A DNA stretch of 33,960 bases, from positions 1-33,960 of the IMG/VR virus record IMGVR_UViG_3300017917_003928; one strand, given 5' to 3'. The notes under the pieces were generated by a model, which did no database searches, was not told the origin of the DNA, and worked only from the letters and a program-made list of their open reading frames with translations. This document shows, piece after piece, positions 1 through 33,960 of the stretch. How positions within the stretch are numbered: the first letter of the stretch is position 1; every line of letters begins with the position of its first letter. Both the position numbers and the translations under genes were made by a program. This stretch comes from a virus.

Positions 1-1
1 A

Positions 2-835
2 GAAACCTGCCCCGATTGCGGTGGTCCAATGTTCAGTGAACTGCTGCAGGATGCCAAAAAAGACGCCTGCTACTACAAAGTCAAGAGCCGTTACAAAGTA
101 TGGCCGTCGGCATATGCATCGGGTGCCTTGGTTCAGTGCCGTAAAAAAGGCGCCAAGAACTGGGGCAGCAAGAACGAAGGTGTCGATGAAGGCTCCAAAG
201 GCGCTCTATGGAGAGTAGAGCGCACAGGCAGCGGACATGGCGTAAGATACTATGTTGTCAAAGGTTACAACAAAGACGCAAAGGCCTGGACCGATCAGCG
301 TGGCATTGGTGACTTTGCAACACAAGACCGAGCACAACAAAAGGCCGACGAACTAAATGGCAACCACGGTGTGGAAGAAAACTTCGACGACGGTAAAAAG
401 CCTGGACGCAAAGGTTTAGCCAAACGCATGGGTGTGCCTACAAAGGCCAGTGTGAGCACACTGAGAAAAATAGCCAAGAACAGCAGCGGAGAAAAACAAC
501 GCATGGCACACTGGATGGCCAACATGAAAGCTGGTCGTCAGAAAAACGAAGATCAACAAGAGCAGGAAAAATCGCCCATGGCACACAGACTGACCCAACT
601 GCAAACTTTGAATCAAGGCCTGGAGGAAATGCTGAACAACATGCGCGGTCGTAAACCAACAGTTGAGGCCAGCAAAAAGTCAGTAGAGCCGCCCGAAGCT
701 GACTACGATGACAAATATCAAGCCATGGTACAGCGTGTGGGGCAAAAAGCCCGAGAGCAAGAAAAGCGCAAGCCGGTTGATGTCAAAGATCTGGCTCGAC
801 GCATGGCTGCTGTGAAACTCCGAGACGAAAAATGA
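2..835 (+). CDS. Conserved T4-like phage protein, 5' end outside window
   Basis: The reading frame is open to the left edge of the window, and the codons before the first ATG (position 29) encode a Cys-Pro-Asp-Cys pair typical of a small zinc ribbon, so the gene very likely starts upstream. Counting from that ATG, residues 14-46 contain a KVWPSAYASGALVQCRKKG-type block with the following NWG; I recognise this block from T4-like cyanophage proteins of unknown function. Residues 72-113 form a second small domain. Residues 122-170 are a basic module (GLAKRMGV, then LRKIAKNSSGEKQRMAHW) that also recurs in such phages. The rest is charged and probably coiled or disordered. No enzymatic motif is seen. 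A DNA-binding or virion-associated role is a guess. The stop overlaps the next small ORF by ATGA. Confidence 0.75.
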   Translation, partial: ETCPDCGGPMFSELLQDAKKDACYYKVKSRYKVWPSAYASGALVQCRKKGAKNWGSKNEGVDEGSKGALWRVERTGSGHGVRYYVVKGYNKDAKAWTDQRGIGDFATQDRAQQKADELNGNHGVEENFDDGKKPGRKGLAKRMGVPTKASVSTLRKIAKNSSGEKQRMAHWMANMKAGRQKNEDQQEQEKSPMAHRLTQLQTLNQGLEEMLNNMRGRKPTVEASKKSVEPPEADYDDKYQAMVQRVGQKAREQEKRKPVDVKDLARRMAAVKLRDEK

Positions 836-903
836 ACGAGTATCCAGTGTATCCCGAAGATGACGGTTACGACAGACCCTGTAACCCTTACAGTCCAGTA
901 TGA
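832..903 (+). CDS. Tiny translationally coupled ORF, 23 aa
   Basis: This short frame begins with an ATG in an ATGA overlap with the upstream stop and ends in another ATGA overlap with the methyltransferase start at 900. The peptide is acidic and rich in Tyr and Pro (it begins MNEYPVYPEDDGYDRP). It fills the gap between two genes exactly, which suggests a translated peptide or a ribosome-relay element that couples the two neighbours. No family is recognised. Chance occurrence of a 24-codon open frame is quite possible, but the double ATGA junction is the same arrangement used by certain genes in this window. Confidence 0.4.
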   Translation: MNEYPVYPEDDGYDRPCNPYSPV

Positions 904-1481
904 AACTGCGAGACATTGAACCCCTAGATGAATCCAGTGGTTACAGTCTACAGGGCAGCTTCACACGAGATCTCACAGCCAGCAAGGTTTGGTTGATACA
1001 ACAACTGGCTCGAATCGCTCCCCAATTGGGCACAGTATACATTCTGGGATCGTGGTTTGGCAACCTTTCCTTGTACATGCATCTTGATCCAGAGGTTCAA
1101 GCACAAAAAATCGTCAACGTAGACATTGAACCCCGATGGCTCAAGCAAAGTCAACGCATGTTGCATCACATTGGCGCTGACAATGTCGAACACATGCTGG
1201 CCGACGCCAACGACCTTGACTACCGACAATTAGGCCCAGACGGTGCGGTAATCAATACCAGTCTCAACAACATTCAAGGTGTTGATTGGTTCACAGCCAT
1301 CCCCGATGGAACATTGGTAGTGTTACAAGGCAGAGACAACGATTCCGAAAATTTTCCTTACACAAGCACACAGCAAATACTAGACCGTTATCCCATGAGT
1401 GAAGTGCTGTATCAAGGTAGCTTGAATTTACAAGATCCAGAAACTGACTATACCAGGTACATGGTGATCGGACGAAAATGA
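900..1481 (+). CDS. SAM-dependent methyltransferase-like protein
   Basis: This 193-residue protein has a Rossmann-like pattern. A strand ending in a GSWFG turn (residues 50-54) occupies the position of class I methyltransferase motif I. It is followed by VNVDIEP with an acidic residue at 75 and an AD pair at 101-102. Residues 118-121 (INTS) resemble the motif IV region of small T4-like phage methyltransferases. The substrate is unknown; protein, nucleic acid or a small molecule are all open. The N-terminus, MKLRDIEPLDESS, resembles phage capsid-targeting leaders with an LxE site. The start overlaps the preceding 23-codon ORF and the end overlaps the desaturase gene by ATGA, so the group is probably co-translated. 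The glycine motif is not canonical, so activity is not assured. Confidence 0.6.
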   Translation: MKLRDIEPLDESSGYSLQGSFTRDLTASKVWLIQQLARIAPQLGTVYILGSWFGNLSLYMHLDPEVQAQKIVNVDIEPRWLKQSQRMLHHIGADNVEHMLADANDLDYRQLGPDGAVINTSLNNIQGVDWFTAIPDGTLVVLQGRDNDSENFPYTSTQQILDRYPMSEVLYQGSLNLQDPETDYTRYMVIGRK

Positions 1482-2194
1482 TCGAACTGGCGTATCTATT
1501 GATCGCAACACATATCACTATTGTATGTGTAACAGTTTATCTTCATCGCGGACAAGCTCACCGAGGTCTAATTTTCCATCCTGTCCTGGAACACTTTATG
1601 CGAGCCTGGCTGTGGTTGACCACAGGCATGATAACTCGTCAATGGGTTGCCATACATCGCAAGCATCACAGATACTGCGAAACTGCTGAGGACCCACACA
1701 GTCCAATCACACGCGGGTTGTGGACTGTATTATTCAAAGGAGCATTGTTGTATCATGAAGCGTCAAAAGATTCGGCTATGGTTGATTCATACGGTCGTGG
1801 CACTCCTGATGATTGGGTGGAGCGCAACCTATACTCTGCTCACTCCCGACTTGGCATTGGCATTCTCTTTGTGTTCAACATCATCGTCTTTGGGTGGATG
1901 GGTGCCTTGATCTGGGGCATTCAAATGATCTGGATTCCGTTCTGGGCTGCAGGCGTGATCAATGGCCTGGGTCATTGGTGGGGGTATCGCAATGGAGAAA
2001 CTCGCGACAACAGTAGAAATATTAGTCCTTGGGGCATTATTATTGGCGGCGAATGCCTTCATAATAACCATCATTTGGATCCTGCTAACCCTAAACTGAG
2101 TCGGCGCTGGTGGGAATTTGACATAGGTTGGTTTTACATAAAATTGTTTGAAGCTTTGGGCCTGTTGCAGCTGAGAAACGCACAAAAGGAATAA
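1478..2194 (+). CDS. Membrane fatty-acid desaturase (delta-9 type)
   Basis: The 238-residue protein carries the three histidine boxes of integral-membrane acyl desaturases: HRGQAH at 23-28, HRKHH at 60-64 and HNNHH at 195-199, with an extra His at 166 before the last helix pair. These bind the di-iron centre that introduces a double bond in acyl chains of acyl-CoA or membrane lipid. Hydrophobic segments near 4-22, 37-52, 124-142 and 145-165 fit the usual four-helix topology. It is shorter than typical bacterial desaturases (about 300 residues) but all metal ligands are present. It overlaps the upstream methyltransferase-like gene by ATGA. Desaturases are known in some aquatic T4-like phages. 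Here it could keep the host membrane fluid during infection, which is inference. Confidence 0.9.
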   Translation: MIELAYLLIATHITIVCVTVYLHRGQAHRGLIFHPVLEHFMRAWLWLTTGMITRQWVAIHRKHHRYCETAEDPHSPITRGLWTVLFKGALLYHEASKDSAMVDSYGRGTPDDWVERNLYSAHSRLGIGILFVFNIIVFGWMGALIWGIQMIWIPFWAAGVINGLGHWWGYRNGETRDNSRNISPWGIIIGGECLHNNHHLDPANPKLSRRWWEFDIGWFYIKLFEALGLLQLRNAQKE

Positions 2195-2198
2195 TACA

Positions 2199-2510
2199 AT
2201 GAAAAAGATTTTGATTGCTGTGTTGTTTGCTGCAATGTCAACACCCATTGTTGCACAAAACAAAAATTCTGATTTTGAAGTGCTGTCCAAGGAAGTGGTC
2301 TGTGCTTCCATGTCTACTGTTTTGGAAATTTTAAAACATCCCAGAGTAGACGAAAAGCCCATTTGGATAGGCAAAGAACAAGACAAAAGCAATCTTGTTC
2401 TATTGCTCAATGCCAAAACCAATTCTTGGACAGTGATACAGTATTATCGAGATTTTGCCTGTGTTTTGGGCATGGGTGAGCAATCAGAAATGTTTGCACC
2501 AAAAAGATAA
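2199..2510 (+). CDS. Small secreted (periplasmic) protein
   Basis: This 103-residue protein begins with a classical Sec signal peptide, MKKILIAVLFAAMSTPIVAQ, with likely cleavage after VAQ or VA. The mature part is about 83 residues and contains two cysteines (in VVCAS and FACVLG) that could form one disulfide in the periplasm. It has a WTVIQYY segment before the second Cys; similar small exported proteins with a W-T...AC-V-L-G-x-G ending occur in aquatic T4-like phages, but no function is known to me. An AAGGA ribosome-binding site lies 8 nt before the ATG. It is the last gene before a structured intergenic region. Confidence 0.75.
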   Translation: MKKILIAVLFAAMSTPIVAQNKNSDFEVLSKEVVCASMSTVLEILKHPRVDEKPIWIGKEQDKSNLVLLLNAKTNSWTVIQYYRDFACVLGMGEQSEMFAPKR

Positions 2511-2524
2511 AATGACATCAAAGA

Positions 2525-2573
2525 ACTCGCCTTAGGACCGAGTGCGCGGCTGCTGCGCTACGAATAGGATTCG
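2525..2573 (+). other. Intergenic run of three short hairpins
   Basis: Three consecutive inverted repeats sit between the secreted-protein gene and the promoter at 2609. ACTCG (2525-2529) pairs with CGAGT (2539-2543); GCGC (2544-2547) pairs with GCGC (2555-2558); CGAAT (2561-2565) pairs with ATTCG (2569-2573). GAACT at 2523-2527 could alternatively pair with AGTTC at 2584-2588 to close a multibranch fold. There is no T run, so it is not a textbook intrinsic terminator. It may be an mRNA 3' end stabiliser or a small RNA. Confidence 0.3.
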
Positions 2574-2608
2574 CTACCCATTTAGTTCGTTCAAGTGAGC
2601 AAATTAAT

Positions 2609-2637
2609 TTGACTTTCTCTGCAACTGCACATATAAT
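2609..2637 (+). promoter_or_regulatory. Sigma70-type promoter upstream of the dsbA-like gene
   Basis: TTGACT (2609-2614) and a perfect TATAAT (2632-2637) are separated by 17 bp. Transcription would start near 2644, giving a short leader with an AGGAG ribosome-binding site at 2646-2650 before the ATG at 2659. It should be read by unmodified host RNA polymerase, so the dsbA-like/clpP unit is probably expressed early. Confidence 0.85.
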
Positions 2638-2658
2638 ACAGTTTTAGGAGATTGCTCT

Positions 2659-2919
2659 ATGTCAACCAAAACATTCAACGGCGAACAGAAACTCAAACTT
2701 ACCCAAATCATCAACGAAGGCATGGCAGTGATGCACGAGATTGATACTCTGCAGGGTGGACTCAACGACACTATCAAAGCTGTGGCCGAAGAGCTGGAGG
2801 TCAAGCCAGCCATTTTGAAGAAAGCCATCAAACTGGCACACAAAGCCGAATTTGGCAAAGAAAAACAGGACCACGAAACCCTGGAAACCATTCTAGAAAC
2901 TGTTGGTAAAACTCTGTAA
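2659..2919 (+). CDS. dsbA: DsbA-like dsDNA-binding protein (late transcription)
   Basis: This 86-residue, mostly helical, charged protein has the size and helix pattern of the T4 DsbA family, small double-stranded-DNA-binding proteins that help late transcription. The N-terminal helix carries [20 protein letters not shown]. The central part ([21 protein letters not shown]) resembles the T4 DsbA segment in which an acidic 'DELGV' block precedes a basic helix. The acidic tail ends in LETVGKTL. It has its own strong promoter at 2609 and an AGGAG site 8 nt before the ATG. It precedes clpP by 8 nt. The assignment rests on length and pattern memory, not on a catalytic motif, so a different small helical DNA-binding protein is possible. 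Confidence 0.65.
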
Positions 2920-2927
2920 AGGCAACT

Positions 2928-3521
2928 ATGGCACTGGTACCCATTGTGCTGGAACAAACCAGCAAAGGCGAACGCAGTTATGATATCTATAGCCGACTGT
3001 TACGAGATCGTGTGATCTTGTTAGAAGGCGAAGTGCACGATCAAATGGCCAATTTGATTGTGGCACAGATGCTGTATCTTGAAAGCGAAGACTCCCAGCG
3101 CGACATTTACATGTACATCAACAGCCCCGGCGGCTCTGTCACTGCTGGTATGGCCATCTATGATACCATGCAATTTATCCGGCCCGATGTGCAGACCATT
3201 GTAATGGGACAGGCTTGCTCAATGGGCAGTTTGCTGGCTCAAGCTGGTGCTCGAGGCAAGCGCAAAATGTTGCCCAATGCTCGACACATGATTCACCAAC
3301 CCTCGGGTGGTGCTCGTGGCATGCAGAGTGACATTGAAATTTCATACAAAGAAATCACTTACTTGAAAAAGCGATTGACCGAGATCTATGTTCACCACAA
3401 TTCCGCAGGCAAAACCTACGAAGAATTTGAGCGTGACATGGACCGTGACAAATTTATGAGCGCTCAGGAAGCACTGGATTACGGACTGATTGATCAGATC
3501 ATAACCAAGCGGGAATTCTAA
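2928..3521 (+). CDS. clpP: ClpP serine protease subunit
   Basis: The protein is 197 residues and closely follows bacterial ClpP along its length, from [20 protein letters not shown] onward. The catalytic triad is visible: Ser98 in GQACSMGS, His123 in MIHQPSGG, and Asp174 in the MDRDKF segment, with a two-residue insertion before the last relative to E. coli ClpP. The oxyanion loop [10 protein letters not shown] (65-74) is intact. It begins at the mature N-terminus, so it lacks a propeptide. ClpP forms a tetradecameric barrel fed by ClpX or ClpA; no unfoldase is in the window, so it would have to use a host or other phage partner. ClpP homologues are known from several aquatic phages. It lies in the promoter 2609 unit and could act in capsid maturation or in redirecting host proteolysis. 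Confidence 0.95.
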
Positions 3522-4085
3522 TTGCAAGCAGTTGTAATATCTCCAGGCAGAACTGGTTCTTTATTAATTTACAGAAATTTAGTAGGCTACGGTATTAATA
3601 CTGTACACACGCACGATCCTATGTACTATCCCAATGACACAGAGTGTGTTTGTTTTGTCAGTCGGCGTCGTAATACTTTGGCCAGTATAGCAAGCACGTT
3701 GATAGGTACAAGAACTAATGAATACTCTGTGTATACCAATCAACCAATGGAAAAGTTTCGAATTATCAAAGAAGAATTTGTAAATTGTTTTTGGTTTTAT
3801 AAGTGTTTTTACCATGCAATTGATCATGCAAACTTTTCCAAAGTAATCGATGTATGGTACGAATCGATGATAGACGATCCTAAATATCTATTTGGTTTGA
3901 TGGGTATAGATCGAGACATGAGATATGACTCAACACCGTCACCATACAAATATCAAGAGCTTGTGGTCAATATCGACGAATGTTGTCAATGGTTGGATTT
4001 TCTTGAAAAACAGCCTGTTACTGAAACTTTGATTCAAAATTTCAAATCTAATATAAAATCTGATCTACAATCTATTCAACAATAA
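3522..4085 (+). CDS. Sulfotransferase-like P-loop protein
   Basis: The 187-residue protein starts with TTG directly after the clpP stop; no in-frame ATG occurs until about residue 34, which would remove the nucleotide-binding loop, so the TTG start is preferred. PGRTGS at residues 8-13 matches the 5'-phosphosulfate-binding loop of PAPS-dependent sulfotransferases. VSRRRNTLASIAS (46-58) resembles the 3'-phosphate-binding segment (RxxxxxxxS). The family moves sulfate from PAPS to sugars, lipids or small molecules, but the acceptor cannot be predicted. It is the first of three such P-loop proteins in the window (also 8531 and 11998). Its codon use looks more AT-rich than clpP, which may indicate separate acquisition. 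Confidence 0.6.
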   Translation: MQAVVISPGRTGSLLIYRNLVGYGINTVHTHDPMYYPNDTECVCFVSRRRNTLASIASTLIGTRTNEYSVYTNQPMEKFRIIKEEFVNCFWFYKCFYHAIDHANFSKVIDVWYESMIDDPKYLFGLMGIDRDMRYDSTPSPYKYQELVVNIDECCQWLDFLEKQPVTETLIQNFKSNIKSDLQSIQQ

Positions 4086-4088
4086 ATA
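4081..4088 (+). promoter_or_regulatory. Possible T4-type late promoter octamer
   Basis: AATAAATA lies about 60 nt upstream of the polymerase ATG at 4149 and differs in one base from the T4 late consensus TATAAATA. It overlaps the stop of the previous gene. Short AT-rich motifs occur by chance in this sequence, so support is weak. Confidence 0.25.
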
Positions 4089-4148
4089 TCTTTGTCTCGC
4101 CCACAACACGGGCATGTATCAAGGCAGTCCAGCCACAATTGGAGAAAA

Positions 4149-6809
4149 ATGAGTTACATAGACGCACTATTTGATCGTGAACACGATCGCATTCATGTAG
4201 TAGAACGCCGAGATGGTGTTCGCCGGTATCAAGAGTTTCCCGCAAACTATATTTTCTACTACGATGACCCGCGAGGAAAATTCCGCAGTATCTATGGTAA
4301 CCCAGTATCAAGATTTTCCACACGGAACAACAAAGAATTTCGCAAAGAAATCCGCATTCAAAGCGGTAAGCAACTGTACGAATCAGACATCAATCCTATC
4401 TTTCGCTGTTTGGAAGAAAACTACAAAGGGGCAGATGCTCCGCGTTTGAACACAGCATTTTTTGACATTGAGGTCGACTTTGATCCCGAGAAGGGTTATA
4501 GCAAGCCCGAAGACCCTTTCAACAAGATTACAGCTATTTCTGTGTATCTAGACTGGCTGGACCAACTGGTCACGCTGGCCTTGCCACCCAAGCATATGAG
4601 CTGGGATACAGCACAAGAAATTGCAGGGGAATTTGAAAACTGTATTTTGTTTGAGCGTGAGGAAGACATGTTAAATGCTTTCTTGGACCTCATCGACGAT
4701 GCAGACGCACTGTCGGGTTGGAACTCAGAAGGCTTTGACATTCCCTACACTGTGATGCGAATCACCAGAGTGCTCAGCAAAGACGATACACGACGTTTTT
4801 GTCTCTGGGGACAATTGCCCAAACAGCGTACCTTTGAAAGATTTGGTGCAGAAAACATTACATTTGACTTGATTGGTCGAGTGCACATGGACTATATGCA
4901 GTTGTACCGCAAGTACACATACGAAGAACGCCATAGTTACAGCTTGGATGCTATTCTTGAATACGAAGGACTGGAAGGCAAAACCAAGTTCGAAGGTACG
5001 CTAGATCAACTGTACAATCAAAATTTTAAAACATTTATTGAATACAACAGACAAGACGTTAATGGGTTGGCCAATATTGACAAGAAGCTGAGATTCTTGG
5101 ATCTAGCCAACACACTGGCACATGAAAACACTGTGTTGCTGCAGACCACCATGGGTGCAGTGGCAGTGACTGAGCAGGCCATTATTAATGAAGCTCATGA
5201 ACGTGGCATGGTTGTTCCCAATAGAAAAGAAAGGTTAACAGATGAAGACACGCAAGCCGCAGGCGCCTATGTTGCTTACCCCAAAAAAGGAATCCACGAA
5301 TACGTTGGCTCCATCGACATCAACTCGTTGTATCCCTCGACTATTCGTGCCCTCAACATGGGTCCAGAAACCATCATCGGACAACTCCGGCCGGTAATGA
5401 CCGATAGGTTGATTCGAGAACGCATGGCATCAGGTGCCAGCTTTGCAGCAGCCTGGGAAGGATTGTTTGCTACACTGGAATACACAGCAGTGATGGAACA
5501 ACAGCGCGGCACAGAAATCACTGTGGACTGGGAAGGTGGCGAAGAATCAGTGCATTCAGCCGCAGAAATTTGGCAGCTGATTTTTGACAGCAATCATCCT
5601 TGGACACTGAGTGCTAACGGTACAATCTTCACTTATGACCGCGAAGGTGTTGTGCCTGGCTTATTGAAACGTTGGTATGCTGAACGCAAAGAAATGCAAA
5701 AGAAACTCAAAGAGTGCACCAACAAAGCCGACGAAGAATACTGGGACAAGCGTCAGTTGGTCAAGAAGATTAACTTGAACAGTTTGTACGGTGCTATTCT
5801 CAATCCTGGCTGTAGATTCTTTGACAAACGCATTGGACAGTCGACCACACTCACAGGTCGCAGCATTGCCAAACACATGGATGCGTATGTAAATGAATGC
5901 ATCACTGGCAAATATGATCATGTGGGAGAAACTATTATCTATGGGGATACAGATTCTTGTTACTTTTCAGCTTGGCCTGTGTTGAAAAAAGAAGTAGAGG
6001 CTGGGCGCATGACCTGGAGCAAAGAAATTGCCATCCAACTTTACGATTCGATTGCAGAGCAAGTTAACATAAGTTTTCCGGGGTTTATGGAACAGGCATT
6101 CCATTGTCCCAGAGACATGGGCGCAGTGATCAAAGGTGGACGAGAGGTTGTGGCCAGCAAAGGTTTGTTCATTACCAAGAAGCGATACGCTGTAATGATC
6201 ATTGACAAAGAAGGCAAACGCACTGATGTGGATGGCAAGCCCGGCAAGGTCAAAGCCATGGGCCTGGATCTCAAACGCAGTGACACCCCTAAGGTAATTC
6301 AAGACTTCTTGAGTGAAATTTTAAACGATGTTCTAGTGGGTGTGAGCCGCGACGACATTGTGGAAAAAATCAGAAACTTCAAGTACGCTTTCAAGGATCG
6401 TCCAGGTTGGGAAAAAGGTTCACCCAAGCGTGTCAACAACCTGACCATGTACGGCGCCAAGGAACAGCGAGAAGGCAAAGCCAACATGCCTGGTCATGTG
6501 CGAGCTGCGCTAAACTGGAATACTCTGCGCCGAATGAACAGTGACAACTACAGCATGCAGATAGTAGACGGTATGAAAACCATTGTATGCAAGCTCAAAG
6601 ACAACGCACTGGGTTGGACCAGTATTGGTTATCCCACAGACGAAATGCATTTGCCGCAATGGTTCCGAGAACTACCGTTTGACGATGCTGCCATGGAGGC
6701 CACTGTGATTGACGGCAAAGTAGACAACTTGTTGGGTGTGTTGGATTGGGATCTCACATCAGCCACCAACACAGACAACACATTTACTTCACTGTTTGAA
6801 TTTTCATGA
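4149..6809 (+). CDS. 43: Family B replicative DNA polymerase (gp43-like)
   Basis: I take the ATG at 4149 (886 residues) because a GGAGA site sits immediately upstream; the frame is open to a TTG at 4092 but that leader is not polymerase-like. Proofreading exonuclease motifs are present: Exo I FFDIEVDFD near 103-111, Exo II SGWNSEGFDIP near 189, and Exo III YNRQDVNGL near 299. Polymerase motif A (DINSLYPS) starts near 390, motif B (KKINLNSLYGA) near 539 and motif C (YGDTDS) near 598. A KKRYA segment (near 676) contacts the primer in this family. All catalytic Asp residues are present, so the enzyme should be active for synthesis and proofreading. Length matches T4 gp43 (898). The C-terminal tail (TSLFEFS) fits a clamp-binding peptide. 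The next gene starts inside its end (ATGA). Confidence 0.98.
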   Translation: MSYIDALFDREHDRIHVVERRDGVRRYQEFPANYIFYYDDPRGKFRSIYGNPVSRFSTRNNKEFRKEIRIQSGKQLYESDINPIFRCLEENYKGADAPRLNTAFFDIEVDFDPEKGYSKPEDPFNKITAISVYLDWLDQLVTLALPPKHMSWDTAQEIAGEFENCILFEREEDMLNAFLDLIDDADALSGWNSEGFDIPYTVMRITRVLSKDDTRRFCLWGQLPKQRTFERFGAENITFDLIGRVHMDYMQLYRKYTYEERHSYSLDAILEYEGLEGKTKFEGTLDQLYNQNFKTFIEYNRQDVNGLANIDKKLRFLDLANTLAHENTVLLQTTMGAVAVTEQAIINEAHERGMVVPNRKERLTDEDTQAAGAYVAYPKKGIHEYVGSIDINSLYPSTIRALNMGPETIIGQLRPVMTDRLIRERMASGASFAAAWEGLFATLEYTAVMEQQRGTEITVDWEGGEESVHSAAEIWQLIFDSNHPWTLSANGTIFTYDREGVVPGLLKRWYAERKEMQKKLKECTNKADEEYWDKRQLVKKINLNSLYGAILNPGCRFFDKRIGQSTTLTGRSIAKHMDAYVNECITGKYDHVGETIIYGDTDSCYFSAWPVLKKEVEAGRMTWSKEIAIQLYDSIAEQVNISFPGFMEQAFHCPRDMGAVIKGGREVVASKGLFITKKRYAVMIIDKEGKRTDVDGKPGKVKAMGLDLKRSDTPKVIQDFLSEILNDVLVGVSRDDIVEKIRNFKYAFKDRPGWEKGSPKRVNNLTMYGAKEQREGKANMPGHVRAALNWNTLRRMNSDNYSMQIVDGMKTIVCKLKDNALGWTSIGYPTDEMHLPQWFRELPFDDAAMEATVIDGKVDNLLGVLDWDLTSATNTDNTFTSLFEFS

Positions 6810-7750
6810 AACTCAGCGAACTTGTTGCTTATCGAAACACACTGAATCGTTTGACCACAGACGAGGCAGTAAACAAGGCTGACTTTGAAATCAACAAGAT
6901 CAAGCATCTGGTCAGCAGCAAAGATTTAGACCCTGACATTTTTAAACAGCGTCTAGACCACTGTCATACTGCCATACAACAAAGTTTTAAACAATTTGAT
7001 GAAGTAGTCAAACAAATACATGTTTCAATTGAACAGCAGATCAAGCTCAAAGATGAATACTGGCGTCAAGAAAGTTTAAGATTGTATGATCAAGAGATGG
7101 TGCACGACACACCCGAACACATACTCAGTCGTAGACCCACACTCAGCAATGAACACATAGAAATCATACGAGCAAGAATCAAGAATTGCAGCAACAATCA
7201 ACATGCCAGCATGATTATTAGACCTGGCACAGAACTCTACATCAATGACATGGTCAGTTTTGATCCTTTGTATCTTGTTGATGAGCATCAGGATCTGTTG
7301 TTTCCTTGCATGATCGGCTTTCCAGATCAGTATCGCAGACGACTGAGACCCTATGTGGTCAATGAGCGCGAATCCTCGCCAATTTTTGAGCAGTTGCCCG
7401 ATGGCCAGTTTGCGGTATGCTTGGCCTATAATTTTTTCAACTTCAAACCACTAGAGGTCATCGAGAGATATCTGTCAGAAATTTATAACAAATTGAAACC
7501 CGGCGGCCGTGTGCTGATGACTTTCAATGACTGCGACAACGAAAAAGCAGTGCGTCTGGCCGAAAGTTACTATGCTTGTTATACTCCCGGCAAAGATGTT
7601 CGTGCTATAGCCCAGCGTCTGGGTTATGAAATCTATTTTATTTGGAATGACAACACACCGCAGACCTGGATCGAGCTGCTTAAACCGGGCACATTGACCA
7701 GTCTGCGCGGCGGCCAGGCCTTGGCCAAGGTTGTTCATCTTCCAAAATAA
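6806..7750 (+). CDS. Coiled-coil plus methyltransferase-like C-terminal domain
   Basis: This 314-residue protein has two parts. Residues 1-110 are highly charged and predicted to form long helices (for example KQFDEVVKQIHVSIEQQIKLK). The C-terminal half contains a segment typical of class I methyltransferases, with an LKPGGRVLMTFNDCD block near residues 230-244. This corresponds to the 'PGG' strand after motif III, preceded by a helix and followed by SYYACYTPGKD. A clear glycine-rich motif I is missing; PGTELYIND near 136-144 sits at about the right place but is degenerate. The gene overlaps the polymerase by ATGA and precedes the clamp, so it is expressed with the replication genes. It may modify DNA or protein, or may be a structural relic of the fold. 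Confidence 0.6.
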   Translation: MKLSELVAYRNTLNRLTTDEAVNKADFEINKIKHLVSSKDLDPDIFKQRLDHCHTAIQQSFKQFDEVVKQIHVSIEQQIKLKDEYWRQESLRLYDQEMVHDTPEHILSRRPTLSNEHIEIIRARIKNCSNNQHASMIIRPGTELYINDMVSFDPLYLVDEHQDLLFPCMIGFPDQYRRRLRPYVVNERESSPIFEQLPDGQFAVCLAYNFFNFKPLEVIERYLSEIYNKLKPGGRVLMTFNDCDNEKAVRLAESYYACYTPGKDVRAIAQRLGYEIYFIWNDNTPQTWIELLKPGTLTSLRGGQALAKVVHLPK

Positions 7751-7773
7751 AATCTTCAAAACCATTGAAAAAT

Positions 7774-7781
7774 CTAAATAA
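7774..7781 (+). promoter_or_regulatory. Possible T4-type late/middle promoter octamer before the clamp gene
   Basis: CTAAATAA lies about 30 nt upstream of the clamp ATG, in the only gap in this part of the replication block. It resembles the CTAAATA variants of the T4 late motif. A transcript from it would include the AGGAG site at 7801-7805. Only similarity supports it. Confidence 0.3.
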
Positions 7782-7811
7782 AACCTGTAAACTATCTATT
7801 AGGAGAACATT

Positions 7812-8534
7812 ATGAGAGACCATTTACTTGACCTAGTGAGCCACACATTTGATCTTGGTTGCATTGATCTTGTGAAGATTGTGGGCGACGACGCCACTAC
7901 CACCATCAGTGGCTTGGCTGAAGATCGCAGTGTTGTGATCGAAGGACAATATGCCAACCCTGTGCCTGAATTCATTGGCACATTTGGTATGCCAAACTTG
8001 AGCAAACTAAAAGTTTTGCTGAACTTGCAAGAGTACAAAGAAAACGCCAAACTCAGTATCAGCAAGACTGCTGCCGGAGAACCCGATGGCATTAACTTTG
8101 AAAATGCCACCGGAGACTTTAAGAACAACTATCGATTCATGGCAAGTTCAATCATCAATGAAAAGATGAAAACTGTAAAGTTCAAGGGTGTAAACTGGCA
8201 CATTGAATTTGAACCCACAGTGGCCAGTATCATGCGACTCAAAATGCAGGCACAGGCCAACGCAGAAGAAACTGTGTTCCAAGCCAAAACCGATAACGGC
8301 GATCTCAAGTTCATGTTTGGAGATCATTCCACACACTCAGGCAACTTTGTGTTTCAGGCCGGCGTCAAAGGTCAACTCAAGCGTGCCTGGTCCTGGCCAA
8401 TCAACACAGTGATTGGTATTCTAAGTCTAACCGGCGACAAAGTAATGAAGATCAGTGATGATGGTGCTGCAATGATTACTGTGAATTCTGGCATTGCCAC
8501 TTACAACTACATTTTGCCTGCACAAAGCAAGTGA
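7812..8534 (+). CDS. 45: Sliding clamp, DNA polymerase accessory protein (gp45-like)
   Basis: The 240-residue protein matches T4 gp45 in length and pattern. The FIGTFGMPNLSKLKVLLNL block near residues 54-72 is a recognisable clamp segment, and the C-terminal part (AAMITVNSGIATYNYILPA) fits the second clamp fold. Three copies would form a ring on DNA, tether the polymerase (4149) and, in T4, serve as the mobile activator of late transcription with gp33 and gp55. A strong AGGAG lies 6 nt before the ATG. The downstream gene begins by a GTGA overlap at the clamp stop. The clamp loader genes (44/62) are not in the window. Confidence 0.92.
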   Translation: MRDHLLDLVSHTFDLGCIDLVKIVGDDATTTISGLAEDRSVVIEGQYANPVPEFIGTFGMPNLSKLKVLLNLQEYKENAKLSISKTAAGEPDGINFENATGDFKNNYRFMASSIINEKMKTVKFKGVNWHIEFEPTVASIMRLKMQAQANAEETVFQAKTDNGDLKFMFGDHSTHSGNFVFQAGVKGQLKRAWSWPINTVIGILSLTGDKVMKISDDGAAMITVNSGIATYNYILPAQSK

Positions 8535-9202
8535 TTGAACAATTACATAAACGTGGATATGGGTACGGCACAGGTTTTCTAAGCCCCAATTGTGCCCAGT
8601 TTATAGTCAGCATACCAAAAAATGCCAGCAGCTATATTTTGGATTGGACCGGGCGACATGGTTGGACCAACGCCATTGTAGGAGATGCATGTAACTGGAA
8701 TGCGGTACAAGAAGTAATTGTGGTGTTGAGAGATCCGTTGCAACGGTGGGTATCTGGTATAGGTCAGTACTTGACCAGTTATGTGCTCAATGTTACTGGC
8801 GCCTATAGTCTAGACACAGGTCCGGGACCCGACGACCAATTTATTTCTGCTGATGAGTTTATTACAAGTTATAATCCTGTGGTAGAAAGAATGTTGTTTG
8901 ATAACCTAGAACGGCACGACGATCATGTTTGGCCACAACATGAGTTCTTTAAGGACATACTAAAGGGAATACCAAGAACATACTTTTATTTAGACACAGA
9001 CTTTGAATCAAAATTTTCACGGTATATGAAATTTGATTCAATCAAAAACTTGGACCGCAACAGTGGAGAATCTAATCCGCACACAAATAAAGTTCAACAG
9101 TTTATCGTGCAGCGTCTAAATATCAGACCAGAATTAAAACAACGAGTGATAGATGCTTATGCTGGTGACTATCAATTGATTAAAGAAGTATTTAATGACT
9201 GA
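8531..9202 (+). CDS. Sulfotransferase family protein
   Basis: A GTG start overlaps the clamp stop (GTGA), giving 223 residues. SIPKNASSYI (27-36) is the 5'-phosphosulfate-binding loop of carbohydrate sulfotransferases (usual form PKNA/GSS). VVLRDPLQRWVSG (64-76) is the 3'-phosphate-binding motif (RDPxxRxxS). The remainder includes WPQHEFF near 134, as in membrane-bound carbohydrate sulfotransferase relatives. The predicted reaction is transfer of sulfate from PAPS to a hydroxyl of a sugar or lipid. No PAPS synthesis genes are in the window, so the host would supply PAPS. It sits immediately before dpdA (ATG of dpdA at 9195 lies inside the end of this gene). Its motifs are the clearest of the three P-loop genes of this type here. 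Confidence 0.75.
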   Translation: MIEQLHKRGYGYGTGFLSPNCAQFIVSIPKNASSYILDWTGRHGWTNAIVGDACNWNAVQEVIVVLRDPLQRWVSGIGQYLTSYVLNVTGAYSLDTGPGPDDQFISADEFITSYNPVVERMLFDNLERHDDHVWPQHEFFKDILKGIPRTYFYLDTDFESKFSRYMKFDSIKNLDRNSGESNPHTNKVQQFIVQRLNIRPELKQRVIDAYAGDYQLIKEVFND

Positions 9203-10769
9203 ACTCATAGTTCGAGACAATCTCACAGCCAAGCAAAACGACTATGCTGTGTTTCTTCCAGCCATCTCTGGATTTTATGCCACATTCATTGGCAAGCAGA
9301 GGAACGAACAATATGTGGATCCAGCAAGATTTCCACAAGGCCTTACGGACATGGAACAGCTTAATTGGCTCAACTCCTCCAAGGGTCTTTTTCCCTACAA
9401 ATGGTCACTCTACTCTGGAGGACATGCTAACCTCGATCTCTCAAAACAAGATTGGTCGGAGGCCATGGTACGTAGTCGGGAGCCCGGGAGTTTTATACTG
9501 GGAGACTCGGGCGGCTTTCAGATTGCTAAAGGACTTTGGGAAGGAGATTGGAGAGCCAACTCGGGTTGTGCTCGAGCCCAAAAAAAGCGAAGCTTGGTTC
9601 TAAATTGGCTGGACAATATTGCTGACTATGGCATGATTCTCGATATTCCCACATGGGTTGTTCATGACAAGAAAGCCAGCGATGCCTGTGGCATTACAAC
9701 ACTGGCTGAAGCAGTGGCTGCTACCAAGTTCAACAACGAATACTTTATGGCGCACAGAAAAGGTAAAAACAACGGTGGCGCCAGATTCTTGAATGTGTTA
9801 CAAGGCGATAATCATACCTCTGCTGAAGCATGGTATCAAGAAATGAAGGACTTTTGTGATCCCACAAAGTATCCCGACACGCATTTTGATGGTTGGGCCA
9901 TGGGTGGACAGAACATGTGTGATGTGCATCTAGTGTTAAAGAGACTGGTAGCACTGCGCTATGATGGCCTGCTGCAAGAAGGTGTACATGACTGGATGCA
10001 TTTCTTGGGCACTAGTAAACTAGAGTGGGCTGTGTTGCTCACTGTTATTCAACGAGCCGTGAGAAAATATGTCAACCCTGCTTTTACTATCAGTTTTGAT
10101 TGTGCTAGTCCATTCCTTGCAACGGCGAACGGGCAGGTGTATTTTGAAAACGTTTTTCCACACGATGACAAGTGGTCGTACCGAATGGCACCGTCGGCCG
10201 ACGACAAAAAATACGCCACAGACACCCGACCCTGGGCACAAGGTGTAGTCGCCGACGGCATCTATCCCACATGGCAAGACAGTCCTGTGAGTCAAATGTT
10301 GCAAATGAAAGACATTTGCATTTACAAGCCCGGTGATCTCAACAAGATCGGCAAAGAAGGTAAGACCAGTTGGGATAGTTTCTCTTATGCGTTGCTGATG
10401 GGTCACAATGTTTACATGCACCTGACAGCGGTGCAAGAAGCCAATCGACGTTTTGATGCAGGAGAACATCCTGCCATGATGCGTCGCGATGGCGGCGACT
10501 ATGCCTATTTTGAAGACATTGTTGAAAAGGTGTTTGCTGCACCCGATCGTGACACAGCAGAAAGCATTATTGAAAGTTACAGCAGCTATTGGATGCAAAT
10601 TGTGGGCACTCGCGGATTCAAAGGCAAAAAAACTTTGAATGCTCGTACGCAATTCAATGCATTGTTCAGTTTCGAAGAATCCGAAGTTGACAACACCAGC
10701 GATGATAGCGTAGAATTAGACACATCGGCATTGGACAAAATGGAAAAGGATATCCACAATGGAACGTGA
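9195..10769 (+). CDS. dpdA: DpdA-type DNA 7-deazaguanine transglycosylase
   Basis: This 524-residue protein is related to tRNA-guanine transglycosylase (TGT). ILGDSGGFQI (101-110) matches the TGT substrate-binding motif with Asp104. FLNVLQGD (198-205) fits the VQGG block. FLGTSK near 270 fits the G-x-G strand. ISFDCASPF...ANG (299-313) matches the nucleophile motif FDCxxP...A..NG, with Asp302 as the likely nucleophile. TGT family proteins outside tRNA modification, called DpdA, exchange guanine in DNA for a 7-deazaguanine base, protecting phage DNA from restriction. The presence of folE (15965), queD (18019) and queE (25405) in the same window strongly supports this over a tRNA role. The TGT zinc site is not obvious. 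Residues 490-524 are acidic. The next gene overlaps its end by 11 nt. Confidence 0.88.
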   Translation: MTELIVRDNLTAKQNDYAVFLPAISGFYATFIGKQRNEQYVDPARFPQGLTDMEQLNWLNSSKGLFPYKWSLYSGGHANLDLSKQDWSEAMVRSREPGSFILGDSGGFQIAKGLWEGDWRANSGCARAQKKRSLVLNWLDNIADYGMILDIPTWVVHDKKASDACGITTLAEAVAATKFNNEYFMAHRKGKNNGGARFLNVLQGDNHTSAEAWYQEMKDFCDPTKYPDTHFDGWAMGGQNMCDVHLVLKRLVALRYDGLLQEGVHDWMHFLGTSKLEWAVLLTVIQRAVRKYVNPAFTISFDCASPFLATANGQVYFENVFPHDDKWSYRMAPSADDKKYATDTRPWAQGVVADGIYPTWQDSPVSQMLQMKDICIYKPGDLNKIGKEGKTSWDSFSYALLMGHNVYMHLTAVQEANRRFDAGEHPAMMRRDGGDYAYFEDIVEKVFAAPDRDTAESIIESYSSYWMQIVGTRGFKGKKTLNARTQFNALFSFEESEVDNTSDDSVELDTSALDKMEKDIHNGT

Positions 10770-11277
10770 AGGTCACGACAACGTTGCTTTTTTTTACGGC
10801 AAAGAAGTTGAACACACACCAGCATTTGGCCGACAAACACTGTTTGTGGTCGGATTACAATCAGTTGAAGACATTGCTGCAAAGTTGTCCAGCGGATCAA
10901 CACCAGTTGAGCACATTTACTTTGGTGCCAACATGAGCTTTCCCAATTTGGCATTCACAGATGCCGAACAGTGGAATCAATGGGAAAACATGATCAATTA
11001 CTTTTTGCAAAAGGATTACTGGTGTACATTGGACATTGATGTGGCTTGTGTGTCAGGTTTAAACGAAACCGGACTGTGCGAACACCACAATTTTATTCCT
11101 ATGATTTCGGTCAAAATGCCCTATGCAAGACTGTTGGGCTACAATGCCACTGTGAAAATTGACGATCAAGATTTTAAGGCGACCAATCCTGGTGTTTGGT
11201 GTCACAGTCTACACAGTCTAACTCGTCGCAGTTCATTTACTCCTTGGTCTGAGTACAGCAAGGATCAACCACTATGA
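10759..11277 (+). CDS. Conserved protein coupled to dpdA, function unknown
   Basis: The 172-residue frame starts inside dpdA (11-nt overlap), so the two are co-translated. I do not recognise a named family. It has a central segment HIYFGANMSFPN, then a helix rich in Trp and Gln, then WCTLDIDVACVSGLNE. Several His and Cys residues (CEHHN near 111-115 and WCHSLHSL near 147-154) could form a metal site. The alternation of strands and helices suggests a compact alpha/beta fold. The position directly after DpdA suggests a partner or accessory enzyme in the base-modification pathway, which is inference only. Confidence 0.65.
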   Translation: MEREGHDNVAFFYGKEVEHTPAFGRQTLFVVGLQSVEDIAAKLSSGSTPVEHIYFGANMSFPNLAFTDAEQWNQWENMINYFLQKDYWCTLDIDVACVSGLNETGLCEHHNFIPMISVKMPYARLLGYNATVKIDDQDFKATNPGVWCHSLHSLTRRSSFTPWSEYSKDQPL

Positions 11278-11540
11278 TCAATTGGTTTCGACAAAAAATT
11301 CATCATTGGACCCGAGATCGCAGCGACGACATTGAGGATTGTCGGCACAGTGTGAGACTGAGCTCAGGATACATTAGATTAGATTTTTACATTGCTGACG
11401 GTGGATATGTAATAGAATCAATCATCTATGACAAAGTCAAAGACGAGGATCTGGTAAATCTTTATATTATCAAAGAAGACGAAAATCTTGGCGACCGCAT
11501 CTCGAAAATTATCACATCAGAAAAACTCAAACTACATTGA
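11274..11540 (+). CDS. Small acidic conserved hypothetical protein
   Basis: The 88-residue frame starts by an ATGA overlap with the dpdA-coupled gene. The first 20 residues are basic and aromatic (MINWFRQKIHHWTRD) and the rest is acidic with beta-rich stretches (SGYIRLDFYIADGGYVIES). No family is recognised. It is probably part of the same dpdA transcription and translation unit. It contains no signal peptide, membrane helix or metal motif. Confidence 0.6.
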   Translation: MINWFRQKIHHWTRDRSDDIEDCRHSVRLSSGYIRLDFYIADGGYVIESIIYDKVKDEDLVNLYIIKEDENLGDRISKIITSEKLKLH

Positions 11541-11554
11541 AATTGGAGACAAAG

Positions 11555-11998
11555 ATGATTGCATCAGAACGCGAAAAAATTGAAGAAATCAAACAACACG
11601 CTCATAGAAAAATTTGGGTCACGTTTCAAAAAGAAGGTATTCATCGTTATCCGGCAGCAGCCACCGATCCACAGCTGGCCACCGGAGACGAATACGATGT
11701 GAGTTTTTTAGGTGTGCCGCATAGACATATCTTTCATTTCCGTGTGTGGATCGATGTGTTCCACAACGACCGTGATATTGAATTCATTCAGTTCAAACGT
11801 TGGTTGGAAAATCTCTATCGCGACAATATTCTGCAATTGGACTTCAAGTCCTGTGAAATGATGGCCGACGACTTGTACCTAAAGATTGCTGAACGCTATC
11901 CGCGTCGTGCAGTTTGGATTGAAGTCAGCGAAGACGGCGAAAACGGCTGTCAAATTCAATACGAAATTTCCAAACCACTTCACAGTATTTTGATCTAA
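11555..11998 (+). CDS. Conserved phage protein, possible T-fold (QueD-like) relative
   Basis: I choose the ATG at 11555 (147 residues) because GGAG at 11543-11546 is well spaced; a TTG at 11537 is in frame but lacks a site. The block PHRHIFHFRVWIDVF (55-69), followed by IEFIQFKRWL (75-84), SCEMMADDLYLKI (99-111) and AVWIEVSEDGENG (119-131), has the strand, 'DFxxLK' helix, 'PTAENLA' helix and terminal strand order of the QueD/6-pyruvoyl-tetrahydropterin synthase fold. The similarity is in layout, not in clear catalytic residues, though His56 and His58 may correspond to zinc ligands. I recognise the same block from other T4-like phages. Its place three genes after dpdA makes a pterin or deazapurine-related role plausible. 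Confidence in the gene is high, in the fold low. Confidence 0.65.
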   Translation: MIASEREKIEEIKQHAHRKIWVTFQKEGIHRYPAAATDPQLATGDEYDVSFLGVPHRHIFHFRVWIDVFHNDRDIEFIQFKRWLENLYRDNILQLDFKSCEMMADDLYLKIAERYPRRAVWIEVSEDGENGCQIQYEISKPLHSILI

Positions 11999-12591
11999 TG
12001 AGCACAGTCATCATTGCTTATCCGCCTTCGGGCGGTGGCAATCATCTCAAAAATATGCTGTGCCTGGACAGCACATTTGCCAACAGCCAAGATCTAAATG
12101 TATCTAACTATACCAATGGTCTAAGAGAAGTGCATTCTACTTCAGGTAGAAACATGCAGGAGTTTAGAGTGTCAGAAGCCGAACAGTCTCAAGCAGATTA
12201 TATCTTGCATGGACATTTTGGTGAACTGGCACCTTGGCGCGATAGAATCAATGCGTTGCATGAAACAAAGTGGATCTTGATAACCATTGATACTCAAAGA
12301 GATAGATATTTGCTCAACAACAGACAACAGAGATTGGGACAGTGGGGGCACGAGTATTATCTACACGAAGAACAACCTTACCTTTATCATGCTGACTTTT
12401 ACCAAAGCTACTTTACCGGCCAGCCACAAAACATATACACTGTGTCAATTGATCACTTTTGGCATCCCGAAATCGAAAATCACAAAATCATCACAAATCT
12501 CAATGCTTTTCTAAATAAAAACATTGATCCTCAGCAAGCACAATTCTTGCACACTCACTGGCGCAAAAACAACAACATCAATTACTATTGA
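11998..12591 (+). CDS. P-loop protein, weakly sulfotransferase-like
   Basis: The 197-residue frame starts in a TAATG junction with the preceding gene. The N-terminus (VIIAYPPSGGGNHLKNML, residues 4-21) is a glycine-rich loop after a hydrophobic strand, in the position of the phosphosulfate-binding loop of sulfotransferases or a generic P-loop. An HGHFGEL segment (71-77) follows, then WILITIDTQRDRYLLNNRQ (91-109), which is where a 3'-phosphate-binding arginine would lie. The C-terminus ends FLHTHWRKNNN. The evidence for a nucleotide-binding loop is fair; sulfotransferase identity is not established. Similar proteins recur in T4-like aquatic phages. Confidence 0.5.
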   Translation: MSTVIIAYPPSGGGNHLKNMLCLDSTFANSQDLNVSNYTNGLREVHSTSGRNMQEFRVSEAEQSQADYILHGHFGELAPWRDRINALHETKWILITIDTQRDRYLLNNRQQRLGQWGHEYYLHEEQPYLYHADFYQSYFTGQPQNIYTVSIDHFWHPEIENHKIITNLNAFLNKNIDPQQAQFLHTHWRKNNNINYY

Positions 12592-12602
12592 AAGGAAACA
12601 CG

Positions 12603-12824
12603 ATGTCTAAACCTGCCATCAAACTCAATCCCAAACTATCCCAAATTTTTGATGACCTAGACAAGTTTCTAGACTTTTGTCGAGACTATGGCTATCGGTA
12701 CAACGAGGCCGATCTCAACAACTTCAAAAGCTATGCGTGGCAGCAATATACAAAATTTGCCACAGGCAAAAATGCCAAAAACATGTGGGAAGAAGACGCC
12801 CGCCGCCTAGCAGGGAGATTTTAA
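12603..12824 (+). CDS. Small conserved T4-like phage protein
   Basis: The ATG at 12603 has an AAGGAA site upstream and gives 73 residues; a TTG at 12588 is also in frame but would overlap the previous stop without a ribosome site. The segment DLDKFLDFCRDYGYRYNEADL followed by NNFKSYAWQQ resembles a short helical protein that I have seen in many T4-like cyanophages. It ends with GKNAKNMWEEDARRLAGRF. No function is known. It lies in the small-gene run between dpdA and the glycosyltransferase. Confidence 0.7.
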   Translation: MSKPAIKLNPKLSQIFDDLDKFLDFCRDYGYRYNEADLNNFKSYAWQQYTKFATGKNAKNMWEEDARRLAGRF

Positions 12825-12827
12825 AAC

Positions 12828-13235
12828 ATGCCCAAACGAGATCCAGATCATGCAGACTTTGATCTAGAACGCTTTATCGACTTGTTCGATGAAGCCATGA
12901 CTAGCTCAGATCCCCGAGTAGTGGACACACTGCGTCGACTTATGATGATTGTGACTTTGACCAAGTCAGAATCTGTTCAATCTGGAATTTTTGATCGCGA
13001 TCTTGGTCCACTAAGAAGAATGTACGAAGATATCAATCATCTAAATAGAAGGCTGAGTAACATGGAATCCGAAGTTCGTATGCTTAGTCGACTTTGGGAT
13101 GCCAACCACGAACAAAAAGCCCAGGATGCTGAAAAATACGCTGTCACTGCTGCATCTCAAGCACTAGGGACTCAAATCAACCAAGATGTGTTGAACCGTG
13201 TTAGCCCGCAAATAAAGGGACTTTACAACAAATGA
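12828..13235 (+). CDS. Helical conserved phage protein, unknown function
   Basis: A strong AGGGAG site at 12812-12817 precedes the ATG. The 135-residue protein is almost entirely helical. Residues 30-56 contain DPRVVDTLRRLMMIVTLTKSE, and residues 65-90 (PLRRMYEDINHLNRRLSNME) have heptad-like spacing, suggesting a coiled coil. It contains no cysteine and no enzymatic motif. Similar helical proteins recur in T4-like phages at this type of locus. The stop overlaps the next gene by ATGA. Confidence 0.7.
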   Translation: MPKRDPDHADFDLERFIDLFDEAMTSSDPRVVDTLRRLMMIVTLTKSESVQSGIFDRDLGPLRRMYEDINHLNRRLSNMESEVRMLSRLWDANHEQKAQDAEKYAVTAASQALGTQINQDVLNRVSPQIKGLYNK

Positions 13236-14422
13236 GAAAACTATATTACATGGGCCTAGAAAGCTATGAAGCCCGCTACACACTACAGCTCACAGAGTGG
13301 AACCGACGTGTGTTTGATCGTCGTGGCCTGGACGTTGTGTATGTGCCTGGCAACACCATTGACAACAGTCAGGCTATTTCAGTTGGGCAGGTCTTGGACG
13401 CACACGGTCGCAGTTACTTTTCAATGAGTCAAATGATGAACTTGGTTCAGCTGATGAAAAACGGCGAAGTTACCAACCAAGATGTTGTTTTCTTTGAAGA
13501 CATGTTTCAACCCGGTTTTGAAAGCCTGGGTTATATCATGAATCAAATTCCTCGCGAACAGTGTCCCCGTATCTTTGTTCGCTGTCTAGCACAGGCCATT
13601 GACCCCGATGACTTTGTGCATGTTTGGGGTATGGGCAAGTGGATGGGATTGTATGAACAAATGGTTAATGAAATGGTTGCTTTCAGTGAAGGTGCCGTTC
13701 TTGCTACCAATGAAGAAATGGTGGCTCATATGCGCATCGCTGGTTGGACTGCCCCAATCTACAACATTTCCGGTCTGGCATTTGGAAAGTCAGAAGTTCT
13801 TGAACGTATTGGCGGCAAAGAAAAGATTCAACCATTTGGTTCGCGTACCCGGAGGGTGGGTTTTGCCGCAAGGTGGGACCAAGAAAAACAACCTGACTTC
13901 TTCATGGATCTTGCTGAAAAATTTCAGCAAAAATATCCGGATGTGGAGTTTGCAATTTTCCAGGGGGGTCCATTGCGATCCAACAACCAGCGTTATATTG
14001 AGCGAGCACGTGATCTTGCAGCACAAGGCCGGATCAAGATCTACGAAAATCTAAAGAAGGATCAATACTATGCTCTCCTTAACGATACTCGTGTGCTGTT
14101 TAATTGTGCTTTACAAGACTGGGTTTCCAACACCGTCAGTGAAGCAGACACTCTTGGCGCTAATGTGCTTTACCCTGCTTATCGCAGTTTCCCTGAAACC
14201 TTTGCAAACGATGCTGATCGACTTTATGTTCCTTGGAGTCTAGACGACGCATTTGCCAAACTTGAAAAGTTAATACAAACTCTGCATCCACGATCCGGCC
14301 GCATCAGCGACTGGACCGACGGCACCATTGATAGAACCATTGACATCATGCAAGGGCAAGGCGAGCAATGGAACCGTGCCGGTAATCGTTATCGCGATCA
14401 CACTGCTGTGGCCAAATATTGA
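13232..14422 (+). CDS. Glycosyltransferase, GT4-like (GT-B fold)
   Basis: The 396-residue protein has the two-domain layout of GT-B glycosyltransferases. The C-terminal domain starts near residue 208 with RRVGFAARWDQEKQPDFFMDLAEKF split over the nucleotide-sugar domain entry (GR/W..EK pattern). FAIFQGG lies near 236. The donor-binding region NTVSEADTLGANVLYPAYRSFPE (near 300-322) matches the 'E-x7-E' region with a glutamate before a helix. The family transfers a sugar from a nucleotide donor with retention. It opens the sugar island running to 25144 and overlaps the preceding gene by ATGA. Acceptor and donor are unknown; targets could be host lipopolysaccharide or, less likely, modified DNA. 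Confidence 0.7.
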   Translation: MRKLYYMGLESYEARYTLQLTEWNRRVFDRRGLDVVYVPGNTIDNSQAISVGQVLDAHGRSYFSMSQMMNLVQLMKNGEVTNQDVVFFEDMFQPGFESLGYIMNQIPREQCPRIFVRCLAQAIDPDDFVHVWGMGKWMGLYEQMVNEMVAFSEGAVLATNEEMVAHMRIAGWTAPIYNISGLAFGKSEVLERIGGKEKIQPFGSRTRRVGFAARWDQEKQPDFFMDLAEKFQQKYPDVEFAIFQGGPLRSNNQRYIERARDLAAQGRIKIYENLKKDQYYALLNDTRVLFNCALQDWVSNTVSEADTLGANVLYPAYRSFPETFANDADRLYVPWSLDDAFAKLEKLIQTLHPRSGRISDWTDGTIDRTIDIMQGQGEQWNRAGNRYRDHTAVAKY

Positions 14423-14425
14423 AGC

Positions 14426-15373
14426 ATGAGTAACATTGTAGTCACTGGCAGCGCAGGCTATATTGGCGGGCAAATTACACTTACGCTCAAAGACCTTGGG
14501 CACACAGTGTATGGCATCGATCGTAGAGAACCACCGGAACATCTGCGCGGTAGGGTTGATAAATTTTTTTACAAAGACTTTGCTGCGGATGCCGCGTTGG
14601 ATTGGATATGTCGTGCAAGGCCATCGGCAATTATACACTGTGCAGGCACTAGCTTGGTTGGGCCAAGCATGACCAATCCAGCCGAGTACTACAACAACAA
14701 TGTTGTCAAAACTTTAAAGCTGCTGGATACAGTGATCAAGGAACTACCTGACACCAGATTCATTTTTAGTTCTAGTGCAGCTACCTATGGTGTTCCTGTA
14801 GCCAGTTTGCAGTGTCGAGAAACCGACACTCTCAAACCCATTAGTCCCTATGGCGAAAGCAAAATGATGATAGAGCAGATGCTTGCTGCTTATTATCGTG
14901 CCTATGGCCTGGACTATGTGGCATTTAGATATTTCAATGCCTGTGGTGCAGATCCCCAAGGACGTCATGGTCAGGAGCCAGGTGCCACGCACATCATTGC
15001 TAGAGTGCTAGAAAGCATCAGAGACCATCAAGAGTTCACGTTATATGGTAACAATTACGATACCCGCGACGGAACTTGTATTCGCGATTATGTGCATGTT
15101 GCTGACATTGCACAGGCACATGTATTGGCCTTGTCTCCAGAAATTCCTGCAGGCATCTACAATCTGGGATCTAATACTGGCACCAGCAATCAAGAAATAA
15201 TCAATACTGCGCAAGAAGTCACTGGCCAACAGGTAAAAGTTGTACACGGTACCAACCGGCAAGGAGACCCCGGCGTGCTTGTGGCCAATTCCAACAAGTT
15301 TAACCAGCTGGTACGGTGGCGGCGTTTTAATTTGCATGACATGATTAGACATGCATGGAGTTGGTATGTTTGA
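14426..15373 (+). CDS. galE: UDP-glucose 4-epimerase-like (GalE, SDR family)
   Basis: The 315-residue protein is an extended short-chain dehydrogenase. The NAD loop GSAGYIGG is at 8-15. SSSAATYG (116-122) supplies the catalytic Ser, and Tyr142 and Lys146 form the YxxxK pair in SPYGESK. RYFNACGADP (near 167) and the RDYVHVADIAQAH segment (near 213) are typical of GalE proteins, which interconvert UDP-glucose and UDP-galactose or the N-acetyl forms. The length is slightly under E. coli GalE (338). It follows the GT4-like gene by 3 nt, and the next gene begins inside its 3' end. Substrate range (Glc/Gal versus GlcNAc/GalNAc) cannot be settled from sequence. Confidence 0.9.
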   Translation: MSNIVVTGSAGYIGGQITLTLKDLGHTVYGIDRREPPEHLRGRVDKFFYKDFAADAALDWICRARPSAIIHCAGTSLVGPSMTNPAEYYNNNVVKTLKLLDTVIKELPDTRFIFSSSAATYGVPVASLQCRETDTLKPISPYGESKMMIEQMLAAYYRAYGLDYVAFRYFNACGADPQGRHGQEPGATHIIARVLESIRDHQEFTLYGNNYDTRDGTCIRDYVHVADIAQAHVLALSPEIPAGIYNLGSNTGTSNQEIINTAQEVTGQQVKVVHGTNRQGDPGVLVANSNKFNQLVRWRRFNLHDMIRHAWSWYV

Positions 15374-15962
15374 CAAAATCAAAAAGTTTGAAGATGAATT
15401 GGCAGATTTCACTGGTGCGCCCTATGCAATCATGACTGATTGCTGCACACATGCCATTGAGCTTTGCCTGCGATACGACCGTGTGCGTGGACTCAAACTC
15501 ACGCCTTTTACCTATTTGAGTGTGCCCATGACCTTGCACAAATTGGGCATTGACTATGTTTACTTGGACGAAGAAGAACAAGAATGGGTAGGTGAGTATC
15601 AATTTAGATATACCCGAATCTGGGATTCGTCCCGCAGATTTCAACGAGACATGTATCGTCCCGGACAGATGCAATGCTTAAGTTTTGGGCACGGAAAGCC
15701 TTTACACATTGGCCGAGGTGGTGCTATACTGTTGGATGACAAGAAAGCATATGAAACATTGATTCGTATGCGCTACGACGGACGCGATCTAAATACCACG
15801 CCCTGGCAAGATCAAAAGGAATTTAGAGTTGGATTTCACTACAGACCCACACCCGAAGAAGCACAGCAAGGTCTTGCTTTGCTGGAAGGACTCAAAGAAT
15901 TTTGTCCTGAACCAGTGATGGTAAAATATCCCGATCTCCGTAAAATTAAAATTATTGATTAA
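15366..15962 (+). CDS. Short DegT/DnrJ/EryC1-like PLP protein
   Basis: The ATG at 15366 has GGAG 5 nt upstream and gives 198 residues; an upstream ATG at 15351 lacks a site. The N-terminus (KFEDELADFTGAPYAIMTD, then CCTHAIELCL) matches the start of the sugar aminotransferase fold. FGHGKPLHIGRGGAILLDD (near 107-125) matches the cofactor-lysine region, with a Lys where the PLP Schiff base forms. The family is normally 370-400 residues; this one is half that size, with a short linker between the two motifs and no normal C-terminal domain. It may be a compact aminotransferase or a sugar-binding relative. It overlaps galE by 8 nt, in line with a sugar-pathway role. Confidence 0.6.
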   Translation: MFDKIKKFEDELADFTGAPYAIMTDCCTHAIELCLRYDRVRGLKLTPFTYLSVPMTLHKLGIDYVYLDEEEQEWVGEYQFRYTRIWDSSRRFQRDMYRPGQMQCLSFGHGKPLHIGRGGAILLDDKKAYETLIRMRYDGRDLNTTPWQDQKEFRVGFHYRPTPEEAQQGLALLEGLKEFCPEPVMVKYPDLRKIKIID

Positions 15963-15964
15963 TC

Positions 15965-16666
15965 ATGACAGACAACAGCCAAAATCTATCACAAGTAATT
16001 CGCAAGCGTATTCAAACCGAAGGCGGCCGATTCTGGGCTGGCGACAACATCAGCCAATGGATCACAGACAAAGAAAAAGACCTGCTAGTAGACGAGCTTA
16101 CCACCAAGTTTGAAGGCGTACTGGACAGTTTGATTATCGATCGACACACTGACCCCAATTCAATTGGCACAGCTCGTAGACTGGCCAAGATGTATGTTTA
16201 CGAAATTATGAGTGGTCGCTATGATGAAAGTCCAAATGCTACAGCGTTTCCCAACGACACCGACGGAAAATACGAAGGCATGCTTGTGGTTCGTGCTGAA
16301 CTCAAGAGCATGTGCAGTCATCACCATCAACCTGTGTCAGGTGTGGCCTACATCGGAATACTAGCAGGACCAAAACTTATTGGTCTCTCAAAGTATACCC
16401 GAATTGCTCAATGGTGCGCTCGGCGCGGCACACTACAAGAAGAACTGTGTATGGACATTGCAAGAGAAATCGAAGTTGCCACAGGTAGCAAAGACGTTGC
16501 AGTGTACATTCAAGCCACTCATGGATGCTGCGAAAATCGTGGCATTATGGCACACAGCAGTCTTACCCAAACCACAGTTCTGCACGGAACTTTCAAAACA
16601 GACCCATCGGTGAAAAAAGAGTTTTTTGACAACGTTAAGCTACAGCAAGACTGGGCTCCGCGTTGA
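15965..16666 (+). CDS. folE: GTP cyclohydrolase I
   Basis: The 233-residue protein matches FolE. SMCSHHHQP (115-123) contains zinc ligands Cys117 and His120 with catalytic His119, and the third zinc ligand Cys188 is in THGCCENRG (185-193). KLIGLSKYTRIAQW (137-150) is the conserved core helix region, and NSIGTARRLAKMY (65-77) the GTP-binding N-terminal block. It converts GTP to 7,8-dihydroneopterin triphosphate, the entry step to both folate and 7-deazaguanines. With queD, queE and dpdA in the same window, the phage most likely uses it for deazaguanine synthesis. It lies within the sugar island after the short DegT-like gene, separated by 2 nt. Confidence 0.96.
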   Translation: MTDNSQNLSQVIRKRIQTEGGRFWAGDNISQWITDKEKDLLVDELTTKFEGVLDSLIIDRHTDPNSIGTARRLAKMYVYEIMSGRYDESPNATAFPNDTDGKYEGMLVVRAELKSMCSHHHQPVSGVAYIGILAGPKLIGLSKYTRIAQWCARRGTLQEELCMDIAREIEVATGSKDVAVYIQATHGCCENRGIMAHSSLTQTTVLHGTFKTDPSVKKEFFDNVKLQQDWAPR

Positions 16667-16668
16667 TT

Positions 16669-16697
16669 TTGACAAAAAATTAAAAACCGTTTACAAT
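16669..16697 (+). promoter_or_regulatory. Sigma70-type promoter giving an apparently leaderless mRNA
   Basis: TTGACA (16669-16674) and TACAAT (16692-16697) have 17 bp between them. The start point would fall near 16704, exactly at the ATG of the lipoprotein gene, with no Shine-Dalgarno sequence between. The consensus -35 and optimal spacing make this one of the three best promoters in the window. Confidence 0.8.
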
Positions 16698-16703
16698 AAG
16701 TGC

Positions 16704-17918
16704 ATGAAACCTCTTGCACTCATTCTGTTGACTTTGGTTTTAGCTGCCTGTGGCGGTGGCTCAGACTCGTCAGGCTCCTCAAGTGTTATAGGTTCAGATT
16801 CTTATGCAGTGACTAGAAGCACTACCACTGGTCTAAACACAGTAAATGTGCTGGCCGTTGGCGATCTAAACAACGATGGACGCGAAGATGTGGTAGTAGG
16901 AGGTTGGGGATCACCCAACGGCGGTTTGTCAAGAATTTATGTATTCTATCAAACTGAGCAAGGCACATTGGTAGAACGTACCACCGAGGTGTTGCCATCA
17001 AACACTTACACTGGCAGTCAAAAAGTTTTCATTGCTGACTTTGATAATGATGGCCGCAATGACATTTTTCTTCCGGGATTTGATGATACTTGTGCACCTT
17101 GCTTTGCCAACAGCGTGGTTTACTGGAACACAGGCACAACTTTCGTAAGACAAGATCTTAATGACCAAGTAGAAGCGCATGGTGCTTGTGTTAGTGATAT
17201 TGATCGCGATGGCGACATTGATTTATTGATCAGTGGAGTCAATGGTGGTTTGTATGTCAATCAAGGCAATAGAAATTTTGCAATTCAGCGTTTGACCTTG
17301 CCCAACGACTATTTTGCAACTTGTAGTGTTGTTCACAACCAAAACAATACCATCAGTATTATCATGGGACAAAGCGGTCTTGTCACTGGTTACAAATCAT
17401 CAATCTTGACCATGGACTCAGGCTTCAATGTGATTACCAATGTTGCTATTGCTGCACCTCGCAACAGTTCAAATGTGGAGTTTGATCTGATCAACAGCTT
17501 GGTTCTGGATGTGAACGATGATGGTATACCAGACTTTGTGGCTATTTACAATGATCTACTGCCCGGTGTACCCGGTGCCAAACAGGTATTCATTGCTGAT
17601 GGTTTGGGCAGTTTTATACCACAGGTGCCGTTTGATACTCAATACAACAATGCCTATTATTCCCATGCACTGACCATCAATGGCAAAGAAACCGTTTTGT
17701 TTGGCGCCGACAATGGTCATACCACACTGTATCAAAATGTCAATGGTGTATTTGTGAGTTATAGACAATCTTGGCTCATTAACATGATACAAAGTCATGG
17801 TGCAGCAGTCAACAATTGGACAGCTGGCGCAGCAACATTTTATCAAAACACTAACACCGGCAAGGTTTTTGTGTTACAATACCTTCAAGGCAAATATTAT
17901 ACTAAAGAGCTACTTTGA
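16704..17918 (+). CDS. Surface lipoprotein with FG-GAP/VCBS-type repeats
   Basis: The true start is the ATG at 16704 (404 residues): it gives a perfect lipoprotein signal, a hydrophobic segment followed by LAAC with lipidated Cys16, then a Gly/Ser linker. An upstream frame extension is possible but would bury this signal. The mature chain has repeated calcium-loop motifs of the DxDxDG kind: DLNNDGRED (54-62), DFDNDGRND (112-120), DIDRDGDID (165-173) and DVNDDGIPD (269-277). These are typical of beta-propeller FG-GAP/VCBS domains in extracellular binding proteins. The protein would be anchored in a membrane, probably the outer membrane. It has its own promoter at 16669. A phage-encoded lipoprotein of this class suggests changing the host surface, for example superinfection exclusion. 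Two Cys (130 and 133) form a CAPC motif. Confidence 0.85.
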   Translation: MKPLALILLTLVLAACGGGSDSSGSSSVIGSDSYAVTRSTTTGLNTVNVLAVGDLNNDGREDVVVGGWGSPNGGLSRIYVFYQTEQGTLVERTTEVLPSNTYTGSQKVFIADFDNDGRNDIFLPGFDDTCAPCFANSVVYWNTGTTFVRQDLNDQVEAHGACVSDIDRDGDIDLLISGVNGGLYVNQGNRNFAIQRLTLPNDYFATCSVVHNQNNTISIIMGQSGLVTGYKSSILTMDSGFNVITNVAIAAPRNSSNVEFDLINSLVLDVNDDGIPDFVAIYNDLLPGVPGAKQVFIADGLGSFIPQVPFDTQYNNAYYSHALTINGKETVLFGADNGHTTLYQNVNGVFVSYRQSWLINMIQSHGAAVNNWTAGAATFYQNTNTGKVFVLQYLQGKYYTKELL

Positions 17919-17923
17919 CAAAA

Positions 17924-17931
17924 GATAAATA
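17924..17931 (+). promoter_or_regulatory. Possible T4-type late promoter octamer
   Basis: GATAAATA lies just after the lipoprotein stop and about 90 nt before queD. It differs in one base from TATAAATA. It could give a queD transcript beginning near the hairpin at 17940. Confidence 0.3.
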
Positions 17932-17939
17932 TTTCTTTA

Positions 17940-17983
17940 AGCGGTCTTTGGGCATTCACCCCGCTATACAAATTCTGCATGTC
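17940..17983 (+). other. Possible H-type pseudoknot in the queD leader
   Basis: AGCGG (17940-17944) pairs with CCGCT (17961-17965). Loop bases GGCAT (17951-17955) can pair with ATGTC (17979-17983) across an A-rich strand. This is the topology of the class I preQ1 riboswitch, and the position upstream of a 7-deazaguanine gene fits. The loop is longer than in known preQ1-I aptamers and the core bases are not an obvious match. A competing fold pairs GGG with CCC inside the loop. It is a suggestion, not an identification. Confidence 0.25.
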
Positions 17984-18018
17984 ATCAAACTTGCTACTTT
18001 ATACAAAGGAGACTAGAG

Positions 18019-18525
18019 ATGGCAAATCTACAACCAATCACTTATAAATTTACCAGCACCAAAGAGTACCACGATGCGTTCCCATGTGCGTATCGTCAAT
18101 GGCGTGCCGACAGTCACTGTAACCTAATTCATGGCTACAGTTTTTCAATGAAGTTTTATTTTGGTACCAACGATCTAGATGTACGCAACTGGTCAGCTGA
18201 CTACGGTGGGCTCAAAGAACTCAAGAAAATTCTAGAAGATCAATTTGACCATACACTGATTGTGGCACAGGACGATCCCGAACTTGAAACATTCAAGCTG
18301 CTGCAAGAAAAGAAAATGGCCAAAATTGTGGTTCTACCCAGACTGGGCTGCGAAGGGCTTGCAGATCAACTCTACAAGTTTGTAAATGGTGTGTACATTC
18401 CCGAATATTGGGGACCGGGCGAAGCCGAACGACTGTGGTGCTATCGCGTAGAAGTTCGTGAAACGCAGGCCAACATGGCTTTCCGCGAAGGTCATCGCGA
18501 GTGGAACGAAGATTTATTTGCTTGA
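18019..18525 (+). CDS. queD: 6-carboxytetrahydropterin synthase
   Basis: The 168-residue protein is a QueD/PTPS family member. The active-site block DSHCNLIHGYSF (31-42) holds catalytic Cys34 and zinc-site His38; the usual second His (HGH) is Tyr40, as in some phage and proteobacterial versions. DYGGLKELKK (61-70) is the substrate-pocket strand and helix. FDHTL (76-80) supplies the catalytic His, and VEVRET near 147-152 supplies the terminal strand with Glu. It converts dihydroneopterin triphosphate (from FolE) to 6-carboxytetrahydropterin, the substrate of QueE. An AAGGAG site lies before the ATG. It is preceded by a possibly regulatory leader and followed by an intrinsic terminator, so it ends a transcript that begins at the lipoprotein promoter or at 17924. 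Confidence 0.93.
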   Translation: MANLQPITYKFTSTKEYHDAFPCAYRQWRADSHCNLIHGYSFSMKFYFGTNDLDVRNWSADYGGLKELKKILEDQFDHTLIVAQDDPELETFKLLQEKKMAKIVVLPRLGCEGLADQLYKFVNGVYIPEYWGPGEAERLWCYRVEVRETQANMAFREGHREWNEDLFA

Positions 18526-18544
18526 ATTTTGACACGCAAACTCG

Positions 18545-18575
18545 TGGCCTGTTTTTACAGGCCATTGTCTTTTAG
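18545..18575 (+). terminator. Rho-independent terminator after queD
   Basis: GGCCTGT (18546-18552) and ACAGGCC (18557-18563) form a 7-bp stem with a TTTT loop, extended by T18545/A18564. A T-rich stretch (TTGTCTTTT) follows. It closes the lipoprotein-queD unit. Confidence 0.75.
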
Positions 18576-18590
18576 TAGATACATAATGGT

Positions 18591-19421
18591 ATGAAATACA
18601 GTATTGCAGTTTTACTACCCACACGAGGCCGCACAGGCGCACTAAGTCGCAGTGTAATGAGCTTGATCAACCGAGCTGTAAAATTAGATCGAATTCAACT
18701 GCTGTTGGCGTTTGACGAAGATGACACGGAGGGAATTGAACATTTCCAAGACGAACTTGAACCTTGGCTGATCAAAAAAGGTGTTAGCTATGACGCTCAG
18801 GTGTTTGAACGCATGGGTTATGTACGACTCAACGAGTATGTAAATGCATTGGCCACAGCATCTGACGCCGATTGGATCATGTTTTGGAACGACGATGCCA
18901 TGATGGATACATCTGGTTGGGACAAAGTCATAGCAGATCGAACTGGAGATTTTCGATGCCTGGCTGTGCATACTCACAACGATCATCCCTACAGTATTTT
19001 TCCCATTGTGCCCAGGGCCTGGTTGGATTGCCTGGGATACCTGAGTCCGCATCAAATCAGCGATGCATGGCTGAGTCAACAGGCCTACTTGTTGGATGTG
19101 TTTGAAAGAATTCCTGTGTGGGTCACTCATGATCGTCACGATCTTACCGGCAACAACAACGACGCAACATACCAAAATCGAGTCATGCTGGAAGGCAACC
19201 CCACAGATCCTAGAGATTTTCATCACATGCGCTGGCACATGCGCAGAATGCAAGATGTAGAAAAATTAGCCAACTATCTCAAGTCAACCGGTAAAAGCAC
19301 AGACTGGTGGGAAAATGTCAAGGCTGGCAAACAGGATCCTTGGGTTAAACTGCAAGAAAACGATCCCAATGGTCAATGCAAACAGTTTACCATGGCAATA
19401 AACAAACAGGTTGGCCAATGA
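18591..19421 (+). CDS. Glycosyltransferase, GT2-like (GT-A fold)
   Basis: The 276-residue protein begins IAVLLPTRGRTGALSRS, the nucleotide-binding strand of family 2 glycosyltransferases. DADWIMFWNDDAMMD (92-106) contains the NDD (100-102) equivalent of the metal-binding DxD motif. The C-terminal half has HDRHDLTGNNND near 179-190, which could carry the acceptor-site residues. The predicted role is transfer of a sugar from a nucleotide donor. No Shine-Dalgarno sequence precedes the ATG; an ACATAAT motif ends only 3 nt before it, so the mRNA may be leaderless. It follows the queD terminator and its stop overlaps the methyltransferase start by ATGA. Confidence 0.75.
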   Translation: MKYSIAVLLPTRGRTGALSRSVMSLINRAVKLDRIQLLLAFDEDDTEGIEHFQDELEPWLIKKGVSYDAQVFERMGYVRLNEYVNALATASDADWIMFWNDDAMMDTSGWDKVIADRTGDFRCLAVHTHNDHPYSIFPIVPRAWLDCLGYLSPHQISDAWLSQQAYLLDVFERIPVWVTHDRHDLTGNNNDATYQNRVMLEGNPTDPRDFHHMRWHMRRMQDVEKLANYLKSTGKSTDWWENVKAGKQDPWVKLQENDPNGQCKQFTMAINKQVGQ

Positions 19422-20197
19422 ACGACAACATCAAAGACCGTATTAAAAAATACTGGAATGCGCAGCCCTGTAACATCAAACATGGCACAGCAGAATTTGG
19501 CAGTGCTGAATTTTTCCATCAGATCAGCGAACGTCGTTACCGAGTAGAACCACACATTGCAGAGTTTGCTGGATTTCATTTGTGGCAAGGCAAACGTGTG
19601 CTGGAAGTTGGCTGTGGCATTGCCAGTGATGGTGAAGAATTTGCCAAGCACGGTGCAGAATATGTGGGCATTGACTACAGCGACCAAAGTGTTGAAATTG
19701 CCAAATCAAGATTTAAGACTCTGGAACTGGAGGGCAACTTTTACAATGTTGATGCCAGCGACCAGGTAGAAATGTCCAAGCTGGGCCAATTTGATCTTGT
19801 GTACAGCTATGGTGTGATACATCACTATCCTGACATTGACACAATTATCAAAAATGTACATGATGTACTCAATCCCGGCGGCGAGTTTAGATTCATGGTG
19901 TATGCTCGCAACTCGTGGAAGCAGGCCATGATTTACAAAGGGCTTGATCAATACGAAGCACAAGCTGGTTGCCCTTATGCCAAAAGTTTTACAAAAGAAG
20001 AAATTGTCGAAATGCTGGGCACAGGTTGGCAAGTGGAAAGAATCAGACAAGATCATTGTTTTATGTACAATGTAGAAGCCTACAAACAAGGGCGCTATGA
20101 ACTAGAGCCTTGGTTTGCGGCCATGCCCGATGCCATGCGAGAAGCTGTGCGAGAATACCTGGGTTGGCATTTGTTGGTCAAAGCGAGAAAGATTTGA
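19418..20197 (+). CDS. SAM-dependent methyltransferase (class I)
   Basis: The ATG at 19418 overlaps the upstream stop (ATGA) and gives 259 residues. Motif I is VLEVGCGIASDG at 61-72, the acidic residue is in VGIDYSDQS, and LNPGGEFRFMVYARN is the motif after strand 5. FDLVYSYGVIHHYPD is the typical motif IV region of UbiE/Coq5-like small-molecule methyltransferases. Given the surrounding sugar genes, O- or N-methylation of a sugar is likely. It is followed by the RfbB-like gene through a TTGA overlap. The C-terminal domain (EAYKQGRYELEPWF) is probably the substrate lid. Confidence 0.85.
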   Translation: MNDNIKDRIKKYWNAQPCNIKHGTAEFGSAEFFHQISERRYRVEPHIAEFAGFHLWQGKRVLEVGCGIASDGEEFAKHGAEYVGIDYSDQSVEIAKSRFKTLELEGNFYNVDASDQVEMSKLGQFDLVYSYGVIHHYPDIDTIIKNVHDVLNPGGEFRFMVYARNSWKQAMIYKGLDQYEAQAGCPYAKSFTKEEIVEMLGTGWQVERIRQDHCFMYNVEAYKQGRYELEPWFAAMPDAMREAVREYLGWHLLVKARKI

Positions 20198-21144
20198 AAA
20201 AAATAGTTTATGTCACCGGTTGTTTGGGTTTCATGGGTGTGCACGTTACCCGAGCCTGCCTGGCGCGAGGCTGGTATGTGATAGGTGTTGACAAGTGCAC
20301 CTATGCCAGCAACGAAAATTTCCTATCAGAATTTTCACAATATCAAAATTTTAAATTTATAAAATCCGACATCAACGATCTTGGTAGACTGCACGATTGC
20401 GATTATGTGATCAACATGGCTGCTGAAACTCATGTAGACAATTCAATAATGAGCAGCGGCGTATTTTTACATTCAAACGTCAACGGAGTGCATCACCTGC
20501 TGGAGTTGATCAAGCAGCAACCACAATACAAACAACCAGTACTGCTGCATTTCAGCACCGACGAAGTATATGGCGACATTGAATCAGGCTCCCACAACGA
20601 GCAAGATTTACTGATGCCCAGCAATCCTTATTCGGCCAGCAAAGCAGCAGCAGACATGCTGATCATGGCCTGGGCAAGAACATACAAAATGAAATACATC
20701 ATTGTTCGTCCTACCAACAACTACGGCATAGGTCAATATGTTGAAAAACTCATACCCAAGTCAATCAAATATTTGATGCTGAACAAAAAGATAGATTTAC
20801 ACGACCGCGGCGAACCTAGACGAACCTGGTTACATGCCACTGACACTGCGCAGGCAGTGTTGACCATAATTGATTCAGAATCTGTCAATGAAATTTACAA
20901 CATCTCAGGCAATGTAGAAATGCCCAATCGAGAAGTAATCAAAAAGATTTTAAACATTAGATTCGGGGCAAATGCAGCCAACAACTGGGAAAACTATGTT
21001 ATGGACAGTCAGCGAGCAGGGCAAGATGTTCGTTATGCCATCGACGACGCCAAACTCAAAGCTTTGGGTTGGCAATGCTGTGCAGACTTTGACACAGAAC
21101 TAGAAAAAGTTGTAAAATACTACACTGAAAATTTTGTATGGTAA
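20194..21144 (+). CDS. dTDP-glucose 4,6-dehydratase-like (RfbB family)
   Basis: The start is the TTG at 20194 overlapping the previous stop (TTGA); upstream in-frame ATGs are inside the methyltransferase gene and not RfbB-like. The protein is 316 residues. The NAD loop is GCLGFMG (9-15). STDEVYG (121-127) is the dehydratase signature with Asp123 and Glu124, and YSASK (146-150) gives Tyr146 and Lys150. GVDKCTYASN (31-40) matches the RfbB substrate-binding segment. It would make a nucleotide-linked 4-keto-6-deoxyglucose. The adjacent RfbH-like gene normally uses the CDP form, so the nucleotide could be CDP rather than dTDP; the sequence cannot settle this. The end overlaps the next gene by 7 nt. 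Confidence 0.85.
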   Translation: MKKIVYVTGCLGFMGVHVTRACLARGWYVIGVDKCTYASNENFLSEFSQYQNFKFIKSDINDLGRLHDCDYVINMAAETHVDNSIMSSGVFLHSNVNGVHHLLELIKQQPQYKQPVLLHFSTDEVYGDIESGSHNEQDLLMPSNPYSASKAAADMLIMAWARTYKMKYIIVRPTNNYGIGQYVEKLIPKSIKYLMLNKKIDLHDRGEPRRTWLHATDTAQAVLTIIDSESVNEIYNISGNVEMPNREVIKKILNIRFGANAANNWENYVMDSQRAGQDVRYAIDDAKLKALGWQCCADFDTELEKVVKYYTENFVW

Positions 21145-21860
21145 AAAACTATCTAGTATGTGCTGTTCGTCCCATTGAAGACGGGTGGCACCTCGAAAAA
21201 CGTACGGATTTATATGAAAAATACAGGCAAATGTATAATCTCAGCCTGGCCAGTTTTCGTCGATTTGTGGAAGAACCATTTGAAGCCATACTTTGGGTAG
21301 ACTCTGTAAAAAACAACGAAGAGTATACCATTGCCAACTGGAATGCCATAAAAGATCTTTGGCACAGCGAACCTTGCAATATTTTTTGGTCTGGTGCAGA
21401 CACTCTAATGACTCAGCCCACAAGTTTGTTTTCAGACAGATTCAAAGAGTACCGTTTGTTCAACTATACTGATCCTAAATCACACAGGGAGTTTGCACAC
21501 TATTTCAACGATGATATTCAATACTATCCCCATACTATGAGCAAAGAAACCTGGGATCTCGGCGAAGCACTATGGGCACAGCGAGAAGACCATCCTGATC
21601 GATTCTGGGGATTTGATCAAAACAGGCACAACACCATGTTTTGGAATCAAAGCATACCAGACAATGATCGATGCCACCCGCACATGGCTTATCAGGCTAT
21701 GAAGCTGAGATCCTTGGACCCAGCAGTGGTCACCATGCACAATGAATGGAACAAACTGCCTTTGCAAAATGCACACATCTTGCATTTTCATGCCAGCAGG
21801 GGAAGCCAGCAGGTAATCGACCTCATGCGTTTTATTTGTAAAGAAATAGGTGTTATATAA
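21138..21860 (+). CDS. Glycosyltransferase-like protein
   Basis: The 240-residue protein starts inside the RfbB-like gene (7-nt overlap). LVCAVRP...LYEKYRQMYNLSLASFRRFVEEPFEAILWVDS (5-56, with gaps) looks like the start of a GT-A fold in which a strand ends near a conserved Asp. CNIFWSGADTLMTQP (80-94) may hold a DxD-like motif (GADT). The C-terminal half contains several His and Trp residues (HYFNDDIQYYPHTM; NRHNTMFWN) and ends HILHFHASRGSQQ, a pattern seen in phage proteins with capsule or sugar links. Family is uncertain. Placement between RfbB-like and RfbH-like genes supports a sugar role. Confidence 0.6.
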   Translation: MVKNYLVCAVRPIEDGWHLEKRTDLYEKYRQMYNLSLASFRRFVEEPFEAILWVDSVKNNEEYTIANWNAIKDLWHSEPCNIFWSGADTLMTQPTSLFSDRFKEYRLFNYTDPKSHREFAHYFNDDIQYYPHTMSKETWDLGEALWAQREDHPDRFWGFDQNRHNTMFWNQSIPDNDRCHPHMAYQAMKLRSLDPAVVTMHNEWNKLPLQNAHILHFHASRGSQQVIDLMRFICKEIGVI

Positions 21861-23179
21861 TGGAAGAAATTCTCAAGCTTGTTCGTGAACACATTAATCA
21901 AAAACAAGCAGCCAAGACCTGGACTGCCGGCAAAGACTTTGTGAACTATGCAGGGGCCTACTATGACGAGCACGAGTTTGTAGCCGGAGTAGAAAGCCTG
22001 CTCAAGGGCTGGTTGGCCATGGGCGATGCCGGATTGAAGTTTGAACGTTCCTTCCCCAAATACTTTGGTAAAACACACGGCATTGTCACCAACTCAGGCT
22101 CTTCCAGTAACTTGCTGATGATGTCGGCATTGACCAGCAAACGCGGACACAATCTACCACGCGGTACCAAGGTCTTGATGCCCATTGCAGGATTTCCTAC
22201 CACACTGAATCCTACACTGCAGGTTGGATTTGAACCTGTGTTTGTGGACATTGAGCTAGACACACTGAATTTGGACCTGGATCAAGTTGAACAAACACTC
22301 AAAAACAATCCAGACATCAAGGTAATCACCTTTGCACATGTGCTGGGCAATCCTCCCAACATGGATCGACTCATGCAGCTGGTTCGCGAACACAATCTCA
22401 TACTGTTGGAAGATTGCTGTGATGCGCTAGGCAGTACCTACGCAGGTCATCCGCTGGGCAGCTTTGGCCTAATGTCTAGTTGCAGCTTTTATCCTGCACA
22501 CCACATGACCATGGGCGAAGGCGGTTATGTTGCAACCAATGATTCCAATACTGATGTTATTCTCCGCAGCTTCCGTGAATGGGGTCGTGGCTGCTATTGC
22601 GTTGGCCCAGATGCAAACAAACTAAAATGTGGTACCTGCGGCAAGCGTTTTAATAACTGGATTCCCACGCTGCCTGACGAAATTTTTGATCACAAGTATG
22701 TTTACGACGAAATTGGATACAATCTCAAACCCATTGAGCTACAGTGTGCCATGGGTCTGGAACAGTTGAAAAAGCTTCCAGAAATTCATCGTCTGCGTCG
22801 CCGTAACTATTCTTTGCTGTTTGATATCTATTCTAAATACGAAGACTTTTTCTACCTGCCCAGGGCACAAGCCAAATCAGATCCCAGCTGGTTTGCTTTC
22901 CCACTTACTATTCGTCGGGATGCTCCATTCACACGAAACGACATTGTGGACTACCTGGAAGAAAATCTCATTCAAACTAGACCTTACTTTGCTGGTAACA
23001 TTATGTTGCAGCCTGCGTACAGTCATTTGATGGACCCCGAACTGGCCAAAAACAACTATCCCAATGCTACTCACGCAATGACGCATACTTACTTCCACGG
23101 AACAAGTCCTGTGATTACGCCTGAACAGATTGCTTACATTGGCGAGAAGGTTGATGGCTTTATGAGTTTGTATCTATGA
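21860..23179 (+). CDS. rfbH: CDP-4-keto-6-deoxyglucose 3-dehydrase-like (RfbH/E1)
   Basis: The 439-residue protein belongs to the DegT fold but is the dehydrase type. Position 215 (in SFYPAHHMTMGEGG) has His instead of the PLP lysine, as in RfbH/E1 and ColD, which use PMP to remove the C3 hydroxyl. The [2Fe-2S] ligands of RfbH/E1 are visible: Cys187, Cys245, Cys247 and Cys260, with the 57-residue gap from the first to the second as in E1 and a few-residue insertion before the last. EDCCDALGS (185-192) is the cofactor pocket. It forms 3-deoxy sugar precursors with a reductase partner (E3). TAATG joins it to the previous gene and ATGA to the next. No E3-type reductase is seen in the window; a host flavodoxin or ferredoxin reductase might serve. 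Confidence 0.92.
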   Translation: MEEILKLVREHINQKQAAKTWTAGKDFVNYAGAYYDEHEFVAGVESLLKGWLAMGDAGLKFERSFPKYFGKTHGIVTNSGSSSNLLMMSALTSKRGHNLPRGTKVLMPIAGFPTTLNPTLQVGFEPVFVDIELDTLNLDLDQVEQTLKNNPDIKVITFAHVLGNPPNMDRLMQLVREHNLILLEDCCDALGSTYAGHPLGSFGLMSSCSFYPAHHMTMGEGGYVATNDSNTDVILRSFREWGRGCYCVGPDANKLKCGTCGKRFNNWIPTLPDEIFDHKYVYDEIGYNLKPIELQCAMGLEQLKKLPEIHRLRRRNYSLLFDIYSKYEDFFYLPRAQAKSDPSWFAFPLTIRRDAPFTRNDIVDYLEENLIQTRPYFAGNIMLQPAYSHLMDPELAKNNYPNATHAMTHTYFHGTSPVITPEQIAYIGEKVDGFMSLYL

Positions 23180-23799
23180 TCACTAAACAAGAACTCATTG
23201 ACTTTGAAGAAGAAATAGGCAATCGATTCAACAATCGCGAAATTCGTGCACCCATTCATCTATACTCGGGCAACGAAGATCAAATCATACAAGTGTTCGA
23301 AAAAATTGACTGCGTCAATGACTGGGTATGTTGCACCTGGCGCAATCATTATCAGGCTCTGTTGAAAGGTGTTCCTAAACAACTGCTGACAGATCGCATC
23401 ATTGCCGGCAAAAGCATGGTCATGAACTTGCCTGAGTACAAGTTTGTGAGTTCTAGCATTGTAGGCGGCATTCCCAGCATTGCTACGGGCCTGGCTCTAG
23501 CAGCACGCCTGCGCGGCACATCCGAACATGTTTGGTGCTGGACCGGTGACATGAGTGCAGAAACAGGTGCATGGACCGAAGCCTACAAATACAGTGTGGC
23601 ACAAAAATTACCCATTACATTTGTGGTAGAAGACAATGAACTCAGTGTGTTGACTCCCACTCAAGAAATGTGGGGCAAACACAAATGGTACTTGCCTCAA
23701 CAAAACACAGATTACTGTGAAGCACCGAACTTGATCTATTATAGATATACCAATAAAAAATACCCGCATGCAGGTGCAGGTGTCAGGGTGCAATTCTAA
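23176..23799 (+). CDS. TPP enzyme E1-alpha-like subunit, short form
   Basis: The 207-residue protein matches the thiamine-diphosphate-binding (PP) part of 2-oxoacid dehydrogenase E1 alpha and transketolase. RNHYQALLKGVP (56-67) is an E1-alpha block. IVGGIPSIATGLALAARLRG (95-114) is the typical helix. WTGDMSAETGAWTEAYK (122-138) to VVEDNELS (151-158) is the GD-x(25-30)-N motif that binds the Mg-TPP diphosphate. It ends soon after, lacking the roughly 100 extra residues of E1 alpha. It is coupled by ATGA to the RfbH-like gene and by TAATG to the next. With its partner it would transfer a two-carbon unit. The sugar context suggests branched-chain sugar synthesis. Confidence 0.85.
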   Translation: MITKQELIDFEEEIGNRFNNREIRAPIHLYSGNEDQIIQVFEKIDCVNDWVCCTWRNHYQALLKGVPKQLLTDRIIAGKSMVMNLPEYKFVSSSIVGGIPSIATGLALAARLRGTSEHVWCWTGDMSAETGAWTEAYKYSVAQKLPITFVVEDNELSVLTPTQEMWGKHKWYLPQQNTDYCEAPNLIYYRYTNKKYPHAGAGVRVQF

Positions 23800-24332
23800 T
23801 GACCAATCAAAATTACAATGATGCATTGAAAACAGCCATGAACTGGCTGGGCGATCAACCCGGTGTGATCATGCTGGGTCAAGCTGTGTGCTATGCTGGC
23901 ACAGGCTGTTATGAAAGTTTGACTCAAGTACCTGCTTACAAGAAAATGGAATTTCCTGTGGCTGAAAACTTTCAAATTGGCGTAAGCACCGGCCTGGCAC
24001 TGAATGGCCTGATTCCTGTGAGTATTGTACCGCGTTGGAATTTTTTGCTGTGCGCCACAGATCAGATTGTGAATCATTTGGACAAAATGCACAGCATGAG
24101 CAGCGGTGGATATCAACCCAAGGTCATTATCCGTGTGGCCAAAGGCAGCGAAAAACCAGTGGATCCCCAAGACCAGCACAAAGGCAACTTTGCGGATGCA
24201 TTTAGATTGATGTGCAAAAACATAGACATTGTGGAACTGCACACACCGGACTTGGTGTTGCCGGCATATCAGCAGGCTTACCACAGCAATCGCAGTACCA
24301 TTCTTGTGGAATTTCCCGACTACGGCAAATGA
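23799..24332 (+). CDS. TPP enzyme E1-beta/transketolase Pyr-domain subunit
   Basis: The 177-residue protein matches the pyrimidine-binding domain of E1 beta and transketolase. FPVAENFQIGVSTGLALNG (52-70) contains the Glu that activates TPP (PxAEN). The following IPVSIVPRWNFLLCATDQIVNHLDKM is the conserved 'F...A.DQ' helix. It lacks the C-terminal transketolase_C domain of normal E1 beta (about 325 residues). With the 23176 product it would form a minimal TPP enzyme of two short subunits. The gene follows in TAATG overlap, and the NAD-dependent reductase follows in ATGA overlap, so all three are made together. Confidence 0.85.
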   Translation: MTNQNYNDALKTAMNWLGDQPGVIMLGQAVCYAGTGCYESLTQVPAYKKMEFPVAENFQIGVSTGLALNGLIPVSIVPRWNFLLCATDQIVNHLDKMHSMSSGGYQPKVIIRVAKGSEKPVDPQDQHKGNFADAFRLMCKNIDIVELHTPDLVLPAYQQAYHSNRSTILVEFPDYGK

Positions 24333-25144
24333 AAATTTTGATAACAGGTGCTGGCGGATTTCTGGGCCGGTATGTTGCTCAGCAGTTGAGTGATCACAAC
24401 GTAGATGCCTGCGACAGAGCCCAGTTGAATTTGGCCAATGCTGATGCAGTCAAACAATATTTTGCTGACCGTAGCTATGATGCAGTGGTGCATTGTGCTG
24501 CTGCAGGTAGAAACACTGTTTGGTCCCAAGATCCTGCTGTAATCAACAACAATTTGGCCTGTGCTATCAATCTAATGACGCACAGACACAAATTTGGAAA
24601 ATTGATCAACATAGGCACAGGTGCCGAGTTTGATCTGTCACAGCACATTGACTCGGCCAATGAAGATGAGATTTTCGACCGCAGTCCCAAACACAGTTAT
24701 GGATGTAGCAAAAATTTGATTGCCAGATATCTTCGCAGTCAACCCAATTGTGTTACTCTGCGACTTTTTGGTTGCTTTGACAGCACCGAAGACTCGCGTA
24801 GACTGCTGCAACAGTTTCATTCAACAGTGGTACAAGGTCAGAGATTTGATCTCGAGGATCGCTGGTTTGACATGTTCAGTGCCAGAGATTTTGTCAAGGT
24901 GCTGACCGCTGTTCTAAATAACACTGTTCAGCATCAAGACATCAACTGTGTATATGCTCAAAAACATAGACTCAGCGACATTCTGAGTGTATACTGTGAC
25001 AGTCACAACCTAGATTCTAGTTTGATCAATGTAACAGGCACCGGACTTAATTACACAGGCGATTCTGGCACACTAGATCAATACAATTTGGATCTGGATG
25101 GACTTGAAAAATCTTTGGAACTGTATGAATTCAAAAGAAAATGA
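24329..25144 (+). CDS. NAD-dependent sugar epimerase/reductase (extended SDR)
   Basis: The ATG at 24329 overlaps the previous stop and gives 271 residues. TGAGGFLGRY (6-15) is the NAD-binding loop. LINIGTGAEFD supplies the catalytic Ser/Thr strand, and HSYGCSKN contains the YxxxK pair. It resembles GDP-fucose synthase/YerF-like reductases that act on a 4-keto sugar, sometimes with epimerisation. It would be the last step after the RfbH-like and TPP subunits: reduction of the two-carbon branch or of C4. It ends inside the MazG-like gene (20-nt overlap). Confidence 0.82.
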   Translation: MKILITGAGGFLGRYVAQQLSDHNVDACDRAQLNLANADAVKQYFADRSYDAVVHCAAAGRNTVWSQDPAVINNNLACAINLMTHRHKFGKLINIGTGAEFDLSQHIDSANEDEIFDRSPKHSYGCSKNLIARYLRSQPNCVTLRLFGCFDSTEDSRRLLQQFHSTVVQGQRFDLEDRWFDMFSARDFVKVLTAVLNNTVQHQDINCVYAQKHRLSDILSVYCDSHNLDSSLINVTGTGLNYTGDSGTLDQYNLDLDGLEKSLELYEFKRK

Positions 25145-25421
25145 AATTTTGTTGATCACACAAGAGGAATGCGCAGAAGTCACGCAGGCCATCAGCAAGT
25201 GCTATCGTTTTGGCTTGGACAATGTCAAACCCGGCAAACCAAAAACCAACAGACAGCACCTGGCCGAAGAGCTGGGTGATTTACAGGCCATGATCGATCT
25301 ATGCATTGTGAATGGTTTGGTCAGTCGACAAGATGTCGAACAGGCCAGTGACAACAAAATTGCCAAACTAAAAGTATGGTCGGATATTTTTAAAGAAGAA
25401 CACAATGAAAATCAAAGTTAG
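25125..25421 (+). CDS. MazG-like nucleotide pyrophosphohydrolase
   Basis: The ATG at 25125 gives 98 residues; the earlier in-frame ATG at 25098 lies further into the upstream gene. The metal-binding helices are visible: EECAEVTQAISKCYRFG (helix with EExxE) and HLAEELGDLQAMIDL (ExxD). MazG-like proteins hydrolyse NTPs, dNTPs or alarmones to monophosphates and pyrophosphate. Phage versions may lower (p)ppGpp or clean up non-canonical nucleotides, of interest here because the phage likely makes deazaguanine bases. It overlaps both neighbours (20 nt with the reductase, 17 nt with queE). Confidence 0.8.
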   Translation: MNSKENEILLITQEECAEVTQAISKCYRFGLDNVKPGKPKTNRQHLAEELGDLQAMIDLCIVNGLVSRQDVEQASDNKIAKLKVWSDIFKEEHNENQS

Positions 25422-26265
25422 TGAAATTTTTTACAGTGCACAAGGTGAAGGACGCTTTGTTGGCGTACCCAGTGTATTTTTAAGAACATTTGGTTGCAAC
25501 TTTACTTGTTCAGGTTTTGGTTGTGCACCTGGTGTCAAGAGTACCGAAGCCGACGAAGTGGCCAAGAATGTGCACTTGTACAAGGACTTCAACAGCCTGC
25601 CCTTGGTCAATACTGGCTGTGACAGTTATGCCAGCTGGCATCCTGCTTTCAAAGAACTCAGCCCAACACACGACACTGATACACTGGTCGATAAGTTGTT
25701 GGCGCTGACCCCCAACAACAAGTGGGTGCAAGACAATGGCAACGATGTGCACTTGGTGATCACTGGCGGTGAACCCTTGCTGGGTTGGCAACGTGCATAT
25801 CAAGACCTACTGTCGCACCCACGCATGGCAGATCTTACAAATATCACTTTTGAAACCAATGGTACACAAGATCTGCAGCCCAAGTTCAAAGAATATCTGA
25901 ATGTTTGGGAATCGGATTCGTTTGATCGAGAAATTACATTCAGTGTGAGTCCCAAACTCAGTGCCAGTGGCGAACTGTGGGCGGAGGCCATTCAACCTGC
26001 GGTGGTTTGCGAATATCAAAAGTTTGGCACAGCATATCTCAAGTTTGTGGTGGAAACAGAACAACACTTTGCTGAAGTGGACCAAGCAGTTACAGAATAT
26101 CGTGCAGCAGGATTCCGTGGTCTTGTTTATGTGATGCCACAGGGCGGTGTGGTAACTCCCTATGCTGCCAACCGTGTGCGAGTTGCTGACTGGGCACTGA
26201 GTCGAGGTTATAACTACAGCCCTCGACTGCATGTGGATCTTTGGGGAAATGGATGGGGCAAATAA
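25405..26265 (+). CDS. queE: 7-carboxy-7-deazaguanine synthase
   Basis: The 286-residue radical SAM protein converts 6-carboxytetrahydropterin (QueD product) to 7-carboxy-7-deazaguanine (CDG). IFYSAQGEGRFVG (8-20) is the QueE start signature. FGCNFTCSGFGC (29-40) holds the iron-sulfur cysteines with Cys31, Cys35 and Cys40; the usual spacing is CxxxCxxC, so the third Cys is displaced by two residues. VITGGEPLLGWQR (118-130) is the SAM-binding GGEP motif. The C-terminal part contains LYVMPQGG. It overlaps the MazG-like gene by 17 nt and is joined by TAATG to nadE. The length is greater than E. coli QueE (223), with an insertion after the cysteines. Confidence 0.92.
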   Translation: MKIKVSEIFYSAQGEGRFVGVPSVFLRTFGCNFTCSGFGCAPGVKSTEADEVAKNVHLYKDFNSLPLVNTGCDSYASWHPAFKELSPTHDTDTLVDKLLALTPNNKWVQDNGNDVHLVITGGEPLLGWQRAYQDLLSHPRMADLTNITFETNGTQDLQPKFKEYLNVWESDSFDREITFSVSPKLSASGELWAEAIQPAVVCEYQKFGTAYLKFVVETEQHFAEVDQAVTEYRAAGFRGLVYVMPQGGVVTPYAANRVRVADWALSRGYNYSPRLHVDLWGNGWGK

Positions 26266-27065
26266 TGAAATTACATGCAAGAATTACCAAATGGATTCAA
26301 GACTACGCCAAGAAGAACAAAATCAAAACCTTGGTTGTGGGAATATCTGGTGGCATTGACAGTTCGGTGGTGTCCACACTGTGTGCAAGGACCGGACTGC
26401 CTACCATTGTGGTAAGCATGCCCATTAGACAGGAAACTACACAAAAAAGACTCAGCAGTGATCATGCTGGTTGGCTGTTGGCCAATTATTCCAATGTCAC
26501 GCACATGAGTGTAGACATGACTCCGGTGTTTAATGCATTCCAAAAGAAAACACTGCCGCTGTGCAACGATGACGGTGAAATAATTCCACAAGTAGAACTG
26601 GCCTATGCCAACAGCCGCAGCAGACTACGAATGATGACCCTGTATCAGATTGCACAAAGTCACGGTGGCATTGTGGTGGGTACAGGCAATCGAGTGGAAG
26701 ATTTTGGCGTAGGCTTCTTTACTAAATATGGCGACGGCGGAGTAGACATCAGTCCCATTGGTGACTGCATGAAAACTGAAGTCTGGGACATGGGTCGCGA
26801 ACTGGGTGTGCTAGAAGAAATTATAAATGCAGCACCCACAGATGGGTTGTGGGCCGATGCTAGAACCGACGAGGATCAACTGGGCATGAGCTATCCCGAA
26901 CTGGAACAGGCCATGATCAATGATCAATTGGAGCAGCCGTCAGTGTTGGATGTTGGGCTATCGCTGGGCTTGAGCAAAATAGAAAAAGCACAGTTGAAAA
27001 AATACCGCGAGCTGAGGCAACGCAACTTGCACAAGATGGAACCTATTCCGGTATTTAAAAAATAA
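26265..27065 (+). CDS. nadE: NH3-dependent NAD synthetase-like PP-loop amidotransferase
   Basis: The ATG overlaps the queE stop (TAATG) and gives 266 residues; an upstream TTG is in frame but inside queE. The PP-loop SGGIDSS is at 28-34. GTGNRVEDFGVGFFTKYGDGG and SPIGDCMKTEVW are the conserved NadE blocks, and APTDGLWADARTDEDQLG matches the deamido-NAD-binding loop of one bacterial NadE subgroup. NadE adenylates the carboxyl of nicotinate adenine dinucleotide and replaces it with an amide using ammonia. It has no glutaminase domain. The gene may support NAD supply, or, since QueC is missing, take over amidation of CDG, an adenylation-and-ammonia reaction of the same class. The first explanation is the more conservative. 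Confidence 0.9.
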   Translation: MKLHARITKWIQDYAKKNKIKTLVVGISGGIDSSVVSTLCARTGLPTIVVSMPIRQETTQKRLSSDHAGWLLANYSNVTHMSVDMTPVFNAFQKKTLPLCNDDGEIIPQVELAYANSRSRLRMMTLYQIAQSHGGIVVGTGNRVEDFGVGFFTKYGDGGVDISPIGDCMKTEVWDMGRELGVLEEIINAAPTDGLWADARTDEDQLGMSYPELEQAMINDQLEQPSVLDVGLSLGLSKIEKAQLKKYRELRQRNLHKMEPIPVFKK

Positions 27066-27304
27066 TGTTAGACGAACTTAACACAGTGACCTGGCTGTCG
27101 AGAATAAGTTCGGCTCGAATGAAGTTTTGCATTTGGCCAAGGCGTTGTTACAATACAGGTGGTAGTATTTGGTTAAAATATGCATACTGCACAACCAAAG
27201 TGATAACTGGGCCAGGCGATCCTATTTTTGTACATCGTTGGTACAGTCGGGAAGAATTTTTACTTTTGAGGTTAAAATATGGGGATTTTAGATCGTTGGC
27301 TTAA
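27065..27304 (+). CDS. Small hypothetical protein, 79 aa
   Basis: The ATG overlaps the nadE stop (TAATG). The protein is basic and aromatic, with several Trp and Cys residues (KFCIWPRRCYNTGGSIW at about 20-36). There is no recognised family. VHRWYSREEFLLLRLKYGD near the end looks like a short helix. The following gene starts within its 3' end (26-nt overlap), which supports translation of this frame. Confidence 0.5.
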   Translation: MLDELNTVTWLSRISSARMKFCIWPRRCYNTGGSIWLKYAYCTTKVITGPGDPIFVHRWYSREEFLLLRLKYGDFRSLA

Positions 27305-27665
27305 GCCCAAAAAAGCACCCGAGGTCAAGCAAGATATACCACGACCGAAAAAGAAGACTGAAAAAGAACTGGCTACAGAGCGTGGCGAACCCTATGTAAA
27401 CATTGTGAGCATGGAGATTGATCCCAACAATCTGCACCAAGGCGCATTTGAATTGGATTGGAACGACAAGTTTGTCAGCAATCTAATCCGCGCCGGATAT
27501 CAAATGAAACCCGACGATACAGATTCAGACATTGTGGATCGTTGGTTCCAGAATGTGTGCAGACACGTTGTGATGGAAACATGGGAACAGGAACAGGCCA
27601 TGCGCAACTCAGGTATCTATGTAAAAACCACAGACCTTGGCGGCGGCCGTAAAGAAGTAAGCTGA
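27279..27665 (+). CDS. Conserved T4-like phage protein, 128 aa
   Basis: A GAGG site at 27268-27271 precedes the ATG. The first 35 residues are basic and Pro/Lys-rich (KPKKAPEVKQDIPRPKKK), followed by a compact region EPYVNIVSMEIDPNN and FELDWNDKFVSNLIRAGYQ (57-75), then DTDSDIVDRWFQNVC. I recall close relatives in T4-like cyanophages, where it is a conserved hypothetical near structural or replication genes. No enzymatic motif is visible. Confidence 0.75.
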   Translation: MGILDRWLKPKKAPEVKQDIPRPKKKTEKELATERGEPYVNIVSMEIDPNNLHQGAFELDWNDKFVSNLIRAGYQMKPDDTDSDIVDRWFQNVCRHVVMETWEQEQAMRNSGIYVKTTDLGGGRKEVS

Positions 27666-27667
27666 CA

Positions 27668-28369
27668 ATGATTCTGTATGTAAACGGCGACAGTCACACA
27701 GCAGCCGCCGAAGCAGTAAATCCACATGCTTTTGCCGAAGACGACGGTGAACTGTTTTATCTGGGTCGTGCTCCACATCCTGCAAATCTAGCAGTGAGTT
27801 GGGGCAAGACTTTGAGTGCTGCACTCAAAACCAGCTTTCACTGCGGTGCAGAAAGTGCCAGCTCAAATCAGCGCATCTTGAGAACCACAAGGGAGTGGTT
27901 GGCAACACCAAGAAATCAAGAAGTGTTTGTTATTATTCAATGGTCAACTTGGGAACGAGAAGAATGGCAAGACGAGCACGGCACCTACTACCAGGTAAAT
28001 GCCAGCGGCATTGATCATGTACCTGCCAGCATGCAAGACAGATATCGGAAATTTGTCACCAATGTCAATTGGAAAACCTGCACCAATCATTGGCACCAAC
28101 AAATTTGGAATTTTCATGAAGAATTGACCAGTCAAGGTATTTGCCATATCTTTTTTAACGGAAACAATGATTTCGGTCAAGTAAAAAAACAACTAGAGTG
28201 GGGCGCAAGCTACATTGATCCTTACAGTACAGAGGGCACATTTTCCAGTGTGTTGCAGAAAAATGGATTCGACACAGTAGCACCCGATTCTTGGCATTTT
28301 GGTAAAGACGCTCATAGCTTTTGGGCAAATTATATGTTACAATACATCATCAAAAACCAAATGATTTGA
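27668..28369 (+). CDS. SGNH/GDSL-like hydrolase
   Basis: The 233-residue protein shows SGNH hydrolase blocks: NGDSH at 6-10 with nucleophile Ser9, a Gly in block II near residue 60, NGNND (164-168, block III), and DSWH at 207-210 with catalytic Asp207 and His210. Such enzymes hydrolyse esters, including sugar O-acetyl groups and lipids. No signal peptide is present, so it would act in the cytoplasm or in the virion. It lies after the queE-nadE group and 7 nt before rnh. The acceptor is unknown; removal of O-acetyl groups from a polysaccharide would fit the sugar island. Confidence 0.72.
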   Translation: MILYVNGDSHTAAAEAVNPHAFAEDDGELFYLGRAPHPANLAVSWGKTLSAALKTSFHCGAESASSNQRILRTTREWLATPRNQEVFVIIQWSTWEREEWQDEHGTYYQVNASGIDHVPASMQDRYRKFVTNVNWKTCTNHWHQQIWNFHEELTSQGICHIFFNGNNDFGQVKKQLEWGASYIDPYSTEGTFSSVLQKNGFDTVAPDSWHFGKDAHSFWANYMLQYIIKNQMI

Positions 28370-28376
28370 GCCCCAT

Positions 28377-29432
28377 ATGCGATATGTGTTGATTGACACT
28401 GCCAACATGTTTTTTCGTGCACGCCATTCTGCACACAGAGCCAGCGACACCTGGACCAAACTGGGCTTTGCCTTGCATGTCACAATGATGAGTGTAAACA
28501 AAGTGGTACGCAAGTTTGAAGCAGATCATGTGGTTTTTGCGCTGGAAGGACGCAGTTGGCGCAAAGATCTTTACAAACCCTACAAGGCCAATCGTGCCGA
28601 AGCTCGTGCTGCACTGACTGAAACAGAAGCCGAAGAAGATCAGCTGTTTTGGGAAACTTACGACAATTTGACTAAATACTTGTCTACAAAAACCAACTGT
28701 AGCGTTGTTCGCTGTGCCACCGCAGAAGCGGACGATGTTATTGCTCGTTGGATAGCGTTACACCCCCAAGACGAACACATTATTATCAGCTCAGATTCAG
28801 ATTTTGTGCAATTGGTTGCACCCAATGTGAGGCTGTACAATGGTATCAATGATCACTTGTTTGCCGTGGATGGTGTCACAGATGACAAAGGTCGTAAATT
28901 GAGCTTTACGGTAGAAAGCAATTCAAAAATCAAAGTAGGAAAGCCGGACCCTAACTTTGTGGTGCCTGAGGACTACCATCGCTGGGCATTGTTTTTGAAA
29001 TGCATGCGCGGCGATCCTGGAGACAATGTGTTTAGTGCGTATCCTGGTGTGAGAATCAAAGGCACAAAGAATTCAGTGGGACTTACAGAAGCTTTCGAAG
29101 ATCGCAACAAGCGTGGCTACAACTGGAACAATCTCATGCTGCAACGCTGGACTGATCACGAAGACAAGGAACACAAAGTTATTGATGACTACGAACGCAA
29201 CCGTGAACTGATTGACTTGACTGCACAGCCGGATCATGTCAAACAAGTGGTAGATACTGCCATCCGCGAACAAATCAGTCACCGAGACATTGGTCAAGTG
29301 GGCATGCACTTTCTGAAGTTTTGCGGCAAGTTCGAACTCAACAAACTCAGCGAACACGCAGATACCGTGAGTCGCTGGTTAAACATCACATACAAAGGAA
29401 TCTTAAATGATAGTGGCCAAACCAGTCATTGA
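28377..29432 (+). CDS. rnh: RNase H / 5'-3' exonuclease (T4 rnh-like)
   Basis: The 351-residue protein is of the FEN-1/T4 RNase H family, which removes RNA primers from lagging strand fragments. Conserved acidic residues are visible: Asp7 in LIDTANMFF, ATAEADDVI (114-122) with Glu117, Asp119 and Asp120, SSDSDFVQL (138-146) with Asp140 and Asp142, and RGDPGDNV (211-218) with Asp213 and Asp216. LEGRSWRKDLYKPYKANR is the arch region. It is slightly longer than T4 RNase H (305). It works with the polymerase and clamp encoded earlier in the window. Its 3' end contains the start of the next gene (26-nt overlap). Confidence 0.93.
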   Translation: MRYVLIDTANMFFRARHSAHRASDTWTKLGFALHVTMMSVNKVVRKFEADHVVFALEGRSWRKDLYKPYKANRAEARAALTETEAEEDQLFWETYDNLTKYLSTKTNCSVVRCATAEADDVIARWIALHPQDEHIIISSDSDFVQLVAPNVRLYNGINDHLFAVDGVTDDKGRKLSFTVESNSKIKVGKPDPNFVVPEDYHRWALFLKCMRGDPGDNVFSAYPGVRIKGTKNSVGLTEAFEDRNKRGYNWNNLMLQRWTDHEDKEHKVIDDYERNRELIDLTAQPDHVKQVVDTAIREQISHRDIGQVGMHFLKFCGKFELNKLSEHADTVSRWLNITYKGILNDSGQTSH

Positions 29433-29859
29433 CAAAAAGTTTTGGATCTTGCAAGAAGACAACCAAAAAGTAGGAAATGTGGAAGCTTGTCAAGACGGCA
29501 GTTTCCAAGTCAAAATCAACAACACTGTAAATCAATACAAGACCATTAGAATGGTCACTCAGACTCATAACATTGTGTTTGAGCAGCCTGAAAAAATTCA
29601 AAAGAAAACAGTCACCAACGAAGTGCATGGATATGAAGCACAAGGTCGTGTGTACAATCCAATCTGGGATGTGAAACATCGACTACCGCTGTATACCAAA
29701 AACAAAAAATCCAAGTCTTGGTTCGCTGCTGGCTGGTACAGAGTTCAGCGCGGTAAGACCTGGAAAGTCTTGCAGGACCCCAAACTGATTGCACTGCAAC
29801 GCTACAAATACCACGGACCATTTCACAGTCAAGAGGATGCCAATGACCAATCCGTTTAG
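29407..29859 (+). CDS. Conserved T4-like phage hypothetical protein, 150 aa
   Basis: An AAGGA site at 29396-29400 precedes the ATG inside rnh. MIVAKPVIDKKFWILQEDNQ, then VGNVEA and FQVKINN, are beta-rich. The second half is basic (YTKNKKSKSWFAAGWYRVQRG). I recall relatives beside rnh in T4-like cyanophages, with unknown function. A small beta-barrel nucleic-acid-binding fold is possible. The next gene starts within its 3' end. Confidence 0.7.
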   Translation: MIVAKPVIDKKFWILQEDNQKVGNVEACQDGSFQVKINNTVNQYKTIRMVTQTHNIVFEQPEKIQKKTVTNEVHGYEAQGRVYNPIWDVKHRLPLYTKNKKSKSWFAAGWYRVQRGKTWKVLQDPKLIALQRYKYHGPFHSQEDANDQSV

Positions 29860-30214
29860 AGATCAAGAAAAATTCATGCGAGCTTGCGATCAAAGTGTTG
29901 ATCAAAACAATCAAAACCAGTTTGATCTTTATCTTAAATTGATCAGAGAGGAAGCCGATGAATTACAAACCGCAGTTGATACTAATGATAAAATTGAACA
30001 ACTAGATGCATTGATTGACATTTTGGTTGTTACTATTGGTGCTATTCACTCCATGGGCGCCGATGCTGAAGGGGCGTGGAAAGAAGTTATGCGTACCAAC
30101 TTTGCCAAGATTGACCGAGAAACTGGCAAAGTTCGCAAGCGTGAAGACGGTAAGGTTCTCAAACCTCAGGGATGGACGCCCCCTGATCTAAAACCATACA
30201 TTAAAAAATCATGA
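29843..30214 (+). CDS. MazG-like NTP pyrophosphohydrolase
   Basis: The ATG at 29843 with AAGAGG upstream gives 123 residues; an ATG at 29837 and another further upstream are also in frame. The helical metal-binding motif is LKLIREEADELQTAVD (EExxEL) with QLDALIDILVV (ExxD-like, D at the second half). The C-terminal KVRKREDGKVLKPQGWTPPDL is a strongly conserved tail of phage MazG-like proteins. It probably hydrolyses dNTPs or NTPs to NMP and pyrophosphate. It is the second such enzyme of the window (also 25125) and ends by ATGA overlap with the next gene. Confidence 0.82.
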   Translation: MTNPFRDQEKFMRACDQSVDQNNQNQFDLYLKLIREEADELQTAVDTNDKIEQLDALIDILVVTIGAIHSMGADAEGAWKEVMRTNFAKIDRETGKVRKREDGKVLKPQGWTPPDLKPYIKKS

Positions 30215-30420
30215 TCAGTTTACAAAAATTTGTTGATCGAGTGCAGGGCTGCGAAGCTCGTGGACTCAAAGATGTTTCATTTAGCCTGACCGAAGCCAAA
30301 GCCATGCAAGCAGATCTCACACGCCTGCTGCTGGAACTACAAGCAGTACGGCAAAATGCCAACAAACCACTTGAAGAAGAAGTAATTCGAGTCAATATGG
30401 ACGGGGGCAGTTTTTTATAA
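30211..30420 (+). CDS. Small conserved T4-like phage protein, 69 aa
   Basis: The ATG overlaps the MazG-like stop (ATGA). MISLQKFVDRVQGCEARGL, then FSLTEAKAMQADLTRLLLELQ, predict two helices with an acidic/hydrophobic face. It ends EEEVIRVNMDGGSFL. I recall close relatives in T4-like cyanophages at a similar location. Function unknown. Confidence 0.75.
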   Translation: MISLQKFVDRVQGCEARGLKDVSFSLTEAKAMQADLTRLLLELQAVRQNANKPLEEEVIRVNMDGGSFL

Positions 30421-30438
30421 ACTGCTCAGTTATTTCCG

Positions 30439-30446
30439 CTAAATAA
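30439..30446 (+). promoter_or_regulatory. Possible late promoter octamer directly before an ATG
   Basis: CTAAATAA ends 4 nt before the ATG at 30451. No Shine-Dalgarno sequence is present. If the motif acts as a T4-type -10 element, transcription would start at about the ATG. Confidence 0.3.
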
Positions 30447-30450
30447 ATGC

Positions 30451-30744
30451 ATGAGTAGACCCAAGCCCACTGTTCTCGTAGAACTGACCAACAAGGCAAC
30501 TTACAAGTCTGAGCAGGTGCTCAGCAGCGAAGGAGTGTGGGCTGTGTTCTACGACAGTAGACCAATCAATTTGAAAACATCAAATCTGTTGGTACAATAC
30601 CCCGGACCCAAATACAAAAAAGTCAGTTTCAGCAATCCAGGACATGCCATAAATTTGGCCAGAAAGCTCAATACACAATTTAAAACAGACAAATTCACAG
30701 TGGTATTGTTGCAACAAGGCAAGCAAATTTATCCCAGTGCGTGA
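30451..30744 (+). CDS. Conserved phage hypothetical protein, 97 aa
   Basis: The 97-residue protein is beta-rich and basic (TVLVELTNKATYKSEQ, then VWAVFYDSRPINLKT, and PGPKYKKVSFSNPGHA). Such small beta proteins occur next to MazG-like and rnh genes in T4-like phages. No function is recognised. No Shine-Dalgarno sequence precedes the ATG, and the octamer at 30439 lies just upstream. The next gene begins at a GTG in its 3' end. Confidence 0.65.
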   Translation: MSRPKPTVLVELTNKATYKSEQVLSSEGVWAVFYDSRPINLKTSNLLVQYPGPKYKKVSFSNPGHAINLARKLNTQFKTDKFTVVLLQQGKQIYPSA

Positions 30745-31099
30745 TAGACACACTCTTACTCAACAACTGATCAAACAGTTACCTGCTGACTACTGCACAC
30801 TGGAAGAAGCCATGTTGACCTGGTGGTACAACATAAGAGATTCGGGTGGCATGCGACTGTCGCGCCGTGGATACGATATTTTTGTCAAACAGTTGAAGAT
30901 TGAACACTATGATTATGTTGTGCAGTCTGACACCAAATTCACACCTGGTGTGATATTGGCTTTGGATCGTAGATTGCAAACGCCCTACTATGTGGCCAGA
31001 GAAAAAGGCAGATACAAATTGGTATTTTTTGGTAGTAGAGAAGCTGTACTGATCAATCTCTACGGAGACTTAGAAAATTTTTTAAACAGTCTTGATTGA
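30737..31099 (+). CDS. Conserved T4-like phage hypothetical protein, 120 aa
   Basis: A GTG start at 30737 overlaps the preceding stop region (8 nt) and gives 120 residues. CTLEEAMLTWWYNIRDSGGM then RLSRRGYDIF is a block I recall in T4-like cyanophages. YYVAREKGRYKLVFFGSREAV follows as a beta-hairpin and helix. Function unknown. It is the last gene before the promoter of the tRNA cassette, whose -35 box overlaps its stop. Confidence 0.7.
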   Translation: MRDRHTLTQQLIKQLPADYCTLEEAMLTWWYNIRDSGGMRLSRRGYDIFVKQLKIEHYDYVVQSDTKFTPGVILALDRRLQTPYYVAREKGRYKLVFFGSREAVLINLYGDLENFLNSLD

Positions 31100-31124
31100 C
31101 TAGTCAAGCAAAGATCTATATAAT
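31096..31124 (+). promoter_or_regulatory. Sigma70-type promoter for tRNA-tctC-omp
   Basis: TTGACT (31096-31101) and TATAAT (31119-31124) have 17 bp between them. The start would be near 31131, 2 nt before the tRNA 5' end. The -35 overlaps the stop of the upstream gene. Confidence 0.88.
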
Positions 31125-31132
31125 CAAATTTT

Positions 31133-31209
31133 GGGCCTGTAGCTCAGTTGGTTAGAGCAGGCGACTCATAATCGCTTGGTCGGGGGTTCAAGTCCCTCCG
31201 GGCCTACCA
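31133..31209 (+). tRNA. tRNA-Ile2 (anticodon CAT), CCA encoded
   Basis: A 77-nt cloverleaf is visible: acceptor GGGCCTG with CGGGCCT (G1-T72 and T6-G67 wobbles), D arm GCTC/GAGC, anticodon stem GGCGA/TCGCT with loop CTCATAA, T stem GGGGG/CCCTC with loop TTCAAGT, discriminator A and encoded CCA. The anticodon CAT would suit Met, but the anticodon arm closely resembles E. coli ileX (tRNA-Ile2), in which C34 is changed to lysidine by TilS to read AUA. The call as Ile2 rather than elongator Met rests on this arm. Supply of an AUA reader is a common reason for phages to carry this tRNA. Confidence 0.85.
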
Positions 31210-31239
31210 GAATGTTTTTTTATTACAAGGAGAAAATAT

Positions 31240-32181
31240 ATGAAAAAACTATTGACCGCAATTGCTATTGCACTTGCTTCCATGACCACATGGGCGCAAT
31301 CTACTGTGGAGCTGGTTGTGCCTAGCACGCCAGGTGGCATTGCCGACAAATTGGCACAAGTTATTGCAGCAGGTGCCCGACCCGAGTTTGCCAAACAAGG
31401 CATCACACTGGTGATTGCATACAAGCCGGGCGTGTCTACTGTGTTGGGTGCCAATGCTGTGGCCAGCACCGAACCTGGTAAAATCAGTTTCATGGTGACC
31501 AATAACGCCACACTCACTGTTCCCTTCTTTACTCCCAATGTGGCCACTTATGACATCGGCAAAGATTTTGCATTGATCAACTATCTAGGCTATGTGCCAG
31601 GTGTGATTGTGGCCAGCCCTGCATCCGGCATCAAAACCGCAGCTGACTGGCGTGCTGCCTGTGCTGGCGGCAAACTTACCTATGGTTCGCCCGGGGTAGG
31701 CGGCACCAGTCATATTTCAACCGAAATGATCAACAACCATTTTGGTTGCAAGGCCTTGCATGTGACCTACAAAGGTGCCTCTAACGTTGTAACAGATCTT
31801 GTGGGTGGACATGTGGGTTACTACAGCGGCTTTTTGGGCGACACCCAACAGTTGATCGAAACCGGCAAACTCAACGCTGTCATGGTCATGGACCAAAATC
31901 GTTTGCCCGAACTGCCCAATGTACCTACTGTGTATGAGCTGGGCTACAAAGATTACAACTTCTACAACTGGTTTGTGTTGGTGGCCAATGCCACTGCCAA
32001 GCCTGCAGATATAGCACAGGCTCAGCAGATTTTCACCCGTGCAATGAACATGCCAGAAACTGCTGCAAAATTACAAGAAGCAGGGCTACGGGGCAGAAAA
32101 GCACAGCCAGCTGACTTTTTGGCCAAAGAAAAACAGAGCTTTGCCAAAAATTTGCAAACAATCAATATCAAAACCAATTGA
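31240..32181 (+). CDS. TctC/Bug-type extracytoplasmic solute-binding protein
   Basis: The 313-residue protein has a Sec signal peptide (MKKLLTAIAIALASMTTWAQ, cleavage after AWAQ region) and matches the Bug family (TctC) that binds carboxylates for tripartite tricarboxylate transporters. VELVVPSTPGGIADKLAQVIA is the typical ligand-binding start. Other blocks are LTYGSPGVGGTSHISTEMI, VTYKGASNVVTDLVGGHVGYY, LPELPNVPTVYELGY and FYNWFVLVANA. The membrane components TctA/TctB are absent from the window. Bug proteins are greatly expanded in Burkholderiales. An AAGGAG site is 7 nt before the ATG. It lies in the cassette from promoter 31096 to the terminator at 32735. It may raise uptake of an organic acid in the infected host. 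Confidence 0.92.
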   Translation: MKKLLTAIAIALASMTTWAQSTVELVVPSTPGGIADKLAQVIAAGARPEFAKQGITLVIAYKPGVSTVLGANAVASTEPGKISFMVTNNATLTVPFFTPNVATYDIGKDFALINYLGYVPGVIVASPASGIKTAADWRAACAGGKLTYGSPGVGGTSHISTEMINNHFGCKALHVTYKGASNVVTDLVGGHVGYYSGFLGDTQQLIETGKLNAVMVMDQNRLPELPNVPTVYELGYKDYNFYNWFVLVANATAKPADIAQAQQIFTRAMNMPETAAKLQEAGLRGRKAQPADFLAKEKQSFAKNLQTINIKTN

Positions 32182-32223
32182 TTTTTTGCTATTATCGAAC
32201 AAGCACAATAAGTAAACTGCGTT

Positions 32224-32246
32224 CTTAAAACACGTTGTGTTTTAGG
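32224..32246 (+). other. Hairpin in the leader of the outer-membrane protein gene
   Basis: CTTAAAACAC (32224-32233) and GTGTTTTAGG (32237-32246) pair over 9 of 10 positions around a GTT loop. It is 19 nt upstream of the ATG and followed by only a partial T run, so it may stabilise the mRNA or separate it from tctC. An AAGGAA site follows before the ATG. Confidence 0.45.
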
Positions 32247-32265
32247 ACTTTTACAAAGGAAATTT

Positions 32266-32715
32266 ATGAAAAAAATTGCAATTGCCTCCCTGATCGCTTT
32301 GGTTGCCACTGCGGCTTCTGCACTGGAAGTTGGTGTGACCTCTAGCCGTGATTTTGCTGCTACTGATCGCAATGCCGCTGGCGTTACATTGAGCCAACAG
32401 GCTGGTGCTGTCAAGGTGACCCTGGGTGCCGAGCGTACCACTGTTGGAGCCAACGATCAAAATCGTTACAGCCTGGTTGCTGGCTACAATGTGGTAAAGG
32501 TTGGTCCTGCCACTGTTGCTGCCAAAGCAGGTGGTGTTTATGTTGCCAATCAAACTGGCAATGACGGTTATGCTGCTGTGGTTGGTGCTGGCGTGTCTGT
32601 GCCTGTGTCCAAACAAGTTGCTGTTGGCGTGGATGTGGTCCGTCAAATGGGTCAAGATCGCATTGCCTCCAGTGATGGCAACCGCGTGACCGCTGGTGTG
32701 TCTTTCCGTTTCTAA
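32266..32715 (+). CDS. Small outer-membrane beta-barrel protein
   Basis: The 149-residue protein has a Sec signal peptide (MKKIAIASLIALVATAASA) and a mature chain of alternating hydrophobic and polar residues, typical of an eight-stranded barrel (for example LEVGVTSSRDFAATDR and AVKVTLGAERTTV). The last residue is Phe (VSFRF), the outer membrane assembly signal read by BamA. Several VGVGAGV-like strands suggest an OmpX/OmpW-like or short porin-like barrel. It is closed by an intrinsic terminator at 32735. The gene probably came from a Gram-negative host. A phage-encoded outer-membrane protein could block receptors or change permeability; this is inference. Confidence 0.8.
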   Translation: MKKIAIASLIALVATAASALEVGVTSSRDFAATDRNAAGVTLSQQAGAVKVTLGAERTTVGANDQNRYSLVAGYNVVKVGPATVAAKAGGVYVANQTGNDGYAAVVGAGVSVPVSKQVAVGVDVVRQMGQDRIASSDGNRVTAGVSFRF

Positions 32716-32734
32716 ACTGATCGCACCGCAAATC

Positions 32735-32760
32735 AAGCCCACTTAGGTGGGCTTTTTTAT
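32735..32760 (+). terminator. Rho-independent terminator after the omp gene
   Basis: AGCCCAC (32736-32742) and GTGGGCT (32747-32753) form a 7-bp GC-rich stem around a TTAG loop, extended by A/T pairs, followed by TTTTTTAT. It is the strongest terminator in the window and ends the tRNA-tctC-omp cassette. Confidence 0.92.
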
Positions 32761-32782
32761 GACCACATTCACCAGCCAAAAA

Positions 32783-32790
32783 AATAAATA
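32783..32790 (+). promoter_or_regulatory. Possible T4-type late promoter octamer directly before an ATG
   Basis: AATAAATA ends 4 nt before the ATG at 32795, after the terminator. No Shine-Dalgarno sequence is visible. It differs in one base from TATAAATA. Confidence 0.35.
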
Positions 32791-32794
32791 AAAC

Positions 32795-33403
32795 ATGCGT
32801 ATCAAAGACATTGTGGCTGGCCCAGTCAACGAAGCTATCAATCGCCGTGGATTTCTGCGTGGGCTGGGTGCTGCTGCTGTGGCAGCAGGCACAGGGGCTG
32901 CTCGTGCTGGTCAAGAACCCGACGAAGAAAACGTCTACTGGGGTGTGCGCAAAGACTACACTGAAAAACCGCAAAAGCTCATACCCAATACCACTGTGAA
33001 CAAACCCAATCAGTATGTGCCTGAATATAATGTAATAATTTATGATCGCGGTGTTTTTAATGCCATGAACTACAAAGACTTTGTGTTTATCAAATCTACC
33101 CCAGGCATTGAATTTGAAACATTGCCGCCGGGTACCATACCGGGCATCAATGAAAAAACATTGCTCACACAGTTGGGCGAATACAACTACTTTGTGACTC
33201 AGAGCGCGGCCACAAAGTTTGCACAGGAATACAATGTGGCTCAAATGTCCAAGCGCAATCTTGATGCCAAACAAAGAATGGCACGGGGCGATCGCAGTTT
33301 TGACACCATGGTGAAAAATGTACCTCCGGGATCGGCGTTTGATCGTGGTCATATACAGCAACCCCAAATGCCCTGGCAAATCAATCAAGTTAAAAATATT
33401 TGA
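32795..33403 (+). CDS. Protein with Tat-like signal, function unknown
   Basis: The 202-residue protein starts MRIKDIVAGPVNEAI, then a twin-arginine motif NRRGFLRG (16-23) and a hydrophobic Ala/Gly stretch to about residue 38 (cleavage near ARA). This is a plausible Tat signal with a longer n-region than usual. The N-terminus also fits a capsid-targeting leader (VNE at 11-13, then Ala). The mature part contains YWGVRKDY, VPEYNVIIYDRGV and a segment with FDRGHIQQPQMPW near the end. No family is recognised. No Shine-Dalgarno sequence is seen and the octamer at 32783 lies just upstream. Late structural expression would fit the leader; Tat export in the host would fit the arginines. Confidence 0.6.
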   Translation: MRIKDIVAGPVNEAINRRGFLRGLGAAAVAAGTGAARAGQEPDEENVYWGVRKDYTEKPQKLIPNTTVNKPNQYVPEYNVIIYDRGVFNAMNYKDFVFIKSTPGIEFETLPPGTIPGINEKTLLTQLGEYNYFVTQSAATKFAQEYNVAQMSKRNLDAKQRMARGDRSFDTMVKNVPPGSAFDRGHIQQPQMPWQINQVKNI

Positions 33404-33407
33404 CGCC

Positions 33408-33959
33408 ATGCGAATCAATGAAATACTAGTCGAGGCAAAAGTGCCCAGCGTGAGAAATCAAATCCTTGCCGATGTGGCCAAACATGGCGGCGACATGGAC
33501 GAATATTTTGTTCGCTTTATCAACATTGACAAGCTGGGATTCAGCGGTCGACAATGGTTTGGCCAAACGCCCGATGTTGACCATCCCAAATTTGATGTGG
33601 ACTATATTGGTCACGATGTTGGCCGTCGAGCACTTTGGTTTTATCCGTTGAAGACTTATTTGGACAACACAAGATCTATCTATGCCGCCGAACAACCCTA
33701 TGTGTTTTTGGTCAAGCTCAAGCCCAATGCTTGGCTTCAGACTGTTCGTCGCGGCGACAACAAAGTTGAGCCTGCACCCAACGGAAAAGAAAGAGTAGGA
33801 ATTTTACGAATGAGTCAGCCTCCTGCTGCAATATTCTTCAAACATGGATATGATCTCATTGGTCGTTACTACAACTATGCCGATCGACATCGTAGGCACG
33901 GTGAAGTCAAAGGTCCTCCAGCACCCAGTTTCTTTGATCGTATTCGCGGGGTGCAATAA
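33408..33959 (+). CDS. Protein with capsid-targeting-like N-terminus, unknown function
   Basis: The ATG at 33408 gives 183 residues; a frame extension upstream to 33318 overlaps the previous gene and is not needed. MRINEILVEAKVPS at the N-terminus resembles T4 capsid-targeting sequences, with an ILVE|A site of the (L/I)xE type cut by the prohead protease gp21. The body is aromatic and basic, with FINIDKLGFSGRQWFGQ, YVFLVKLKPNAWLQTV and KERVGILRMSQPP. It has no recognised family. The stop codon is 2 nt before the end of the window. If it is packaged, it could be an internal head protein delivered with the DNA. Confidence 0.65.
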   Translation: MRINEILVEAKVPSVRNQILADVAKHGGDMDEYFVRFINIDKLGFSGRQWFGQTPDVDHPKFDVDYIGHDVGRRALWFYPLKTYLDNTRSIYAAEQPYVFLVKLKPNAWLQTVRRGDNKVEPAPNGKERVGILRMSQPPAAIFFKHGYDLIGRYYNYADRHRRHGEVKGPPAPSFFDRIRGVQ

Positions 33960-33960
33960 A

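Follow-up and report, generated by a model that had tools for sequence, protein, structure and literature searches.

A putative accessory transcription unit bordering a variable island in a freshwater jumbo phage: a conserved promoter and CAU tRNA followed by exchangeable genes for a TctC-like protein and a predicted outer-membrane barrel

The DNA analyzed here (the window) is a viral fragment of 33,960 bases (record IMGVR_UViG_3300017917_003928, positions 1-33,960), which encodes a DNA polymerase B, an RNase H-type exonuclease, ClpP, a sugar-nucleotide cluster and genes of the deazaguanine pathway. Among named phages, the closest counterparts of its RNase H belong to jumbo phages, among them Xanthomonas XaC1, Pseudomonas PA5oct and Pectobacterium CBB (41-47%). 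The source phage appears to be a large freshwater jumbo phage of lytic type within the kin group of PA5oct and CBB. Its host probably belongs to the freshwater Burkholderiales, since permuted tmRNAs of the beta type and Porin_4 porins were found and the nearest TctC proteins came mostly from Comamonadaceae/Cupriavidus plasmids. Genes for 7-deazaguanine synthesis comprise GTP cyclohydrolase I (PF01227, 15965-16666), a QueD-like PTPS (PF01242, 18019-18525) and a gene at 25405-26265 that is QueE-like judging by its sequence; they perhaps serve DNA modification. For the region under study, a first-pass annotation had described a layout of promoter, tRNA-Ile2, tctC-like gene, omp and terminator. 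All of these parts were found in place, each on the plus strand.

The promoter (31096-31124) is of the sigma70 type with the sequence TTGACT-17-TATAAT. It matches the consensus at 11 of 12 positions and overlaps the stop codon of the upstream gene (30737-31099, plus strand), a gene of unknown function which closes a conserved block and forms the left border of a variable island. Within the last 5 kb of the window it is the best of eight promoter matches, and a score of 11/12 was reached in 0.4% of shuffled sequences. It is not a chance match, since 13 of 16 relatives have a promoter match of at least 10/12 located 7-9 nt ahead of the tRNA. Transcription is predicted to start at approximately 31131, about 2 nt before the tRNA gene (31133-31209), which bears out the distance proposed earlier. 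The tRNA (Rfam RF00005, 68 bits) has a CAT anticodon, from which ARAGORN labeled it as tRNA-Met. The best E. coli matches, however, are loci annotated as tRNA-Ile (87-88% identity), and therefore the gene most likely encodes tRNA-Ile2, which would read AUA after lysidine modification. ATA accounts for 92 of the 633 Ile codons in the window, corresponding to 8.4 per thousand codons. The sequence TTGACTAGTCAA at 31096-31107, a perfect 12-bp palindrome, covers the -35 box. It is a possible candidate operator but may have arisen by chance, as it is not conserved in the relatives.

The gene tctC (31240-32181) encodes a putative periplasmic solute-binding protein of 313 aa belonging to the TctC/Bug family (PF03401, E 8e-41). 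The match extends over positions 12-246 of the 274 profile positions and scored 140.8 bits, compared to a curated cut-off of 27. The nearest solved structures are those of the terephthalate-binding protein TBP (8hka, E 9e-34), Bug27 and BugD. Both tctC and omp are preceded by ribosome-binding sites (AAGGAG and AAAGGAAA, respectively), and both products possess, as the first-pass annotation had noticed, Sec-type signal sequences, which were read from the sequence and end at alanine sites; that of TctC is MKKLLTAIAIALASMTTWAQ. The best plasmid-borne TctC proteins revealed 31-35% identity to the protein of the window. An exact-peptide scan of 84,980 species genomes yielded no close relative, and no relative was found in the viral collection with the single protein as query. 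In a phylogenetic tree, the window TctC falls beside bacterial TctCs on a long branch with a support of 89/80, i.e. moderate to weak, and one bacterial row of the underlying set (L134) looks mistranslated. Codon usage of the gene is phage-like (codon fit z +0.9, GC3 z +1.4, GC z 1.6). No match to TctA or TctB (PF01970, PF07331) was detected in the 34-kb window, a fragment that ends inside the island, so that these genes could lie beyond it. In bacteria, orphan Bug proteins are likewise numerous.

The second gene, omp (32266-32715), encodes a protein of 149 aa including its signal peptide. Its AlphaFold model is an eight-stranded barrel (pLDDT 86, pTM 0.76), for which Foldseek returned OmpA-TM, NspA and OmpX; the nearest predicted viral structure (BFVD) is a barrel of an uncultured phage (Caudovirales; 42% identity, E 2e-13). 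The score against the YfaZ profile was below the threshold (20.9 against 23 bits). With its signal sequence, eight modeled strands and a C-terminal Phe that is invariant in the family alignment (A3), omp has the predicted features of a phage outer-membrane barrel. Its family comprises 111 relatives in viral contigs. By tblastn against phage GenBank and in PHROGs no match to omp was obtained, and an alignment scan of 84,980 species genomes (597 candidate stretches) confirmed no relative of the family among the matches listed. The codon usage is again phage-like (codon fit z +1.1, GC3 z -0.2), only the overall GC content being high (z 2.8). The earlier suggestion that both proteins look host-derived finds no support in view of the viral family of omp, this codon usage and the low identity (at most approximately 35%) of the window TctC to the bacterial TctCs found.

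Many omp copies at other sites have control elements of their own. A promoter of at least 10/12, located approximately 50 nt before the start codon, was detected in 28 of 59 unique copies (4% in shuffles), and a terminator within 90 nt in 37 of 59. Directly upstream of omp, a permuted tmRNA of the betaproteobacterial type is present in 15 of 36 sequence clusters; the tmRNAs at these loci (L142-L193, L010-L028) encode ordinary, ANDEQFALAA-like tags. No tmRNA was found near omp in the window. A promoter belonging to omp itself was considered here as well and rejected, the best match being 8/12. The family adjoins PstS in eight loci, and in L142-L145 omp is followed by TctC; a periplasmic binding protein beside a barrel is a recurrent arrangement.

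The gap between tctC and omp contains a hairpin (32222-32247; fold of the gap -12.8 kcal/mol), which is possibly a stem in the 5'-UTR of omp or a processing site. In omp relatives, a short hairpin often lies between the promoter and the ribosome-binding site. Downstream of omp, an intrinsic terminator (32735-32754; -12.8 kcal/mol) consists of an 8-bp stem, a 4-nt loop and a T tract. The gene beyond it (32795-33403, plus strand), also in the variable island, encodes a protein of 202 aa with a Tat-type signal (TIGR01409). Its single homologue (57%) is encoded on phage contig L111, flanked by a TctC gene and a permuted tmRNA. As this only homologue resides on another phage contig, the possibility that the end of the window is contaminated was considered and rejected.

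To compare the site between phages, relatives were gathered via the RNase H gene, which gave 80 related viral loci. In most of them the gene order from RNase H to the gene at 30737, including the gene at 30451, is largely kept. The closest relatives (L034-L038, L042, L043, L096) possess a CAT tRNA at the same place, with a promoter of 10-12/12 located 7-9 nt ahead of it. Between the stop codon of the upstream gene and the tRNA there are 33 nt in the window and 32-34 nt in L034, L037, L038, L042, L043 and L096. The promoter precedes the tRNA by 8 nt in L034, L037, L042 and L043 (tRNA 33 nt past the same upstream gene) and by 9 nt in L038 (34 nt). In L035 and L036 the upstream block and the CAT tRNA are 64 nt apart, and L031 has an additional gene in between; the promoter scan gave no match before the tRNA of L031. 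More distant relatives have mostly retained the pair of promoter and tRNA.

What follows the tRNA differs between the relatives. One version contains a gene for a protein of 180 aa, a barrel of 182 aa and a permuted tmRNA, another version genes for HNH, RF-1-domain, PP-loop and barrel proteins. The omp family of the window was absent from all 46 related records searched, and no close relative was found to carry the same tctC-omp pair at this site, so that an exchange has to be inferred from the differing cargo of the relatives. Since the promoter and the tRNA are constant and the protein genes change, the former belong to the phage core and the latter appear to be exchangeable cargo. The promoter and CAU tRNA thus form a conserved phage element that marks the left border of a variable tRNA/tmRNA island, and the cargo behind the tRNA often consists of envelope proteins. 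For the same reason the cassette is not gained and lost in one piece, contrary to the idea that related phages either have or lack the entire segment. In L195, the first gene is again the upstream gene of the block, and a TctC of its own is followed by a barrel; this TctC is only about 24% identical. Full-size Gram-negative porins (Porin_4) are also encoded by phages in the island (L096:6400-7521, L111:12142-13023), the L096 copy right behind the tRNA. A small RF-1-domain protein of the ribosome-rescue type is encoded in the variable island of L038 (13225-13599) and L111 (6105-6479), in L111 directly 3' of the tRNA, and some such islands also contain a tmRNA.

TctC genes are not restricted to the window. 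Eight of the 46 related records contain such genes (13 in total), and the majority of phage TctCs group in separate clades in a tree. A coherent phage clade comprises at least 84 viral contigs, some of which exceed 300 kb (up to 374 kb); this number was obtained with a sub-clade alignment, because the phage TctCs as a whole were too divergent for a single query alignment. Two or more TctC genes are present in 29 of 80 TctC loci, and TctA was found in one of 24 related records. A gene for a PP-loop protein lies within approximately 4 kb of TctC in 51 of the 80 loci and is adjacent to it in 36. The median dN/dS was 0.07 for phage TctC, 0.15 for omp and 0.03 for the PP-loop gene, with dS near saturation for TctC and PP-loop. 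Hence, the TctC and omp families are under purifying selection in phages, and genes of this kind for envelope proteins are common and selectively maintained in big freshwater phages.

In our opinion, the data are best explained, with a probability of roughly 0.6, by an accessory transcription unit at the island edge, in which the promoter and CAU tRNA are owned by the phage and the transcript runs through the swapped-in genes tctC and omp to the terminator. This assumption is based on sequence and comparison, namely on the parts and their order, the conservation of promoter and tRNA, the turnover of the genes, the family memberships and purifying selection. Neither tctC nor omp has a separate promoter above 8/12 ahead of it in the window, which makes the tRNA promoter the probable driver of both. 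Unmodified host RNA polymerase would start early at this sigma70-type promoter, and a single transcript would span tRNA, tctC and omp and end at the strong terminator. Activity within the first minutes of infection, as proposed in the first-pass annotation, is plausible given a promoter of host type. The tRNA-Ile2 would supply AUA decoding, and TctC may bind a periplasmic carboxylate and pass it to a TctAB-type permease, which is assigned to the host because the window encodes none. The barrel may alter the outer membrane and in this way aid uptake or mask a phage receptor. An eight-stranded barrel is normally without an open pore, which makes a role in uptake doubtful.

The own promoter and terminator and the exported proteins would also be expected of a classic moron, that is, if promoter, tRNA, tctC, omp and terminator had been acquired jointly from a bacterial host in a single recent event. 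A GC content a little higher than the phage average (z 1.6 for tctC, 2.8 for omp) and the position of the window tctC, nearer to bacterial than to phage TctCs, agree with such an origin. However, relatives without tctC and omp still conserve the promoter and tRNA, omp belongs to a phage family, codon usage is phage-like (z +0.9 and +1.1), and no bacterial TctC above approximately 35% identity was found. Of the moron layout put forward in the first-pass annotation, the unit with its own signals is supported, and its exported-protein genes are missing from this spot in close relatives, but a single host-derived insertion finds no support. This origin is already disfavoured and we regard it as improbable.

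It is conceivable, albeit rather unlikely, that both envelope proteins serve mainly in superinfection exclusion or receptor masking, with the cell surface and periplasm changed in such a way that competing phages can neither adsorb nor inject. Small barrels are often carried by phages, here and at other places, omp is often under a strong promoter of its own, and the lambda protein Lom is expressed from the prophage (PMC7067206). On the other hand, exclusion or receptor masking leaves the solute-binding protein unexplained, and the PP-loop and DctP-like genes that repeatedly accompany TctC seem to be metabolic. Neutral carriage of tctC and omp downstream of a useful tRNA gene, without a role in infection, would be in line with the variable cargo of this site. 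The purifying selection on both families (dN/dS 0.07 and 0.15) as well as the intact reading frames, signal sequences, ribosome-binding sites and terminator make this very improbable.

Regarded as an accessory unit, the cassette is a variant of known phage auxiliary or moron-like genes. It shares with temperate-phage morons accessory genes with an own promoter and terminator, but here promoter and tRNA are phage core, the phage is a lytic-type jumbo phage and there is no sign of a recent bacterial origin. PstS-like binding proteins are known phage auxiliary genes; PstS and the window TctC are both phage-borne periplasmic binding proteins thought to feed a host transporter, although they differ in protein family and ligand class. 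Like TBP, Bug27 and BugD, the window TctC has a full-length PF03401 domain, a signal sequence and motifs such as PGG, YGSxGxGGTSH and YKG; unlike them, it is phage-encoded, lacks TctA/TctB in the window and shares no more than about 35% identity with the bacterial members found. The fold of lambda Lom is a barrel. As a small, signal-bearing phage barrel, omp resembles Lom, the cyanophage OMP (PF24653) and barrels of uncultured Caudovirales, but lies downstream of a binding-protein gene and probably depends on a tRNA promoter. In Pfam, the omp family gave no match to the Lom family and matched PF24653 weakly in four of 19 members (best E 0.005), not including the window protein. In the literature searched, no account of TctC-type proteins in phages was found, only a tctA domain match in SUP05 viruses (PMC4164917).

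If the TctC proteins feed host uptake, infection by these phages would steer how abundant freshwater bacteria use organic acids. In addition, the site suggests how jumbo phages exchange envelope genes downstream of a promoter and tRNA that stay in place, and the linkage of tmRNA and barrel asks for explanation. The wider pattern of TctC and PP-loop genes is the part worth following. Tentatively, the tRNA/tmRNA islands of large freshwater phages may contain, in scattered form, an undescribed kit for taking over envelope and metabolism, made up of TctCs, a PP-loop enzyme of a new type, DctP proteins without signal and promoter-wired barrels, which together might capture an extracellular carboxylate and convert it in the infected cell. 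The TctCs of such a kit would comprise the phage-specific clade and strays like that of the window, the PP-loop protein would be ATP-pyrophosphatase-like, and the strong promoters of the barrels would be those of a tRNA or tmRNA.

The PP-loop family (approximately 390 aa) has an SGGxDS motif and a new N-terminal part and adjoins TctC in L112, L114, L116, L117, L121, L122, L124, L128 and L194-L273. No match to this protein was found in phage GenBank. An identity with QueC was rejected because of weak hits (Pfam E 0.005), and the AlphaFold model gave weak matches to carbapenam synthetase, GMP synthetase, TilS and LarE. As sequence and structure matches are weak, the protein was left unnamed. Proteins of the DctP family (PF03480) without a signal peptide, and hence apparently cytoplasmic, are encoded beside TctC in L112 (318-1277), L116 (379-1350), L110 (16253-17251) and L244 (5046-6005). 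In one phage (L128:2332-5584), TctC-like, TctA and PP-loop genes overlap in this order, possibly representing a phage-borne partial transporter operon. The window itself contains another membrane-modifying phage gene, a fatty-acid desaturase (PF00487) at 1478-2194.
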